Origin: Deltaproteobacteria bacterium
GTDB lineage: Bacteria > Desulfobacterota > Binatia > DP-6
DNA: 64,000 nt
Direction of reading: 5' to 3'
Assembly: GCA_005888095.1 (NCBI GenBank)
Contig: VBKF01000102.1
Span: forward strand, 1 to 64,000
Shown here piece after piece: positions 1 to 64,000 of this stretch; position 1 is the stretch's first letter, and every line of letters starts with the position of its first letter. The notes below the pieces were generated by a model. The model was not told the origin of the DNA. It was given only the letters and a program-made list of their open reading frames with translations, and made no database searches. The translations under genes and the position numbers were made by a program.

Positions 1-846
1 GAGGTGCCGGACAACCCGAACGGCTGCGTGCCCCGGGGCACGCAGGGGTGCTGCGATCAGCCGGGCTTCATCGTCCCGACCTTCTTCGTCAACATCCTGG
101 GCGGCCTCTGCTCGCGCGTGGACCAGATCGCATGCGGCGGTGGGGTGGTGAACAGCTCCAACCCGCAGACGGGCGACAACGACGTGAACAAGACCGGCGA
201 CACGAGCGATCCGGGGGCAGACTGCTGCTACAACGGCCACCCGGCCTCGGAGTGCCTCAACAACACGAACCTGAACGATGATCCGAGCCTGACGGCGCAG
301 GGGGGCTGCAATCCCAACGGGGCGGGCAAGGACTACAAGGGGAAGATCGTGCGCACGATCGGGAATGGCAGCCACGACGCGGACGGTATCCACTTCCGCC
401 TCGTCACCCCAGAGCTGTCGACCACCTGGACGGACGGCCAGAGCCCGCCGGGCACCTGCGCTCCCGGATCGACGTACGACGACGGGGAGCTCCTGGTGAG
501 CCAGCTCATCCTCAAGGCCGAGCCGACGACGGCAGGGGCGTCGGGCTCTTTCACCGACCAGAACGGTGACGGCTGCAAGCGCGCCGGCGCCGGCTTCATC
601 GCCGCCTCGAATCTGCAAACCGATGGCCCCATCGCCGTGCCGGGAGCGCAGGCCGGAGGGCCCGCGCGCCCGCAGTCGTACGACGGCACGCAGGGTTCGG
701 TGGCGGCCGCGGTGAGCGAGGTGTTCTCGGGCCCGAACTCGCCGATCAGGGACATCGGGTTCGTCGCGATCACACCCTTCATGCCGGCCGACGTGGTGCC
801 TGCGCAGAGCTGCAGCTGCACCGTGGAGCCGGGTTGTCCGGAGTAG
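1..846 (+). CDS. Cys-rich secreted protein, 3' part only
   Basis: The reading frame is open from the first base, so the gene begins outside the window; 281 residues and the stop are visible. The sequence closely matches the C-terminal half of the protein at 949-2838, including the runs GCCDQPGFIVPTFFVN, STTWTDGQSPPGTC and the terminal CSCTV-x3-CPE. It is rich in paired cysteines, Asn, Gly and Asp and has no membrane segment, consistent with an exported disulfide-bonded domain. I do not recognise a named family and infer no function. It is the first of three tandem paralogs and the closest to the second, suggesting a fairly recent duplication. Confidence 0.8.
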   Translation, partial: EVPDNPNGCVPRGTQGCCDQPGFIVPTFFVNILGGLCSRVDQIACGGGVVNSSNPQTGDNDVNKTGDTSDPGADCCYNGHPASECLNNTNLNDDPSLTAQGGCNPNGAGKDYKGKIVRTIGNGSHDADGIHFRLVTPELSTTWTDGQSPPGTCAPGSTYDDGELLVSQLILKAEPTTAGASGSFTDQNGDGCKRAGAGFIAASNLQTDGPIAVPGAQAGGPARPQSYDGTQGSVAAAVSEVFSGPNSPIRDIGFVAITPFMPADVVPAQSCSCTVEPGCPE

Positions 847-948
847 CGGGGTTCAGGCGGTGCCGTTGGTCATCGGAGCCGATTTATCGCGGGGGAGCCG
901 CCCTTCCGTCATACGTACGATCCACCGAGATCAGAGGACGAACGCTCG

Positions 949-2838
949 ATGAAAAGTGCCCTTCCCTCTCCCCCCGGCGTCGAGGCCGCCGCGCCCGCGA
1001 TCCGCTCGCCGCGGAACGCGAGCTGGAGAACCCCGGCTTGCCTGCTCGTGGCGACGTTCGTCGCCGTCGGCGGTGCGTCACCGAGCCGCGCCACGTCGCT
1101 GCCGGGCGGCGGACCCGCAGCAACGGACTGCTACGTGGTCCTGAACGCTCAGGGGACGGCCCTCGCGGCGCGGCCGAACCGTCTCGAGTGCAAGGATGGC
1201 GACCCGCAGTGCGACCAGGACGGCGATTGCCACAACGGGAGCTGCAAGTTCCGCGTACGGGTATGCATCGACCAGGACGGCTGCCAGGCGCCGTCCGCCC
1301 TGCGGAGTCTCCAGATAGGCCCTGCGAAGCTCGCCATCCCACGGCCGACGACGCTGAGTGGAGCCGCCTGCGGCGACTTCGCCGACGTCCCCGTCTCGCT
1401 GAAGGGAAAGGGAAAGACCCGCCCTGGGAAGCAGGTGATCGTGCTCAAGGCTCGGGCCCAGGGCGCGAAGAGCACGGACATCGACAAGGACACCCTCGTG
1501 TGCTTGCCGCGCCCCGCGAGCGAACCGTGCCCGACGACGACGACGAGCACCCTCCCGCCCATCGTCGTGCCCACCACTAGCACCAGCACGAGCACGACAT
1601 CGACCAGCGCCACCACCAGCACGATCGTCACCACCACCACGATGCTCGGCGGTACCAGCACCACGACGACGACCCTCTGCCCGCCCCTTGTCGTCGGCCA
1701 GCCGATCCCGAATACCTACAGGCTCAACGGCACGACCGGCGAGAAGCGATGCACCACCAATTCGGCGTCGAACCGCTTCGGCCTGTGCAGCACCGACGCC
1801 GACTGCGGCGGGACCGCGGGTGCGTGCATGACACTTCCGTGGGTCACGGCCGACGGGCAGGTGATGCCGTTCTCGACCGGGACGCAGACCACGTTCACGG
1901 TGGCGACGGAAGGTGCCGCCCCGATGTGCGAGCACAACCTCTGCATCCCGTGCGGCAATCCGAACGCGTCCTGCGCGGGCATCCCCGGCTGCGAGGTGGC
2001 GGACAACCCGAACGGCTGTGTCCCCCGCGGCACGCAGGGATGCTGCGACCAGCCGGCCTTCATCGTCCCGACCTTCTTCGTGAACATCCTGGGCGGCCTC
2101 TGCTCGCGCGTGGACCAGATCGGGTGCGGCGGCGGCGTGGTGAATACCTCCAACCCGCAGTCCGGCCATAACAAGGTGACCAAGAACGGCGACACGAGCG
2201 ACCCCGGGGCGGACTGCTGCTACAACGGCCACCCGGCCTCGGAGTGCCTCAACAACACGAACCTGAACGACGATCCGACCCTGGCGGCGCAGGGGGGTTG
2301 CAGCGTCAACGGGGCGGGCGTCGACTACAAGGGGAAGATCGTGAAGGCGATCGGCGGCGGCGCCACCGACGCGCCCGGCATCCACTTCCGCTACACCGTG
2401 CCGGAGCTCTCGACGACCTGGACGGACGGCCAGAGCCCGCCAGGCACGTGCGCCAATGGCTCGACGTACGACGACGGCGAGCTGCTGGTCAGCCAGCTCA
2501 TCCTGAAGGCCGATACGACGACGTCCGGGGCAACGGGCTCCTTCACGGATCTGAACGGCGACGGCTGCAAGCGCGCGGGGGCCGGCTTCATCTCCGCCAG
2601 CAACGCGGCGACCGACGGCCCCATCACCGTCCCTGGAGCGGAATCGGGTGGGCCGGCTCGGCCTCAGGCGTACGAGGGCTCGACCGGGTCCGTAGCGGCC
2701 GCGGTGAGCGAGGTGTTCTCAGGGCCGAACTCACCGATTCGTGACATCGGCTTCGTCGCGATAACCCCCCAAAATGCGGCGGTGGTCGTGCCCGCGTTGA
2801 GCTGTAGCTGCACCGTGCAGCCGGATTGTCCGGAGTAA
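949..2838 (+). CDS. Cys-rich secreted protein with Thr-rich linker
   Basis: 629 residues. A long basic N-terminus and hydrophobic stretch (about residues 27-45) look like a signal peptide. Residues about 50-190 form a first Cys-rich module (CDQDGDCHNGSC, then a Lys-rich GKGKTRPGKQ stretch). A Thr/Ser linker of about 48 residues follows, then a large Cys-rich C-terminal domain shared with both flanking genes. An AGAGGA stretch lies about 10 bases before the ATG. The architecture fits an extracellular or surface protein. No catalytic motif was recognised. The C-terminal domain is nearly the same as the partial gene upstream; the N-terminal module recurs in the gene downstream. Confidence 0.85.
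   Translation: MKSALPSPPGVEAAAPAIRSPRNASWRTPACLLVATFVAVGGASPSRATSLPGGGPAATDCYVVLNAQGTALAARPNRLECKDGDPQCDQDGDCHNGSCKFRVRVCIDQDGCQAPSALRSLQIGPAKLAIPRPTTLSGAACGDFADVPVSLKGKGKTRPGKQVIVLKARAQGAKSTDIDKDTLVCLPRPASEPCPTTTTSTLPPIVVPTTSTSTSTTSTSATTSTIVTTTTMLGGTSTTTTTLCPPLVVGQPIPNTYRLNGTTGEKRCTTNSASNRFGLCSTDADCGGTAGACMTLPWVTADGQVMPFSTGTQTTFTVATEGAAPMCEHNLCIPCGNPNASCAGIPGCEVADNPNGCVPRGTQGCCDQPAFIVPTFFVNILGGLCSRVDQIGCGGGVVNTSNPQSGHNKVTKNGDTSDPGADCCYNGHPASECLNNTNLNDDPTLAAQGGCSVNGAGVDYKGKIVKAIGGGATDAPGIHFRYTVPELSTTWTDGQSPPGTCANGSTYDDGELLVSQLILKADTTTSGATGSFTDLNGDGCKRAGAGFISASNAATDGPITVPGAESGGPARPQAYEGSTGSVAAAVSEVFSGPNSPIRDIGFVAITPQNAAVVVPALSCSCTVQPDCPE
1532..1677 (+). repeat. Low-complexity Thr/Ser-rich coding repeat
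   Basis: Runs of ACG, ACC and AGC codons encode a Thr/Ser/Pro linker that separates two Cys-rich modules. It is an interdomain spacer, probably extracellular, and part of the coding region. The downstream paralog has only a very short version (about four Thr), so linker length varies among the paralogs. Confidence 0.85.
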
Positions 2839-2859
2839 GCGACGGAGGGAGGAACGAAA

Positions 2860-4566
2860 ATGCGAACCAGCATGCCCAGCAGTCTCACCACCCGCTGCCT
2901 CCTCGCGTTCCCCCTGGTGTTGGGAGCGGTGGGCGCAGCGTCGGTCGGCTCGGCCACAACTCTGCCGGGTAAGGGCCCGGCGACCTCGGAGTGCTACGTG
3001 GTGCTCCAGGCAACCGGCACGAAGGCCGCGAGCGCCCCGAACAAGCTCGTGTGCCAGGATGGCGATCCCACCTGCGACCAGGACGGCGACTGTCACAACG
3101 GCAGCTGCACGTTCAAGGTGCAGGCGTGCCCGAACCAGGCCGGGCTGGCGCCCTGCACGCCGGGTTCGCTCACCAGCCTCACCGCGAAGGCCAAGGGTGT
3201 GCCGCTTCCCGCTCCGCCGTCGCTGAGCGGTTCGCAATGCGGCGGAACGCTCGATGTTCTCGTGAGTCTCAAGGGCAAGAAGAAGAACAAGCCGGGGAAG
3301 ACCAAGGTCGTCCTGGTGGCCACCGCCGCGAGCGGTAAGCCGAAGAAGGACCGGGATACAGACACCCTGGTCTGCACCCCCTTTCCGGCCGGCCAGACCT
3401 GCCCGCTCCGTGGACCGGTCACGACCACCACCCTGCCGACCAACGTCGTCTGCGAACCCCTGGTGCGCGACGGGCAGGGAATCCCGGGGACCTACCTGCT
3501 GCTCTCGGTGAAGGGTCCATACCTTTGCCAGCAAAGCGCGCAGCAGAACCGATTCGGTCCCTGCAACTGCTCCGGGGGCGAGTCGGTGTGCGCCGACCCC
3601 GCCCATTGTGGTCCGGGGCAAGAGACGTGCGTCCAGACCCCGTTCGCGGTCGCGGACGGCCAGGCGCTTGCCTTCCCCCCTGGATCGATCAAGACCGTGT
3701 TTTCGGTGGCCGCCGAAGACCCGGCCCCCAGCTGCAGCCACACGGCCTGCGTCACGTGCGGGAACCCGGACACGCCCTGCCCGGGGATCCCAGGGTGCCA
3801 GGTGCAGGGGAACCCGGCCGGTTGCATCAGGACCACCTGCTGCGACACGCCGGGCTTCGCCTTGCCGACCTTCAAGGTAAACATCCTGGGCGGCGTCTGC
3901 TCGCGCCTCGATATGTACAGCTGTGGCTTCGGCGTGGTGAACACGTCGAACCCTCAGGTCGGGGATAACGAGATCACCAAGTTCGGCGACTCGAGCGACC
4001 CAGGGCCCGACTGTCAGTACGGGACGGCTGACGATCCCCCCAAGAAGCCGTGCGTAGTTACCGGTGTCGGGAGTGACATCAAGGGCAAGATCGTACGCAC
4101 CGTCGGCAACCAGGCGTTCGACGCAAACGGAATCCAGTACCGTCTGGCGATTCCCGCCCTCTCGACGACCTGGATGGACTCGCAGAGCCCGCCCGGCCAA
4201 TGCCTCGATGGTTCGACCTTTGACTCCGAAGAACTCCTGGTCACCCAGCTCATCCTCAACGCCGAGTTCACGACGGCAGGGGCCACCGCCGGCTTCACCG
4301 ACATGAACGGCGATCACTGTGCGCTGGCGGGCTCCGGCTTCACCAGGAACGCCGACCCGGGACCCTACACGCTCGGCTCGCCACCCGCCGCGCCGCAGCC
4401 CTACGATGGGAGTTCGGGGTCGGTCGCCGTCGCCGCCGGGATAGCGCTCAGCGGCCACGGGCCGCTGTACGATATTGGCTTCACGGCCGTCTTGCCGGAC
4501 GCGCCGATCACCCGCCTGCCGACGCAGAGCTGCACCTGCATCCCTGTCGCAGGCTGTCCGGAGTAG
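2860..4566 (+). CDS. Cys-rich secreted protein, third paralog
   Basis: 568 residues, starting 21 bases after the previous stop behind a strong ribosome-binding site (GGAGGGAGGAACGAAA). A signal peptide spans about residues 1-35 (hydrophobic core LLAFPLVLGAVGAAS). The N-terminal Cys module CDQDGDCHNGSCTFKVQAC matches the upstream paralog. A Lys-rich patch follows, then a short TTTTLP spacer and a C-terminal domain with NILGGVCSR, STTWMDSQSPPGQC and the terminal CPE. It is more diverged than the first two copies. Tight spacing suggests cotranscription with the 949-2838 gene. Function unknown. Confidence 0.85.
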   Translation: MRTSMPSSLTTRCLLAFPLVLGAVGAASVGSATTLPGKGPATSECYVVLQATGTKAASAPNKLVCQDGDPTCDQDGDCHNGSCTFKVQACPNQAGLAPCTPGSLTSLTAKAKGVPLPAPPSLSGSQCGGTLDVLVSLKGKKKNKPGKTKVVLVATAASGKPKKDRDTDTLVCTPFPAGQTCPLRGPVTTTTLPTNVVCEPLVRDGQGIPGTYLLLSVKGPYLCQQSAQQNRFGPCNCSGGESVCADPAHCGPGQETCVQTPFAVADGQALAFPPGSIKTVFSVAAEDPAPSCSHTACVTCGNPDTPCPGIPGCQVQGNPAGCIRTTCCDTPGFALPTFKVNILGGVCSRLDMYSCGFGVVNTSNPQVGDNEITKFGDSSDPGPDCQYGTADDPPKKPCVVTGVGSDIKGKIVRTVGNQAFDANGIQYRLAIPALSTTWMDSQSPPGQCLDGSTFDSEELLVTQLILNAEFTTAGATAGFTDMNGDHCALAGSGFTRNADPGPYTLGSPPAAPQPYDGSSGSVAVAAGIALSGHGPLYDIGFTAVLPDAPITRLPTQSCTCIPVAGCPE

Positions 4567-4594
4567 CGCCCGCAACGCGAGGTCGCGGCTTGCG

Positions 4595-5944
4595 CTACTT
4601 GCCGTACTGCGAGAGCGCGTCGAGGTCGAACAGCTTTGGATCGAAGACCAGGCGTCCGTCGAAGTTCGCCGTGCGTGACGACTTGATGCCGGCCACGGTC
4701 GCACGCTCGAGCTTGATGCTCTCCGCACACTGGAAGGCCTGGTTGGTTCCCTGCACCCAGTCCTTCTTGCCGTCCGGCCGGATGACGGTGTGCGGATTCC
4801 AGGCCATCACCTGCTCGTCGTTGAGGAGCTCGCCCTTCCAGCCGAACTTACGGTTCCAGGCGCCCTGGAAGCTGACCTTGTCGAGGTAGAGCTCGATCTT
4901 GCCGTAGAGGTAATACTTGTCGCGCGGCGTCCCCTCGATGACGTAGAACCGCCGCTTCGCGAGGCCGGCTGCGATGGGCGCCCAGGACACGCCCCTCCAC
5001 TGAGAATCCATGTAGCCGAGGAACTTCAGGTCCGGCCAGTCCGCGCGCCAGCCTCCGCTCGGGAGCCAGCTGTTCGACGACTTCCCCTGGAGGTTCATCG
5101 GATCGACGAGACGGAGCGTGTCGACCTCGCCCTTCAGCTTCCAGTCGAAGTCCTCCGGCTTGCCGTCGAAGAACGGGCCGTCGTCCTGGCTCATGTCCGA
5201 CCCGAGGAAGCCGTCGGAGCGATTGGCGGGGCTGACCGCCCGGACCCGCCGCAGCGCCGGGACGTAGGCCCACGAGGAGTCCCGCTTCTGCGGGTCGCGA
5301 TAGCGCCAGCTGAGCGACCCCGTCCCCTGCAGGTCGTTCGGGCTCATCACCACGACGAGCTGCTGATAGAGGAAGTTCTGCGGGTTGTTCTTGACCCGCT
5401 CCTGCTCGGGGACGCCGTCGTAGTACATGAAGCGCACGTCCACGTCGAGCCGGCGTTCGAGCGATGCCGGGCTCATCATGTTGAGCTGCGACTCGGCGCG
5501 CAGGTTTCCGAAGTAGTAGGTGCGGTAGTAGAAGTTCCACAGGATCTTGACGCCGGCCGAAGGATCGGCGGCGTCGATGTCGGGAAACGGGAACCCGATG
5601 ATGTAAGCGGGCTGCTTGCCACTGGCGCTCTCCAGGATCTCGCCGAGCTTGCCGGTCGTGTAGCGGCCGGCATTCTGCTTGCTCCCCGCCAGGAAGTCCT
5701 CGGGCCAGTTGTAGACGTTTGCCGGCCAGTCGGAGATCGGATTGACGTACTCGTTCTTCTCGTAGTGCTTCAGGATCTCCGGCGGGAGGAGGCCCTCCGC
5801 TCGCTGCCAGTTGCGCTGATCGAGCACGTCGCCCGGCTTGAGGCCATCGGACGGCGGGGCGCCGCCCGGGGCATCGGCCAGGACGCCGCTCGCGACGAGC
5901 AGGATGAGCATCACTACCACCGGAATCAGGACGCGCGTTCGCAT
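4595..5944 (-). CDS. DUF1329 family exported protein
   Basis: 449 residues with a signal peptide (MRTRVLIPVVVMLILLVASG). The family signature is clear: a GxxLDQRNW-like segment after the signal peptide, FPFPDIDAADPSAG, and the conserved block YVPALRRVR followed by NRSDGFLGSDMSQDDGPFFDGKPEDFDWK. DUF1329 proteins (PF07044) are periplasmic or outer-membrane-associated and thought to adopt a LolB-like fold; in other Proteobacteria they often sit beside RND exporters, but none is in this window. The start is supported by GAAGGGAT upstream. It is divergent from the paralog at 6200, and a third copy lies at 7554-8873. Confidence 0.85.
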   Translation of the reverse strand: MRTRVLIPVVVMLILLVASGVLADAPGGAPPSDGLKPGDVLDQRNWQRAEGLLPPEILKHYEKNEYVNPISDWPANVYNWPEDFLAGSKQNAGRYTTGKLGEILESASGKQPAYIIGFPFPDIDAADPSAGVKILWNFYYRTYYFGNLRAESQLNMMSPASLERRLDVDVRFMYYDGVPEQERVKNNPQNFLYQQLVVVMSPNDLQGTGSLSWRYRDPQKRDSSWAYVPALRRVRAVSPANRSDGFLGSDMSQDDGPFFDGKPEDFDWKLKGEVDTLRLVDPMNLQGKSSNSWLPSGGWRADWPDLKFLGYMDSQWRGVSWAPIAAGLAKRRFYVIEGTPRDKYYLYGKIELYLDKVSFQGAWNRKFGWKGELLNDEQVMAWNPHTVIRPDGKKDWVQGTNQAFQCAESIKLERATVAGIKSSRTANFDGRLVFDPKLFDLDALSQYGK

Positions 5945-6109
5945 GACGATCCCTTCGTTTGCGGGCCCCGAATGGCCCGGCTCTCCTTAGTCGTTCCAAA
6001 GACGCGCGACAAGATAGGTGCGGGACGTCTCCCCGATTGCCGGCCCCGTCTCTCCCCGCCTTTCCCGACACCCGGCCGGTGGACGCGGGGTTCGACGCGT
6101 TCTTTTCCA

Positions 6110-6139
6110 TTGACCTGCGTCCGCCTGCCGTCGTACGCA
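6110..6139 (+). promoter_or_regulatory. Promoter-like element upstream of DUF1329 gene
   Basis: TTGACC at 6110-6115 is followed after 18 bases by TACGCA at 6134-6139 and preceded by a T-rich stretch. The T-tract/ATTGAC arrangement and the GCCGTCGTA preceding or covering the -10 position recur before the propeller gene at 11472. It lies in the 255-base divergent region between two DUF1329 genes. The -10 match is weak, so this is a candidate only. Confidence 0.35.
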
Positions 6140-6199
6140 GGACGCGGCGCAACCTCGGCGCTCGACACATCACGCCATGCCGACCGGCGAAAGCGATCC

Positions 6200-7540
6200 G
6201 TGATCCCGACGCTCTGCCGCCGTCGGCGCCCACGGCAACCCTGGCTCGCGGTCGCCGTCCTCGCGCTCGCGTCCGTCCCTCCCGCTCGCGTCGCCAGGTC
6301 CGAGCTCCGGCCCGGCACCGTGCTGGGCCGCGAGAACTGGGAGGAGGCGAAGGGCCTCCTGCCCGACGAGTTCCTCGAGGCCTACCACCGGGGCGACTTC
6401 CGGCACGAGATCCGGAGCTGGGACCCTCCTCGCCTCGGGGACGAGCCGATCTTCGCCGCGGCGCTCAAGGAGAACGAGGGGCGCTACGACCTCGACGCCG
6501 AGGGCTCGATCGTCGAGCGCACCACCGGGAAGCCTGCCGGCGAGATCGTGGCCTGGCCGTTTCCGAAGATCGACCCCGCCGATCCCCGGGCGGCGGCCAA
6601 GATCGTCTGGAACTACTTCTACACGCTCTACTATGGCGGGAACGGCCACTACCGGGCGGACCTGCTGTGGATCTCCCGCCACGGCCTCGACCGCTCGATC
6701 AGCGTCGACGCCTTCTTCAAGCACTACGACGGCCAGCATCCGCGCTTCCGCGAAGCGAACGGCCGCAAGGACCTCCTGTCGCAGACCTTTGCCGAGGTGC
6801 TCTCGCCGGCCGACGTCCAGGGCATCCTGTCGCTCACCTGGCGCTATCGTGATCCCCACGCTCGTGACTCGGTGTGGACCTACGTGCCGAGCCTCCGCCG
6901 CACTCGCCAGGTCTCTCCCTCGAACCGCTCCGACGGTTTCCTCGGCTCGGATCTCTCGCAGGACGACGGGCCGTACTTCGACGGCAAGGTGCAGGACTTC
7001 GAGTGGAAGCTGCTGGGCGAGCAGGACCTGCTGGTGCTCTTCGACCGGCCGTCGTTCGACCAGCCGGCGCTGCTCAGCCGGCTCCCCGAGGGCGGCTGGC
7101 GGATGGTGATCCCGGGCGGGGCCCGGGTCGGATTCCAGCTGCCGGACTGGAAGGGCTCCCCGTGGTGCCCCGTCCAGGAGATCCTGGTCCGCCGGCCCCA
7201 CTGGATCGTCGAGGCGGTCCCGAAGGACCGGTACTACCTCTACGGGAAGATCGTCTTCCGCTTCGACAAGGACATCTACCTCGGGAGCTATGCGTCCAAG
7301 TACGACTGGAAGGGCATGCTGCTCAACTCCTACGTCGCGGTCCGCACCAACGTGATCCGGGTCGCACCCGGGGAGTTCTGGGGATGGGCGGGCGGCGCCG
7401 TCGCCCTCGGGGTCAACTGGAAGCTCGACCGGGCGAGCACCGCGGGCATCGTCGCGGGGACGGACGTCCCGGCCGACTCGAGGATCCCGCTCTCCACCGA
7501 CGTCTTCTCGCTCCAGCGCCTCCATTCCGACGGGAAGTAG
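6200..7540 (+). CDS. DUF1329 family exported protein
   Basis: 446 residues from a GTG start chosen because it directly precedes a basic N-terminus and hydrophobic segment (LAVAVLALASVPPARV) typical of a signal peptide. The frame is open much further upstream, but that part reads as antisense of the neighbour. Family motifs are present: GTVLGRENWEEAKGLLP, WPFPKIDPADPRA, YVPSLRRTRQVSPSNRSDG and SQDDGPYFDGK. Compared with its two neighbours it is more diverged, notably in HYRADLLWISRHG. It is convergent with the copy at 7554-8873, only 13 bases away. Probable periplasmic role; substrate unknown. Confidence 0.8.
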   Translation: MIPTLCRRRRPRQPWLAVAVLALASVPPARVARSELRPGTVLGRENWEEAKGLLPDEFLEAYHRGDFRHEIRSWDPPRLGDEPIFAAALKENEGRYDLDAEGSIVERTTGKPAGEIVAWPFPKIDPADPRAAAKIVWNYFYTLYYGGNGHYRADLLWISRHGLDRSISVDAFFKHYDGQHPRFREANGRKDLLSQTFAEVLSPADVQGILSLTWRYRDPHARDSVWTYVPSLRRTRQVSPSNRSDGFLGSDLSQDDGPYFDGKVQDFEWKLLGEQDLLVLFDRPSFDQPALLSRLPEGGWRMVIPGGARVGFQLPDWKGSPWCPVQEILVRRPHWIVEAVPKDRYYLYGKIVFRFDKDIYLGSYASKYDWKGMLLNSYVAVRTNVIRVAPGEFWGWAGGAVALGVNWKLDRASTAGIVAGTDVPADSRIPLSTDVFSLQRLHSDGK

Positions 7541-7553
7541 CCGCCCTCATCTA

Positions 7554-8873
7554 TTATTTCCCGAACCGGTTGAGCGTCTGGTAGTCGAAGAAGTCGGGAT
7601 CGAGCGGGATGCGACGGTCGTTCGGCGGATCCGCGCCCGGGCCGTTCATGCCCGACGCCGTGGCGCGGTCCGCCTTGATGTTCTCCGAGAGCTGGAGCGC
7701 GAAGGTGGCCCCCCACCACCGCTCGTGCTCGTTGAACGGTGCGGTGGCGTACCCGGTCACCTCGTAGACGTTCAGCAGCTCGCCCCGCCACGAGAACTTC
7801 CGGTTCCACGCGCCCTGCCACGTCTGGTCGTCGATCCACAGCTCGAGCTTGCCGTAGAGGTAGTACCGGTCCTTGGGCACGCCCTCGAGGACCCAGAACT
7901 TCCGCTTCGCGAGGCCCGCCGCGGCCGGCGCCCAGGGCACCCCCTTCCAGTCCTTCACCATGTAGCCGACGGTGCGGTCGTTGTTGGAGAAGATCGACCG
8001 CCACCCGCCGCCCGGCAGCGGCTTGCGCTGCGAGTTGCCCGCGACGCTGTCCGGATCGACGAAGCGCAGCCCATCCTTGTGGCCGACGATCTTCCAGTCG
8101 AAGTCCTCGGGCTTCCCATCGAAGAAGAAGCCGTCATCCTGGCTCTGATCGGAGCCGAGGAAGCCGTCGGAGCGGTTCGCGGGCGAGATGGCGCGGACGC
8201 GGCGGAGCGCCGGCACGTAGGCCCAGCTGAGATCGCGTTTCGTCGGGTCCTTGAAGCGGTAGCCGAGCGCGGCGGTGCCCTGCAGGTCGTTCGGGGTCAC
8301 GCTCACGGCGAGGAACTGGAAGAGCAGGTTCTGGGGGTTCTTGGGCGGCGAGTATGGCTTCGGCTGCCCGTCGTAGTAGAGGAAGAACACGTCCTGCACC
8401 GAGGCGCGGTCGACGCCGCTCCGGCTCACCCAGTTGAGTAGCGTCAGGTTGTGGCTGTTGCCGCCGGTGTAATAGGCGTAGTCGAGGTTCCAGAGCGCCT
8501 TGTAGCCGGCCTCGGGATCGTCCTCGCGGATGTCGGGAAACGGCAGCCCGCGGATGTAGTCGGGCCGCGTCCTGGTGTCCTTGTCGATCGGCGACTTGTG
8601 CTCGTCGAGCACCAGGTGCTCGGCGTTCCACTTCGTCGCCTCCGCGAAGCCGTCGTCCCAGCTCCAGCGCGAGTTCGGGAAGTCGACGAGCTTGTTGGCG
8701 TACTCGCCCTTCTTGAAGTGGTTGTAGATCTCCGGCGGCAGCTGGTCCTTCACCTGGTCGACGTTGCTCTGGTCGACCATCGTGCCGGCCTCGATCGCCT
8801 CCGCCCTCTCGCACGGGCCGGCCGTGATCCCGATCACGAGCCCGAGTGCCAGAGCCGTCACGCCGTCGCGCAT
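7554..8873 (-). CDS. DUF1329 family exported protein
   Basis: 439 residues. A signal-peptide-like N-terminus (VTALALGLVIGITAG) is followed by a mature chain beginning EAGTMVDQSNVDQVKDQLPP. It carries the family block YVPALRRVRAISPANRSDG and SQDDGFFFDGKPEDFDWK, and a C-terminal RYYLYGKLELW segment shared with both paralogs. The ATG is preceded by GGGAGGT at good spacing. Three complete DUF1329 genes within 4.3 kb indicate local duplication. The SDR gene downstream of its promoter side is divergently transcribed. Confidence 0.85.
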   Translation of the reverse strand: MRDGVTALALGLVIGITAGPCERAEAIEAGTMVDQSNVDQVKDQLPPEIYNHFKKGEYANKLVDFPNSRWSWDDGFAEATKWNAEHLVLDEHKSPIDKDTRTRPDYIRGLPFPDIREDDPEAGYKALWNLDYAYYTGGNSHNLTLLNWVSRSGVDRASVQDVFFLYYDGQPKPYSPPKNPQNLLFQFLAVSVTPNDLQGTAALGYRFKDPTKRDLSWAYVPALRRVRAISPANRSDGFLGSDQSQDDGFFFDGKPEDFDWKIVGHKDGLRFVDPDSVAGNSQRKPLPGGGWRSIFSNNDRTVGYMVKDWKGVPWAPAAAGLAKRKFWVLEGVPKDRYYLYGKLELWIDDQTWQGAWNRKFSWRGELLNVYEVTGYATAPFNEHERWWGATFALQLSENIKADRATASGMNGPGADPPNDRRIPLDPDFFDYQTLNRFGK

Positions 8874-8978
8874 CGAGTGGACCTCCCTTCCCGCGAACGA
8901 CCCTAGTGGCGGATGCCGTTCGGTGCAACGGGCTTGCGCGCTCGTCGCCGGCCGTGCCCAAATAGCCCGGCATCCCCT

Positions 8979-9830
8979 GTGGACTATCGCGACAAAGTCG
9001 TGGTCGTGACCGGCGCGTCCTCGGGCATCGGCGCGGTGACCGCTCGCGCCTTCGCCGAGCGGGGGAGCGTCGTGGTCGGCGTCGCGCGGCGCGAGGAGCT
9101 GCTCCAGAAGCTTGCCCGCGATTGCCAGCTGCGCTCACCGGCGTCGGGCTACCTGGCTGGCGACCTCGGGGAGCGCCCGTTCGCCGAGCGCGTGGTCGAC
9201 GAGACGGTCCGCCGCCATGGCCGCCTCGACATCCTCATCAACAACGCGGCCATCTCCAAGCACAAGCAGTTCTACCACATGACCGCCGACGAGGCGGAGT
9301 ACGTGATGCGCGTCAACTTCCTCTCCTGCGTGTGGATGACGATGGCCGCCATCCCTCACATGCTGCGCCAGGGCGGCGGGACGGTCGTCAACATCTCCTC
9401 GTTCGCCGCCAAGGTCTCCCCGCCGCGCGAGACCATGTACGCCGCCTCGAAGGCGGCCATGAACGCGTTCACCGAAGGACTGTGGAACGACCTGGCCGGC
9501 TCGAACATCCACGTGAGCGTGATCAACCCCGGCCCCATCGACACCGAGATCTGGCTCAAGGAGGACGAACCGGTGGCCTATCAGGGCCCCAAGTACCCGG
9601 CGCAGATCGTGACCGACGCGATCTTCGAGGCCATCGAGAAGCGGCGTCACGAGCTGACCGTCCCGAAGCGCAATCCCATGCTGCTCGCCGCGCGCTTCCT
9701 GCGGCTCTTCGTCCCGTCGCTGCTCCGCTTCGGCGTCGCGAGGATGGAGCCCGTGCCCGCCGAGATCGTCGAGCAGGCGCGCGCCCGGGCTGCCAAGGGG
9801 AAACGCCTCGGCGACCTGGACGAAGGATAG
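8979..9830 (+). CDS. Short-chain dehydrogenase/reductase (SDR)
   Basis: 283 residues from a GTG placed six residues before the Rossmann strand. The frame shows the classical SDR features in order: TGASSGIG cofactor motif, NNAAIS, the catalytic Ser in VVNISSFAA, and YAASK with the catalytic Tyr and Lys. INPGPIDTEIW follows the active site. These features place it among classical NAD(P)-dependent alcohol/ketone oxidoreductases, about 250 residues plus a C-terminal extension rich in hydrophobic and basic residues. The substrate cannot be told from sequence. No good ribosome-binding site is visible, so the start is uncertain. Confidence 0.82.
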   Translation: MDYRDKVVVVTGASSGIGAVTARAFAERGSVVVGVARREELLQKLARDCQLRSPASGYLAGDLGERPFAERVVDETVRRHGRLDILINNAAISKHKQFYHMTADEAEYVMRVNFLSCVWMTMAAIPHMLRQGGGTVVNISSFAAKVSPPRETMYAASKAAMNAFTEGLWNDLAGSNIHVSVINPGPIDTEIWLKEDEPVAYQGPKYPAQIVTDAIFEAIEKRRHELTVPKRNPMLLAARFLRLFVPSLLRFGVARMEPVPAEIVEQARARAAKGKRLGDLDEG

Positions 9831-10065
9831 CGCGGGCCTGCGCCATCCCGTCAGCTCCCCTCTTTGCGGCCTCGTCCCTCCCCGCTAGTTTTCGCTGCTC
9901 TACCGCCTCGCGGGGCGACCGCCCACCGGAGACGTGGTGCGCGGTCGCGCGCTTTCTGATTGACTGCGTCGGGGCGCGGCCCAGCGGGAGGCGTCGGACA
10001 GAACCAGGTACGTAGGTTGGGAACTATCAAGCACTAACGAACGCAGGAAGGTAGGAGAAATCGCC

Positions 10066-11367
10066 ATGCCGACCGACCGCCGTCTTCTGTCGCTGCTCGT
10101 GGCCGTCGCGCTGCTGTCGATGCCGCGCGCGCGGGCGCACGCCTTCGACGTGGTCATCAACGCCCAGGGCGAGTTTGCCGATGCGTACCTGGTGAACGGG
10201 ACCGCGTTCCCGCCCAAGGTCGTGTTCATTGACCCCGACCCCCCGAACCCGGACAGCATTACCGGGACGCCGCCGCGCGTCGGCCGGCACGTGAACGGCA
10301 AGCTCTGCTTCTTCCCGCGCCGCGTGGGACACAACGGCCAGTTCGTGCTGGCCGACGACACCTATCGCGAGTCGTGCCTCGACCGGAACCCGCCCCAGGC
10401 GCGCTGCAGCGTGACCCGTCGCGGGAGCCGCTTCTATATCGGCCGCGACCCGGACGGCTGGGCGGTCTTCCGGCCAAACGGCAAGTGGAAGAAGCAACAC
10501 ATCCACACGGCCTGGCCGGGCTTCGACACGACACCCCAGGGGACGGATCCCGGCCAGCCGCCGCAGGGCAACGCCGACCCGCAGGGCTGCGTCTTCGATG
10601 CGCAGGGCAACATGTGGGGCAACGACGTCGGCAGCGGCGACCCGACCGACATGGACCCCAGCCACCACGGCGCCTTGCTCGTTTTCTTCCCGAGCCCGCG
10701 GCACAAGTACGATACGTATTGCTTCCTCGACAAGGACCTGTCGCAGGCGGGCATGCCGGCGATGGACGAGACGGGCAACATCTACATCGCGGAGACCGGC
10801 CGGGGAATGATGTGGAAGTTCTCGCCACCCTTCCCCGCGAGCGCCGCGGACTGCAACAATCCCGATCACCTCGTGACCACCCCGCCGACCAAGACGCCGT
10901 TCCCCACACCCGGCGAGCCGACGCCGGCGGCGATCGTCCGCGTTCCCGGCACGGACCACTGGTACATCGACAGCGTCCTCCTGCCCGGGGTGCCGGGCCA
11001 GGGAGGGGGACTGATCAACGAGTACGACGCGAACGGCGTGCTCGTCCGGAACATCGTGCCGAGCAACATGCTCCTGAACCCCCTCGGCATGGACGTCGGC
11101 TCGGACGGGACCCTCTACTACGCGGAGCTGAACCTCAACCCCGACACCTCCACCGGCTGTGGCCGCGTCTCGATGGTCAGGTTCGTCGGCGGTACGCCGC
11201 AGCCGCCGCAGGTCCTGGGCAAGAACCTCAGCTTCCCGGACGGCGTGACGGTGGTGGATTCGTCGCGACTCCGGGTCAACTTCCTGAAGCTGCCCCCCGC
11301 CCCTGAACCGGACCCCCGAACGTGCAACGGGGGAGGCGGCTCACCGAGCGGCGCATTCATCGACTGA
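10066..11367 (+). CDS. Exported beta-propeller-like protein (SMP-30/NHL type)
   Basis: 433 residues with a signal peptide (LLVAVALLSMPRARA, then AFDVV). Repeated segments such as CVFDAQGNMWGNDVG, AMDETGNIYIAETGRG, LGMDVGSDGTLYYAE and NLSFPDGVTV resemble strands of SMP-30/gluconolactonase or NHL propellers. These folds bind small molecules or hydrolyse lactones, but metal ligands cannot be assigned here. The start is fixed by GTAGGAGAAATCGCC before the ATG. It is followed 104 bases later by a paralog with the same leader, evidently a tandem duplication. Function unproven. Confidence 0.75.
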   Translation: MPTDRRLLSLLVAVALLSMPRARAHAFDVVINAQGEFADAYLVNGTAFPPKVVFIDPDPPNPDSITGTPPRVGRHVNGKLCFFPRRVGHNGQFVLADDTYRESCLDRNPPQARCSVTRRGSRFYIGRDPDGWAVFRPNGKWKKQHIHTAWPGFDTTPQGTDPGQPPQGNADPQGCVFDAQGNMWGNDVGSGDPTDMDPSHHGALLVFFPSPRHKYDTYCFLDKDLSQAGMPAMDETGNIYIAETGRGMMWKFSPPFPASAADCNNPDHLVTTPPTKTPFPTPGEPTPAAIVRVPGTDHWYIDSVLLPGVPGQGGGLINEYDANGVLVRNIVPSNMLLNPLGMDVGSDGTLYYAELNLNPDTSTGCGRVSMVRFVGGTPQPPQVLGKNLSFPDGVTVVDSSRLRVNFLKLPPAPEPDPRTCNGGGGSPSGAFID

Positions 11368-11413
11368 GCCGGCCGCGCGCGGCGCCAGGGCGCATTCTCC
11401 GGCGCTTTTTCAA

Positions 11414-11443
11414 TTGACTCGATCCGGGCGGCCGTCGTATGGA
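11414..11443 (+). promoter_or_regulatory. Promoter-like element before second propeller gene
   Basis: TTGACT (11414-11419) and TATGGA (11438-11443) are separated by 18 bases, with a T5 tract just upstream. The same CGC-T-tract-ATTGACT sequence occurs upstream of the 10066 gene (around 9951-9965), although no -10 is evident there. The distance to the ATG is about 30 bases. Confidence 0.4.
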
Positions 11444-11471
11444 CGGCGCCGGTCGAACAGGAGAAATCGCC

Positions 11472-12761
11472 ATGTCCATCGCGCGTCGCCTGGCATTCGT
11501 CCTGGCCGTTGCCCTGGCTGCCCTGCTCCTGCCGCGTGTGTCGGCGCGCGCCTTCGACGTCGTGCTCAACGCCCAGGGCGAGTTCATGGACGCCTACCTG
11601 GTGAACGGGACGGCGTTGCCGCCCAAGGTCGTGTTCATCGACCCGGACCCTCCGAATCCGGACATCCTCGGCACGCCGCCCCGCGTCGGACGGCACGTGA
11701 ACGGCAAGCTCTGCTTCTTCCCGCGGGCCAGCGGACTCACCGGCAAGTTCGTGGTCGCCGACGACACGTATCGCGAGTCCTGTCTCGACCGGAACCCGCC
11801 GCAGGCGCGGTGCAGCGTCACCCGTCGCGGCAGCCGTTTCTTCGTGGGGAAGGACCCCGACGGCTGGGCCGTCTTCCGGCGCAACGGCAAGTGGGCGAAG
11901 CGCCACATCCACACGCCGTGGCCCGGCTTCGCCGAGACACCCCAGGGGACACCTCCGCCCGATCCGCCGCAGGGCAATCGCGACCCGCAGGGCTGCGCCT
12001 TCGATCCGCGCGGGAACATGTTCGCCACCGACGTCGGCAGCGGCGACCCGACCGATCCGAACCCCAACCATCGCGGCGCCTTGCTCGTCTTCTTTCCCGG
12101 CCCGCGGCACCGCTACGACACGTTCTGCTTCCTCGACAAGAACCTCGCGCAGGCCGGCATGCCCGCAATGGACGAGACGGGCAACCTCTACGTCCCGGAG
12201 ACCGGCCTGGCGCGGATGTGGAAGTATTCACCGCCGTTCCCGTCGAGCGCGGCGGACTGCGCCAATGCCGATCACCTCGTGACGACGCCTCCCACCAAAG
12301 CCTTGTTCCCCACCCCCGGCGCGGTAACGCCGTCGTCGATCGTCCGCGTCCCCCACACGGATCACTGGTACGTCGCCAGCGTCATCGTGCCCTTCCCGGG
12401 GGGGATCATCAACGAGTACGACGCCAATGGCGTCCTCGTCCGGAACATCGTCCCGAGCAACATGCTGAAGAACCCCCTCGGCATGGACGTCGGCACCGAC
12501 GGCACCCTGTACTACGCCGAGCTGAACCTCAATCCGGACTTCTCCACGGGGTGTGGCCGCGTCTCGATGGTCCGCTTCGTCGGCGGCATGCCGCAGGCGC
12601 CGGAGGTGCTGGGGAGGAATCTCAGCTTCCCGGACGGGGTCACCGTGGTGGACTCCTCGCAGCTCCGGGTGAACTTCCTGAAGTTGCCGCCGGCTCCCGA
12701 GCCCGACCCGAGGACGTGCAGCGGCGGGGGCGGCTCGCCGAGCGGCGCCTTCATCGACTGA
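11472..12761 (+). CDS. Exported beta-propeller-like protein, tandem paralog
   Basis: 429 residues beginning at the ATG behind CAGGAGAAATCGCC, the same ribosome-binding leader as the upstream paralog. The signal peptide is MSIARRLAFVLAVALAALLL. Nearly every segment of the 10066-11367 protein is matched, including VNGKLCFFPR, SCLDRNPPQARCSVTRRGSR, GMDVGTDGTLYYAELNLNPD and the C-terminal GGGGSPSGAFID. Two cysteines in CSVTRRG and CFLDKNL are conserved between the copies and may form disulfides after export. Function unknown. Confidence 0.75.
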   Translation: MSIARRLAFVLAVALAALLLPRVSARAFDVVLNAQGEFMDAYLVNGTALPPKVVFIDPDPPNPDILGTPPRVGRHVNGKLCFFPRASGLTGKFVVADDTYRESCLDRNPPQARCSVTRRGSRFFVGKDPDGWAVFRRNGKWAKRHIHTPWPGFAETPQGTPPPDPPQGNRDPQGCAFDPRGNMFATDVGSGDPTDPNPNHRGALLVFFPGPRHRYDTFCFLDKNLAQAGMPAMDETGNLYVPETGLARMWKYSPPFPSSAADCANADHLVTTPPTKALFPTPGAVTPSSIVRVPHTDHWYVASVIVPFPGGIINEYDANGVLVRNIVPSNMLKNPLGMDVGTDGTLYYAELNLNPDFSTGCGRVSMVRFVGGMPQAPEVLGRNLSFPDGVTVVDSSQLRVNFLKLPPAPEPDPRTCSGGGGSPSGAFID

Positions 12762-12779
12762 CCGCGCTCCGCTCGCCGG

Positions 12780-14285
12780 CTACGGCAACCGCAAGGCGTG
12801 CACGCCGCCGCCGTTCCCGTCGAACGAGTTCCCGGAGCCGACGAACAGCGTGCCGCCCACGATCGCCGCGCTCGAGTTGACCGACCCCGGCATGGTGAAC
12901 TCCTGGAGCGGCGTGCCGCTCGCGGCATCGAAGGCGCGCAGTGACGGCGGGATGAGCGCGCCCACGAACACCACGCCGTTCGCCACCGAGGACGCCCCGA
13001 AGGCGGGGGGGCCGTTCTGCTCCCACGCGACCGTGCGTGCGGTCGGGTCGAAGGCGTGCATGGTCGGCTGCTGGACGGGGGTGTCGCGCGGGTCGTTCGG
13101 ATCGCACGGCTGGCCGCCGAAGTCGCCCAGGGCCGTGCCGCCGTAGGCCCGCTGGCCGTCGAAGGCGGTCGAGCCGATGAAGCCGCCGGCAAACCCGCCG
13201 AAGACGACGTTGGCCCGCCACACGAGCTGGCCGCCGGGGTTGTGGGTGAGACGCTCGAGGACGTAGTAGGTCCCGTCCTTGCCGCCCACCCCGAGCCACC
13301 GGTTCGCCCCGAGATCGATGACGTTCGCGGAGGCACCGAAGTCGAAGTCGCAGACGTCGCCCTGGCGCGGGCGGTACGCCCACCGGACCCTGCCGCTCCC
13401 CGTGCGCAGCGCCAGGACGGCCTCGTGGTAGGGGGGCGGCGCGTCGGCGCCGCAATCCGCCGTGCCGAAGTAGACGAGGTGCTTCTTCTCGTCGACCGCG
13501 CCCGAGCTCCACACGTTGCCGCAGCTCCGGTTCTGGCCGAGCACCTTGCCGTGGACACGCACCGGCTTGCCGTTCGCGTCGAGCACCGGGTCCACCTCGA
13601 AGCGCCAGCGCTGCTTGCCCGTGCGCGTGTCGAGCGCGACGATCCCGCCCCGGTACCCGATCGCGCGGCCATCGGTCGAGGCGCCGACGAAGACCCTGTT
13701 CTTGAACACCGCCGGTGACGAGAAGATCTGGTTCGGATCGTTGGGATCGCTCTCGCAGTTCGGCGCCTCCGGGTTGCCGCAGATCACCTTCTTCCAGACG
13801 AGGGAGCCGTCCGCGGCGTTCAGGCAGTACACCGTCTTGCCGGCCCCGAAGTAGACCTTCCCCTTGACGACCGCCGCCGACGAGGTGATGAGCCCGCCGT
13901 CCGTCTCGACGCGGTCCTGGGGAGGAGTGGGTCCGCCGGGACACTGAGGGGGGATCGGGGTGATGTTGCTGTCGCAGTCCACCTGGAAGCTCCAGACGAG
14001 CGAACCCGAGGCGGAATCGAGCGCATAGAAAAAGCCGTCCCACGCGCCGACGTACACCCGTCCATCGACCACCGTGGGCGAGGCGCTGACCGTGTCCGAG
14101 GTCGGAAAGTCCCAGGCCGGCAGCAGGAGCGCCACGTTCCCGGCGTTGATGAGCGAGCCGGCGTTCGTGAAGCTGTGCTTCAGATCGCGGCCGTACATCG
14201 GCCAGTCGAGGGCCGCCGCAGCGGATGCTCGAAGGAGCACGCCGAAGGCCAGGATGATCACGACGCGACGATTCGATGGCAGCAT
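12780..14285 (-). CDS. PQQ-type beta-propeller protein, exported
   Basis: 501 residues. The ATG at 14285 follows GGAGGTG and opens a signal peptide (VVIILAFGVLLRASAAAA). The mature chain starts LDWPMYGRDLKHS, then has multiple W-motif blades: VYVGAWDGFFYALDSASGSLVWSF, VYFGAGKTVYCLNAADGSLVWKK, GGIVALDTRTGKQRWRF, AVLALRTGSGRVRWAY. This matches the quinoprotein alcohol dehydrogenase-like repeat family (PQQ_2/PQQ_3). No CxxCH heme site is present, and whether it binds PQQ or is a structural propeller (BamB-like) cannot be told. It is convergent with the propeller gene at 11472. Confidence 0.82.
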   Translation of the reverse strand: MLPSNRRVVIILAFGVLLRASAAAALDWPMYGRDLKHSFTNAGSLINAGNVALLLPAWDFPTSDTVSASPTVVDGRVYVGAWDGFFYALDSASGSLVWSFQVDCDSNITPIPPQCPGGPTPPQDRVETDGGLITSSAAVVKGKVYFGAGKTVYCLNAADGSLVWKKVICGNPEAPNCESDPNDPNQIFSSPAVFKNRVFVGASTDGRAIGYRGGIVALDTRTGKQRWRFEVDPVLDANGKPVRVHGKVLGQNRSCGNVWSSGAVDEKKHLVYFGTADCGADAPPPYHEAVLALRTGSGRVRWAYRPRQGDVCDFDFGASANVIDLGANRWLGVGGKDGTYYVLERLTHNPGGQLVWRANVVFGGFAGGFIGSTAFDGQRAYGGTALGDFGGQPCDPNDPRDTPVQQPTMHAFDPTARTVAWEQNGPPAFGASSVANGVVFVGALIPPSLRAFDAASGTPLQEFTMPGSVNSSAAIVGGTLFVGSGNSFDGNGGGVHALRLP

Positions 14286-14314
14286 GCGCGCACCTCCGTG
14301 CAAAAGGGCGCCGA

Positions 14315-14344
14315 ATTAGAAGGCAGCTGCGCACCGCAAGTCAA
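14315..14344 (-). promoter_or_regulatory. Sigma70-like promoter for the PQQ-propeller gene
   Basis: On the minus strand TTGACT (14344-14339) is followed after 18 bases by TCTAAT (14320-14315), five of six matches to the -10 consensus. Transcription would begin about 23 bases before the ATG at 14285. The element lies inside the last codons of the upstream nitroreductase-like gene and shares the T-tract/ATTGACT pattern with 6110 and 11414. Confidence 0.5.
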
Positions 14345-14855
14345 TCGCAAAAAAAGCGTGAAACGGCGAATCCATAGTGGGTAGGGGCCGGGGGGCCCCC
14401 ACCGTCGCCACCGGGATCAGCTCGAAGACGGGGTAGCGCGGGGCCAACGGAGCAAGCGCGTCGGCTGGCGCGCCGGCAGGGACCGGGAAGTAGCGCTGCA
14501 CCGTGAGCTTGAACCGATCGAGGTAGGCCTTCAGGACATCGGGCTTCTCGACGTCCGGGACGATCCGCACCCGGAGCTCTTCTCGCCGGCGCCCCTTTCG
14601 CAGCGTGATCTGCCCGCTCGCGCGTGCGTTTCGAACCCATTGTGTCTCCCCCCGGCCGGCGACCAGGAAGCGCCTCCCGCGGTGGACGAGGACGTCGACC
14701 GGCGTCGAGTAGAGCCTGCCGCTGCGGCGGCCGCGTACCTCGAGCTGGTAGTTGTGCGAGAAGCCCAGGCCGAGGCCGACGTGCGCCCCGAACATCCGGC
14801 TGAAGAGGCGTTCGATCGGAGAAGGCGCGTCGAAGTGGATCTTCTCCTGGCTCAT
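14316..14855 (-). CDS. Deazaflavin (F420)-dependent nitroreductase family protein
   Basis: 179 residues from the ATG giving MSQEKIHFDAPSPIERLFSR. The core YQLEVRGRRSGRLYSTPVDVLVHRGRRFLVAGRGETQWVRN-like block is typical of the Ddn/Rv3547-like split beta-barrel family (PF04075), which binds F420 and reduces quinones or nitro-compounds. The GRRSG and FLVAGRGE segments fit the phosphate/deazaflavin pocket. Another start three codons upstream (MLRVM) is possible. The C-terminal residues FHAFFAIDLR are encoded by the same stretch that carries the promoter of the next gene. Substrate unknown. Confidence 0.75.
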   Translation of the reverse strand: MSQEKIHFDAPSPIERLFSRMFGAHVGLGLGFSHNYQLEVRGRRSGRLYSTPVDVLVHRGRRFLVAGRGETQWVRNARASGQITLRKGRRREELRVRIVPDVEKPDVLKAYLDRFKLTVQRYFPVPAGAPADALAPLAPRYPVFELIPVATVGAPRPLPTMDSPFHAFFAIDLRCAAAF

Positions 14856-15031
14856 GACGCGGAGCATCGCAGATATGTCGGCGCGGGCCCAGGGAAATCC
14901 CGATCGATCTCGGCCGTTTCCCAGTCCTCGCCAACTAGGACGTAGGCTGGCCATCCTTCATCGGATAAAGTCGATCCGCTCCCAGAAAGTTCTTGACGTC
15001 GCGCCGTCGATCGTCGGAGATTCCCGTCGCA

Positions 15032-15115
15032 ATGAGGCGCGACAAGGATTGGCTCTCCTTTGCCCTGCTCATGCTGACGGTGCTGGGGATGGCCCTCGTC
15101 GCCCTCGCCGAATAG
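15032..15115 (+). CDS. Candidate 27-residue membrane peptide
   Basis: ATG to TAG encodes a charged N-terminus (MRRDKDW) followed by about 20 hydrophobic residues (LSFALLMLTVLGMALVALAE), a classic single-pass small membrane protein. CGGAGA lies about 13 bases upstream, a rather long spacing. It stands alone in a 415-base region between the nitroreductase-like gene and the DksA-like gene. Chance is possible for so short a frame, but the sharp charged/hydrophobic layout argues for a real product. Confidence 0.45.
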   Translation: MRRDKDWLSFALLMLTVLGMALVALAE

Positions 15116-15230
15116 CAGCGGTCGGCCGGACATCGCCGTCCGATCCCGCCCCACTCTCACGAATCCCGGGTGTGAGCGCGCACTCGCGGGTCACTTGTCC
15201 GTGGCACGTTCCATGCTTATCAGAAAAGCC

Positions 15231-15255
15231 CCTGCGGAGCGGCACGCGCCGCAGG
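15231..15255 (+). other. Hairpin in the leader of the DksA-like gene
   Basis: CCTGCGG (15231-15237) pairs with CCGCAGG (15249-15255) around an 11-base loop, ending 16 bases before the ATG at 15272 and just before its GGGAGGG ribosome-binding site. It could tune translation or be incidental in GC-rich DNA. No poly-T follows. Confidence 0.35.
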
Positions 15256-15271
15256 TCATGGGAGGGACGGT

Positions 15272-15634
15272 ATGAAGCCGATCGAGAAATTGCGGCAGAA
15301 GCTCCTGGCGCAGCGGCGGGCCCTCTTCGAGCAGGTCGCGCGGGCCGCGGACGATCTGCGCTGGCTCGATACGAACACGCATCCGGAGACCGAGGAGGAG
15401 GCGCAGGAGCAGAGCATCGCCCGACTGCTCGCCCGGCTGGACGAGCGCGGCAACACCGAGCTGCGCGCGATCGATCGCGCGCTCATCCTCATCGAGGCGG
15501 GTGCCTATGGGAGGTGTGAGGACTGCGACGAACCCATCCCCGTCGAGCGGCTGGAGGTCCTGCCGGCGGCGACCACGTGCGTCTTCTGCGCCTCGGCTCG
15601 CGAGCGTGATTCCCGACAGGCGGCGGCACCGTGA
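15272..15634 (+). CDS. DksA/TraR-family C4 zinc-finger protein
   Basis: 120 residues. An N-terminal helical region (KLRQKLLAQRRALFEQVARAADDLRWL) leads into an acidic stretch and a zinc finger with Cys82, Cys85, Cys103 and Cys106 (GRCEDCDEPIPVERLEVLP, then CVFC). This is the DksA/TraR arrangement; family members bind RNA polymerase through its secondary channel. The chain is shorter than DksA (about 150), resembling the small DksA-like or YbiI/TraR class. GGGAGGGACGGT precedes the ATG. Its stop overlaps the next start (TGATG), so the two are translationally coupled. Confidence 0.85.
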   Translation: MKPIEKLRQKLLAQRRALFEQVARAADDLRWLDTNTHPETEEEAQEQSIARLLARLDERGNTELRAIDRALILIEAGAYGRCEDCDEPIPVERLEVLPAATTCVFCASARERDSRQAAAP

Positions 15635-15996
15635 TGTCGAGCAGCCGACTGCCCCCCTCGGAAGGCGGCGGTACGGACCTCCGGGCGAGGCACTGTATCC
15701 CGTGCGAAGGCGGCGTCCCGAAGCTCGCCGCGGCGCGCGTCGCCGAGCTGCGCGGTGAGGTCCCGGCCTGGGAAATGCGGGTCGACAAGCTGCACCGCAC
15801 CTTCCGCTTCCGGGACTTCAAGGCGGCGATGCAGTTCGTCGACCGGATGGCGGAGGTCGCGGAGGCCGAAGGCCACCACCCGGACTTCGCCGTACACTAC
15901 AATCGGGTCGACGTGACCGTCTGGACGCACGCCATCGACGGCCTCTCGGAGAATGACTTCATCCTTGCGGCCAAGATCGACGCGCTGGTGTCCTGA
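15634..15996 (+). CDS. phhB: 4a-hydroxytetrahydrobiopterin dehydratase (PCD/DCoH)
   Basis: 120 residues; the ATG overlaps the TGA of the DksA-like gene by one base. The C-terminal signature EGHHPDFAVHYNRVDVTVWTH followed by DGLSENDF is the pterin-4a-carbinolamine dehydratase motif with its active-site histidines. The enzyme recycles tetrahydrobiopterin after aromatic amino acid hydroxylation; in bacteria lacking such hydroxylases it may serve molybdopterin or regulation. About 20 extra N-terminal residues precede the usual start of homology. Coupling with a DksA-like regulator is unusual and unexplained. Confidence 0.85.
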   Translation: MSSSRLPPSEGGGTDLRARHCIPCEGGVPKLAAARVAELRGEVPAWEMRVDKLHRTFRFRDFKAAMQFVDRMAEVAEAEGHHPDFAVHYNRVDVTVWTHAIDGLSENDFILAAKIDALVS

Positions 15997-16005
15997 CGGG
16001 AGGAG

Positions 16006-16078
16006 AGGCGGCGACCGGATTCGAACCGGTGCATGGAGGTTTTGCAGACCTCTCCCTTAACCACTTGGGTACGCCGCC
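16006..16078 (-). tRNA. tRNA-Cys (GCA)
   Basis: The reverse strand folds into a complete cloverleaf: a 7-bp acceptor stem GGCGGCG/CGCCGCC, anticodon arm GAGGT-CTGCAAA-ACCTC with anticodon GCA, and a T arm with GGTTCGAATCC. The discriminator base is U, the usual Cys identity element. CCA is not encoded. Confidence 0.95.
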
Positions 16079-16125
16079 CAAGGAACTTCGTTCCATACTT
16101 GCGAGCCTTGCGCGTGTCAACGCGC

Positions 16126-16141
16126 AGCGCGCTTGCGCGCT
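16126..16141 (-). terminator. Short GC-rich hairpin at the end of the 54-aa gene
   Basis: AGCGCGC-TT-GCGCGCT forms a perfect 7-bp stem overlapping the stop codon of the small gene at 16140-16304 and lying between it and tRNA-Cys. There is no U tract, so any terminator role is uncertain. Confidence 0.3.
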
Positions 16142-16304
16142 ACCGTGGCGTCCCCGTGGGCGGCGTGGGGGGGGCGCCCGCGGTGGGCTCCGATTCCCGC
16201 TTGCGCTTCTCTTCCTTCTTCTGGCGCTTCTCGAGCGCCTTCATGCGACGCTCGGCTTCTCGGCGCTCACGGACGTTGCTCTTGAAGGCCCGTCCCCCTG
16301 CCAT
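16140..16304 (-). CDS. Small basic protein, 54 residues
   Basis: The ATG at 16304 is preceded by CGCGGAGGTGTCGCC, a strong ribosome-binding site. The product starts MAGGRAFKSNVRERREAERR, continues with a Lys/Glu/Arg-rich helix (MKALEKRQKKEEKRKRESEP) and ends in a Pro/Thr/Gly tail. The composition suggests a nucleic-acid or ribosome-associated peptide, but I do not recognise the family. It overlaps the 3' end of the upstream secreted-protein frame by 38 bases. The clear ribosome-binding site and amphipathic charge pattern support it. Confidence 0.6.
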   Translation of the reverse strand: MAGGRAFKSNVRERREAERRMKALEKRQKKEEKRKRESEPTAGAPPTPPTGTPR

Positions 16305-16566
16305 GGCGACACCTCCGCGCGCTGACGCTGGCTCGACGGCGATTCGTCCGAATTAACCCTGCCTCGCCGCCGACGTCAAGGCGTCGCCCGACGCTCGCCA
16401 TGTGGGTCGGGGTCGTCCCCTCGTCCTCCTCCTCGGCGGGAACGAACTGGAATTGCCCCGTGAAACGGTTCACCACGAAGTCCTGGCCGGCGGAATAGAG
16501 ACCGCCGTGCGCGAAGGCCGCGGCCACCAGAAAAAGACCGAGCAGGAGGACTGCGCGAGCACTCAT
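16267..16566 (-). CDS. Small exported protein of unknown function
   Basis: 99 residues beginning behind GAGGAGAGGCATCCG. The N-terminus MSARAVLLLGLFLVAAAFAH is a convincing signal peptide. The next part, GLYSAGQDFVVNRFTGQFQF then an acidic PAEEEDEGTT, looks like a real mature chain. The last 30 residues are Arg-rich and cover the ribosome-binding site and start of the next gene, so the protein's true end is less certain. No family recognised. Confidence 0.5.
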   Translation of the reverse strand: MSARAVLLLGLFLVAAAFAHGGLYSAGQDFVVNRFTGQFQFVPAEEEDEGTTPTHMASVGRRLDVGGEAGLIRTNRRRASVSARRCRHGRGTGLQEQRP

Positions 16567-16582
16567 CGGATGCCTCTCCTCT

Positions 16583-16954
16583 CTAGACGTCCAGCGTGCC
16601 GATGCTGGCTTCCCAGTTCCGGCCGTTGAAACGCGTCACCGCGAGCTGCTCGATGTCCACGCCGTCGAGACACCGGACGTTCACGTCGATCCGATCGGGA
16701 TGGGAACGCGGGACGTAGAAGCTCGCCACACCGCACGTCCGACAGAAATGATGCTGGGCGGTCATGGTGCCGAAGCGATACGTGGCGAGCGCGTCCGCGC
16801 CGGCGAGCAGACGGAAGCGCTCGCGCGGGACGATGTGATGCAGGTAGCCCTTGCGCCCGCAGATGGAGCAGTTGCAGTCGACCACCCGTACCAGGTCCGC
16901 GGTGACCTCGAAGCGCACTCGCCCGCAATGGCAGCCGCCGGTGAAGATCCGCAC
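16583..16954 (-). CDS. GFA/CENP-V family zinc protein
   Basis: 123 residues. The motif GGCHCGRVRFEV at the N-terminus, then DCNCSICGRKGYLHHIVP and HHFCRTCGVASFYVPRSHP, gives the CxC, CxxC and CxxC cysteine pairs of the glutathione-dependent formaldehyde-activating (GFA) family (PF04828). Members are small zinc proteins; only some act on S-hydroxymethylglutathione, so the precise substrate is open. The length matches the family. It lies 16 bases upstream of the small exported-protein gene in the same direction. Confidence 0.88.
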   Translation of the reverse strand: MRIFTGGCHCGRVRFEVTADLVRVVDCNCSICGRKGYLHHIVPRERFRLLAGADALATYRFGTMTAQHHFCRTCGVASFYVPRSHPDRIDVNVRCLDGVDIEQLAVTRFNGRNWEASIGTLDV

Positions 16955-17011
16955 GGCCGGATGCTAGACGACGGATTCCCGGCCCGTCAACGCAGTGATA
17001 GGCAGGAGCCG

Positions 17012-18331
17012 ATGGTGGACGGGAGAGCCGCGAGGGTCGTCGTCCTCGGTGCGGGCTTCGCCGGGTTGCGTGCCGTCCGACGCCTGGCCCGGGCCGGTGT
17101 CCGGGTGCTCTGGGTCGACGGCCGCAACTATCACTGCTTCTTGCCGCTCCTCTACCAGGTGGCGATCGCCGGCCTCGAGCCGCAGGAGATCGCCTATCCC
17201 GCGCGCAGCATCCTGCGCCGGCTGCCGAGCGCCGAGTTCCGTCTGGCGCGCGTCGTCGCCGGCGACCCGGCCGCCCGGACCCTCCTCACCGCCACCGGCG
17301 ACCGGCTCGCCTACGACTACCTGATCGTGGCCACGGGCGGCGTCGCCGAGTACTTCGGCATCCCGGGGGCGCGGGAGGCGGCCCTGCGGCTCTACGACCT
17401 CGAGGACGCGCGCCTCCTCCGCAACCACGTGCTGCGGGTGCTCGAGCAGGCCGAGGCGCTCGACGACCCGGCGGCGCGCGCCGCCCTCCTCACCTTCGTC
17501 ATCGTCGGCGGCGGCCCGACGGGCGTCGAGATGGCGGGCGCGCTCGCCGAGTTCCGGCGTCACGTCGTCCCGCGCGACTACCGAAATGTCGAACCCCACG
17601 CGGTCCGCATCGTGCTCCTCGAGGCCGGCCCCGAGCTCCTGTCGCCGTTCGTCCCCCACCTGCGCGCGCGGGCGCGCCGGGATCTCCTCGAGTGCGGTGT
17701 CGAGGTCCGCACCGGAGCCAAGGTCACGCGCATCACCGAGGAACGCGTCGAGCTCGCGAGCGGCGAGCCGATCGCCGCCCGCACCGCGATCTGGGCCGCC
17801 GGCATCCGCGCCGCCCCGGTCAGCGCCCATCTCGGCCTGCCGACGGGACGGAGCGGCCGCGTGCGCGTCGACCCGACGCTGCGCGTCCCGGGATACCCCC
17901 ACGTCTTCGCCGCGGGCGATGTCGCCGTCGTGGACGGCGCGGAGCGGCTCCCGCAGGTGGCCCAGGTGGCGATCCAGCAAGGCGAGCACGCCGCCGAGAA
18001 CGTGCTCCGCAGCCTGCGAGGCGAGCCGTGCCTGCCCTTCCGCTACCGGGACAAGGGCTCCCTGGCGACGATCGGCCGCAGCCGCGCCGTCGCCATGATC
18101 GGCCGCCTGCAGGTCGCCGGCCGGCTCGCCTGGCTGCTCTGGCTCGTGGTGCACCTCGTCATGCTGATCGGCTTCCGCAACCGCCTCGTCGTCCTGGTCA
18201 ACTGGGCATGGAGCTACCTGACCTACGACTTCGGGCTGCGCGCCATCGTCGGCGCCGAGCCCGAGCCTGCTGCCGCGCTCGCGGCCACGGCAGATGTGGC
18301 GGCTCAGCGCACGGCCATCGGCTCGAGCTAG
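17012..18331 (+). CDS. ndh: Type II NADH dehydrogenase (NDH-2)-like
   Basis: 439 residues from the ATG preceded by CAGGAGCC. The FAD site VVVLGAGFAGLRAVRRLA, ATGGVAEYFGIPG, a second dinucleotide site VIVGGGPTGVEMAGAL, and AAGDVA near residue 300 make this a pyridine-nucleotide disulfide-type flavoprotein. The C-terminal hydrophobic segment (LAWLLWLVVHLVMLIGF, then NWAWSYLTYD) is the membrane-anchoring tail of NDH-2 enzymes, which pass electrons from NADH to quinone without pumping protons. The gene stands alone, divergent from the GFA-family gene. Confidence 0.88.
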   Translation: MVDGRAARVVVLGAGFAGLRAVRRLARAGVRVLWVDGRNYHCFLPLLYQVAIAGLEPQEIAYPARSILRRLPSAEFRLARVVAGDPAARTLLTATGDRLAYDYLIVATGGVAEYFGIPGAREAALRLYDLEDARLLRNHVLRVLEQAEALDDPAARAALLTFVIVGGGPTGVEMAGALAEFRRHVVPRDYRNVEPHAVRIVLLEAGPELLSPFVPHLRARARRDLLECGVEVRTGAKVTRITEERVELASGEPIAARTAIWAAGIRAAPVSAHLGLPTGRSGRVRVDPTLRVPGYPHVFAAGDVAVVDGAERLPQVAQVAIQQGEHAAENVLRSLRGEPCLPFRYRDKGSLATIGRSRAVAMIGRLQVAGRLAWLLWLVVHLVMLIGFRNRLVVLVNWAWSYLTYDFGLRAIVGAEPEPAAALAATADVAAQRTAIGSS

Positions 18332-18381
18332 GAGCGCGGGCCCGGCCATCCCGGACCCGCGCGCCCGCACTCGTTCAGCAG

Positions 18382-18455
<74 letters not shown>

Positions 18456-18797
18456 GCAGATCCCGCGCTCGAGAGCGAGAGAGTGACTTACCTATCGGCG
18501 GCACCGTGGCCTGTCAACCACCGCTGTCGGGTGTGACGTAGAGCTCCGCAAGGCCAAGCGCACTGACCTGCGCACGAGCGTCGCGCGCACGCCTCTGCCC
18601 GCGCGCTCGCCGTAGGGTCGGAAGACCGCCGCCCTGTGCCAAAGGTGTCGCGGCGCTGGCACGCCGGACCGGCGGCACCCAGCAAAATCGCCAGCGGTTC
18701 GCGGCCCGACCGTCGGCCCGGAACCTGCAGGATGCCTCGCGGGCGCGCGCGGCGCGCCCGGAAGGACACACGAGGCAATCGCCATGCGGAGGTGCAG
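18456..18797. other. Intergenic region, no gene seen
   Basis: 342 bases between the initiator tRNA and the kinase operon. Both strands have only short overlapping frames without ribosome-binding sites or recognisable products. It should hold the promoters of the tRNA and the kinase operon; no clear -35/-10 pair was seen. Confidence 0.5.
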
Positions 18798-19943
18798 GTG
18801 AGCAGCCGGCGCCAGGTGAAGTCGAGCGGGCGAACGGTCCTGGTCGTCGATGACCAGGTGGAGACGCTCAGCTCCGTCCGCATGCTCCTCGAGCGCGAGG
18901 GCCACCGCGTGCTCACCGCCGAGGGCGGGCCGCAGGCGCTCGAGCTCCTCGCGCGCGAGCCCGTGCAGCTCCTCCTCGTCGACTACTTCATGCCGGTCAT
19001 GAACGGCGAGGAGCTCATCCGGGCCGTCCGCGAGCGCGAGCGCGACCGCCTCATCCAGATCGTCCTCCAGACCGGCTACGCCGGCGAGAAGCCGCCCCGC
19101 GAGATGCTCTCCCGGCTGGCCATCCAGGGCTACCACGACAAGACCGACGGGCCGGACCGCCTGCTCCTCTGGGTCGACGTCGCGTTCAAGGCCTACGATC
19201 AGCTGGCCCAGCTGCACATCGCGGAGCGGTTGAAGACGGAGCTCCTCGCCAACGTCTCGCACGAGTTTCGCACGCCGCTCAACATCATCGTCGGCTACAT
19301 CGATCTGCTGCGCGAGGGGACGTTCGGCGCCTGCCCCGCCGACGCGCGGGCCGTGTTCGAAAAGGTGCTCGCCAACGCCGCCTACCTCCTCGACCTGGTC
19401 GAGGAATTCCTCGACCTCTCCAAGCTCGAGGCGGGCGCGATGCACGTCAAGCCCGAACGCATGGCGCTCACGCCGTTCCTGCGCGAGCTGGCGGAGTCGT
19501 TCGCGCTGATCGTCAACCAGCCGGTCGCCTTTCTGTGCGACGTTCCCGAAGACCTGCCGGTCGTGATCGCCGAGGCCGCCAAGCTGCGCGTGGTCATCCA
19601 CAACCTGCTCAGCAACGCCGCCAAGTTCACCCGCGAGGGACGCATCCAGCTCACAGCGGCTTCCCTCCCCGACGGCCGCGCCGCCATCCGCGTGACCGAC
19701 ACCGGCCCGGGCATCCCGCCCGACCAGCACGAGGCGATCTTCGAGATCTTCCACCAGCTCCGGCCGCACGACGGCGAGACGAAGGGCATCGGCCTCGGGC
19801 TGGCGCTCGCACGGCGCTTCACCCGCATGATGGGCGGGGACATCGCCGTCGAGAGCGCGCCCGGCACGGGCTCCACGTTCACCGTGCTCCTGCCGGTCGA
19901 CTGCCCGCGCGCGGGGGTGGCCCGGGACGAGGCCGCGGCCTGA
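18798..19943 (+). CDS. Receiver-histidine kinase hybrid (receiver N-terminal)
   Basis: 381 residues from a GTG behind GGAGG. Residues 12-130 form a receiver domain with D18/D19, phospho-acceptor D62 (LLLVDYFMPVMNG) and a Lys near 125. A histidine kinase follows: the H box ELLANVSHEFRTPLN, N box NLLSNAAKF, and G boxes DTGPGIP and GIGLGLALARRF. No transmembrane segment, so the protein is cytosolic. The receiver precedes the kinase, suggesting the kinase is controlled by phosphorylation from another kinase. The next gene, starting 5 bases downstream, is a membrane kinase and a natural partner. Confidence 0.88.
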   Translation: MSSRRQVKSSGRTVLVVDDQVETLSSVRMLLEREGHRVLTAEGGPQALELLAREPVQLLLVDYFMPVMNGEELIRAVRERERDRLIQIVLQTGYAGEKPPREMLSRLAIQGYHDKTDGPDRLLLWVDVAFKAYDQLAQLHIAERLKTELLANVSHEFRTPLNIIVGYIDLLREGTFGACPADARAVFEKVLANAAYLLDLVEEFLDLSKLEAGAMHVKPERMALTPFLRELAESFALIVNQPVAFLCDVPEDLPVVIAEAAKLRVVIHNLLSNAAKFTREGRIQLTAASLPDGRAAIRVTDTGPGIPPDQHEAIFEIFHQLRPHDGETKGIGLGLALARRFTRMMGGDIAVESAPGTGSTFTVLLPVDCPRAGVARDEAAA

Positions 19944-19948
19944 CGGTC

Positions 19949-22549
19949 GTGGGCGCGTCCTACACCCAGCGCGCCAGGCTCGCGGCCGCGCTCATCCTCT
20001 CGGCCGTCGTCGGCCTCGGCGTCGTCTCGGCGCGTGCCGGCATCGCGTGGGTGAACCGGCCCTTTCCCGGCTTCTTTCTCCTCCGCAACCGTGTCGTCGC
20101 CTCGGTCAGCCTGCCGAGCTGGCCCGTGTCGGCCTTCTCGGAGGTCTTCCAGGCCGCGGTGGTGGCGGTGGACGGCGTGCCCGCGGCGCGGGCCGAGGAC
20201 GTCTACCGGGCCGTGCGCCAACGGCCCGCCGGGACGGTCTTGGAGTACACCTTCGAGCGCCACGGCGCGCGCTTCGTCCGCCGCATCGCCTCGCGCCTCT
20301 TCACGTGGCGCGACGCGCTCCTCATCTTCGGCGTGTACCTGTTCGACGGGCTCGTGTTCGCGGCCATCGGCGTCGGCGTGTGGGCGCTCAGCCCCCGGCG
20401 CGCGACCACCTGGGCGCTGAACGGGCTCGGGCTCTGCGTGGGGGTCTACGCGCTCACGGCGATGGATCTCTACGGCCCGCACGTGCTCTTCCGCGTGCAC
20501 GCGCTGGCCGAGTCGTTCCTGCCGGCGGTCTTCCTCCACCTGGCGCTCCTCTTTCCCGTTCGCCGCATGCGCCTGCGGCGCGCGATCGCGGCGAGCTACG
20601 TCCCGTTCGGGCTCCTGGCCGTCGTCTATCAGGCATGGCTCGACCAGCCCGGGCGCTATCCGGCCGTGCACGAGCTCGCGACGCTCTGCCTCACCGGCAC
20701 GGGGCTCTGCCTCCTCGCCGGCGTGGTCGTGGGCTACGTGCGAGCTCCGTCCGAGCTCGTCCGCCACCGCGTGCGCATCGTGGCGCTCGGCATCATCGCC
20801 GGCTTCCTGCCGCCCGCCGCGGTGCTCGGCTACTCGGCGCTCACCGAGGGCCAGGTACCGGTCAACGTGGTCGGCTACACGGTCTTTCTCTTCCCGCTCT
20901 CGATCGCCTACGCGGTCCGCAAGCGCGACCTCTTCGCGATCGACGCGCTCGTCCAGCGCGGCCTCTACTACACGATCCTGAGCGGCCTCGTGACGGTCGT
21001 CTACCTGCTGCTCGCGGCGCTCGGGACGCACGTCTTCCGCCTCTCCGGCCTCGGCAGCTCGCCCGTCTTCTCGCTCACCTTCACGCTGGCGGCGCTCTTC
21101 TTCCTGCCCGCGTTCCGGGACCGGCTGCAGCGGGTCGTCGACCTCGTCTTCGGCCGCAAGACCTACGACGCCGAAGAGGTGCTCGCCGCGGCCAGCACCG
21201 CCCTCGGCTCGACGTTCGACCTGAACGCGATCCTCGCCGTGACCCTCCGCTTTCCCGTCTCGGTCCTCCGCCTCGAGCACGCGGCCGTCTTCCTGCGCGC
21301 GGCGAACGGCTTCGAAGAGGCGATGCGCGAGCCGGCCGAGCGACCCGGCGCGCCCGTGCGGCTCGCCGAGGACGCTCCGCTGGCGCGTCTTCTGGCGGCG
21401 CTGCCTCAGATTCTCGTGCGCGAGGCGCTGCCCCCGCAGGCGATCGCCGACCGCACGGCGACGCTCGTCTCGCTCGAGACGCTCGGCGCCGAGCTGATCG
21501 TGCCGCTCGCCTGCCAGGGCGTGCTGAGCGGCTTCATCGTCTGCGGGCCGAAGCGCGCCGGGACGTCGTTCGCCGCGGGGGATGCGTCCTTCCTCCGCAC
21601 CTTCGCCAACCAGGCGGCCCTCTCGCTCCAGAACGCCCGCACGTTCCACGATCTCTGGCTCCTCAACAGCGACCTCGAGCGGCGGGTGAACGAGCGCACG
21701 CATCAGCTCGCCGCGTCGCTGGCTCAGCTCGAGTCGGCCTACCGGACGCTGCAGGCGAGCCAGGAGCAGCTCGTCTCGGCCGAGAAGATGGCCGCCTTCG
21801 GCCGCCTCGCGGCCGGCATCGCCCACGAGGTCAATACGCCCCTCGGTGCGGCCGTGAACGGGCTCAAGGTCGCGCGGGATCTGGTGGCCGAGTGCGAGGC
21901 CGTCGCGCTCGACGACACCGCCCCGGCGACGGAGCGCCGGGCCGTGCTCGGCGAGCTCGCGGGCGTGGTGGCGAACGTCGAGGACTGGACACGCAAGGCG
22001 ATCTCCTACATCCGCAGCATCAAGGCTCACAGCCGGAGCGCCGGCGGCGCCGCCGCGCCGATCGATCTCCCCCGGCTGCTCGAGCGTGACCTCCAGCCGC
22101 TGCTCATGCACCGCCTGCGTCTCGCCGGCGGACAGCTCGAGTTCCGTCTCGCGCCCGACCTGCCCGACCTCTACGGCGACGCGAGCCGGCTCGGCCAGGT
22201 GCTCGCGAACCTCATCACCAACGCGATCGACGCCTGCGAGGGCCTGCCCCTCGCGCGCCAGGGGATCGTCGTCGAGGCCTCCGCGCCCGAGGGCCGCGAG
22301 GTCCTGCTCAACATCCACGACCTCGGCACGGGCATCATCCCGGCCGCCCGGGAGCGCATCTTCGACGAGTTCTTCACGACGAAGCCCCCCGGCAAGGGCA
22401 CGGGGCTCGGGCTCTCCATCGCGCGCGACATCATCACCGGCGAGTTCGGCGGCACGCTCGCCTGCATGGCGTCGGGACCCGAGGGAACGACGTTCACCAT
22501 GCGCCTCCCGCTCCGCGCACCGGAGCCGGCGGCGCGCAGCGCGGCGTGA
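19949..22549 (+). CDS. Membrane sensor histidine kinase with PDZ-like and GAF domains
   Basis: About 866 residues from a GTG 5 bases after the previous stop. In order: an N-terminal membrane segment, a PDZ-like segment (VVAVDGVPAARAEDVYRAVRQ, about residues 60-110), around seven hydrophobic helices (about 115-380), a GAF-like region (about 420-570), a coiled coil (NSDLERRVNERTHQLAASLAQ), the H box FGRLAAGIAHEVNTPLG, N box NLITNAIDA, and G box GKGTGLGLSIARDI. The PDZ/multi-TM layout implies sensing in or near the membrane. Operon with the receiver-kinase upstream and lnt downstream. Confidence 0.85.
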   Translation: MGASYTQRARLAAALILSAVVGLGVVSARAGIAWVNRPFPGFFLLRNRVVASVSLPSWPVSAFSEVFQAAVVAVDGVPAARAEDVYRAVRQRPAGTVLEYTFERHGARFVRRIASRLFTWRDALLIFGVYLFDGLVFAAIGVGVWALSPRRATTWALNGLGLCVGVYALTAMDLYGPHVLFRVHALAESFLPAVFLHLALLFPVRRMRLRRAIAASYVPFGLLAVVYQAWLDQPGRYPAVHELATLCLTGTGLCLLAGVVVGYVRAPSELVRHRVRIVALGIIAGFLPPAAVLGYSALTEGQVPVNVVGYTVFLFPLSIAYAVRKRDLFAIDALVQRGLYYTILSGLVTVVYLLLAALGTHVFRLSGLGSSPVFSLTFTLAALFFLPAFRDRLQRVVDLVFGRKTYDAEEVLAAASTALGSTFDLNAILAVTLRFPVSVLRLEHAAVFLRAANGFEEAMREPAERPGAPVRLAEDAPLARLLAALPQILVREALPPQAIADRTATLVSLETLGAELIVPLACQGVLSGFIVCGPKRAGTSFAAGDASFLRTFANQAALSLQNARTFHDLWLLNSDLERRVNERTHQLAASLAQLESAYRTLQASQEQLVSAEKMAAFGRLAAGIAHEVNTPLGAAVNGLKVARDLVAECEAVALDDTAPATERRAVLGELAGVVANVEDWTRKAISYIRSIKAHSRSAGGAAAPIDLPRLLERDLQPLLMHRLRLAGGQLEFRLAPDLPDLYGDASRLGQVLANLITNAIDACEGLPLARQGIVVEASAPEGREVLLNIHDLGTGIIPAARERIFDEFFTTKPPGKGTGLGLSIARDIITGEFGGTLACMASGPEGTTFTMRLPLRAPEPAARSAA

Positions 22550-22556
22550 GGGACCC

Positions 22557-24161
22557 ATGGCACGAATGACATCATCCGCGCGCCTGCGGGCGCTCGCCGT
22601 GGTTGCGGGGGCCGGGGCTTACGCGCTCGCGCTCCCCCCCTTCGACCACGCCGCGCTCGCATGGCTGACGCTCGTTCCGCTGCTGCTCGTCGTGCGCACC
22701 GCTTCGCCGCGGCACGCCTTTGCGTGGGGAGCGCTCTACGGCTTCGCCGCGGCCTGGACGGCGACGTGGTGGCTCGCCCAGGCCGTGGCGCGCTACTTCG
22801 CGGCCGGCATCCTGCCGGCAGCGCTCGCGATGTCGGCCGCGTACGGCGTCGCCGTGGCCGCGACCTTCGGCCTCTTCGCCGCGGGAGCAGCGCTCGTGGT
22901 CGCTCGCCGCGGCACGCTATCGAGGCGCCTGGTCACCGTCCCGGCCCTGTGGACGGCGGTCGAGGTCCTGCGCGCCCGCGTGCTCGGCCAGCCCTGGGCG
23001 CTGCTCGGCTACACCCAGCACGCGCAGATCGGGCTCATCCAGGTCGCCGCCGTGACCGGCGTCTATGGCGTCTCCTTCCTGGTCGCGCTCGGCAACGCCG
23101 CGATCGTCGAGGCGCTGGTCGCCCTCCGCGAGGGCCGCGGCCGCCGCGAGGCGGGCGCCGCACTCGCCGTCCCGGCGGCGGTGATCGGGGGCGTCTGGCT
23201 CATCGGCATGGCGCGCGCGCTCGCCGGTCCCGCGGGTGGCTTCGCCGCGCAACCCGTCGCCGTGGTGCAGACGGGCGTTCCGCCGGCGTTCCACTGGACG
23301 CGCGCCTACGCGGAGCAGCAGCTCATGGCGCACGTCCGCGCCACCGAGGCGTTGCCAATCGAACGCGGGCCGGCCCTGATCATCTGGCCGGAGAATGCGC
23401 TCACGCTCTACCTCGAGAACGAGCCCCTCGTCGCGCGGCAGCTCGCCCGGCTCGCCACCCGGCACCGGGCCGACCTGCTCTTCGGCCGACCGCGCTACGC
23501 GGACGGCCACACGTTCAACAGCGCGACCCTCCTGCGCGCCAGCGGCGAGAGCGGCGGCCACTACGACAAGCAACGCCTCGTGCTCTTCGCCGAGGCCGGA
23601 CCGCTCGCCGCTCCCCCACCCGAGGCGGCGAACGAGAGCCCGCGCGATTTCACCGCCGGCACGGCCCCGGGAGTCCTCCAGAGCTTCGTCCCCCTCGGCG
23701 TCTCGATCTGCCACGAGATCCTCTACCCGGACCTGATCGGCCGCGCCGTCGCCGCCGGGGCGTCGCTCCTGGTGAACATCTCCAACGACGGCTGGCTCGA
23801 CGGCGGCTATGGCGCGGCGAGCCGGCAGCACTTCGCCATGGCCGTCTTCCGAGCCGTCGAGACACGCCGCTATCTCGTTCGCGCCGCCACCACCGGCGTC
23901 TCGGGCATCGTCGACCCGTTCGGCCGGGTGGTCGAAACGGTCGCGCCGGGAGCCGTGGGCGCCGTCACCGGCGTGGTGGCCGCCCGCGGCGAGCTCACCC
24001 CCTACGTCCGCTTCGGGGACGCTTTCGCACTCCTGTGCATCCTCCACATCGCCGCCCTGATCGCCACCACCCTGACGTCCGCCCGCACGCCCCGCGCGCC
24101 CGAGGCCGTGCCGACGTTCCCGCAGGACACCGCCGTCGATACGAAGCGGCACGCCGCGTAG
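22557..24161 (+). CDS. lnt: Apolipoprotein N-acyltransferase
   Basis: 534 residues, ATG 7 bases after the kinase stop, behind GAGGGA. The N-terminal half is a multi-spanning membrane domain; the C-terminal half is a nitrilase fold with catalytic Glu279 (IIWPENAL), Lys338 (HYDKQRLVLFAE) and Cys385 (VSICHEILYPD). SNDGWLDGGYGAASRQH and YLVRAATTG are characteristic of Lnt. It adds the third acyl chain to lipoproteins in the inner membrane, supporting a diderm envelope. Cotranscription with two sensor kinases suggests regulation linked to envelope state, an inference. Confidence 0.93.
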   Translation: MARMTSSARLRALAVVAGAGAYALALPPFDHAALAWLTLVPLLLVVRTASPRHAFAWGALYGFAAAWTATWWLAQAVARYFAAGILPAALAMSAAYGVAVAATFGLFAAGAALVVARRGTLSRRLVTVPALWTAVEVLRARVLGQPWALLGYTQHAQIGLIQVAAVTGVYGVSFLVALGNAAIVEALVALREGRGRREAGAALAVPAAVIGGVWLIGMARALAGPAGGFAAQPVAVVQTGVPPAFHWTRAYAEQQLMAHVRATEALPIERGPALIIWPENALTLYLENEPLVARQLARLATRHRADLLFGRPRYADGHTFNSATLLRASGESGGHYDKQRLVLFAEAGPLAAPPPEAANESPRDFTAGTAPGVLQSFVPLGVSICHEILYPDLIGRAVAAGASLLVNISNDGWLDGGYGAASRQHFAMAVFRAVETRRYLVRAATTGVSGIVDPFGRVVETVAPGAVGAVTGVVAARGELTPYVRFGDAFALLCILHIAALIATTLTSARTPRAPEAVPTFPQDTAVDTKRHAA

Positions 24162-24191
24162 GCGGCTGTTGAGCGCCCGGAGGGCGTCACA

Positions 24192-24806
24192 TCACGCGCG
24201 CCGCCTTCTCAGAAAATGGCGCAGGATGACGATGCGGTCGTTGCCCCAGAACATCTGCTGACCCACGAAGAAGGTCGGGACCCCGAACGCTCCACGTCGG
24301 CACGCCTCTTCCGCAGACGAGGCCGCGAGCCTCGCCGTCTCCGGATCGGCAAGCGCGGAGACGAACGCGCTTCCCGGGAGTCCCACCTCCTCGGCTATTC
24401 GCACGCAGACCGCTTCGTCAACGGGCCAGACATCGGAGCCGTAGACCGCAGCACAGAGCCGCCAGCCGTACGCCGCCGCGAGGCCCAGGCGCCTCGATGC
24501 CGTCGCGGCGCGGACGAGAAGCTTGAAATCGAAGTCGTGGGTCGGGGGCTCGCGAAACGGAATTCCGTAGTAGTCCGCCCAGCACTCTGCGTCGTAGCGG
24601 CGGTACGCCCAATCGTATTGTCCAGAAACCGGCTCCCCGGCGAAGGGATCGCGACCCCGGAGCCCTCGGATCTCGGTCCCGTTCACCGGCCGCCAATCGA
24701 CACGGCATCCGGTGTCCGCCTCGAGGGCCGGCATCTGGCTCGCCGCGAGATACGAGTAGCGGCTGCCGGGAGAGAAGAAGAAGTCGACGGTCACTCGATC
24801 TTCCAT
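24192..24806 (-). CDS. DsbA-like / HCCA isomerase family protein
   Basis: 204 residues. The N-terminal VTVDFFFSPGSRYSYLAASQ resembles 2-hydroxychromene-2-carboxylate isomerases, where a Ser replaces the DsbA cysteine pair and binds glutathione. There is no CxxC motif. FGVPTFFVGQQMFWGNDRI near the C-terminus contains the conserved cis-Pro strand of the thioredoxin-like fold. Length fits (about 200). It is likely a kappa-class GST-like isomerase or reductase for aromatic degradation intermediates; substrate unknown. Convergent with lnt, divergent from the LLM gene. Confidence 0.8.
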   Translation of the reverse strand: MEDRVTVDFFFSPGSRYSYLAASQMPALEADTGCRVDWRPVNGTEIRGLRGRDPFAGEPVSGQYDWAYRRYDAECWADYYGIPFREPPTHDFDFKLLVRAATASRRLGLAAAYGWRLCAAVYGSDVWPVDEAVCVRIAEEVGLPGSAFVSALADPETARLAASSAEEACRRGAFGVPTFFVGQQMFWGNDRIVILRHFLRRRRA

Positions 24807-24929
24807 CACGTACGTCAGACCGTGCCGGGAGGCAACTCGGACAGCGTGCGGTGCGGCCGGCCTCGCAACGCGGTTGGACGCGACAACCCCTTGCCGGGGA
24901 GGCGCCGTTCGGGGCAGGATCGGCGCACC

Positions 24930-25838
24930 ATGAAGCTCGGCCTCTTCCTCCCGCTCGCCGGGGACGCGACGCGGCTCCGCGAGATGATCACCGTGGCCGC
25001 AACCGTGGGCGAGAGTGCCGGGTTCCACTCGCTCTGGTTCGCCGAGCACGTCGCGCTCTTCGACGCCCCGGGCTCGCGCTACCCCTACGCCGCCGACGGC
25101 AGCTTCCCGCTCACCGGCGAGGTCGGGATCGTCGAGCCGTTCGTCGCCATCGCCTTCGCGGCGGCGCTCACCACGCGCATCCGGCTCGGCACCGGCATCT
25201 GCCTCGTCCCGCAGCGCCCGCCGCTCTACACGGCAAAGCAGGTCGCGGACGCGGACGTGCTCTCGGGCGGGCGGCTCGACTTCGGCGTGGGCATCGGGTG
25301 GCTGCGCGAGGAATTCGAGGCGCTCGGCGTGCCCTTCGCGGGTCGCGCCGCGCGCTGCCGCGAGTACCTGGCGGCGATGCGCTCGCTGTGGACCGACCCG
25401 GTATCGCGCTACGAGGGCCGCCTGCTCCGCATCCCGCCGCTGCGCATGTTCCCGAAGCCGATCCAGAAGCCCCACCCGCCCATCATCTTCGGCGGCGAGA
25501 GCGACGCCGCCCTCCGCCGGGTCGCGGACCTCGGCCAGGGCTGGTACGGCTTCAGCCTGCTCCCCGACGAGGCGGCCCCACGCATCGCGGTGCTCGACGG
25601 GATGCTCGCCGAGCGCGGGCGGGCGCCGGCGTCGGTCGAGGTGAGCGTCTCGCCCTACTTCAAGCCCGCGCGCGACGCTGCCGCGCTGCGCGCCTACGCC
25701 GAGGCCGGCGTCGACCAGGTCATCTACCTGGTCGGGCTGCGCGGCCCGGACACGGTTGCGGCCGAGATCGAGGCTCTCGCGACCGAGCTCATACCAACGT
25801 CCGACCGGCTCGGTCTCCCGGCGCGGCGAAGGGCGTAA
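24930..25838 (+). CDS. LLM-class F420-dependent oxidoreductase
   Basis: 302 residues, MKLGLFLPLAG start. Landmarks of the luciferase-like monooxygenase fold are visible: FHSLWFAEHVALF, TRIRLGTGICLVPQRPPLYTAKQ, VLSGGRLDFGVGIGWLREEFEALG, and PIIFGGESDAALRR. This arrangement matches TIGR03619-type probable F420-dependent oxidoreductases. The window thus holds two likely F420 enzymes (with 14316-14855), which implies the host makes F420. Substrate cannot be inferred. The gene stands alone between the divergent isomerase and murJ. Confidence 0.87.
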   Translation: MKLGLFLPLAGDATRLREMITVAATVGESAGFHSLWFAEHVALFDAPGSRYPYAADGSFPLTGEVGIVEPFVAIAFAAALTTRIRLGTGICLVPQRPPLYTAKQVADADVLSGGRLDFGVGIGWLREEFEALGVPFAGRAARCREYLAAMRSLWTDPVSRYEGRLLRIPPLRMFPKPIQKPHPPIIFGGESDAALRRVADLGQGWYGFSLLPDEAAPRIAVLDGMLAERGRAPASVEVSVSPYFKPARDAAALRAYAEAGVDQVIYLVGLRGPDTVAAEIEALATELIPTSDRLGLPARRRA

Positions 25839-25895
25839 TCGCGCACCCCGCCCGCCATTTGCGCGACGGCCCCGCTTCGCGTACCCCGGGGCGCC

Positions 25896-27572
25896 ATGAT
25901 TCCGGAGTCGACCGCGCCGGCCGCCGCCGCACCGGCGGCCGAGATGGGCGGGCGCGGCCTCCTGGCGCGCCGGGCGAGCGTGGTGAGCGCGGCCGTCCTG
26001 GCGAGCCGCGTCCTCGGGGTGGTGCGCGAGCAGGTCTTCGCGGTCTTCTTCGGCGCCGGCCGCGAGCTCGACGCGTTCATCACGGCCTTTCGCATCCCGA
26101 ACCTCCTGCGCGACCTCTTCGCCGAAGGCGCCCTGTCCGCGGCCTTCGTCAGCACCTTCACGCAGCACCTCGAGCGCGGCGGCGACGCGGCGGCCTGGCG
26201 GCTCGCGAGCCTGGTGATCAACGCGCTCGCCGTCGTCGTCGGCCTGCTCACGCTGCTCGGCATGTGGGTGGCGCCGGCCATCGTCGAGGGGATCGCGCCG
26301 GGGTTCGCCGACATCCCCGGGAAGGTGCCGCTCACGGTCGAGCTGACCCGCATCATGTTCCCGTTCCTGCCCCTGGTGGCGCTCGCCGCCGTCGCCATGG
26401 GCATCCTGAACACCCGGAACGTCTTCGGCGTCCCGGCCTCGGCGGCGGCGTTCTTCAACGTGGGCTCGATCGTGGGCGGCCTCGCCGCCGCGTACTGGAT
26501 GGCGCCCGCCTACGTCCACGGCATCGTGGTCGCGGTCGCGGCGCATCGCCAGGCGCCGACCGACCCCGCCCTCGCGGCGCGGGCGATCACCGGCATGGCG
26601 ATCGGCACGCTCATCGGAGGCCTCCTCCAGGTGCTCGTCCAGGTGCCGTCGCTCGGCCGGGTCGGGTTTCGCTACCGGCCGATCCTCCATGCGGCCGACC
26701 CGGGGCTGCGGCAGGTCATGCGCCTCATGGCGCCGGCGACGATCGGCGCGGCCGCCGTGCAGGTGAACGTGTTCGTCAACAACAACTTCGCCTCCTACCT
26801 CGGCAACGGCCCGGTCTCGTGGCTGAACGTCGCCTTCCGCTTCATGCAGCTCCCGATCGGCCTGTTCGGGGTCGCGCTCGGCACGGTGACCCTCCCGCTC
26901 GTTTCCCGCCACGTGGCCCGTGGCGACCGGCCGGCGCTGCGCCGGACGCTCGCCGAGTCGCTCGAGCTGGTCGGGCTCCTCTGCCTGCCGGCGGCCGCGG
27001 GGCTCGCGCTGTTCGCGGTGCCGGTCATCGGCCTCATCTACGAGCACGGCCGCTTCACCGCCGCCGACACGACGGCGGCCGCGCAGGCCCTCGCCGCCTA
27101 CACGGCCGGCCTCGCCGGCTATGCGGGCATCAAGGTGCTCGCCCCCGCCTTCTACGCGCTCGACGACGCGCGCACGCCGATGCTCGTGAGCCTGGTGTCG
27201 ATCGCGGTCAACTACGCGCTCAACTGGACGTTCGTGCGCCGCCTCGGCTTCGGCCACGTCGGCCTCGCGCTCTCCACCTCGGCCGTGGCGCTCGGCAACT
27301 TCGGGCTGCTCTACCTCGTCCTCCGCCGTCGCATCGGCGCGCTCGGCGGCCGTCTCCGGGCGGCCCTCGCACGCATCGCCGTCGCCACCGCCGTCATGGC
27401 CGCCGTCGCCGGCGGCCTCGACGTCGTCGTGGCGGCCCACCTTCCCGCGGCCGGCGCGCTCCGCCACGCCCTCCGGCTCGCGGTGGCGATGCCGGTCGCG
27501 GCCGTTTGCTTCTGGGCGACGTGCCGGGCGCTCGGCGTGGCCGTGCCGCTGCCGCGGCGCCGGCGCGGCTGA
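25896..27572 (+). CDS. murJ: Lipid II flippase MurJ
   Basis: 558 residues, the usual size, with about 14 hydrophobic helices. The first cytoplasmic region has the family signature ASRVLGVVREQVFAVFFGAG, followed by DAFITAFRIPNLLRDLFAEGALSAAFV. EHGRFTAADT and YAGIKVLAPAFYALDDARTPM are also diagnostic of MviN/MurJ. It translocates lipid II across the inner membrane for peptidoglycan synthesis. The last 179 bases overlap the convergent rluB-like gene on the other strand. Confidence 0.93.
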   Translation: MIPESTAPAAAAPAAEMGGRGLLARRASVVSAAVLASRVLGVVREQVFAVFFGAGRELDAFITAFRIPNLLRDLFAEGALSAAFVSTFTQHLERGGDAAAWRLASLVINALAVVVGLLTLLGMWVAPAIVEGIAPGFADIPGKVPLTVELTRIMFPFLPLVALAAVAMGILNTRNVFGVPASAAAFFNVGSIVGGLAAAYWMAPAYVHGIVVAVAAHRQAPTDPALAARAITGMAIGTLIGGLLQVLVQVPSLGRVGFRYRPILHAADPGLRQVMRLMAPATIGAAAVQVNVFVNNNFASYLGNGPVSWLNVAFRFMQLPIGLFGVALGTVTLPLVSRHVARGDRPALRRTLAESLELVGLLCLPAAAGLALFAVPVIGLIYEHGRFTAADTTAAAQALAAYTAGLAGYAGIKVLAPAFYALDDARTPMLVSLVSIAVNYALNWTFVRRLGFGHVGLALSTSAVALGNFGLLYLVLRRRIGALGGRLRAALARIAVATAVMAAVAGGLDVVVAAHLPAAGALRHALRLAVAMPVAAVCFWATCRALGVAVPLPRRRRG

Positions 27573-28290
27573 GCCCCGCGACTCGGCGCAGCGCCCCGAG
27601 CTCACCGGGCGTCAGGTCGCGCCAGCCGCCCGGCGGAAGCCTCCCCAGCGCGAGGGGACCGAAGCGCACCCGCGCGAGCTTCTCGACCGGGTGTCCGACG
27701 GCCTCCCACAGGCGGCGGACGAGGCGGCTCCGGCCCTCGCGCACGGTGATCTCGAGCCACGTCTTCGTCGGCCGCTGCTCGAGGATCCGGACCTCGGCGG
27801 GCAGGGTCTTCCCGTCCTCGAGGTGCACCCCGCGCCGCACGCGGGTGAGCGCCTGCTCGCCCGGCGCACCCCGCACCTTCGCGTGGTAGACGCGCGGGAC
27901 GCCGCGCCGGGGGTGGAGGAGTGCGGCGGCGAGGCCGCCATCGTTCGTCAGGAGCAGCAGGCCGGTCGTGTTCACGTCGAGCCGCCCGACCGGGTAGAGC
28001 CGGCTCTTGACGCCCCCGAGCAGCGTCCTGACAGTCGGCCGGCCCTCCGGGTCGTCGAGCGTCGAGACGATCCCCCGCGGCTTGTGCACGACGACCGTGC
28101 GCCGCGGCCCCGGCGGCGGCAGGCGCGCGCCATCGACCGCGATGACGTCGTGCGCGGCGTCGGCTCGCACGCCCAGCTCGCGTACCACGGCGCCGTTCAC
28201 GGTGACGCGGCCGCGCCGGATCAGCTCCTCGGCCGCGCGCCGCGACGCCACCCCGGCGGCGCTCAGGATCTTCTGCAGCCGCTCGCGCAG
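27394..28290 (-). CDS. rluB: 23S rRNA pseudouridine synthase, RluB/RsuA family
   Basis: An S4 RNA-binding domain (RLQKILSAAGVASRRAAEEL) leads into the RsuA-type catalytic domain with VGRLDVNTTGLLLLTNDG, containing the catalytic Asp. The conserved S4 start lies upstream of any ATG/GTG: an in-frame TGA (the scpB stop) is followed by GCG then CTG at 28290, so a CTG start is proposed, giving 298 residues. The first conventional start, GTG at 28251, would delete part of the S4 domain. The tail is a Pro/Arg/Gly-rich basic extension of about 55 residues that overlaps murJ antisense. Confidence 0.8.
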   Translation of the reverse strand: MRERLQKILSAAGVASRRAAEELIRRGRVTVNGAVVRELGVRADAAHDVIAVDGARLPPPGPRRTVVVHKPRGIVSTLDDPEGRPTVRTLLGGVKSRLYPVGRLDVNTTGLLLLTNDGGLAAALLHPRRGVPRVYHAKVRGAPGEQALTRVRRGVHLEDGKTLPAEVRILEQRPTKTWLEITVREGRSRLVRRLWEAVGHPVEKLARVRFGPLALGRLPPGGWRDLTPGELGALRRVAGLSRAGAAAAARPRRAPGTSPRSKRPRPASPPRAGGRGGARRPREGGPPRRRRGRRRRRP

Positions 28291-28293
28291 CGC

Positions 28294-28977
28294 TCAGCCG
28301 GCCTCGCCCGCGGGCTCCCGGTCGGCGGCCGCAGGCGCCGGCGGGCGGACGCCACCGGCATCCACGACCAGCTCGGGGTGGCTCAGGATCTCGGCCTCGC
28401 CGAGCTCGCGCAACGTCGGCAGGGCCGAGAGGTCCGGGAGCCCGAAGACCTCCAGGAACTCGCGTGTCGTCCCGTAGAGCAGCGGCCGGCCCGGCGCCTC
28501 CTTGCGGCCCACGACGCGGACCAGGCGCCGCTCGAGCAGGGTCGAGAGCACGGCTTCCGCCTCGACGCCGCGGATCGCCTCGATCTCGGCGCGCGTGCAC
28601 GGCTGGCGATACGCGACGATCGCCACCGTCTCGAGCATGGGGCGCGAGAGGCGTGGCGGCCGCTCGTGCAGCAGGCGGCGCACCCAGAGCGCGTGCTCGG
28701 CGGGCGTGCGGAGCTGGTAGCCGCCCCCCACCTGCACGAGCCTGATCCCTCGACCCTCGCGCTCGTAGCCCTCGGCGAGGACCTTGAGCGCTGCCGTCAC
28801 CTCCCGCCGCTCGGGCCCGTCGAGGGCCTCGACCAGCCGGGCAAGCGGCACCGGCGCCCCGGCCGCAAAGAGCAGGCTCTCGATCAGCGCCGGGAGGCGC
28901 CCGAGGTCGGCCTGCGCGGCCGCATCGTACCCGTTCCCGTTCCTGTGCTCTCTATCCGTTCCGGTCACCGTCTCCAT
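28294..28977 (-). CDS. scpB: Segregation and condensation protein B
   Basis: 227 residues from the ATG behind GGAGGGGGAGCACC. Two winged-helix regions are visible: LPALIESLLFAAGAPVPLARLVEAL and PMLETVAIVAYRQPCTRAEIEAIRG, the latter diagnostic of ScpB. An acidic/Pro tail ends the chain. It pairs with ScpA and SMC in the condensin complex. The start lies 26 bases inside the scpA end, so the two are translationally coupled. The TGA stop is followed at once by the rluB frame. Confidence 0.92.
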   Translation of the reverse strand: METVTGTDREHRNGNGYDAAAQADLGRLPALIESLLFAAGAPVPLARLVEALDGPERREVTAALKVLAEGYEREGRGIRLVQVGGGYQLRTPAEHALWVRRLLHERPPRLSRPMLETVAIVAYRQPCTRAEIEAIRGVEAEAVLSTLLERRLVRVVGRKEAPGRPLLYGTTREFLEVFGLPDLSALPTLRELGEAEILSHPELVVDAGGVRPPAPAAADREPAGEAG

Positions 28978-29776
28978 GGTGCTCCCCCTCCCCTCTCCAC
29001 CCCGCCTCCAAACGACCCAGATCGTGCACGCGCTCGGTGGCCTCCGCAACCGTCGCCACCGCGAGTGCGAGCGTGATCGCCCCGAACCGCTCGGGCTGCT
29101 CGGCACGCAGCACCCGCAGCCGTATCAGCTCGAGCAGAGCGAGAAACGTCACGATGACCTCCGCGCGCGTCCGATCGACCGCAAACAGACTCGTGAACTC
29201 CATCCGCTCCGCCATGACGAACCGCGCCAGGATGCGCTCGACGGCCTGACCGATGGAGATCTCCTCGCGGGCCACCTCGTGCACGGCCGGCGGCCGCAGC
29301 CGCCGCAGCACCTCGCGCAGGGCGTCGAGCAGGTCCGCCAGGCTCGCGTCGCGCACGCAGGGCTCCGCGGTCTCGCCCGCTGCCGGCGGCCCGAGCGCCT
29401 CGGGGTCGCGCGCGAAGACGTCCCGGTCGAGGACCGCGCGCTCGCCGAGCGCGAGCGCGACGTCGCGGTAGCGCTGGTACTCGAGCAGCTGCTGGACGAG
29501 CTCGCCCCGCGGGTCCTCCTCGGGCTCCTCGTCGTCCTCGGCCGTGGGCAGGAGCATCCGGCTCTTGATGTAGACGAGCGTCGCCGCCATCACGAGGTAC
29601 TCGCCCGCCCCGTCGAGGTTCAGCTCGGGCAGCTCCTCGAGCGTGGCGAGGTACTGGTCGGTGATGGTGGCGATCGGGATGTCGCTCACCTGGACCTCGT
29701 TGCGCTTGATCAGATGGAGGAGCAGATCGAGCGGCCCCTCGAAGATCGGCAGGCGGACGGTGCACGCCACTTCCAT
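28952..29776 (-). CDS. scpA: Segregation and condensation protein A
   Basis: 274 residues. The N-terminal kleisin motif LPIFEGPLDLLLHLIKRNEVQVSDIPIATIT-like (split: FEGPLDLLLHLIKRNEV, then VSDIPIATITDQYL) is characteristic, with YLVMAATLVYIKSRMLLP following. The C-terminal winged helix includes EVIVTFLALLELIRLRVL. It bridges SMC heads in chromosome condensation. The ATG overlaps the TGA of trpS (TGATG). Confidence 0.93.
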   Translation of the reverse strand: MEVACTVRLPIFEGPLDLLLHLIKRNEVQVSDIPIATITDQYLATLEELPELNLDGAGEYLVMAATLVYIKSRMLLPTAEDDEEPEEDPRGELVQQLLEYQRYRDVALALGERAVLDRDVFARDPEALGPPAAGETAEPCVRDASLADLLDALREVLRRLRPPAVHEVAREEISIGQAVERILARFVMAERMEFTSLFAVDRTRAEVIVTFLALLELIRLRVLRAEQPERFGAITLALAVATVAEATERVHDLGRLEAGWRGEGEHHGDGDRNG

Positions 29777-30753
29777 CACGCGAGCCCCATCGCCGTGCGC
29801 ACCTCGGCCATCGTCTCCGCCGCGACCACGCGGGCGCGCGCGTTGCCCGCCTCGAGCACGGCGCGCGCGTCGTCCGGCCCGAGCGTCGCCCGCCGCGCCC
29901 GGATCGGCTCGAGCTCCGCCTGCACGTGCTTGATCGTGATCTCCTTGCACTCGAGGCAGCCGATGGCGGCCGTGCGGCATCCGTCTTCCTGGTGGCGGAG
30001 CTCCGCCGGCGTGCAGTAGAGCCGGTGGAAGGAGAGATAGGCGGGACAGTCGTTCGGGTCGCCCGGGTCGTGCCGGCGGACGCGCCGCGGGTCGGTCACC
30101 ATGCGCGCCAGCTTCGCGTGCACGTCGGCCGGCGGGTCGGTCAGGTAAATCGCGTTGCCGTAGCTCTTGCTCATCTTCCGCCCGTCGGTGCCGACGATCT
30201 TGGGCGCGTCGGTCAGGAGGGTCGCCGGCTCGGGGAAGACGGGACGGTAGAGGGAGTTGAACCGCCGCGCGATCTCGCGCGTGAGCTCGATGTGCGGCGC
30301 CTGGTCGATGCCGACGGGCACGACCTCGGCCTTGTACATGAGGATGTCGGCGGCCTGGAGCACGGGGTAGCCGAGGAAGCCGAAGGTCGAGAGGTCGCGG
30401 TCGGTGAGCTGCTCGCGCTGCTCCTTGTAGGTCGGGTTGCGCTCGAGCCACGGCACCGGCGTGAGCATGCCGAGGAGGAGCGCGAGCTCGGCGTGCTCGG
30501 GCACGGCCGACTGCTGGAAGATGGTGGCGCGCTCGGGGTCGAGGCCGACCGCCAGCCAGTCGAGGACCATCTCGACGGTGTTCTCGCCGATCGGCTCGTG
30601 GCGCGCGTAGTCGGTGGTCAGCGCATGCCAGTCGGCGACGAAGAAGAAGCAGCGGTAGTCGCCCTGCAGGCGCACCCAGTTCTTGAGCGCCCCGTGCCAG
30701 TTGCCGAGGTGCTGGCGCCCGGTCGGCCGGGCCCCGCTCACGACCACGCGCAC
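29776..30753 (-). CDS. trpS: Tryptophanyl-tRNA synthetase
   Basis: 325 residues from GTG. Class I signatures: HLGN near residue 15 (HIGH equivalent), ADWHALTT, PVLQAADILMY, VGIDQAPHIELTREIARRFN, and KMSKS at 193-197. GCLECKEITIKHVQAEL near the C-terminus includes a Cys pair. The enzyme charges tRNA-Trp. It begins 7 bases after the site-2 protease stop and overlaps scpA, an arrangement common in this kind of scpAB operon. Confidence 0.94.
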   Translation of the reverse strand: MRVVVSGARPTGRQHLGNWHGALKNWVRLQGDYRCFFFVADWHALTTDYARHEPIGENTVEMVLDWLAVGLDPERATIFQQSAVPEHAELALLLGMLTPVPWLERNPTYKEQREQLTDRDLSTFGFLGYPVLQAADILMYKAEVVPVGIDQAPHIELTREIARRFNSLYRPVFPEPATLLTDAPKIVGTDGRKMSKSYGNAIYLTDPPADVHAKLARMVTDPRRVRRHDPGDPNDCPAYLSFHRLYCTPAELRHQEDGCRTAAIGCLECKEITIKHVQAELEPIRARRATLGPDDARAVLEAGNARARVVAAETMAEVRTAMGLA

Positions 30754-30760
30754 GCGCCCG

Positions 30761-31417
30761 TCACCCCGCCAGGTGGAGGAAGAAGCGTGTCAACGGGTGC
30801 ACCAGGGTCGACACGATGTGGGAGTTCATGAGGACGAGGAGGAGCACGAGAAAGCCCACCCCTTCGAGCATGCCGAGCACCCGCGCCTGACGCCGTGGAA
30901 GGAGAGCGGCCAGCACCCGGCCGCCGTCGAGGGGCGGGATCGGGAGGAGGTTGAAGACGGCGAGCAGGCAGTTGATCTCGATCGACGCCCGGGCCATCAG
31001 GGCGAACGCCCGCAAGAGGCTCGTCGGCTCGGCGGCCGACGGCAACCACGCCAGCACGGCCGCGCTCAGCGTCGCGAGCGCGAGATTCGTGGCGGGGCCC
31101 GCCATGGCCACCAGGACGGTGTCGCGGCGCGGGTGCCGCAGCCGCCGCACGTCGATCGGCACCGGGCGGGCGTAGCCGAAGATGAACGGCCGCGTTCCGA
31201 AGAGGAGCGGGGCGAGCATGAGCAGCGCCGGCAGGACCACGGTCCCGAACGGGTCGATGTGCGGCAAGGGGTTGAGCGTCAGCCGGCCGTGCCGCGCAGC
31301 GGTCGGGTCGCCGAGGCCGTAGGCCACGGCGCCGTGGGCCACCTCGTGGAACACGATGGCCGCCAGCACCGGGACCACGAGGAGCGCGATCTCCGCGACG
31401 AGGGCGCTCGTCGGCAT
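30761..31417 (-). CDS. Site-2 protease family (M50) membrane metalloprotease
   Basis: 218 residues with about five membrane segments. The zinc site is HEVAH at 24-28 in the first helix; the third ligand Asp164 lies in LLPIPPLDGGRV. NPLPHIDPFGTVVLPALL is the group-specific loop. It belongs to the small S2P branch without PDZ or CBS domains, whose substrates are mostly unknown. It lies between xerD and trpS, its stop 7 bases before the trpS start. Confidence 0.9.
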   Translation of the reverse strand: MPTSALVAEIALLVVPVLAAIVFHEVAHGAVAYGLGDPTAARHGRLTLNPLPHIDPFGTVVLPALLMLAPLLFGTRPFIFGYARPVPIDVRRLRHPRRDTVLVAMAGPATNLALATLSAAVLAWLPSAAEPTSLLRAFALMARASIEINCLLAVFNLLPIPPLDGGRVLAALLPRRQARVLGMLEGVGFLVLLLVLMNSHIVSTLVHPLTRFFLHLAG

Positions 31418-31464
31418 GCGCGAGTCTACCGACGGGCCCTGGGGGGCGCAAGAAACGATCGCCC

Positions 31465-32376
31465 TTACGCCCGGGGGTGATGCCGACGGTGGACCTCGCG
31501 CAACCGCACCGGCGTGACGTGCGTGTAGATCTGGGTGGTCCCGACCTCGGCGTGCCCGAGCAGCGCCTGCACGACGCGCAGGTCGGCCCCACCGGTCAGC
31601 AGGTGCGTCGCGAAGGTGTGCCGGATCATGTGGGGGAACACCCGCGGGCCGAGGCCTGCGGCCCGCGCGCGCCGCCGGACGATCTTCCAGATCGCCTGCC
31701 GGGTGAGGGCGCGCCCGCGGTGGCCGACGAAGACGAACGGGCTCGCCCGCCCGTGGAGCTGCCGCCCCCGGGCGGCGTGCAGGTACGCCTCCAGCGCGGC
31801 CCGCGCGGCCCGCCCGAGCGGGACGACGCGCTCCTTGCCCCCCTTGCCGACGACGGTCACGAACCCGGCCTGCAGGTTGAGCTGCTCGCCGCGCAGGCCG
31901 GCCAGCTCCGAGACCCGCAGCCCGCAGGCGTAGAGCAGCTCCAGGAGCGCGCGGTCGCGGAGCCCGGTCCGCTCCTGCTCGGCCGGCGCCCCGACCAGCG
32001 TCGCCGCCTCACCCTTCCCGAGCGCCCGCGGCAGGCGGGGGGGCGGGCGGCGGACGCGGAGCTTGGCCGCGGGGTCGTCGGGCAGCCGCCGCTCGCGGAC
32101 GAGGAAGCGGACGAAGCCATGCACGGCGGCGAGGGCCCGGGCCTGACTGCGGGGCGAGAGACCGCGCCCGGCGAGATCCGTCACGTGCCCGCGCATCTCG
32201 GCCGGGCCGATGCCCGCGACCGCCCGCACGCCGCGCCGGGCGAGGAAGCCCGCGAACGCCGCCAGGTCGCGCGCGTACGCCTCCATCGTGTTGCGGGCGA
32301 CGCCGCGCTCGCTGGTCAGGTGGTCGAGGTAGTCGTCGATCGCGCCGTCGATCTCCGCCGCCCCCCTCCCCCGCAT
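31465..32376 (-). CDS. xerD: Tyrosine recombinase XerD
   Basis: 303 residues. The N-terminal SAM-like core-binding domain (YLDHLTSERGVARNTMEAYARDL) is followed by the catalytic domain with Arg154 (CGLRVSELAGL), Lys178 (VVGKGGKERVVPLG), His249/Arg252 (HMIRHTFATHLL), His275 (LLGHAEVGTTQIYTH) and nucleophile Tyr284. Size and genome-core context indicate chromosome dimer resolution rather than a phage integrase. It starts 13 bases after glnD. Confidence 0.9.
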   Translation of the reverse strand: MRGRGAAEIDGAIDDYLDHLTSERGVARNTMEAYARDLAAFAGFLARRGVRAVAGIGPAEMRGHVTDLAGRGLSPRSQARALAAVHGFVRFLVRERRLPDDPAAKLRVRRPPPRLPRALGKGEAATLVGAPAEQERTGLRDRALLELLYACGLRVSELAGLRGEQLNLQAGFVTVVGKGGKERVVPLGRAARAALEAYLHAARGRQLHGRASPFVFVGHRGRALTRQAIWKIVRRRARAAGLGPRVFPHMIRHTFATHLLTGGADLRVVQALLGHAEVGTTQIYTHVTPVRLREVHRRHHPRA

Positions 32377-32388
32377 CGGCCCCGCCGC

Positions 32389-35121
32389 TCAGCCGCCGGC
32401 CGCCTGCGCCGCCGCCGCAGTTCCGTCGATCTCGAGCGCCCGCGCGAGCGCCTCGCGGATCGCTTCCAGTCGTGCGGGATCCTCGATTTTCCGGCCCTGG
32501 TGGTCGGTGACGTAGAAGACGTCGAGCACCTGATCGACCATGGTCGTGATCTTGGCCAGGTGGATCTCGAGCCCGAGGTGGTAGAGGCAGTTCGTGATCG
32601 TGAACAAGAGCCCCACCCGGTCGGCCGTGTAGACGTCGAGCACCGTGTGCTCGCGCGACACCGTGTTGTCGATCTCGATCCGCGTCGGCACCGGACGGCG
32701 GGGCCGGGCGAAGCGCGACGGCCGGCGCGAGCGCTCGACCAGCGCCTCGACGTCGATCTCGCCACCGAGCACCCCGCGCAGCGCGTGCTCGACCCGCTCC
32801 CAGCGCTCGGCGTCGAGCGCGATGTCCGAGCCCTCGTGTGAGAGACGGAAGACGTCGAGCGCCACCCCGTCGCGGCTCGTCGTGATGCGTGCCGCGAGGA
32901 TGTTGAGGCCGTGCGCGGCGAGCACGCCCGAGAGCATCGCGAACAGGCCCGCCCGGTCACGCGTGCAGACCGCGAACTCGGTGTACTCCCGCTCGGGGAA
33001 GTGCCCGAGCTGCGTCGCCACCGCCGGCCGTTCGCCCGCCGTCTCGCGCTCGCCGAACTGCCGGCGGAGCTCGGCGTGGGCGACGATCGTCTCCTCGGGC
33101 GTGGTGAGGAAGTAGCTGGCGGGCATGGTCCGGAAGAGCACGTCGAGCGCGGGGACGGCCTCGGCCGGCGCCGTCTCGCGCACCCGCCCCTGGAGGCGTG
33201 CGGCGCGCGCCGCCGGGTCCTCGGCCTCGAACACGCCCTTGGCGAAGAACTCCCGGGCCCGCACGTACAGCTCGGTGACGAGCGTGTCCCGCCAGGTGCT
33301 CCACACGCCGGGCCCCACGGCCCGCATGTCGGCGTAGGTCAGCAGGTAGAGGCGGTGCAGGTTCTCGAGGGTGCCGACGGTCCGGCAGAAGTCGATGACG
33401 AGCTGGTCGTCGTGCATGTCGCGCCGCTGGGCGAGGTGCGACATGAGGAGATGGTGGCGGACCAGGAACTCGCAGGCCGCACCCTCGTCCTCGTTCAGCC
33501 CGAGCCGCGTGGCGATGTCGTGCATCATGCGGGCGCCCCGGCCCGAGTGGTCGTGGCCGTGCCCCTTGCCGACGTCGTGGAACATCATGCCGAGGAAGAG
33601 GAGCTCCGGCCGCTCGACCTCGCGCATCACCTGGGTCACGTGCGGCAGGGTCTTGGCGAACTCGCCCGCCCGCAGGCGTTCGAGCTCACGCACGCCCATC
33701 AGCGAGTGGTGGTCGACGGTGTAGATGTGGAACGGGTCGTGCGCGATCAGGCAGTCGAGGTGGCCGAACTCCGGGATCACCGTCTTCAGGACGCCAAGCT
33801 TGTGCATCTCGAAGAGCGTCTCGTCGACGTGCCCCTTGGCGCGCAGGATGTCGAGGAAGGCCGCCCCCACCGCGGGACGCTCGCGGTGCGCCGCCAGGAG
33901 CGGGAGGCACTCACGGATCAGCTCGCGCGTGGCGGGGGCGAGCGTCACGCCGTGACGCTGCGCCTCGGCGAACACCTGCACGACGGCCGCGGGGTCGCGC
34001 TCGAAGACGCCGCGGTTCACCACGGAAAGGGTGCGGCCCTGGACCCGGATGCCGGGACGGATGACGCGCACGGTCGGCGCGGAGCGCCGGTACGGCTCGG
34101 CCTGCACGCAGCGCGCGATCACCGCCTCGCTGAAGCGGTTCACGACCGCCGCCCGGCTGTAGTACGCGCGCATGAAGGCCTCGACCCCGTCCCGCTCGTC
34201 GGCGAAGCCGAGCGCCGGCGCCAGGCGCTCCTGGAGCTCGAAGGTGAGCAGGTCCTGATGGCGGTCGCTCGCCTGGTGGAGCGCGTTGCGGATCCGCCAG
34301 AGGAAGTCGAGGGCCTCCTCGAGCTCCAGGACGTCGCGCTCGGCGATCTGCCCGAGGGTCACGAGCTCGCGGAAGGAGCGCACCTTGAACTTCACCTTGG
34401 CCATCCAGAGCGCGGTATGGAGGTCGCGCAGCCCGCCCTGCCCCTCCTTCAGCTGCGGCTGGAGGAGATAGACGGAGTCGCCGGCGCGTGCGTGCCGCTC
34501 GGTGTTCTCGGCCAGCTTCTCCTTGAAGAACGCGGTCGGGTTCTGGCCCCAGACGTCCTCGAACATCTTTCCCTCGAACTCGGCGTAGAGCGCCTCGTCG
34601 CCGTCGAGGTAGCGAGCGTCGAGGAGGGCGGTCTTCACCTTGAGGTCCCGCGCCGCAAGCCGGCCGCACTCGCGGATGTTGCGGAGCGCATGCCCCACCG
34701 TGAGCCCGGCGTCCCACAGCGCGTAGAGGATCACCTCGGCGATCGTCTCCACGTAGGGATTCACCTTCCAGGGATAGAGAAACAGGAGGTCGATGTCCGA
34801 CGCCGGGTTCAGCTCGCCGCGCCCGTAGCCGCCCAGGCCGACGACCGCGCACCGCTGGTTGATGCGCGCGTAGCGCGACGCGTAGCTGGCCGCCGCCTCG
34901 GCGCTGAGGAAGCGCACGAGGTGATCGACCGCGTCGGTGTAGGCGGCAACGAGCACGAGCCCGCCCTCGCCCGCGTCCTGCCGGGCGCGCAGCTCGGCAT
35001 GGGCGCGGGCCAGGTAATCGCGGGCGATCTGGCCGGCACGCTTCGCGGCCTCGCCGGTCACCGCGGGCAGCGTCGTCACCGCGGCGAGCGGCGTGAATAC
35101 CGGGGTCCGCGCGAGCACCAT
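32389..35121 (-). CDS. glnD: [Protein-PII] uridylyltransferase/uridylyl-removing enzyme
   Basis: 910 residues from the ATG; a TTG four codons upstream is an alternative. Domains in order: nucleotidyltransferase with GLGGYGRGELNPASDIDLLF, the GlnE-like helical region, an HD domain (FHIYTVDHHSLMGVRELERL, MMFHDVGKGHGHDHSGRGA) and two C-terminal ACT domains (AVCTRDRAGLFAMLSGVLAAH; LDVYTADRVGLLFTITNCLY). It senses glutamine and modifies PII in nitrogen control. It lies between the amidase and xerD in the minus-strand operon. Confidence 0.94.
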   Translation of the reverse strand: MVLARTPVFTPLAAVTTLPAVTGEAAKRAGQIARDYLARAHAELRARQDAGEGGLVLVAAYTDAVDHLVRFLSAEAAASYASRYARINQRCAVVGLGGYGRGELNPASDIDLLFLYPWKVNPYVETIAEVILYALWDAGLTVGHALRNIRECGRLAARDLKVKTALLDARYLDGDEALYAEFEGKMFEDVWGQNPTAFFKEKLAENTERHARAGDSVYLLQPQLKEGQGGLRDLHTALWMAKVKFKVRSFRELVTLGQIAERDVLELEEALDFLWRIRNALHQASDRHQDLLTFELQERLAPALGFADERDGVEAFMRAYYSRAAVVNRFSEAVIARCVQAEPYRRSAPTVRVIRPGIRVQGRTLSVVNRGVFERDPAAVVQVFAEAQRHGVTLAPATRELIRECLPLLAAHRERPAVGAAFLDILRAKGHVDETLFEMHKLGVLKTVIPEFGHLDCLIAHDPFHIYTVDHHSLMGVRELERLRAGEFAKTLPHVTQVMREVERPELLFLGMMFHDVGKGHGHDHSGRGARMMHDIATRLGLNEDEGAACEFLVRHHLLMSHLAQRRDMHDDQLVIDFCRTVGTLENLHRLYLLTYADMRAVGPGVWSTWRDTLVTELYVRAREFFAKGVFEAEDPAARAARLQGRVRETAPAEAVPALDVLFRTMPASYFLTTPEETIVAHAELRRQFGERETAGERPAVATQLGHFPEREYTEFAVCTRDRAGLFAMLSGVLAAHGLNILAARITTSRDGVALDVFRLSHEGSDIALDAERWERVEHALRGVLGGEIDVEALVERSRRPSRFARPRRPVPTRIEIDNTVSREHTVLDVYTADRVGLLFTITNCLYHLGLEIHLAKITTMVDQVLDVFYVTDHQGRKIEDPARLEAIREALARALEIDGTAAAAQAAGG

Positions 35122-35178
35122 CGAATCTCTCAACCTAGCGGCTTTGGGCGGACAACTCTAGCGGCACGCGGCCGCGCG

Positions 35179-36321
35179 TCAGAGCGTCCGTGCCCGCCGG
35201 GTGTCGGCGAGGAAGCGAGCGACGCCGGCGGCCAGCCCCTCGGCGATCGTCGCCTGGTACTCGGCGCGCGCCAGCCGCCGGCCCTCGATCGGGTGCGTGA
35301 GGAAGGAGGTCTCGACCAGCACGCACGGCATGTACGCACCCACCAGCACGTAGAACGGCCCGCGCTTCACGCCGAGATCCGCGACGTACGGATAGCGCGC
35401 GCGCGTGGTGGCCACGACGGCGCGCTGCACGGCTCGGGCGAGCGCGATCGACTCGTCCATCTTCCCCACCTGGACGAGGTCGCTCAGGATGTAGCGCAGA
35501 TCCGTCCCGTCCCCGCGGGGCCGGAGGAGGTCGAGCCCGTTCTCCATGGCGGCCAGCCGGATCGTCGCCCGGTCGGCGGCGTTGTCGAGGTAGTAGGTCT
35601 CGATGCCGTGCAGCCGTCCGCTCGGGTTCGCGTTGGCGTGGATCGAGACGAACAGGTCGGCGCCCTCGCTGTTCGCCCGTGCCGTGCGATCGCCGAGCGA
35701 GAGCGTCTCGTCGTCGCTCCGGGTGAGGATCGTCTCGGCGCCGAGACCCTCGCGGAGCAACCCGGCGAGCCGCCGCGCGATGGCGAGCGTCACCTCCTTC
35801 TCGACGACATAGCCCTGGGCGCCGGGATCGTGTCCGCCGTGGCCGGGGTCGATGACGATCTTCGGAGGACGGATCTCCCCGGCGCGTGCGAGCGCAGCCC
35901 TCTCGGGGCGGTCGGCGCGAGGCCTCTCTCGCGGCGGCGCGACCGCGATGCTCAGCTCGAGACCGCGCGCCGACCGGCGGACCCGATAGCCGCCGGCGGC
36001 GCCGAGCTCCAGCACGACGCGCACGACACCACCCTCCCCGCGGCCGACGCGCACCATGGTCACGGCTCGACTGCGCGTCAGGGTCCGCGGCACGCCGCGG
36101 GCGAGGCGGGTACCCCGCGGGAGGTCGACGTAGACCCGCGCCACCGCGCCCGACGCGACGGCAACGTCGTGAACGGCCACGCGTACCGGCTGCGACAGGC
36201 TGAGGCTCACGGTCGCGCCACCGGCACCCGACTCCGCTCGCAGCGCGGTCACCTGGGCCGCGCCGGCGGTCCCGGCGAAGGCGAGCCACGAGAGCGCGGC
36301 GCCCCGCCACCACCTCTCCAC
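35179..36321 (-). CDS. amiC: N-acetylmuramoyl-L-alanine amidase (AmiC-like)
   Basis: 380 residues, GTG start with signal peptide (ALSWLAFAGTAGAAQ). An AMIN domain (about residues 20-125) is followed by the amidase_3 domain: IVIDPGHGGHDPGAQG with the zinc His, KEVTLAIARRLAGLL, RANSEGADLFVSIHANANPSG with the second His, and a Glu in VLVETSFLTHPIEGR. It cleaves the peptide from glycan strands during cell separation. AMIN domains target the division site or periplasm. First gene of the operon running to rluB. Confidence 0.92.
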   Translation of the reverse strand: MERWWRGAALSWLAFAGTAGAAQVTALRAESGAGGATVSLSLSQPVRVAVHDVAVASGAVARVYVDLPRGTRLARGVPRTLTRSRAVTMVRVGRGEGGVVRVVLELGAAGGYRVRRSARGLELSIAVAPPRERPRADRPERAALARAGEIRPPKIVIDPGHGGHDPGAQGYVVEKEVTLAIARRLAGLLREGLGAETILTRSDDETLSLGDRTARANSEGADLFVSIHANANPSGRLHGIETYYLDNAADRATIRLAAMENGLDLLRPRGDGTDLRYILSDLVQVGKMDESIALARAVQRAVVATTRARYPYVADLGVKRGPFYVLVGAYMPCVLVETSFLTHPIEGRRLARAEYQATIAEGLAAGVARFLADTRRARTL

Positions 36322-36458
36322 GGACGCGCAGGATAGGGAACGGCAGGGGGGGAATCAAGGCGACCGAATCGCGGGTGCTGTCTGTCGAGGACCTCCGCGA
36401 TCGGGCTCACCGGTTCAACCTTCGGCGGGCGGATACAGTCGCAGGTGGCGCAGGGTTG

Positions 36459-36638
36459 CTACGCGGCCCACGACAATGCGTAATCACCGGCCTGCGCGAC
36501 CATGCGGCCGGCGGTGTTGACCACCTCCGCAATCGTGCTCCGCCGTTGACCCTTTGGCGGGAACAGGAAGTCGAGCGTCTGGAACGTGATCCACTCGGCC
36601 GGCGCGCTCAGCGTCAGCACGCCTCGCGTCTCGCTCAT
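36459..36638 (-). CDS. Possible small protein, 59 residues
   Basis: A short frame starts MSETRGVLTLSAPAEWITFQ and ends GDYALSWAA. GAGCAG just upstream is a weak ribosome-binding site. The composition is less Arg-rich than typical antisense noise here, but I recognise nothing. It lies in the 514-base region beside a decayed desaturase and could itself be debris. Confidence 0.25.
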   Translation of the reverse strand: MSETRGVLTLSAPAEWITFQTLDFLFPPKGQRRSTIAEVVNTAGRMVAQAGDYALSWAA

Positions 36639-36650
36639 CTGCTCGACGCC

Positions 36651-36815
36651 CGTCCGAGCTACGCTCACCACGGATTCTACCGATGGTATCAGGTGGACGT
36701 CGTGTACCTCGTCCTGCTTGTGCTGGAAAAGCTCGGGATCATCTGGGACGTCAAACGACGACCGAAGCGCCCGAAGCGATACCAGTCCGGGCCGATCGCT
36801 CTGGCGTCGGCCTGA
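36651..36815 (+). pseudogene. 3' remnant of a fatty-acid desaturase gene
   Basis: Translation of 36660-36785 reads YAHHGFYRWYQVDVVYLVLL then VLEKLGIIWDVKRRPKR. This closely follows the C-terminal end of membrane acyl-CoA desaturases, where an Arg-x-GFyWWe-Dxtyyvl segment follows the last His box and is succeeded by LexLGLvWDlk. No desaturase sequence (His boxes or membrane helices) is found upstream in any frame, so only about 40 residues survive. It is likely a relic cut by rearrangement, convergent with the peptidase gene. Confidence 0.6.
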
Positions 36816-36835
36816 ATCGGGCAGCGGGGCTGACG

Positions 36836-37612
36836 CTACCTGTGCAGCCAGTCCACCATGAAGCCCGTGCCGTCGTTGAGGAGGCAGCACGGCTCGGCCC
36901 TGACCTTTCCCGAGCGGGTGACCATGGTGATCTGGTCGTTCACCCATGCCGGGTCCGTGATCGCACCGGTATGGGCACCCACGGATACACTCCCGGCGGC
37001 GGACGCGTCGAAGAAGGACACCGCATTGAAATCGGCGAGGAAGCGCGACGGCCCCTCGGCGATCCATTCGGCCGAGCTCTTGGCCGCGTCCGCCGACGTC
37101 TGGGTGGTGGAGAACTGCTGCGTCCCGACCGTGATGGTCAGCGTGAACGCAGTCCCGCTGGCCGAAACCTCGGCCGACACCGTGTCGCCGGGGCTCACCT
37201 TCAGGGGGATGACGTTCAGCGGGGCGGGGAACATCTCCCACCACGCGAAGTAGAACGGCTGCCCATGCACGCAGTCCGCGTCCGCGCCGATCTGCTCCAC
37301 CGTGTTCGAGGTGAATCCGTCGATGCCGACCCAGAACGAAGCGATCTGTACCTGATTCTTGGAGCAGGTCACCGCGGGCTCGGTCCACGTGCCCTTCACG
37401 TCGGTGAAAGTCGTACCGGAGGCTGCGTTGCCGGCCCAGTTGAGGCTGAGGGCAGTCCCATGGCGGCGCGATAGGATCTGCGCCGGACCATGGCGGGCGG
37501 CGACCGCGGCGTCGGCTCCGCCGACCCCGGCACCCGCCGGTGCGAAAGCACCCGCGTCCGCGGTCAACGACATGGCGAGGAAGAGCACCCCACCCAACAC
37601 CCAGCGACGCAT
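36836..37612 (-). CDS. G1-type glutamic peptidase (eqolisin family), exported
   Basis: 258 residues; ATG behind GAGGAGGGAAGC and a signal peptide (VLGGVLFLAMSLTADAGAFA). The mature part matches eqolisins: LSLNWAGNAASG, GTWTEPAVTC, ASFWVGIDG, NTVEQIGADADC with candidate catalytic Gln107, FAWWEMFPAPLNVI, GDTVSAEVS, and SSAEWIAEGPS with candidate catalytic Glu182. G1 peptidases use a Gln/Glu pair and work at acid pH; they are best known from fungi, with bacterial homologs. Position outside the cell is inferred from the signal peptide. The gene stands alone upstream of mutS. Confidence 0.8.
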   Translation of the reverse strand: MRRWVLGGVLFLAMSLTADAGAFAPAGAGVGGADAAVAARHGPAQILSRRHGTALSLNWAGNAASGTTFTDVKGTWTEPAVTCSKNQVQIASFWVGIDGFTSNTVEQIGADADCVHGQPFYFAWWEMFPAPLNVIPLKVSPGDTVSAEVSASGTAFTLTITVGTQQFSTTQTSADAAKSSAEWIAEGPSRFLADFNAVSFFDASAAGSVSVGAHTGAITDPAWVNDQITMVTRSGKVRAEPCCLLNDGTGFMVDWLHR

Positions 37613-37743
37613 GCTTCCCTCCTCTCGTCCTGCATGCTGATGCGCGGGCACTGAGGGGGCCGTCAATACCTTCACGTCCGTGGTCGCTACACCCCGTCGC
37701 ACCGGACGCTGCGCCGCCGTTCCTTGCGCCCGCGACCGCGTGC

Positions 37744-40284
37744 TCACGTCCCCTGCCGTGCCGCGTCGACCAAGCGAGCGAGGAGCGCCAGCGCCTCCAG
37801 GGGGGTGAGCCGCTCGGGCTCGACGGCCGCAAGCTCCCGCCTGAGGCGCTCCTCCGGCGCCGCGAAGAGCGAGAGCTGCGGCGCCGCGACGTGGGGCTGC
37901 CGGGCCGCCGGTCCCGCTCCGGCTTCGAGCTCGGCGAGCAACGCCCGCGCCCGGGCGACGACCGGCGGCGGGACGCCCGCCAGCCGCGCCACCTCGACGC
38001 CGTAGCTGCGCGAGGCCGGCCCGGGCACGATCTGGCGCAGGAAGACGATGTCGCCCTTCCACTCCGCGACCGCGACCGACAGGTTGCGGACGCGCGGACG
38101 CTCGGCGGCGAGCGCCGTCAGCTCGTGGTAGTGGGTGGCGAAGAGCGTCCGGGGACGCTCGGCGGCATCGTGCAGGTGCTCGGCGACCGCCCAGGCGATC
38201 GAGATGCCGTCGAAGGTGCTCGTCCCGCGCCCGATCTCGTCGAGCACGACGAGGCTCCGCCCGGTCAGGTTGGCGAGGATATGGGCCGTCTCGCGCATCT
38301 CGACCATGAACGTCGACTCGCCGCCGACCAGGTTGTCGCTGGCGCCGACGCGCGTGAAGATGCGGTCCGCGAGCCCGATCTCGGCCTCGGCCGCGGGCAC
38401 GAAGCTGCCCATCTGCGCGAGCAGCGTGATCAGCGCGACCTGCCGGAGATACGTCGACTTGCCGCCCATGTTGGGCCCGGTGACCACGAGGACCTGCTCC
38501 GCGTCGGGGTCGAGCGTCGCGTCGTTCGGGACGAAGCGCGCCCCGGCGACCGCCTCGACCACCGGATGCCGTCCGCCGCGGATGTGCAGCACCGGCGCCT
38601 CCGTGATCCGCGGCCGGACGTAGCCCCGGCGATGCGCCACCTCGGCGAGTGCGGCCAGCGCGTCGAGGGCGGCGAGCGCCTCGGCCGTGCGCGCCAGCGT
38701 CGGCTGGCGGAGCGCGACCGTGTCGAGCAGCGCCTCGAACAAGTGCGTCTCGAGCACGCGCAGCCGCTCCTCGGCGCCGAGCACCCGCGCCTCGTGCTCC
38801 TTCAAGGCCGGCGTCACGAAGCGCTCCGCGCCGACCAGGGTCTGCTTGCGCTCGTAGTCCTGCGGCACGAGCGCGAGGTTCGGGCGCGTCACCTCGACGT
38901 AGTAGCCGAAGACGCGGTTGTAGCGCACCTTGAGCGAGGCGATCCCCGTCCGGGCACGCTCCGCCGCCTCGAAGCGCGCGAGCCAGCCCTTCCCGTCGCG
39001 CGCGCTCTCGCGGAGCTCGTCCACCTCCGAGGAGCATCCGGGCCGGATGAAGCCCGGAAGCCGGGGGTGCGGCGGCGGGGCATCGACCAGGGTCCGCGCG
39101 ATCTCGGCCGCCACGTCTGGCAACGGGTCGAGGGCGCCGGCGAGCGTCACGAGCGCCTCGGCGCGGGCCGCGCCGAGCGTCGTCCGGAGCTCCGCCACGC
39201 GGCCGAGGGCCACCGCCAGATGGGCGAGGTCGCGAGGCCCGGCGGAGCGCGCGCCGACGCGGCCCGCGAGCCGCTCGAGGTCGCCGATGCCCGCGAGCCC
39301 GGCGCCGAGCGCGGCGCGCAGCTCCACGGCGTCGACCAGCTCCTCGACCGCGTCGAGCCGCCGCCCGATCGCTGCCCGCTCGAGCAACGGGTAGAGGAGC
39401 CATTCCCGCAGCCGACGCGCGCCCATCGGCGTGCGCGTCTGGTCGAGCACCCAGAGGAGTGCGCCGCGCCGCTCGCCGGCGAGCGTCTCGAGGAGCTCGA
39501 GGTTCCGGCGCGTCGCGCCGTCGAGCCGGAGGTAGCCGGCGAGCGCATACGGCTCGGGCGGGCGCAGATGGGCGGGGCGGCGGCGGTAAACGGCGTCGAC
39601 GTAGGCGAGGGCGCCGCCCGCGGCGCGCGCCGCGAGCGGCGGCAGCGCCTCCTCGAGCGCCGCCGGCTCCGGCAGCACGGCCGTCGCCCACGGGCGGTCG
39701 GTGCGGCACGCGACCGTGACGTCCTCCGGGAGTCCCGGCGCGAGCAGCAGCTCGCGCGGCCCGAGCCGCTCGAGCTCCTCGCGCGCCGCGGCCCAGCCCT
39801 CCACCTCGGTCGCCCGGAACGCCCCCGTCGCGAAGTCGACGGCGGCGAGGCCGTAGCGGTCGCCGTCGGCTGCCAGTGCCGCGAGCAGGCTCGGCGCGGC
39901 CGGGTCGAGGCTCTCCTCCTCGAGGATGGTGCCCGGCGTGACGACGCGCACCACCTCGCGCTCGAGGAGGCCTCGGCCGCGCGCCTCCGACTGCTCGCAG
40001 ATCGCCACCGGGTGGCCCGCCGCCAGGAGCCGCGCGACGTAGGGCTGCGCGGCGTGCGCCGGGAAGCCGCAGAGCGGCACCTCGTCCGGGTCGCCGCGGT
40101 TGCGCGCCGTGAGCGTGAGATCGAGGACGCGCGACGCGGTCTCGGCGTCCTCGAAGAACATCTCGTAGAAGTCGCCGAGCCGGAAGAGGAGGATCGCGGC
40201 TTGATGCTGCGCCTTGATGCGCAGGTACTGCGCCATGAGGGCGCTCGATCGTCCGCTCGGCCGCCGCTCCGCCTCCGCCCCCAT
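37744..40284 (-). CDS. mutS: DNA mismatch repair protein MutS
   Basis: 846 residues, standard length. The mismatch-reading motif LLFRLGDFYEMFFEDA is near the N-terminus, followed by the connector, lever and clamp domains. The ATPase has Walker A GPNMGGKSTYLRQVALI, then LVVLDEIGRGTSTFDG and FATHYHEL. It recognises mismatches and recruits MutL (54195-55922 here). An alternative start is the internal MAQYLRIKAQH. A likely single transcription unit; the MoxR/VWA genes lie just upstream in the same direction. Confidence 0.96.
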   Translation of the reverse strand: MGAEAERRPSGRSSALMAQYLRIKAQHQAAILLFRLGDFYEMFFEDAETASRVLDLTLTARNRGDPDEVPLCGFPAHAAQPYVARLLAAGHPVAICEQSEARGRGLLEREVVRVVTPGTILEEESLDPAAPSLLAALAADGDRYGLAAVDFATGAFRATEVEGWAAAREELERLGPRELLLAPGLPEDVTVACRTDRPWATAVLPEPAALEEALPPLAARAAGGALAYVDAVYRRRPAHLRPPEPYALAGYLRLDGATRRNLELLETLAGERRGALLWVLDQTRTPMGARRLREWLLYPLLERAAIGRRLDAVEELVDAVELRAALGAGLAGIGDLERLAGRVGARSAGPRDLAHLAVALGRVAELRTTLGAARAEALVTLAGALDPLPDVAAEIARTLVDAPPPHPRLPGFIRPGCSSEVDELRESARDGKGWLARFEAAERARTGIASLKVRYNRVFGYYVEVTRPNLALVPQDYERKQTLVGAERFVTPALKEHEARVLGAEERLRVLETHLFEALLDTVALRQPTLARTAEALAALDALAALAEVAHRRGYVRPRITEAPVLHIRGGRHPVVEAVAGARFVPNDATLDPDAEQVLVVTGPNMGGKSTYLRQVALITLLAQMGSFVPAAEAEIGLADRIFTRVGASDNLVGGESTFMVEMRETAHILANLTGRSLVVLDEIGRGTSTFDGISIAWAVAEHLHDAAERPRTLFATHYHELTALAAERPRVRNLSVAVAEWKGDIVFLRQIVPGPASRSYGVEVARLAGVPPPVVARARALLAELEAGAGPAARQPHVAAPQLSLFAAPEERLRRELAAVEPERLTPLEALALLARLVDAARQGT

Positions 40285-40344
40285 GGCTCGGACGGCCTTC
40301 TTACCCGATCGCCCGTCGGTCGCGCCAGCGCACCGGCGCGCGTG

Positions 40345-41937
40345 TCAGACCCGCTTGCGCTTCTTCGCCAGGTAGTCGACGAGGAGGTACTCGCCGAGCC
40401 GGTCCGGCCGCGTGTAGAGCGCCCGGCCCTTGTTGATGCGCGTCATGCCCTCGACGAACGCCCGCAGGCTCGGGCTGTCGTCGAGCATGAAGGTGTTGAT
40501 GGTGATGCCGCGGCGGGTGACGCGCTCGACCTCGCGGAGCGTCTCCTGCGCCGCCCGCATGCTGATGCCCCCGAAGGAGAGCGGCCACTCACAGTAGAGC
40601 CTCCCGCGCAGGAAGTAGGCCGTGGGCTGGCCGTCGGTGATGACGATGATGTGCTGGTTGTTGCTCGGGTGGCGGGCGAGGAGGTCGGCGGCCACCCGCA
40701 GCCCGTCCTGCAGGTTCGTGAACGGGTCGCCCATGTTCCAGCTCGCTTCGGGGAGGTCCCGCAGCTTGAGCTCCACGGCGCGGGTGAAGAAGCCGACGAT
40801 CGCGAAGTAGTCGCGCGGATAGCGCGCGCGGATCAGGCTCTCCATCGCCATCGCGACCTTCTTGGCGGCCGCGAAGCGTCCCTCCCACGACATGGACCAG
40901 CTCATGTCGAGGAGGAGGACCGTGGACGTGGTCGTGGTGTGCGACGCGGTGTAGACCTCGAAGTCCTCCGGCCGGAGGTCGAGAGGCAGGCCCGGCCGGC
41001 GCGTGAGGGTCTTCTTGAGCGTCCCGACGAGGTCGATCTCGAGGGGATCGCCGTGGTGGTAGGGCTTGGTCTCTTCGGGGCGGAGCTGGACGAGGCCCCG
41101 GTGGTCGGTCTGGTGGCTGCCGGCCCGATCGCGCAGCAGCCCCTGGTAGATGTCGCGGAGCGCGAGCTGCCCGATCTTGCGGACGCCCTTCGGCGACAGC
41201 CGGGCGCGCCCCTCGCGCTGGGTGAGATAGCCGGCATTCACCAGCAGGAGCATGACGTCCTTCAGGAGCTGGAAGTTCTGTCCCGCCTCGAGGCCGAGGA
41301 GCTCACGCAGGCTCTCGGGGTCGACCGCGTCGAGGTCGCCGGAGACGAGCTGCTCTTCCAGGCGCTTGAGCCGCTCCATGGCGCGCATCAGCGCCAGCGC
41401 TTCCTCGTAGGACAGCGACCGCGGCCCGTGGAAGAGGTCGCCGTAGCGGCGCGTGAAGTCCTCGAGGTCGCGGATGTCGTCGAGCTCCTCGAGGAGCGCC
41501 TCGAAGGTGTTCGCCGCCTCCGTATCCTCGAAGTCGTAGTCGCGCAGCCGGCCGAGCGCCTCGGACAGGCGGTGGGGAAGCCGGTCGAGCAGGTCGCGCT
41601 TGCGTGCCGCCCGCGCCCGGTCCTCGAGCGCGTCGAGCGCGTCGCGCTCGAGGTCGAGGAGCCCCTCGAGCTTGTCGCGGATCTCGCCGAGGGCGTGGCG
41701 GAGGTTCACCTCCCGGTAGCGCGCGCGCATCTCCTCGCGGAGCTGCTCGAGGAAGTCGTCGAGGCCCATGACGCGCATCCCCTGCCGCCACTCGAGCCCC
41801 TGGTGCAGCAGCCAGTCGAGCGCCTGCTGCACGTCGTCGGTGAAGGAAAGGTACTCCGACAGCTTCTCGAACACGTCGTCCGCGGACAGCCGGACCTGCT
41901 GCGTGCCGTCCCAGGCCGTGTAGCGGACGCGGTGCAT
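40345..41937 (-). CDS. von Willebrand factor A domain protein, MoxR partner
   Basis: 530 residues from MHRVRYTAWDG. A long charged helical N-terminal region (about 60-270) precedes a VWA domain with MIDAS residues Asp344, Ser346 and Ser348 (STVLLLDMSWSMSWEG), later FTNLQDGL and IIVITDGQPTAYF. The C-terminal tail is Lys/Arg-rich. VWA proteins encoded beside MoxR AAA+ ATPases act together in metal insertion or complex remodelling; the substrate is unknown. The start lies 14 bases after the ATPase stop. Confidence 0.85.
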   Translation of the reverse strand: MHRVRYTAWDGTQQVRLSADDVFEKLSEYLSFTDDVQQALDWLLHQGLEWRQGMRVMGLDDFLEQLREEMRARYREVNLRHALGEIRDKLEGLLDLERDALDALEDRARAARKRDLLDRLPHRLSEALGRLRDYDFEDTEAANTFEALLEELDDIRDLEDFTRRYGDLFHGPRSLSYEEALALMRAMERLKRLEEQLVSGDLDAVDPESLRELLGLEAGQNFQLLKDVMLLLVNAGYLTQREGRARLSPKGVRKIGQLALRDIYQGLLRDRAGSHQTDHRGLVQLRPEETKPYHHGDPLEIDLVGTLKKTLTRRPGLPLDLRPEDFEVYTASHTTTTSTVLLLDMSWSMSWEGRFAAAKKVAMAMESLIRARYPRDYFAIVGFFTRAVELKLRDLPEASWNMGDPFTNLQDGLRVAADLLARHPSNNQHIIVITDGQPTAYFLRGRLYCEWPLSFGGISMRAAQETLREVERVTRRGITINTFMLDDSPSLRAFVEGMTRINKGRALYTRPDRLGEYLLVDYLAKKRKRV

Positions 41938-41951
41938 GCGAGGGTCGGGGC

Positions 41952-43358
41952 TCAGGCCCGGTAGGCGTAGCGCCCGCCGGCGCGGTCCTTGTTCAGCTTC
42001 TGGTGGAGGTGCAGGCCTTCGAGCACGAACTCGATCGCGGTTGCCATCAGCGCCGGGCTCTCGAACGCGCCGAGGAGCGCCACCCCCTCGCGCAGGCCCG
42101 GGATGTGACGGATGCCCTCGAGGTACTCCTCCGAGCCCATCTGGTCCGACACCTCCACGCCCCACCCCGCCTCGAAGTGCTCGGTCACCTTCTTGAGCGC
42201 CTCGACCTTCAGGTACTTGTCCCAGACCTTGATGACGGCGCGGTTGATCAGGCGGTCGATCAGGTCGCCGTCCTTCTTGTCCTCGCCCACGTACTCGAGC
42301 TCGATCTTGCCGGCCATCGAGGCAAGCACGGACGGCAGGTCGGAGAGGCGCGGGACGATCTCGCGCTCGCCGGTGCGGACGGCGCGCTTCTCGGCGTTCG
42401 AGAGCAGGCTCTCGTAGTTGTTGATGGTGACGCGCACGCTCACGCCGGAGGACTGGTTGATCTCGTTCGAGCCGCGCGCCTCGAAGGTGAGCTGGGCGAC
42501 GATCTCCTTGACGAAGAACGGCACGCGGACCTCGCGCGCGCCGCGATCGAGCACCGGCACCTCCTGCTCCATGATGGCGATCTCGTCGGGGAGCGTGCGC
42601 GGGTAGTGGGTGCGGATCTGGACGTCGAACCGGTCCTTGAGCGGCGTGATGATCCGCCCCCGGCTCGTGTAGTCCTCGGGGTTGGCGCTCGCCACGATGA
42701 CGATGTCGAGGGGCAGCCGGATCTTGTAGCCCTTGATCTGGACGTCCTTCTCCTCCATCAGGTTGAAGAGCCCGACCTGCACCTTCTCGGTGAGATCGGG
42801 GAGCTCGTTGATCGCGAAGAGGCCGCGGTTGGTCCGCGGGACGAGGCCGTAGTGGATCGTCTCCTCGTCGGCGAGGTAGCGGCCCTCGGCCACCTTGACC
42901 GGGTCGATCTCGCCGATCAGGTCGGCCATCGACACGTCGGGGGTGGCGAGCTTCTCCCCGTAGCGCTCCTCGGGTCCGACCCAGGCGACCGGCAGCGCGT
43001 CGCCTTCCAACGCCAGCCGCCGGCGGCACGTCCGGCAGATCGGGTCGAACGGCGAATCGTTGATCGGGCAGCCCTCGACCGCCGGCACGAGCGGGTCGAG
43101 CAGCGTGGTGAGGCCGCGGATGATCCGGCTCTTCGCCTGGCCTCGCTCGCCGAGGAAAACCATGTGGTGTCCGGCGAGGACCGCGTTCTCGATGTCGGGG
43201 ATCACCGTATCGTCGTAGCCGATGATGCCGGGAAGGATGCGTTCCTTCCGCCCGAGTCGTGCAAGGAGGTTGCGCCGCATCTCCTCGCGGACCGGCAGCA
43301 CCCGGTATCCCGAAACCTTGAGCTCACCCAGCGTGCGCGATGTGTCGGAACTGTTCAC
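41952..43358 (-). CDS. MoxR/ChlI-like AAA+ ATPase
   Basis: 468 residues, GTG start behind GGGAGGGGTGG. The P-loop is GERGQAKS (70-77), an Ala-containing variant of the usual GxxGxGKS. An insertion with Cys97, Cys108 and Cys111 (GCPINDSPFDPICRTC) lies just after and might bind a metal. GLFAINELPDL is the Walker B equivalent and VIVASANPEDYTSRGRIITP the sensor region, as in magnesium chelatase I and MoxR proteins. Coupled to the VWA gene; probably a chaperone-like pair. Confidence 0.85.
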   Translation of the reverse strand: MNSSDTSRTLGELKVSGYRVLPVREEMRRNLLARLGRKERILPGIIGYDDTVIPDIENAVLAGHHMVFLGERGQAKSRIIRGLTTLLDPLVPAVEGCPINDSPFDPICRTCRRRLALEGDALPVAWVGPEERYGEKLATPDVSMADLIGEIDPVKVAEGRYLADEETIHYGLVPRTNRGLFAINELPDLTEKVQVGLFNLMEEKDVQIKGYKIRLPLDIVIVASANPEDYTSRGRIITPLKDRFDVQIRTHYPRTLPDEIAIMEQEVPVLDRGAREVRVPFFVKEIVAQLTFEARGSNEINQSSGVSVRVTINNYESLLSNAEKRAVRTGEREIVPRLSDLPSVLASMAGKIELEYVGEDKKDGDLIDRLINRAVIKVWDKYLKVEALKKVTEHFEAGWGVEVSDQMGSEEYLEGIRHIPGLREGVALLGAFESPALMATAIEFVLEGLHLHQKLNKDRAGGRYAYRA

Positions 43359-43432
43359 GAGCCACCCCTCCCACGAGTCGTCGAGGGATTATACGCGCCG
43401 GCCTGCGCGAGAAACAACTAACGAAAGCGGGG

Positions 43433-43569
43433 GCCCGTGCGGTGCTCGCGCGCTGCCGCGCCCTGCGCTCCTCCGATGCCCCCGCACCCCGTCGGCCGGC
43501 TCGACACCTCTCGGTGTCGGCCTCCTCACTGCTCTCCCACCGCCCGTGCGGTGCTCGCGCGCTGCCGCG
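43433..43569 (+). repeat. 28-bp direct repeat pair
   Basis: The 28-base sequence at 43433-43460 (GCCCGTGCGGTGCTCGCGCG then CTGCCGCG) recurs exactly at 43542-43569, offset by 109 bases. The repeats bracket a hairpin in the noncoding space between the HIT gene and the MoxR ATPase. Origin unknown. Confidence 0.75.
43502..43519. other. Perfect 7-bp hairpin between repeats
   Basis: CGACACC-TCTC-GGTGTCG lies midway between the two 28-bp direct repeats. It might act as a terminator after the 13-gene operon, but it is over 100 bases from the HIT stop on the downstream side and has no T tract. Confidence 0.35.
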
Positions 43570-43638
43570 CGCTGCGCGCTGCGTGAAGACTGCGACGGCC
43601 GCGGGCGGCGCCCCCGGCCCGCCGGCCCGCCGCACGCG

Positions 43639-44121
43639 CTATTCGAGCCAGTCGAAAGCCGCCCGCAGGCGGTCGTAGGTCTCGAAGAGGTGCTGCGGCA
43701 TCACGCGCACCTCGGCGACCGCGGCCATGAAGTTCGTGTCGCCCGCCCAGCGCGGCACGACGTGCCAGTGGAGGTGATCGACGACGCCCGCGCCGGCCGC
43801 GGCCCCGAGGTTCATGCCGATGTTGAGTCCGTCGGGGCGGAACGCCTCGGCCAGCGAGCGCACCGACCGGCGCAGCGTCTCGGCCAGGTCGACGTGCTCG
43901 GGCTCGGGCAGGTCCGCGAGCGACGCCGTGTGGCGCCGCGGTGCGACCATCAGGTGGCCGTTCTGGTAGGGATAGCGGTTGAGGACGACGAGGCTCCCGG
44001 GGGTGGTCCCGAGGAGGAGCCGCTCGCGCCGGTCGCCCTCCATCGCGGCGCAGAAGATGCAACCGCGCGCCGCCTTGTCGGCGACGTACGCCATCCGCCA
44101 CGGCGCCCAGAGGACCTGCAC
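43639..44121 (-). CDS. HIT family hydrolase
   Basis: 160 residues from GTG, one base after the ihfB stop. CIFC near residue 21 is typical of the zinc-binding N-terminus of Ap4A-hydrolase-like HIT proteins, and HLHWHVVPRW carries the histidine triad. NRYPYQNGHLMVAPRRH is the conserved substrate-binding loop. It probably hydrolyses diadenosine polyphosphates or AMP conjugates. Last gene of the long minus-strand operon. Confidence 0.92.
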   Translation of the reverse strand: MQVLWAPWRMAYVADKAARGCIFCAAMEGDRRERLLLGTTPGSLVVLNRYPYQNGHLMVAPRRHTASLADLPEPEHVDLAETLRRSVRSLAEAFRPDGLNIGMNLGAAAGAGVVDHLHWHVVPRWAGDTNFMAAVAEVRVMPQHLFETYDRLRAAFDWLE

Positions 44122-44122
44122 G

Positions 44123-44434
<312 letters not shown>

Positions 44435-44439
44435 CGGCG

Positions 44440-45330
44440 TCACCCGGGGAGCGGTCCCCGGTAGAGGAAGAGCAGCCCGCCCGGCGCGGCGAGGTCCGGG
44501 AGGCGGGCGGCACCGAGCAGGTCGAGCCACCACGGGCGGCTGCGCGCGCGCTCGTGCGTGACGCGCGGCTCGCCGGTCTGGCCGGCCCGCGCCCACACGA
44601 TCCGGGTCGCATCGGCGAGCCCGCCGAGCTCGTCGACGAGGCCCACCTCGCGCGCCTGCGCCCCCGAGTAGAGGCGACCGTCCGCCAGCGCGCGCACCCG
44701 GCCCGCCTCCATCCCGCGCCCGCGTGCCACGGCGTCGACGAACTGCCCGAGCACGTCGTCGACCATGCGCTGGAGCAGCACCCGCTCCTCCTCCGTCATC
44801 GGCCGCAGCGGCTGGCCGACGTCCTTGAAACGGCCGCTCTTCACGACCGTCTCGGAGACGCCCAGCTTCTCCGCCAGCGAGGCCACGTTGTGGACCTCCA
44901 TGATGGCGCCGATCGATCCGGTGAGCGTGCCGGGGTCGGCGACGACCACGTCGGCCGCCGAGGCCACGTAGTAGCCTCCCGAGGCGGCCACGTTGCCGAG
45001 GGACGCCACCACGGGCTTGCGCGCGCGCAGGCGCCAGACGGCGTCGTACATCTCCTGCGAGGGGGCCACGGCGCCGCCGGGCGAGTCGACGCGGAGCACC
45101 ACGCCCACCGTCGCGTCGTGCTGGCGCAGGCGGTCGAGCGCCTCGACCGTGTCCGCCGCGTCCGAGATGACGCCGCGCACCTCGACGACGGCGACGGTGT
45201 TGCCGAAGGTGAAGCGCTCGCCGAGCGGTTCGCCGCGGAGCGTCGCGAGGCCGACCACGAGCGCCGCGAGTCCGGCGGCGACGACCACGACGATCGCCAG
45301 GCCCCGGAGGACCGGATGTCGGCGCGCCAT
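44440..45330 (-). CDS. sppA: Signal peptide peptidase SppA
   Basis: 296 residues, short-form SppA with one N-terminal membrane anchor (LAIVVVVAAGLAALVVGLAT). VVLRVDSPGGAVAPSQEMYD, Ser117 in GNVAASGGYYVASAAD and Lys169 in KSGRFKDVGQPLRPM give the Ser/Lys dyad of S49 peptidases. It digests signal peptides in the membrane. Lies between rpsA and ihfB with gaps of 14 and 5 bases. Confidence 0.92.
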   Translation of the reverse strand: MARRHPVLRGLAIVVVVAAGLAALVVGLATLRGEPLGERFTFGNTVAVVEVRGVISDAADTVEALDRLRQHDATVGVVLRVDSPGGAVAPSQEMYDAVWRLRARKPVVASLGNVAASGGYYVASAADVVVADPGTLTGSIGAIMEVHNVASLAEKLGVSETVVKSGRFKDVGQPLRPMTEEERVLLQRMVDDVLGQFVDAVARGRGMEAGRVRALADGRLYSGAQAREVGLVDELGGLADATRIVWARAGQTGEPRVTHERARSRPWWLDLLGAARLPDLAAPGGLLFLYRGPLPG

Positions 45331-45344
45331 CCGCCGGCGGGCAG

Positions 45345-47051
45345 CTAGCCCTTGCTCTTGTGCGCGTCGGACATCAGGTCCGCGAAGTACGCCTTGCCGC
45401 TCTCGCGCTCGCGCCGCTGGTACGCATCCATCTCCTCGCGCTCCTCGCTTTTCAGGAGCGCCTTGATGGAGAGCTTGATGCGCTTCTCGCGGGCATCGAC
45501 CTCCGTCACTTCGGCCTCGACCGTGTCGCCGGGCTTGAAGAGCGTGGACGGCTTGTCGACGCGCTCGGCCGAGAGCTGCGAGACGTGAATCAGGCCTTCG
45601 ACGCCTTCCTCGAGCTCGACGAAGACGCCGAAGTCGGTGACGCTCGTGACGGCGCCCTTGACGCGGGTGCCGGGCGGGTAGCGACGCGGGATCTGTGCCC
45701 AGGGGTCCTCGGTCAGCTGCTTGATGCCGAGTGAGATGCGCTCGTTGTCGACGTCGATGCCGAGCACGACCGCCTCGACCTCGTCCCCCTTGTGGTAGAG
45801 CTCGCTCGGGTGCTTCACCTTCTTCGTCCAGTGGAGGTCGGAGACGTGCACGAGCCCGTCGATGTTCTCCTCCACCTCGACGAAGAGCCCGAAGTCCGTG
45901 ATGCTCTTGATCTTCCCTTTGATCCGCGAGCCCACGGGGTGGTTGATGCGGACCATCTCCCACGGGTTCGGCTCGGTCTGCTTCAGACCGAGCGAGACGC
46001 GCCGATTGACCGTATCGACGTCGAGGATCTGGACCTCGACCTCCTGCCCCGTCTCGAGCACCTTCGAGGGATGGGTCACGCGCTTGGTCCACGACATCTC
46101 GGAGACGTGGATGAGCCCCTCGAGCCCGCGCTCGATCTCGACGAACGCCCCGTAGTCGGTGAGGCTCACCACCTTCCCCTTGGCGCGCATGCCGACGGGG
46201 AAGCGCTCGGCGACCGTCGTCCACGGGTCCGGCATGATCTGCTTCATGCCGAGCGAGACTCGCTCGCGCTCGGGGTCGTACTTGAGGACGACCACCTTCA
46301 CCCGGTCGCCGACGTTGAGCACCTCCGAGGGGTGGGCCACGCGGCCCCACGACATGTCGGTCACGTGGAGCAGCCCGTCGATGCCGCCGAGGTCGACGAA
46401 GGCGCCGTAGTCGGTGATGTTCTTGACCGTCCCCTCGAGGATGACGCCCTCCTCGAGCACCTTGAGGGTCTCGGACTTGAGCGCCGTGCGCTCGCGCTCG
46501 AGCACGGCGCGCCGGGAGACGACGACGTTGCCGCGCGAGCGGTTGAACTTGAGGATGGCGAAGCGGCCGCGCTGCCCGAGGTAGCGGTCGAGGTTGCGCG
46601 TCGGGCGGATGTCGGCGTGCGAGCCCGGCAGGAAGGCCGGTACGCCGATGTCGACCCGGAGCCCGCCCTTCACCTTGCCGACGATGGTGCCCTCGACGGC
46701 GCCATCGCGCTCGAAGGCCTTCTCGATCTCGCGCCACACCTTGAACTGCTCGGCCTTCTGCCGCGACAGGAAGATCTCGCCCGACTCGGTGTCCGCCGAC
46801 TCGAAGTAGACGTCGACCTGGTCGCCCTCCTGGACCGTGATCCCGCCCTCGCGCGTGCTGAACTCGGCGACGGGGATCTGCCCCTCGGACTTGTACCCGA
46901 TGTCGACCGTGACGGCATCGCGGCCGATGCGCACCACGCGGCCCGTCACCACGTCGCCGGGCTTCGGGCTCTTCAGGCTCTGCTCGAAGAGCGAGCCGAA
47001 GTCGTCCTCGGCGCCGACCCCGCGATCGGGCTTCTCGGTCCTCTCGGGCAT
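45345..47051 (-). CDS. rpsA: 30S ribosomal protein S1
   Basis: 568 residues with six S1 (OB-fold) domains; each of the last four begins with the pattern of GTVKNITDYGAFVDLGGIDG and includes HVSxMSW-like segments. Domain 1 starts at about residue 33. It binds mRNA and brings it to the 30S subunit. The ATG is preceded by AGGGGG at 11 bases. A 106-base gap separates it from cmk upstream and may hold its own promoter or autoregulatory leader. Confidence 0.96.
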   Translation of the reverse strand: MPERTEKPDRGVGAEDDFGSLFEQSLKSPKPGDVVTGRVVRIGRDAVTVDIGYKSEGQIPVAEFSTREGGITVQEGDQVDVYFESADTESGEIFLSRQKAEQFKVWREIEKAFERDGAVEGTIVGKVKGGLRVDIGVPAFLPGSHADIRPTRNLDRYLGQRGRFAILKFNRSRGNVVVSRRAVLERERTALKSETLKVLEEGVILEGTVKNITDYGAFVDLGGIDGLLHVTDMSWGRVAHPSEVLNVGDRVKVVVLKYDPERERVSLGMKQIMPDPWTTVAERFPVGMRAKGKVVSLTDYGAFVEIERGLEGLIHVSEMSWTKRVTHPSKVLETGQEVEVQILDVDTVNRRVSLGLKQTEPNPWEMVRINHPVGSRIKGKIKSITDFGLFVEVEENIDGLVHVSDLHWTKKVKHPSELYHKGDEVEAVVLGIDVDNERISLGIKQLTEDPWAQIPRRYPPGTRVKGAVTSVTDFGVFVELEEGVEGLIHVSQLSAERVDKPSTLFKPGDTVEAEVTEVDAREKRIKLSIKALLKSEEREEMDAYQRRERESGKAYFADLMSDAHKSKG

Positions 47052-47157
47052 CAAGCCGGTACCCCCTGGTGGGATTCGCGCGGATGGAGGCGCAACGGTC
47101 CCTCCATAGCCCTGTGCCCCGCCGGTTTCAAGGCCGAACACAAAGCGCGTCGAAAGC

Positions 47158-47835
47158 TCAGCGCGCCGGCAGTGAAAGCCGCGCGCGCGCGACCCGTTCC
47201 ATCTCGTCCACCACCGCCTCGAGCGCGAGCGTGGTGGTGTCGAGCACCACGGCATCGCGCGCCGGACGCAGCGGGGAGTGCGCACGCTCGCTGTCGCGCC
47301 GGTCGCGCGCCGCGAGCTCGCGTGCGAGCGCCGTCTCGTCGACCGTCTCGCCGCGGGCGCGGAGCTCGACGGCCCGCCGCCGCGCGCGCTCGGCGGGCGC
47401 CGCGGTGAGGAAGAGCTTGGCGGGCGCCTCCGGGAAGACGACGGTGCCGATGTCCCGTCCCTCCATCACGATGCCGCCCGGCCGGGCGAGCGCTCGCTGG
47501 AGCGGAACGAGCCGCGTGCGCACGACCGGCCGGGCGGCGACGCGCGACGCGAGCTCGCCCGCCTCGGCACGGCGGATCGCCTCCGAGAGGTCGCGGCCGC
47601 CGACGAGCAACCGCTCGCCGTCCCCGGCGATCTCGAACGAGAGCCCGGCCACCAGCACGCCGAGCGCCTCGTCGTCGTCGAGCTCGATGCCGCGCTCGCG
47701 CGCGAGCACGCCGACCGCCCGGTACATCGCGCCGGTGTCGACGTGCGTGAAGCCGAGGCGGCGCGCGAGCGCCCGGCTGGCGGTCGACTTCCCGGCGCCG
47801 GCCGGCCCGTCGACGGCGACCACCGGGAGGCTCAT
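47158..47835 (-). CDS. cmk: Cytidylate kinase
   Basis: 225 residues. P-loop DGPAGAGKSTASRALARRLG, then HVDTGAMYRAVG and VMEGRDIGTVVFPEAPAKLF define CMP/dCMP kinase. It converts CMP to CDP. The start overlaps the aroA stop as ATGA. The cmk-rpsA order is conserved widely in bacteria. Confidence 0.95.
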   Translation of the reverse strand: MSLPVVAVDGPAGAGKSTASRALARRLGFTHVDTGAMYRAVGVLARERGIELDDDEALGVLVAGLSFEIAGDGERLLVGGRDLSEAIRRAEAGELASRVAARPVVRTRLVPLQRALARPGGIVMEGRDIGTVVFPEAPAKLFLTAAPAERARRRAVELRARGETVDETALARELAARDRRDSERAHSPLRPARDAVVLDTTTLALEAVVDEMERVARARLSLPAR

Positions 47836-49136
47836 CGCTGCTCCACCGTCCCGCCGAGCGCCGCGAGCCGCTCGAAGAAGCCCGGGAACGAGACCGCGAC
47901 GCACCCCGGGTCCGCGATCTCGACGCCGCCGTCGGCGACCAGCCCCGCCACGGCGAACGCCATCGCGATGCGATGGTCTCCGGCCGACGTGACGCGCCCG
48001 GCCCGGAGCGGGCGGCCGCCGCCCCCGCGGACGACGAGGCCGTCGGCGGTCGTCCGCAGGCCCACGCCGAGCGGCGCCAGCTGCTCGAGCGCGGCGAGCC
48101 GGTCGCTCTCCTTGACGCGCAGCTCGCCCGCGCCCTCGACCGTCGTCTCCCCGTCGGCCAGCGCGGCCGCCACCGCGAGCACGGGGAGCTCGTCGATCGC
48201 GGCCGGCACCTCGCGCGCGCCAATCGCCGTCGCGTGGAGGGGGGCCGCGCGGACGACGAGCGTGGCGCGCGGCTCGCCCGCCTGCTCGTGCACGTCCACG
48301 ACGTCGATCGTCGCGCCCATGCGGCGCAGGATCTCGAGATACCCGAGGCGTGAGGGGTTCACACCGACGTCCACCAGCCGCAGCTCGGAGCCCGGCACGA
48401 GCAGCGCGGCGACCACCAGGAAGGCCGCCGACGACGCGTCGCCCGGGAGCGTCACCTCCGCCGCCCGGAGACGTTGCCCGCCGGCGACGGCGACGCCATC
48501 GCGCTCGCGCGCGACCTCCGCGCCGAACACCGGCAGGAGCCGCTCCGTGTGGTCGCGACTCGGCAGCGGCTCCCGCACGCGCGTCGTGCCGCGGGCGCGC
48601 AGGCCCGCGAGCAGCACCGCCGACTTCACCTGCGCGCTCGGCACCGGGAGCGCCCACTCGATGGCCGTGAGCCTGCCGCCTCGCACGGTGACGGGCGCAT
48701 GGCCGTCGGTCGTCGCGACCTCCGCGCCCATGCGCCGCAGCGGCTCGGCGACACGCTCCATCGGGCGGCGGCGCAGCGATGCGTCGCCGTCGAGGACGAC
48801 GGCGCCGCGCGCCCCGGCCGCGAGCCCGGCCCCGAGCCGCATGGTCGTGCCGGAGTTGCCGCAGTCGATCGTGGCGCGCGCCCCGTCGCCGAGGCCCGCT
48901 CCGGCGCCCTCCACCAGCACGGTGTCGTCCGTCCGCTCGGTCCGCGCGCCGAGCGCTCGCACCGCCGCGAGGGTCGACAGCGTATCGGCGCCGCCCGGGA
49001 AGTTCCGGACGCGGGTCACGCCCTCGGCGAGCGCGCCCAGCAGGAGCGCGCGGTGCGCGATCGACTTGTCGCCGGGAACCGTCGTGGTGCCGCGCAGCCC
49101 ACGCCGCGGGGGTCCGACGACGACCACGCCGCTCAC
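47832..49136 (-). CDS. aroA: 3-phosphoshikimate 1-carboxyvinyltransferase (EPSP synthase)
   Basis: 434 residues, GTG start overlapping the tyrA stop (GTGA). VPGDKSIAHRALLLGALAEG contains the invariant DKS-xxHR; IDCGNSGTTMRLGAGLAAG and ELRVKESDRLAAL are the EPSP landmarks. It joins shikimate-3-phosphate and PEP. The catalytic Asp/Lys set is complete. Near the end PGCVAVSFPGFFERLAALGG is typical. Sixth step of the pathway feeding pheA, hisC and tyrA in the same operon. Confidence 0.95.
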   Translation of the reverse strand: MSGVVVVGPPRRGLRGTTTVPGDKSIAHRALLLGALAEGVTRVRNFPGGADTLSTLAAVRALGARTERTDDTVLVEGAGAGLGDGARATIDCGNSGTTMRLGAGLAAGARGAVVLDGDASLRRRPMERVAEPLRRMGAEVATTDGHAPVTVRGGRLTAIEWALPVPSAQVKSAVLLAGLRARGTTRVREPLPSRDHTERLLPVFGAEVARERDGVAVAGGQRLRAAEVTLPGDASSAAFLVVAALLVPGSELRLVDVGVNPSRLGYLEILRRMGATIDVVDVHEQAGEPRATLVVRAAPLHATAIGAREVPAAIDELPVLAVAAALADGETTVEGAGELRVKESDRLAALEQLAPLGVGLRTTADGLVVRGGGGRPLRAGRVTSAGDHRIAMAFAVAGLVADGGVEIADPGCVAVSFPGFFERLAALGGTVEQR

Positions 49137-50005
49137 TGCTCGCCTCCCAGGCGCCGCCGGAGCGCCGCCGCGGCGGCAAACGCCGCCTCGAGCGCGTCGC
49201 CGTCGCCAGCGACGACCAGACCTTCGAGGCGGTCGAGGGCGGCGCGGAACTCCACCAGCGCGCCCCGGAGCGCCGCCCGGTTGGCGAGCGCGATGTCACG
49301 CCAGAGCTCCGGCCGGCTGGCGGCGATCCGCGTCGTGTCCCGATAGCCGCTGCCCGCGTAGTCGAGGACGCGGCGCCCCGCGACCCGTGTCTCGCCGAAG
49401 GCGGCGACGAGCGCGTACGCCGCCAGATGCGGCAGATGCGAGACGCGCGCCAGGATCTCGTCGTGCAGGGCGGCGGGCATCTCCTCGACCACCGCCCCCA
49501 CGCCCTCCCAGAGCGCGCGGACGCGCGCGAGGGCCTCGCGGTCGGTCGCGGGCGTCGGTGTGAGAATGCACCGTCGGCCGCGGAACAGATCGGCGCGGGC
49601 CGCGCCGGCGCCGGAGACCTCGCCGCCGGCGATCGGATGCGCGCCGACGACGAGCCCGCGCTCCGGCCAGCGGGCCTCGAGCGCCTCCACCACGCCCGCC
49701 TTCACGCTGCCGACGTCGGTGAGGATCGCGCCGGGCCGGGCGTGCGGGCGGAACACCTCGGCGAGCGCCGTCGAGGCGCCCACCGGCACCGCGAGGACGA
49801 TCAGGTCCGCGCCGGCCACCGCCGCCGCGGGCTCCCGCGCGACGCGGTCCACGAGCCCGCGCTCGCGGGCGAGGCGGAGGTTCGCCTCGCCCCGCCCATA
49901 GCCGATCACCTCGCCGACCAGCCCGGCGGCCCGCGCCGCGACCGCCAGCGAGCCGCCGACCAGCCCGACGCCGGCGACGGTGACGCGCGCGAAGAGCGGC
50001 GTCAT
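49133..50005 (-). CDS. tyrA: Prephenate dehydrogenase
   Basis: 290 residues. Dinucleotide site VTVAGVGLVGGSLAVAARAAG, TDVGSVKAGVVEAL, VVGAHPIAGGEVSGAGAARA and HDEILARVSHLPHLAAYALV match TyrA enzymes. It oxidises prephenate (or arogenate) to the tyrosine precursor. There is no ACT domain, so feedback control may reside elsewhere. The ATG overlaps the hisC stop (ATGA). Confidence 0.92.
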   Translation of the reverse strand: MTPLFARVTVAGVGLVGGSLAVAARAAGLVGEVIGYGRGEANLRLARERGLVDRVAREPAAAVAGADLIVLAVPVGASTALAEVFRPHARPGAILTDVGSVKAGVVEALEARWPERGLVVGAHPIAGGEVSGAGAARADLFRGRRCILTPTPATDREALARVRALWEGVGAVVEEMPAALHDEILARVSHLPHLAAYALVAAFGETRVAGRRVLDYAGSGYRDTTRIAASRPELWRDIALANRAALRGALVEFRAALDRLEGLVVAGDGDALEAAFAAAAALRRRLGGEQ

Positions 50006-51111
50006 CGGCTCCCGCCGCCGAGCACGCGGCCGAGCGCCTCGACGAACCGCGCGTTCTCCTCGGGGAGCCCGACGGTCACCCGCACGTGCGCGGGGAACCC
50101 GTAGACGTCCATCGGGCGCACGATGACGCCCTCGCGGAGCAGCGCTTCGTAGACGCGGGCGCCCTCCCCGACCCGCACGAGGACGAAGTTGGCCGCGCTC
50201 GGCACGTACTCGAGGCCGAGCCGCGCGAAGGCGTCGGCGAGGTACGCCATGCCCTCGCGGTTGGTGGCCAGCGTGCGGCGCACGTGCTCCTCGTCGTCGA
50301 GCGCGGCGCACGCCGCGACCTGGGCGAGGGCGTTCACGCTGAAGGGCTGGCGCACGCGGCCGAGGACCTCGATCAGCGCCGGCGGCGCCACCGCATAGCC
50401 GACCCGCAGGCCGGCGAGCCCGTAGAGCTTGGAGAACGTCCGGAGCGTGACGACCGGGACCGACCCGTCGCCGCGTACCGCGATCGTGTCCGGGTAGTCC
50501 GGGTCTTCGACGTACTCGGCGTAGGCATCATCCGCCACCACGATCACGTGGCCGGGCATGGCGGCGAGGAAGGCCTCCCAGGCCGCTCGCCGGAAGATGG
50601 TCCCGGTCGGGTTGTTCGGGTTGCCGAGGAAGACGAGGCGGGTCCGGGGGCCGACGGCCCGGGCCATCGCGTCGAGGTCGTGCGTGAAGTGACGCAGCGG
50701 TACCGTGCGCGGCACGCCGGCCGCGGCCTGCACGACCAGGCGGTAGATGACGAACGCCTGGTCCGCCATCACCGCCTCCTCCCCGGGCCGCAGGAAGCCG
50801 CGCACGACGAGCTCGAGGATCTCGTTCGAGCCGTTGCCGACGAGGATGTGGTCGGGCGCGATGCCGTGGCGCGCGGCGAGCCGCCGCGTCAGGTAGAAGG
50901 AGGACCCCTCGGGGTAGCGATGGAGGTTCGGGAGCGCCGCCGCCACGGCCGCCAGGGCGCGTGTTGACGGCCCGAGCGGGTTCTCGTTGGACGCGAGCTT
51001 GATCGACCCGCGGATGCCGAGCTCGCGCTCGAGCTCCTCGATCGGCATGCCTGGGGCGTACGGCACGAGCGTCCGGACCCACTCGGGGACGAGGCTCCGG
51101 ACGTCGGTCAC
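50002..51111 (-). CDS. hisC: Histidinol-phosphate/aromatic aminotransferase
   Basis: 369 residues from a GTG that overlaps the pheA stop (GTGA). IKLASNENPLGPSTRALAAV, GNGSNEILELV, FLGNPNNPTGTIF, VVADDAYAEYVEDP and the PLP lysine in TFSKLYGLAGLRVGYA are those of HisC-type class II/I aminotransferases. Sitting between pheA and tyrA, it probably transaminates aromatic keto acids or prephenate as well as, or in place of, histidinol phosphate. No other his gene is in the window. Confidence 0.9.
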   Translation of the reverse strand: MTDVRSLVPEWVRTLVPYAPGMPIEELERELGIRGSIKLASNENPLGPSTRALAAVAAALPNLHRYPEGSSFYLTRRLAARHGIAPDHILVGNGSNEILELVVRGFLRPGEEAVMADQAFVIYRLVVQAAAGVPRTVPLRHFTHDLDAMARAVGPRTRLVFLGNPNNPTGTIFRRAAWEAFLAAMPGHVIVVADDAYAEYVEDPDYPDTIAVRGDGSVPVVTLRTFSKLYGLAGLRVGYAVAPPALIEVLGRVRQPFSVNALAQVAACAALDDEEHVRRTLATNREGMAYLADAFARLGLEYVPSAANFVLVRVGEGARVYEALLREGVIVRPMDVYGFPAHVRVTVGLPEENARFVEALGRVLGGGSR

Positions 51112-52202
51112 GGCGCGAGCTCGGGCGCCGCAGGGTAGGAGCCGAGCACCTTGAGACGCAGCGCGTGTCGCTCCACCGCGGCGAGCGCCCGCTGGACGCG
51201 CCGCTCCCGCCGGTGCCCCTTGAGATCGAGGAAGAAGAAGTACTCCCACGGCCGCTCGCGCAGCGGGCGCGACTCGATCTTGATGAGGTCGATGCCGTGC
51301 GCGGCGAACGGCCGCAGCATGCGCGCCAGGATGCCGACCTCGTCGCGCACGCTCATCACGAGCGACGTCTTGTCGTCGCCGCTCGGCTGCTCGGCGTCGT
51401 GGTGCCCGAGGACGAGGAAGCGGGTCAGGTTGACGGGCTCGTCCTGGATCGGGTCCGCGACGACGGCCAGCCCGTAGGTCTCGGCCGCGGCCTCGGCGGC
51501 GATCGCCGCCGTGCCGGGCTCGGCGCCGGCGCGCCCGGCGGCCGCCGCGTTGCTCGCCTCCTCCTCCGTGCGCACGCCGGGCAGGTAGCGCGCGAGCCAG
51601 CGGCGGCACTGGGCGAGCGCCTGGGGGTGGGCGACGACCCGCCGGATGCCCGCGAGCGTGGTGCCGCCGCGGGCGAGGAGGCAGTGGCGCACCGTCAGCG
51701 ACACCTCGGCGCAGATGCGGAGCGGCGACTCGACCAGCAGGTCGAGCGTGTGGGCCACCATGCCCTCGGTCGAGTTCTCGACCGGCACGACGCCGAGGTC
51801 CGCGCGCCCGCTCTCGACGTCGTGAAAGACGTCGGCGACGGTGGCCGCCGGCCGGTACTCCGCCGCCGCGCCGAACTGCCGGCGCGCCGCGAGGTGCGTG
51901 AACGTCGCCGCCGGCCCGAGGTAGGCGACCGCGAGGCGCTGCTCCAGGCTGCGCGAGGCCGAGATGATCTCGCGGAAGATCGCCCGCACGAGACGGTCGG
52001 AGAGCGGGCCGCGGTTCGTGCGCGCCAGGCGCGTGAGCACGCCCTTCTCGCGACCCGGCGCGTACACGCCCGAGTTCGTGCGCGCCTTCTGCTCGGCGAT
52101 CGCGACCGCGAGCGCGGCGCGCTCGTTCAGCAGGCGGAGAAGGTGGTCGTCGATCCGGTCGATGTGCCGCCGGAGCGCGGGAATCGAGGCCTTGCGCGGC
52201 AT
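51108..52202 (-). CDS. pheA: Chorismate mutase/prephenate dehydratase (P-protein)
   Basis: 364 residues in three parts: an AroQ chorismate mutase (LRRHIDRIDDHLLRLLNERA, about 1-85), the prephenate dehydratase (VAYLGPAATFTHLAARRQFG, VVPVENSTEGMVAHTLDLL, about 90-270) and an ACT domain (KTSLVMSVRDEVGILARML; IKIESRPLRERPWEYFFFLD with the ESRP motif that binds Phe). It makes phenylpyruvate and is feedback controlled through ACT. Heads the aromatic block after accA. Confidence 0.95.
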   Translation of the reverse strand: MPRKASIPALRRHIDRIDDHLLRLLNERAALAVAIAEQKARTNSGVYAPGREKGVLTRLARTNRGPLSDRLVRAIFREIISASRSLEQRLAVAYLGPAATFTHLAARRQFGAAAEYRPAATVADVFHDVESGRADLGVVPVENSTEGMVAHTLDLLVESPLRICAEVSLTVRHCLLARGGTTLAGIRRVVAHPQALAQCRRWLARYLPGVRTEEEASNAAAAGRAGAEPGTAAIAAEAAAETYGLAVVADPIQDEPVNLTRFLVLGHHDAEQPSGDDKTSLVMSVRDEVGILARMLRPFAAHGIDLIKIESRPLRERPWEYFFFLDLKGHRRERRVQRALAAVERHALRLKVLGSYPAAPELAP

Positions 52203-52249
52203 GCGGCGCTCGGCGCGAGGTCTAGCGCGCGCCCTGCGCTTTTGCAAAC

Positions 52250-53242
52250 TTACGCCGGCGGGAGATCGGTGCCGAAGCGCCGGTACCGCGCGTGGCGGCG
52301 GGCCACGAGCGTGCGCACCGGCCGGCGCGCGAGCTCCTCGAGGTGCCGCTCGAGCGCGCGCCCCAGACGCGCGGCCGCGTGCGCCGGATCGCGGTGTGCG
52401 CCGCCGCCGGGTTCGCGCACCACCTCGTCCACGACCTTCGCCGCCGCGAGGTCCTCGGCCGTGAGGTGAAGCAGCGCGGCGCTGCGCGCGGCCGTCTCGG
52501 GCGTCAGCCGCCGGAACAGGATGGAGGCGCAGCCCTCGGGCGCGATGACCGAGTACCAGGCGTGCTCCTGCATGAGGACGCGGTCCGCGACCGCCAGCGC
52601 GAGCGCCCCGCCGCTGCCGCCCTCGCCGATGACGGCGCACACGACCGGCACGCCGAGGCCGGCGAGCGCGGCGAGGCTCGCCGCGATCGCCTCCGCCTGC
52701 CCGCGCTCCTCGGCGCCGATCCCCGGGTAGGCACCCTGCGTGTCGACGAAGGTGAGCACCGGACGCCCGAAGCGCGCGGCCAGCTCGAACAGGCGAACGG
52801 CCTTGCGGTACCCCTCCGGGCGCGCCATCCCGAAGTTGCGCGCGATCCGCTCGGCTTGCGTCCGTCCGCGTTGATGGCCGACGACCACGACCGCGCGGCC
52901 CGCGAAGCGCGCGAGCCCGCCGACGACGGCGCCGTCGTCGGCGAAGCGCCGGTCACCGTGCAGCTCCACGAACTGCGTGCACAGCCGCCGGACGTAGTCG
53001 AGCGTCGACGGGCGATCGGGATGGCGCGCGAGCTGCACGCGCTCCCACGGCGAGAGGCCGCGGACCAGGTCGCGCGCGAGCCGGCGCTGCGCCGCTCGCA
53101 GCCGGCGGAGCCGCTCGGCGGTCCTCCCCGTCGCACGGCGCCCCGCGAGCGCGGCGATCTCGCCGTCGATCGCCGCCAGCGGTCGCTCGAACGCGAGATA
53201 GGTGGAGGGCGGGTGGATGCCCCTCGGCCGCGCCGGGGTCAC
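52250..53242 (-). CDS. accA: Acetyl-CoA carboxylase carboxyltransferase subunit alpha
   Basis: 330 residues, GTG start overlapping the miaA stop (GTGA). STLDYVRRLCTQFVELHGDR, VVVGHQRGRTQAERIARNFG, FVDTQGAYPGIGAEERGQAE and GEGGSGGALALAVADRVLM are diagnostic. It forms the carboxyltransferase with AccD, the first committed step of fatty-acid synthesis. The N-terminus STYLAFERPLAAIDGEIAAL fits the expected amphipathic helix. Confidence 0.94.
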   Translation of the reverse strand: MTPARPRGIHPPSTYLAFERPLAAIDGEIAALAGRRATGRTAERLRRLRAAQRRLARDLVRGLSPWERVQLARHPDRPSTLDYVRRLCTQFVELHGDRRFADDGAVVGGLARFAGRAVVVVGHQRGRTQAERIARNFGMARPEGYRKAVRLFELAARFGRPVLTFVDTQGAYPGIGAEERGQAEAIAASLAALAGLGVPVVCAVIGEGGSGGALALAVADRVLMQEHAWYSVIAPEGCASILFRRLTPETAARSAALLHLTAEDLAAAKVVDEVVREPGGGAHRDPAHAAARLGRALERHLEELARRPVRTLVARRHARYRRFGTDLPPA

Positions 53243-54194
53243 GCCGGCGCGGCGTCCGGGCGGGCGCCGCCGGCCAGGAACGCGGCCGCCTCCGCCAGGA
53301 TGCGCGCCCGGTGGCGGTCGGGATGCCGCCACACCACGGCCGCCTCGGCGCGGAACCACGTGCGCTGCCGCTTCGCGAAGCGTCGGGTCGCCCGCACCAT
53401 CGCCGCCAGCGCCGCCTCGAGGTCGACCTCACCGCCGACGCAGGCGAGCATCTCGCGGTAGCCGACCGCGCCGAACGCCGGCGCGTCGATGGGGATCCGC
53501 GCGCCGAGCGCCCGCACCTCGTCGAGGAGCCCCGCCGCCACCATGGCCCGCGCGCGTGTGTCGATGCGGGCCGCGAGCTCGTCCGCGGGCCGGGCGAGGC
53601 CGATCATCAGCGCCTCGTACGGCGCTTCGCGAAAGCCGTGCGCGGCCTGCCACTCCGAGAGCCGCCGCCCGGTCGTGAGCGCCACCTCGAGCGCGCGCAC
53701 GCTGCGCACGGCATCGCGCGGCGCGATGCGTGCAGCCGACGCGGGGTCGAGCATCCCGAGGCGGCGATGCAGCGCGGGTGCGCCCTCCGCCCGGACGATC
53801 CGCGCGAGCGACTCGCGGAGCGCCGCCACGCGGGGCGGCGCCGGGCAGAGCCCGCCGAGGAGGGCGCGAACGTAGAGCCCGGTCCCGCCGACGACCACCG
53901 GCACCCGCCCGCGGCGCTCGACGTCGGCGATGGCAGCCGCGGCGGCCGCCCGGAAGCGGGCCACGTCGAACGTCTCCTCGGGATCCACCAGGTCGAGGCA
54001 GTGGTGCCGGACGCGAGCGCGCTCGGCGGCGCTCGGCTTCGCCGTCCCGATCTCGAGACGGCGATAGACCTGCCGCGAGTCGGCGGACACGATCTCGCCG
54101 CCGAGCGCCTCGGCGACCTCGAGGCCGAGCGCCGTCTTGCCGCTCGCGGTCGGGCCGACGACGCACACTAGCCTCGTCCGTTCCCTAGTCCGGC

Positions 54195-54198
<4 letters not shown>
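53239..54198 (-). CDS. miaA: tRNA dimethylallyltransferase
   Basis: 319 residues. P-loop CVVGPTASGKTALGLEVAEA, SADSRQVYRRLEIGTAKPS, VVVGGTGLYVRALLGGL and TRRFAKRQRTWFR match MiaA. It prenylates A37 of tRNAs reading U-starting codons, including Trp, Cys and Sec-type tRNAs. The ATG overlaps the mutL stop (ATGA), the classical mutL-miaA linkage. Confidence 0.95.
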
Positions 54199-55922
<1,724 letters not shown>

Positions 55923-55924
55923 GG

Positions 55925-57298
55925 CTAGAGGATGAACCGCGTGTCCTTCTGCGCGAGCCAGGCCTCGACCTCGTCGTGCGACGCCTCGAACCCGGCGCGT
56001 CCGAGGAGCCCGAACGCCAGCCGCCGGCTCTCCTCCACGCCCGGCTGCCCGAAGGGGTCGACGCCGGCGAGCGTCGCCAGATCGACGGCCGTCATCTGCA
56101 GGAGGAAGAGGAGCTGGCCGAGCGTGAAGGCGGTCACGCCGGGCAGTGTGAGGGTGGCGCTCGGGCGGCCGCGCTTGGCGAGCGCCAGCTCGGTGGCGCG
56201 CTGCTCGGCGTTCAACAGGGCGCCGAGCGAGTGGCCGCCGAGGTATCCGACGCCCTCGAGGTCCTGATAGGTGGCGGGCACGTCGACCGAGGCGCCGTGG
56301 TCGTCGACGCGCAGGAACACGACCACCTTGTCGGGCGGCCCGTCGACGAAGAGCTGGAGCTGGGAGTGCTGGTCGGCCGCACCGAGCCGGATCGGCGTCT
56401 GCCCCCACTGGACCGTCCGGTCGCCGGGCTCGACGCTCTTGCCGAGGCTCTCCGCCCACAGCTGGCAGAACCAGTCGCCGGTCGCCGCCAGCCGCTCGCA
56501 GTAGGCCATGAGCACGAGCATCCGCTTCTGCCGGCGCGTCGCGAGCAGCCAGAGCGCCCCGGCGAGCGCGAGCGCCGGGTCCCGGAGCGGCGTCGGCGCC
56601 GCCCGCCCGCGCTCGTCCATGCTGGCGGCGCCGGCGAGCAGCTCCTCGATGTCGATGCCCGCCGCCGCCGCCGGGAAGAGCCCGACCGCGGTGAGCACCG
56701 AGAAGCGGCCGTCGATGCCCTCGGGGATCACGAGCTCCCGGAAGCCCTCGTCGTTGACGATCTGGCGGAGCGAACCCTGTCGGGCGTCGGTGGTGACGAC
56801 CAGGTGCCGCTTGTAGTCCACGGCGCCGAGCTCGTGCATCAGCCGGTCGCGCACGATCATGAACTGGGCGATCGTCTCGGCGGTCTCGCCCGACTTGCTG
56901 ACGACATTGAAGAGCGTGCGCCGCAGATCGAGACGCGCCAGCAGCGGCCCGAAGGTCTCCGGGTCGATCGAGTCGGCGACCACGATGCGCACGGCACTCC
57001 CCTCGCCCGCCAGCGCACCCGCCAGCGCCCGGATGCCGAGCGCCGAGCCGCCGATGCCGAGCACGACGAGGACATCGAACTGCCCCTGGACGCCGCCCGC
57101 CACCTCGAGCACCCGGCGCACCGGCTCGCGCTCGTACGGCAGGGCGGTGAAGGAGAGGCCGCCCCCGGCGCGCCGGGTGGCGACGTCGTCACGCACCCGC
57201 AGGAGCTCGGGCTCGAACGCCGCCAGCTCCTCCGGCGTGATCCCGTCGGCCCCCACCGCCCCGCTGAGGAGTCCGTTCAGGTCGAGCCGCAGGGCCAT
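55925..57298 (-). CDS. pgi: Glucose-6-phosphate isomerase
   Basis: 457 residues from MALRLDLNG; an upstream MPQYRRRR start would add 12. VVLGIGGSALGIRALAGAL, NVVSKSGETAETIAQFMIVR and GQTPIRLGAADQHSQLQLFV are family signatures, with the Lys/His residues near the end of bacterial short PGI. It interconverts G6P and F6P. First gene of the 13-gene operon, divergent from rfaE2 across 119 bases. Confidence 0.93.
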   Translation of the reverse strand: MALRLDLNGLLSGAVGADGITPEELAAFEPELLRVRDDVATRRAGGGLSFTALPYEREPVRRVLEVAGGVQGQFDVLVVLGIGGSALGIRALAGALAGEGSAVRIVVADSIDPETFGPLLARLDLRRTLFNVVSKSGETAETIAQFMIVRDRLMHELGAVDYKRHLVVTTDARQGSLRQIVNDEGFRELVIPEGIDGRFSVLTAVGLFPAAAAGIDIEELLAGAASMDERGRAAPTPLRDPALALAGALWLLATRRQKRMLVLMAYCERLAATGDWFCQLWAESLGKSVEPGDRTVQWGQTPIRLGAADQHSQLQLFVDGPPDKVVVFLRVDDHGASVDVPATYQDLEGVGYLGGHSLGALLNAEQRATELALAKRGRPSATLTLPGVTAFTLGQLLFLLQMTAVDLATLAGVDPFGQPGVEESRRLAFGLLGRAGFEASHDEVEAWLAQKDTRFIL

Positions 57299-57417
57299 CG
57301 CCTCGCGCCAGCGGCGGCGCCGGTACTGCGGCATCTGCCGCCGTGTAGCCTGCGCCCCCGGAGGGGTCAAGGCGCGCGCGTTTCCCGCCGTGCTGCGGTG
57401 CGCTATGGTCGGCGCCG

Positions 57418-57897
57418 GTGCGGATTCCGAAGCTGGCTGCCGACGTGGAGGCGCTCGCGGCGCGCCTCGCGCCGTTGCGTGCCGCCGGCAAGCGCGTGGT
57501 GTTCACCAACGGCTGCTTCGACCTCCTCCACCCCGGCCACGTGCGCTACCTCGCCGCGGCCCGGGCGCTCGGCGACGTGCTCGTCGTCGGGCTCAACAGC
57601 GATGCCTCGGTGCGGCGGCTGAAGGGTCCCGGCCGCCCCGTCCTCGACGTCGAGGAGCGCGCCGAGGTGCTCGCCGGGCTCGCCGCCGTCGACCACCTGG
57701 TCGTCTTCGACGACGACACGCCGCGCCGCCTGATCGTCGCCCTCGCCCCCGACGTGCTGGTCAAGGGCGCGGACTGGGCGGCCGAGGACATCGTCGGCGG
57801 CGACGAGGTGCTGGCCCGCGGCGGCCGCGTCGAGCGCATCGACGTCGTGCCGGGGGTGTCGACGAGCGAGCTCATCCGGCGCATCCGCTCCGGCTAG
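57418..57897 (+). CDS. rfaE2: D-beta-D-heptose 1-phosphate adenylyltransferase
   Basis: 159 residues from [23 protein letters not shown] has the HxGH nucleotidyltransferase site; [18 protein letters not shown] and [19 protein letters not shown] complete the RfaE2 signature. This is the stand-alone adenylyltransferase half of HldE, making ADP-heptose for LPS core. It supports an LPS-bearing outer membrane. Followed 10 bases later by a membrane protein gene. Confidence 0.93.
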
Positions 57898-57907
57898 CCA
57901 CCTTCCG

Positions 57908-58345
57908 ATGCTCGCGCACCTGGCGGCCTGCCTCCTCGGGCTCCTCGCCGGCGCGATGCTGGTGATCGCGATCGTGCTCGTGCCCTTCTGGAGCGCGCTC
58001 CCGCCGGTGGAGCTCCGTGCCTGGTTCGGGCGTCACGCGGGCCGCACCGGCGCGCTCATGTTCCCCCTCGGCGGGGCGGCGCTGGCGGCCGCCGCGGCCG
58101 CCTGGCTCGTGGCTCGTGCCCGCTGGCCGGCGCTGGCGGCCGGCGCGGCCGCCGGCGTCGTCGCCGTCACGCTGCTCGTCAACGAGCCGGCCAACCGCCG
58201 CTTTGCCGGGCCCGTGTATCTGTCCGATGCGGACGTCGTCGCGCTCCTCGGCCGCTGGCGGCGATGGCACTGGCTGCGCGTCGCGCTCGGCCTGGTCGCC
58301 TTCGGAGCCGCGCTCCGTGCGCTCGGAGGACGGCCGGCGCCTTGA
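57908..58345 (+). CDS. Small membrane protein, DUF1772-like
   Basis: 145 residues with four hydrophobic segments (about 4-27, 48-68, 73-90, 119-139). Near the C-terminus NEPANRRF followed by LLGRWRRWHWLRVALGLVAF resembles the DUF1772/anthrone oxygenase-like family, which has an N-x-P-x-N pattern then RW-x-xxH-x-xR. Function not known. Close spacing suggests cotranscription with rfaE2. Confidence 0.6.
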   Translation: MLAHLAACLLGLLAGAMLVIAIVLVPFWSALPPVELRAWFGRHAGRTGALMFPLGGAALAAAAAAWLVARARWPALAAGAAAGVVAVTLLVNEPANRRFAGPVYLSDADVVALLGRWRRWHWLRVALGLVAFGAALRALGGRPAP

Positions 58346-58423
58346 CCGAGCCAGGCCGTTGGGATCACCTTCTGCGCTGCCGCGCGCGTTGCGCCGCCCG
58401 CCGGGGCGTGTTAAGGGCCGCGG

Positions 58424-58615
58424 ATGGCGCGCGCCTGTGACGTCTGCGGCAAGCAGCGGTCGGTCGGCCACAACGTGAGCCACGCGAACAACAAGACCAA
58501 GCGTGCGTGGCGGCCGAACCTCCAGCGCGTGCACGCACGCGTCGGCCGCGGGGCAAAGCGTCTTCTCGTCTGCACGCGCTGCATCCGCTCGGGGCGGGTT
58601 CAGAAGTCCGCGTAG
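58424..58615 (+). CDS. rpmB: 50S ribosomal protein L28, zinc-binding form
   Basis: 63 residues, [20 protein letters not shown] start. [14 protein letters not shown] and [11 protein letters not shown] are characteristic of L28. Cys5/Cys8 and Cys50/Cys53 make the zinc-binding (C+) version. A typical short L28. The gene lies 53 bases upstream of the thioredoxin. Confidence 0.95.
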
Positions 58616-58668
58616 CCGCCGGGAGCCCGCGTCCCGTCGTTGCATCGGCGCCGGCGGCGCGCTAGTCG

Positions 58669-59001
58669 ATGTCGATGGGCGCGCAGCCAATCACCGACGC
58701 CACCTTCGAGTCCGAGGTCCTGCAGGCCAGGCTCCCGGTCCTGGTCGACTTCTGGGCTCCCTGGTGACCGTCCTGCCGGGCGATCGGTCCGATCGTCGAT
58801 CAGCTCGCGGACGACTACAGCGGCCGGCTGAAGGTCGTGAAGGTCAACGTCGATGAGAACGGCGCGTCGGGCTCCCGGCTGAACGTGCGCGCCATCCCGA
58901 ATCTCGTGCTGCTCGAGGGCGGCCGCGTCGCCGAGCAGATCGTCGGGGCGGTACCCAAGGCGCGCCTGGTCCAGGTGATCGATCGGCTGCTGAAAGCGTA
59001 G
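58669..59001 (+). CDS. Thioredoxin with in-frame TGA at active-site Cys: candidate selenoprotein
   Basis: Reading through the TGA at 58765-58767 as selenocysteine (U) gives 110 residues. The N-terminal half ends VLVDFWAPW, then U33-P-S-C36, then [25 protein letters not shown], cis-Pro77 in [15 protein letters not shown], and a C-terminal helix. This is a full thioredoxin in which TGA replaces the nucleophilic first Cys of WCxxC; the rest is intact, with no frameshift. An in-frame TAG two codons before the ATG (58663-58665) fixes the start at 58669 or 58675. Ribosome-binding site weak. TGA is an ordinary stop elsewhere here. A nonsense mutation is the alternative, but one falling exactly on this codon in an otherwise intact gene is unlikely. 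Confidence 0.85.
58779..58797 (+). promoter_or_regulatory. Candidate bacterial SECIS hairpin
   Basis: Eleven bases after the TGA, GGCGATCG (58779-58786) pairs with CGATCGTC (58790-58797) in an 8-bp stem with one G.U, closed by the loop GTC at 58787-58789. Opening the top pair gives GGUCC, like the GGUC loop bound by SelB in E. coli fdhF. Nineteen bases separate UGA and loop, inside the usual 16-37 range. It lies in codons for IGPIVDQ of the thioredoxin. Confidence 0.7.
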
Positions 59002-59030
59002 CGACACCGCGCGCGGCACCGCTGCGCTTT

Positions 59031-59051
59031 GCGCAACGAAATCCGTTGCGC
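59031..59051. promoter_or_regulatory. Palindromic operator upstream of RES/Xre pair
   Basis: GCGCAACG-AAATC-CGTTGCGC is a perfect 8-bp inverted repeat with a 5-base spacer, ending 12 bases before the antitoxin ATG. Xre-type antitoxins bind such palindromes to repress their own operon, so this is the likely autoregulatory site. Confidence 0.65.
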
Positions 59052-59063
59052 TACATTGGCTCC

Positions 59064-59396
59064 ATGCCGCTCGCGACCGCCACCAAGATCCGGGCCTTGC
59101 GGCGGGACTTCAAGACGGGGGCGGCGATCGCCGACCTCCTCGGCGTCAACCGCTCGCAGGTCACCCGGTGGCTGCGCGGCGCGGGGATCGACCCGCTCAA
59201 CGCCGAGCGCATCGATCTCCTCGAGCTCGTGTGGGCCAACCTCCTTCGCCTCTACGAGCCCGCGGCGGCCCGGGCCTGGCTCTTCGGCCTGAACCCGCAT
59301 CTCGGCGACCGGCGGCCGATCGATCTCGTGCGGGCCGGTCGGGCCGAGGACCTGCTGCGGGCGATCCGCGCCGAGCGCGCCGAGTCCTTCGCCTGA
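59064..59396 (+). CDS. Xre/MbcA/ParS-type antitoxin
   Basis: 110 residues from MPLATATKIRALRRD. An N-terminal helix-turn-helix (GAAIADLLGVNRSQVTRWLRG) is followed by the DUF2384/MbcA-ParS toxin-binding segment (AWLFGLNPHLGDRRPIDLVR). Such proteins neutralise RES-domain toxins and repress the operon. The TTG six codons upstream is a less likely start. The stop is overlapped by the toxin's proposed CTG start (CTGA). Confidence 0.88.
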   Translation: MPLATATKIRALRRDFKTGAAIADLLGVNRSQVTRWLRGAGIDPLNAERIDLLELVWANLLRLYEPAAARAWLFGLNPHLGDRRPIDLVRAGRAEDLLRAIRAERAESFA

Positions 59397-59941
59397 CGCT
59401 GCACCGCTGCTTCGGGTGGGACCGCCGCGCCGCGGCCGCCACGGAGGGCGGCCCGCTGTGGTTCCCGCGTCGGTACCAGGGTGATGGACGTCACGACAAC
59501 CCGGACCGCTACGGATGCCTGTACGTGGCGATCGAACCCGTCGCGGCGGTCGTCGAGCAGCTCGCGCGGTTCCGCGGCAGCGTCATGGTCCCACAGGTCC
59601 TGCTGCGGCGCGGCTTGCCGCTCGCGCTCGCGGCGCTCGAGCTCGACGACCGGGCGAAGCTGGTGGACCTCGACGATCCCGGCGTGCTCGCCGCCCGCAG
59701 GCTGCGGCCGTCGCACGTGGCCACCCGGCAGCGAAGCGTGACCCAGCCGCAGGCGCTCGCCTTCTACCGCGGGGGAGCGGCCGGCCTCCGCTGGTGGTCG
59801 ACGTTCGAGTCGTTGTGGACGAACGTCACCCTCTTCGACCGGGCCGCGCCGCGGCTGCGCCTCGGCAGCGTCCGCCGCCTGCACGCCGAGGACCCAGCGG
59901 TCCGCGAGGCGGCGGAGCTCCTCGGCATCGCCCCGGCCTGA
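59393..59941 (+). CDS. RES-domain toxin
   Basis: 182 residues if begun at CTG 59393 (fMet-TLHRCFGWDRR), which overlaps the antitoxin TGA and matches where RES proteins begin (lyrI-like). No ATG or GTG lies in frame nearby; the next GTG upstream is deep in the antitoxin. Conserved parts: the early His-Arg, NPDRYGCLYVAIEPVAAVVEQ, and ESLWTNVTLFDRAAPRLRL toward the end. RES toxins (PF08808) degrade or ADP-ribosylate via NAD+, causing growth arrest. Forms a type II module with the upstream gene. Confidence 0.82.
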   Translation: MTLHRCFGWDRRAAAATEGGPLWFPRRYQGDGRHDNPDRYGCLYVAIEPVAAVVEQLARFRGSVMVPQVLLRRGLPLALAALELDDRAKLVDLDDPGVLAARRLRPSHVATRQRSVTQPQALAFYRGGAAGLRWWSTFESLWTNVTLFDRAAPRLRLGSVRRLHAEDPAVREAAELLGIAPA

Positions 59942-60015
59942 ACGCCGCCGGCGGCACTCGGCGCCGGGTGGCCGCGGGGCGCCGCACCCCCGGTCATCTG
60001 CCATAATCGCGTCCC

Positions 60016-60843
60016 GTGCCGCCGCGGCTCGCGCTCCTCGCCCTCCTCGTCGTCCCGCTCGCCGTTCACGCCGCCAGCGTCCGCTTCGTGCGCGAGGGCA
60101 CCACGGTGAAGGAGGCCGACGTCGGGACGCTCATGGCGGCCTGCACGCCGGCGACGATCGCCGTCGACGACCCGAACTACGGCACGCGCAAGCGGTACCT
60201 CGCCTGCCCGCTCGCCGAGGTCCTGCGCTTCGGCTTCGGCGCACCGCCCGACGCGCTCGGCAGCGCCGACGTCTTCATCCGCGCCTGGGACGGCTACGAC
60301 AAGCCGACCAGCGCCGCCGAGCTCGCCGAGCCCGGCGCCTACCTGGCGTTCGGCGACGCCGACGTCTCGCACGGCGGCGACCTCCGCTGGGCACCGCTCG
60401 GGACCCGCAGGATCGATCCCGGACCGCTCTATCTCGTCTGGACGAAGCCGGCGCAGCGCGACCGCCTGACCCGTCCCTGGCCCTGGCAGATCGCGGAGTT
60501 CGAGGTCGTCGAGTTCCGAAAGAAGTACCCCCACGTCGTCCCGACGGGCGTCCCGCGCAGCGCGCCGGCCTGGCAGGGATTCGAGCTCTTCCGAGGCGAG
60601 TGCATCGCCTGCCACGCCATCAACGGCGAGGGCGGCGACGTCGGCCCGGACCTGAACGTGCCGCGGAGCATCGTCGAGTACCGGCCGATCCCCCAGATCA
60701 AGGCCTACATCCGCGACCCGGCGACCTTTCGCTACGGGAAGATGCCGGCCCACCCCGACCTCTCCGACGCGGACCTCGATGCGCTCATCGCCTACTTCCG
60801 CGCGATGAGCCGCGCCAAGCACGATCCGCACCCGACCCGCTGA
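60016..60843 (+). CDS. Exported c-type cytochrome with N-terminal oxidoreductase-like domain
   Basis: 275 residues, GTG start with signal peptide (LALLALLVVPLAVHAAS). The first part (about 25-175), with YGTRKRYLACPLAEVLRFG and DVFIRAWDGYDKPTSAAEL, resembles molybdopterin/sulfite-oxidase-like carrier folds without a clear cofactor Cys. The C-terminal half is a mono-heme cytochrome c: CIACH at 196-200 and axial Met243 in GKMPAHPDLSDADLDALIAYF. A periplasmic electron-transfer role is likely; donor unknown. It stands alone. Confidence 0.8.
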   Translation: MPPRLALLALLVVPLAVHAASVRFVREGTTVKEADVGTLMAACTPATIAVDDPNYGTRKRYLACPLAEVLRFGFGAPPDALGSADVFIRAWDGYDKPTSAAELAEPGAYLAFGDADVSHGGDLRWAPLGTRRIDPGPLYLVWTKPAQRDRLTRPWPWQIAEFEVVEFRKKYPHVVPTGVPRSAPAWQGFELFRGECIACHAINGEGGDVGPDLNVPRSIVEYRPIPQIKAYIRDPATFRYGKMPAHPDLSDADLDALIAYFRAMSRAKHDPHPTR

Positions 60844-61147
60844 GGTCACCGCCGCTGACGGGCGTCGGGACCGAAGAATGGTGGGGCAACGAACCCACCT
60901 GGGTGGAACCCCGCATCGAGGGCCACCCGTACGCCTGCTGGGGTTTCCCCTGAGGCCCCAGACCGTGCGGCCGCGAGAAGGCCAGGTGAGGGATGTCCCG
61001 CAGCCGATCCCGGGCAAGCCGCGGGTGGAGCGCGGCATGGTGCCTGGCTTGCATGACGAGGAGGCGGCGGCGGGGAAGGACGGGGTGGTGAGCAAGGCAA
61101 CGTGACTGGGGTCCGACGACCTCGGCCCCCAAGGGAGCGGCACCACA
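60844..61147. other. 304-base gap, possibly decayed coding sequence
   Basis: No intact gene. In the plus-strand frame of the next gene, 60878-61102 is open (including REGQVRDVPQPIPGKPRVER), stops at TGA, then stays open into that gene as LGSDDLGPQGSGTT. Codon composition is not random, so this may be a relic or an unrecognised mobile fragment. No terminal repeats were seen. Confidence 0.4.
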
Positions 61148-62422
61148 ATGGTCGCGCAAGAGATGACAACGATACGAGGCCGCGGTCCCATTCTCGTTTC
61201 GATCGTGGCGCTGGCCGCCCTCCTCCGTCCCGCACCGGCGGTGGCCGACGGGGGAGGGTACAAGTTCCGGGGCAGCTTCGCGCGCCTCGACGGTAGCACG
61301 GCGGCCGGGCTGCTCCATGCGACGATCGGGGGCAGCGGCTCCTCGATGGTGGTGCGCGCCAGAGGGCTCGGCGACTCGGCGAGCCTCTCGCTCCTGTTGC
61401 GCGAGGCGGGCGCCGGGGACACGGCCGTCGTCACCTTCACTTCCAACGTGCGCGGCCGGGCGACCCTGCGCTTTCGCAGCGTGCCCAGGACGGCGAGGGA
61501 TCTGCCGCTCAGCTTCGATCCCCGCGGGAAGAGGATCGTGATCAGCGCTGCCGGGGGCGACCGCCTCGAAGTCGAGGTGCCCGACGACAGCGACACGCCG
61601 CCGCCCGGCGGCGACGATCCACCGCCCGGCGGCGGCACGCCGCCGCCCGGCGCCACCTGCACGCCGGTCGACACGGGGGACGTGTTCCTCGTGCCCGAGG
61701 TGGGCGCCGGGACCGCCAAGGTCCGCTTCCGCCGCGATGGCGGCTGCACCCGCGACTTCCGGGTGGAGGCAGACGACGTGGCGCCGGGCTCGTACGACGT
61801 TTGCGTCGGCGACGTGGCCGTCGGCAGCCTGGAGGCCGTCGACAATGGCGGAGAGATCACAGGCGAGATCGAGCTCGACGACGAGAGCGGCGAGCGGCCC
61901 TTCCCGACCGACCTGTCCGATCCCCTCGGGCAGCGCATCGAGGTGCGCGAGGCGGCGACGACGTCGTGCACGGGCGCGTTGGTGTTCTCCTTCGCCTCGT
62001 TCCCCGAAGACCGCGGGGGAGGCGCCGGGCAGGCGGGGGCGACCTGCACGCCGGTCGACACCGGGGACGTGTTCCTCGTGCGCGAAGCGGGCGTCGGGAA
62101 GGCCAAGGCCCGCTTCCGCCGCCAAGCGGACTGCGAGCGCGACTTCCGGCTGGCGGCGGACGACGTCCCGCTGGGGCTCTACGACGTCTGCATCGGCGGC
62201 GTCGCCTTCGGCAGCTTCGCGGCCGTCGACAGCGGTGGGGATATCGAAGGCGAGCTCGAGCTCGACAACCAGCCCGACCAGCCCGGCGAGCGGCCGTTCC
62301 CGGCCGAGCTGTCCGATCCGCTCGGGAAGGAGATCGAGGTGCGGCGATCGGCCCCGACGCCGTGCGCCGGCACCCTCCTCTTCTCTTTCGCCTCGTTCCC
62401 GGACGATTCGGGGGGATCGTAG
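61148..62422 (+). CDS. Exported protein with tandem Cys-containing repeats
   Basis: 424 residues; signal peptide PILVSIVALAALLRPAPAVA. A first domain (about 35-145) is followed by a Pro/Gly/Asp linker (148-168) and two tandem repeats, 169-288 and 298-424, both starting ATCTPVDTGDVFLV and ending FSFASFP, each with four matching cysteines. The repeats look like extracellular beta domains. No family recognised. Start could also be MTTIRG at 61163; GGGAGCGG lies about 9 bases before 61148. Confidence 0.75.
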   Translation: MVAQEMTTIRGRGPILVSIVALAALLRPAPAVADGGGYKFRGSFARLDGSTAAGLLHATIGGSGSSMVVRARGLGDSASLSLLLREAGAGDTAVVTFTSNVRGRATLRFRSVPRTARDLPLSFDPRGKRIVISAAGGDRLEVEVPDDSDTPPPGGDDPPPGGGTPPPGATCTPVDTGDVFLVPEVGAGTAKVRFRRDGGCTRDFRVEADDVAPGSYDVCVGDVAVGSLEAVDNGGEITGEIELDDESGERPFPTDLSDPLGQRIEVREAATTSCTGALVFSFASFPEDRGGGAGQAGATCTPVDTGDVFLVREAGVGKAKARFRRQADCERDFRLAADDVPLGLYDVCIGGVAFGSFAAVDSGGDIEGELELDNQPDQPGERPFPAELSDPLGKEIEVRRSAPTPCAGTLLFSFASFPDDSGGS

Positions 62423-62638
62423 GAAACAGGCGCAACCGCGTTTGCTCGTGCATGCCCCCTGATCATGCCGCGGTGCCGCGCACGGGGCAGCCACGCTGAC
62501 GCTGCGCTTTGCCAGCGGACGTGCACGAACGGGACAGTGTAGACACACGATGTGACACTCCTGGCACAATTACCGTCAACGACGGCCGTCGATTGCCATG
62601 GGTCCGCTGGCATCGACGTTGCTCCCCTGACGGTAATC

Positions 62639-63238
62639 ATGAAGCCCCATAGCCAGACAGAGTTGCGTCGTGTTGCTCTCCTCCTCGCCCTGGCGACGAT
62701 CCTCGTCAGCCCGTTGCCTGCGTCCAGCACCCCACAGGCGGGCCACGGCAAGGGAAAGTCGACCGGCTCCGGCTGCCCCGGCGGCCTCGATGTCTCCCGG
62801 AGCGGGCAGCCGAGCGTGCCCCTCGCGATCGCGGTGGGCGTCTTCACCGGTCAGAGGAAAGGCCTCATCGCACCCGACGAGATCATCCTTTCGACGCGGC
62901 TCAGGAATGCGGCTTGGACGACCTTCTACCGTCAGCTCTCCGCCCCCGGCGTGACGGACTACATCAGGGGCCCGGAGACCATCCCCACCGTTCACGTCGG
63001 GGACATCATCAACGTGACAGCGGGCGGCTCCGCCCTGGGCTACCGCGCTCTGGCGACGGCGCTTTCTGCAGGATCGATGGTCGTCGCGCCCGTCGTCACG
63101 TTCGGCGCCCGGGGAACCGCGACCGTGGTCGGCTTTGCCACGCTGCAGACCACGACCATCAAGGGGCGCGGGAATCCCAAGTACCTCGACGCCACGGTCC
63201 TGTCGCTCGATCTCGACCCCTGCTTCATCCGACCCTGA
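62639..63238 (+). CDS. Exported protein of unknown function
   Basis: 199 residues from MKPHSQTELRRV, chosen because a signal peptide (VALLLALATILVSPLPASS) follows directly. The mature chain has RKGLIAPDEIILSTRLRNAA, VHVGDIINVTAGGSALGYRA and a single late Cys (LDPCFIRP), a predicted beta-rich domain. I recognise no family. No good ribosome-binding site. Convergent with the NamZ gene. Confidence 0.65.
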   Translation: MKPHSQTELRRVALLLALATILVSPLPASSTPQAGHGKGKSTGSGCPGGLDVSRSGQPSVPLAIAVGVFTGQRKGLIAPDEIILSTRLRNAAWTTFYRQLSAPGVTDYIRGPETIPTVHVGDIINVTAGGSALGYRALATALSAGSMVVAPVVTFGARGTATVVGFATLQTTTIKGRGNPKYLDATVLSLDLDPCFIRP

Positions 63239-63294
63239 GCGGGTGGATAATCAGCTCGCGGCGCCACAGCTGATCCGCCCTCCATGCGCCAGCG

Positions 63295-64000
63295 TCAGCG
63301 GTAGAGACGCACGGGCAGCGACTCCCTGCGGAACGCCTCGATCTCCCCGCGCCACGAGCGCTCGAGCGCCCGCAGGTCGGCGCCGCTCTCCAGGGCCTCG
63401 CGCACGGCCGGATCGCCGAGCAGCACGTCGATCGGGAGACGATCCGTGACGTACTCGTACGGCGGCTCCTTCCAGGCGAAGTGGGCGCGGTGCTCGGCGA
63501 TGATGTCCTGCACGAGCGCGAGCGTCGTGAGATAGGGACGGAAGGCGGGCCCGTCGGTCACGTGGATCTGGAATCCATGGCAGACCTGGCCGGCCCACTT
63601 GTGGAACGTCGGCTCGAAGGAGTGGTCCCGCAGCACGACGCCCGGCAGCCGGCGGCGCGCGAAGCGCCGGTGCACCGCCCGGATGTCGATCCACGGGGCG
63701 CCGAAGATCTCGAACGGACGCGTTGTCCCGCGCCCCTCCGACAGGTTCGTCCCTTCGAGCAGGACCTGCCCCGGATAGACGACCGCCGTGTCGAAGGTCG
63801 GCATGTTCGGCGATGGCAGCACCCAGGGCAGACCCGTGTCGGGGAAGAGCATGCGCCGCCGCCATCCCTCCGTCCGCACCACGCTCAGCGCGCAGCGGCC
63901 GGGGCAGCGGACGCGGATCCCGTCGCTGCGTCCGCCGGGGCCACCCTCGCCGCCGGCCATCCTCAGGTTGACGAGCGCGGCCAGCTCGCCGAGCGTCAGG
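63295..64000 (-). CDS. namZ: NamZ-like exo-beta-N-acetylmuramidase (DUF1343), partial
   Basis: The frame is open to the right edge, so the N-terminal half is missing; about 234 residues are visible. LTLGELAALVNLRMAG, GLPWVLPSPNMPTFDTAVVY, PGQVLLEGTNLSEGRGTTRP and FEIFGAPWIDI are the hallmark segments of DUF1343, shown in Bacillus subtilis to be an exo-lytic N-acetylmuramidase (NamZ) for peptidoglycan turnover. The C-terminus ESLPVRLYR is complete. Confidence 0.9.
   Translation of the reverse strand, partial: LTLGELAALVNLRMAGGEGGPGGRSDGIRVRCPGRCALSVVRTEGWRRRMLFPDTGLPWVLPSPNMPTFDTAVVYPGQVLLEGTNLSEGRGTTRPFEIFGAPWIDIRAVHRRFARRRLPGVVLRDHSFEPTFHKWAGQVCHGFQIHVTDGPAFRPYLTTLALVQDIIAEHRAHFAWKEPPYEYVTDRLPIDVLLGDPAVREALESGADLRALERSWRGEIEAFRRESLPVRLYR

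Follow-up and report, generated by a model that had tools for sequence, protein, structure and literature searches.

A lineage-restricted cysteine-rich C-terminal domain in a tandem array of threonine-linked proteins from a Binatia bacterium

Modular secreted proteins whose domains are joined by Thr/Pro-rich linkers are familiar from the cellulase-type architecture, and the C-terminal sorting systems of bacteria include the type IX CTD, LPXTG, PEP-CTERM and MYXO-CTERM. A third group of systems involves proteins with the domains DUF1302 and DUF1329. According to the cited passages of PMC10866462, the DUF1302/DUF1329 proteins PP_0765/PP_0766 of P. putida are essential for Tween20 metabolism and have been proposed to act in substrate transport. 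The related pair AmeA/AmeB of Castellaniella lies in a monoterpene efflux cluster, and AmeB is essential for growth on monoterpenes (cited passages of PMC6394551). One DUF1302 and one DUF1329 protein are also listed for the nanopods of Delftia (cited passages of PMC3110197).

Here we analyze a stretch of 64,000 nucleotides (the window) from an uncultured soil bacterium, Deltaproteobacteria bacterium GCA_005888095.1 (Desulfobacterota; Binatia; DP-6), where an array of Cys-rich, Thr-linked proteins adjoins DUF1329 genes. Base 1 of the window is base 1 of contig C102 (VBKF01000102.1), and the genome of 5.46 Mb (G000) is assembled in 271 contigs.

The array and its C-terminal domain

A preliminary description of this DNA had proposed three paralogues lying head to tail, with a common C-terminal domain and a variable Thr-rich linker, and all of this was borne out. 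The three open frames (P1, P2 and P3; Table 1) are all on the plus strand. The P2 stop and the P3 start are 21 bases apart, and a purine-rich stretch resembling a ribosome-binding site precedes P3. Because C102 and the window start at the same base, P1 is open at its 5' end, and its linker and N-terminus lie outside the window. In a sister genome, the P1 counterpart has a Thr-rich linker and a cupredoxin-like front; the contig concerned (VBLD01000306.1, locus L011) likewise starts inside this gene.

Table 1 Features of the array and of the adjoining DUF1329 genes
Feature	Position	Strand	Remarks
P1	1..846	+	CTD of paralogue, 5' part missing; CTD 84% identical to that of P2 over 281 columns
P2, 629 aa	949..2838	+	Signal-peptide-like start (by eye), N-module A, Thr-rich linker, CTD
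N-module A of P2, class-wide module	1096..1524, approximate edges	+	From alignment; 55/148 class genomes
Thr-rich linker of P2, about 50 aa	1525..1674	+	Tandem repeat at 1575-1640
CTD of P2, orphan domain	1675..2838	+	Family with 22 conserved Cys columns
P3, 568 aa	2860..4566	+	Signal-peptide-like start (by eye), N-module A, short Thr linker, CTD
N-module A of P3	2938..3411, approximate edges	+	From alignment and class profile search
Short Thr-rich linker of P3, about 10 aa	3412..3441	+	
CTD of P3	3451..4566	+	52% identical to P2 CTD over 361 columns
DUF1329 (LolA-like) protein	4595..5944	-	Convergent with P3; 92% identical counterpart beside L045 array
Second DUF1329 paralogue	6143..7540, start approximate	+	89% identical counterpart beside L045 array
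Third DUF1329 paralogue	7554..8873	-	Partial counterpart in L045, 93% over 104 residues

The C-terminal domain (CTD), about 370-390 residues long, closes all three proteins. With the CTD of P2 as query, tblastn found that of P1 with E 8e-153 and that of P3 with E 4e-102, far beyond chance. Every aligned copy from this genus that reaches the end terminates in C-P-E. The Thr-rich linker, measured by a loose rule under which long linkers run into neighbouring sequence, varies from the lengths given in Table 1 to more than 100 residues in both copies on contig C131, and it is absent from the second copy of locus L012.

The earlier statement that no known domain can be recognized also held for the CTD. 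Searches of P1-P3 at E 1 returned no family from Pfam and none from NCBIfam, whose sorting signals were included. A Pfam search of 11 CTDs at E 5 gave just two families with one member each (best E 0.2), and the CTD profile matched none of 177635 distinct PDB sequences at E 10. When three parts of the CTD were compared by profile, no internal repeats were found, and a profile comparison of module A with the CTD likewise found no similarity. AlphaFold gave a mean pLDDT of 30 for the whole CTD (9 alignment rows) and of 31 for its core (8 alignment rows). A literature search found nothing pointing to the CTD, a domain without any name to search by.

The signal-peptide-like N-termini, judged by eye, together with the cysteine content suggest that P1-P3 are exported, and the cell-surface system envisaged in the preliminary description is plausible. 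No C-terminal anchor was seen by eye in the CTD proteins. In the first copy of locus L024, the signal sequence closes with a lipobox-like V-A-A-C, and this copy could be a lipoprotein.

Range of the domain and exchange of N-terminal modules

The genome that holds the window has seven CTD matches on four contigs: three on C102, two on C131, and one each on C67 and C207. Using the P2 CTD as query, we obtained matches in 4 of 148 genomes of the class, namely the three of this genus plus G445, which belongs to the same family. The latter carries one distant relative, placed in another genus of the family, which ends other than in C-P-E and from which a reverse search recovers the copies of the genus. 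A search with the CTD profile matched 5 of the 148 genomes; the fifth, G522, was left out of the relatives, its match covering 39 profile positions at E 0.0025. When 395 genomes sampled across the phylum were searched with a profile including the G445 relative, our own genome was the single match, in a coarse test that scored at most five candidates per genome; the sample included our genome and 15 others of its class, but none other of the genus. When the whole of P2 was used as query, 7 of these 395 genomes matched. The six besides our own did so in the N-terminal part of P2, one of them continuing through the Thr linker.

A tblastn search of P2 against plasmids and phages at E 0.01 gave no match, and the 49 pattern matches in viral contigs included no relative. 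We therefore rejected a mobile-element origin, as P2 and its CTD have no relatives in the plasmids, phages and viral contigs searched.

The N-terminal modules have a different range. Module A, which precedes the CTD in P2 and P3, is found by its profile in 32 of 72 genera of the class (55 of 148 genomes). Module B precedes the CTD on C131 (L024, two copies), on C67, on C144 of G447 and in the first copy of L012, the corresponding list of loci being L024, L025, L046 and L012; its profile matches 41 of 148 class genomes and 28 of 72 genera. Module C stands before the CTD in the second L012 copy, where there is no Thr linker, and matches 15 of 148 genomes and 9 of 72 genera. For all three modules, the candidates scored per genome were limited in number, and copy counts are therefore lower bounds. 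The preliminary description had suggested a lineage-specific system, which is true of the CTD (4/148 class genomes) and does not apply to the N-terminal modules (A 55/148, B 41/148).

In the first copy of L011, the CTD follows a cupredoxin-like segment cut by the contig start. This segment stayed below the cut-offs of both PF00127 (E 0.013; 16.3 bits vs 21.2) and the NCBIfam plastocyanin family (E 0.011; 16.1 bits vs 87.85). It contains a C-x2-H-x4-M loop, which we take to resemble the plastocyanin loop. A single CTD of narrow range has thus become linked to several modules of broad range.

Module A is also found in other company. It precedes, together with a Thr-rich stretch, an MtrC/MtrF-like multihaem cytochrome (L019), occurs together with a subtilase in a single frame (L022), and at six loci (L013, L014, L015, L017, L018 and L020) stands before a C-x4-C-H segment that, we assume, may be haem-binding. 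It looks like a general surface module of the class; among the proteins scanned, none of modules A-C had a Pfam match.

Duplication history and mosaic pattern

P1, P2 and P3 all have counterparts at the sister locus L011, where their order is unchanged and DUF1329 genes come next. Identity to the window is 89% over 186 columns for P1, 84% over 372 for P2 and 83% over 211 for P3, the counterparts of P1 and P3 being partial and gapped in the assembly. With a purpose-written Nei-Gojobori script for dS and dN/dS, we obtained a dS of 0.44 for each counterpart pair between the species and of 0.47 for P1/P2 within the genome. Since these values are nearly the same, the duplication of P1-P3 is probably not much younger than the species split, unless conversion has blurred the signal. 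The counterparts in the same order and these dS values do not support the recent duplication that had been claimed. The two copies on C131 are younger (dS 0.16). Across the three same-position pairs, dN/dS was 0.15-0.26, which indicates purifying selection. In L012, positions 4157-5130 hold an unrelated open frame that passes directly into a CTD tail, possibly through a scaffold join error.

In the CTD tree, P2 clusters with the module-C copy of L012 (support 100/98) and not with the L011 gene in the matching position; the G445 row sits on a very long branch and its placement is unsure. We examined this conflict along the alignment in quartets. In the first quartet, made up of P2, its counterpart in L011, the second copy of L012 and the C131a copy, the sites in columns 150-299 that pair P2 with the L012 copy number 29, against 2 for the counterpart and 6 for C131a. 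The outer columns (0-99 and 350-449) favour the counterpart at 19 sites, with 3 each for the L012 copy and C131a. The intervening columns (100-149 and 300-349) decide nothing, with 6, 4 and 4 sites for the L012 copy, the counterpart and C131a. When P1 replaced C131a in a second quartet, whose informative sites begin only at column 100, columns 150-299 gave 17 sites for the L012 copy, none for the counterpart and 5 for P1, and columns 300-399 gave 3, 11 and 4, respectively. In a home-made neighbour-compatibility test, none of 1000 shuffles was at or below the observed value in any of nine settings. The presence and absence of a CTD loop is likewise scattered among the copies.

As read from the alignment, this mosaic pattern would fit gene conversion between paralogues. 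It may also be an artefact of chimaeric assembly. A chimaera is possible because these are metagenome assemblies, because all four copy-bearing contigs of G000 end inside or right beside a copy, and because P1 and P2 share an identical run of 59 bases.

Neighbouring genes, possible function and comparison with known systems

Downstream of P3, three DUF1329 paralogues adjoin one another in alternating orientation (4595-8873). DUF1329 genes follow P3 in both genomes where that end is visible, namely in the window and in L045, which is L011 reversed. At the other side, the copies on C67 and C144 each have a Pfam-recognized DUF1302 gene on the same strand, whose end lies less than 200 bases upstream; the frame on C144 is broken. 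L012 starts with the last 14 residues of a DUF1302-type protein upstream of the CTD gene, so that, counting L012 by these 14 residues only, DUF1302 lies directly upstream of a CTD gene in all three genomes of the genus. Both families are thus encoded beside CTD arrays, and never on one contig. C67 carries a module-B copy and then, at the contig end, the start of a module-C gene, in the same order as L012. We hypothesize a single locus with the order DUF1302 - B - C - cupredoxin-like - A - A - DUF1329; it is offered as a hypothesis because no contig spans it and the G000 contigs of the DUF1302 and DUF1329 ends have no suffix-prefix overlap.

Further into the window, a tandem pair of secreted-looking proteins (10066-11367 and 11439-12761) shows 80% identity over 414 residues. 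For the first protein, all matches were below threshold, to NHL (E 0.03) and to the ScyD/ScyE family (E 3.4e-5; 23.5 bits vs a cut-off of 80); for the second, Pfam gave nothing at E 0.1. They are followed on the minus strand (12783-14315) by a PQQ-type beta-propeller protein (PF01011, E 2.2e-36). Elsewhere, a large protein with repeated PKD domains (L024, 3-4169) is encoded on the contig whose end is formed by the C131 copies.

We interpret P1-P3 as putatively exported, modular surface proteins of a family with a common plan: a putative Sec signal peptide, an exchangeable N-module, usually a Thr-rich spacer, and a conserved CTD head that would be rich in disulfides. The CTD would have arisen or been acquired in this lineage, become attached to class-wide N-modules and spread by way of tandem arrays. 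The role of the N-modules would be to position the protein at the outer surface or to contribute a further activity, redox or other, and the spacer, probably O-glycosylated, would keep the head away from the membrane. PMT-family glycosyltransferases are present in the genome (8 matches, 6 over the cut-off), but as 8 of 14 control genomes also have matches, this says little about glycosylation. An extracellular ligand, most likely a hydrophobic substrate, would be bound by the head and passed on to the neighbouring DUF1302 barrel in the outer membrane and to the periplasmic DUF1329 proteins. Such capture for DUF1302/DUF1329 is the most specific reading that the neighbourhood allows, and we propose it tentatively, as a possibility that we would not call probable.

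Neighbourhood does not equal shared function, and three observations oppose ligand capture: there are CTD copies without such neighbours, many DUF1302 and DUF1329 genes without a CTD gene, and no C-terminal anchor seen by eye that would fix the proteins at the surface. With these DUF1302/DUF1329 proteins as queries, tblastn gave no match in the 14.3 kb analyzed of C131 or the 15.8 kb analyzed of C207, both with CTD copies, and none in the 20 kb around the G445 relative. Conversely, the genome has 5 matches to DUF1302 (PF06980), each of which exceeds the cut-off, and 14 to DUF1329 (PF07044), of which 13 do so, and contigs without a CTD match hold 4 of the former and 11 of the latter.

P1-P3 could instead be structural or adhesive surface proteins, serving in a biofilm matrix or in attachment to soil particles or cells, with DUF1302/DUF1329 as incidental neighbours. 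Arrays of multiple copies with many conserved cysteines, and spacers that range from none to more than 100 residues, would suit such a role. We consider it somewhat unlikely, as every genome of the genus has DUF1302 or DUF1329 adjoining a CTD array and no adhesin domain was matched among P1-P3 and the 11 CTDs scanned. A constant C-terminus behind a variable N-terminus would also be expected if the CTD were a sorting or attachment domain and the N-modules its cargo, as in the CTDs of type IX secretion; the C-P-E end of every aligned genus copy that reaches it and the different cargo types, one of them cupredoxin-like, are consistent with this. Nevertheless, the CTD is bigger than the modules it follows, the G445 relative has no C-P-E end, and P1-P3 match no Pfam or NCBIfam family at E 1, sorting signals included. 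Modules A and B, present in 55 and 41 of the 148 class genomes as against 4 for the CTD, need no CTD elsewhere. We therefore regard sorting as unlikely.

The mosaic pattern suggests yet another role, in which conversion would swap the central part of the CTD and so alter a loop exposed at the surface, with phages, predators or competitors exerting the selective pressure. The tree conflict, the opposed site counts of the first quartet (29/2/6 in columns 150-299 vs 3/19/3 in the outer columns), the absence of any comparable shuffle among 1000 in all nine settings and the scattered loop speak for such surface variation. Short-read metagenome assembly, however, can splice paralogues, as the exact 59-base run of P1/P2 would permit, and dN/dS of the counterparts is below 0.3, so that we judge surface variation quite improbable. 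In a combined scenario, the CTD would have colonized class-wide modules and would diversify by conversion into variable receptors or shields at an outer-membrane transporter for hydrophobic substrates; this we hold to be very unlikely. Returning to ligand capture, if the link to DUF1302/DUF1329 is real, the CTD proteins would be an extracellular partner for a transport system of still unclear mechanism. Modules A-C would be useful as new families when genomes of the class are annotated, and the CTD, with its clear boundary, strong conservation and narrow range, is a good case for studying the birth and joining of extracellular domains.

Compared with the DUF1302/DUF1329 loci for hydrophobic substrates, the CTD arrays are alike in standing beside members of both families that exceed the Pfam cut-offs, and differ in that the CTD proteins themselves match neither family; the cited passages on those loci mention no such modular secreted partner. 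The sorting systems share the conserved C-terminus and variable N-terminus, whereas P1-P3 match no family at E 1, have no hydrophobic tail by eye and carry a far larger CTD. In the module-B copies L025, L046 and L012, a C-G-N-G...G-E-x-C-D motif, which we take to be of the DUF4215 or Myxococcus Cys-rich repeat type, lies between linker and CTD. The motif is separate from the CTD, and the L025 copy has no match in Pfam at E 0.1 or in NCBIfam at E 1. With the cellulase-type proteins, the CTD proteins share a signal-peptide-like start, an exchangeable domain, a Thr-rich spacer and a second domain, but differ in that no catalytic domain was seen and that, among the proteins scanned, the CTD and modules A-C have no Pfam match. 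We conclude that the CTD has no match in the libraries searched and, among the genomes searched, is restricted to one lineage, and that the overall architecture is a variant of the familiar modular secreted protein.
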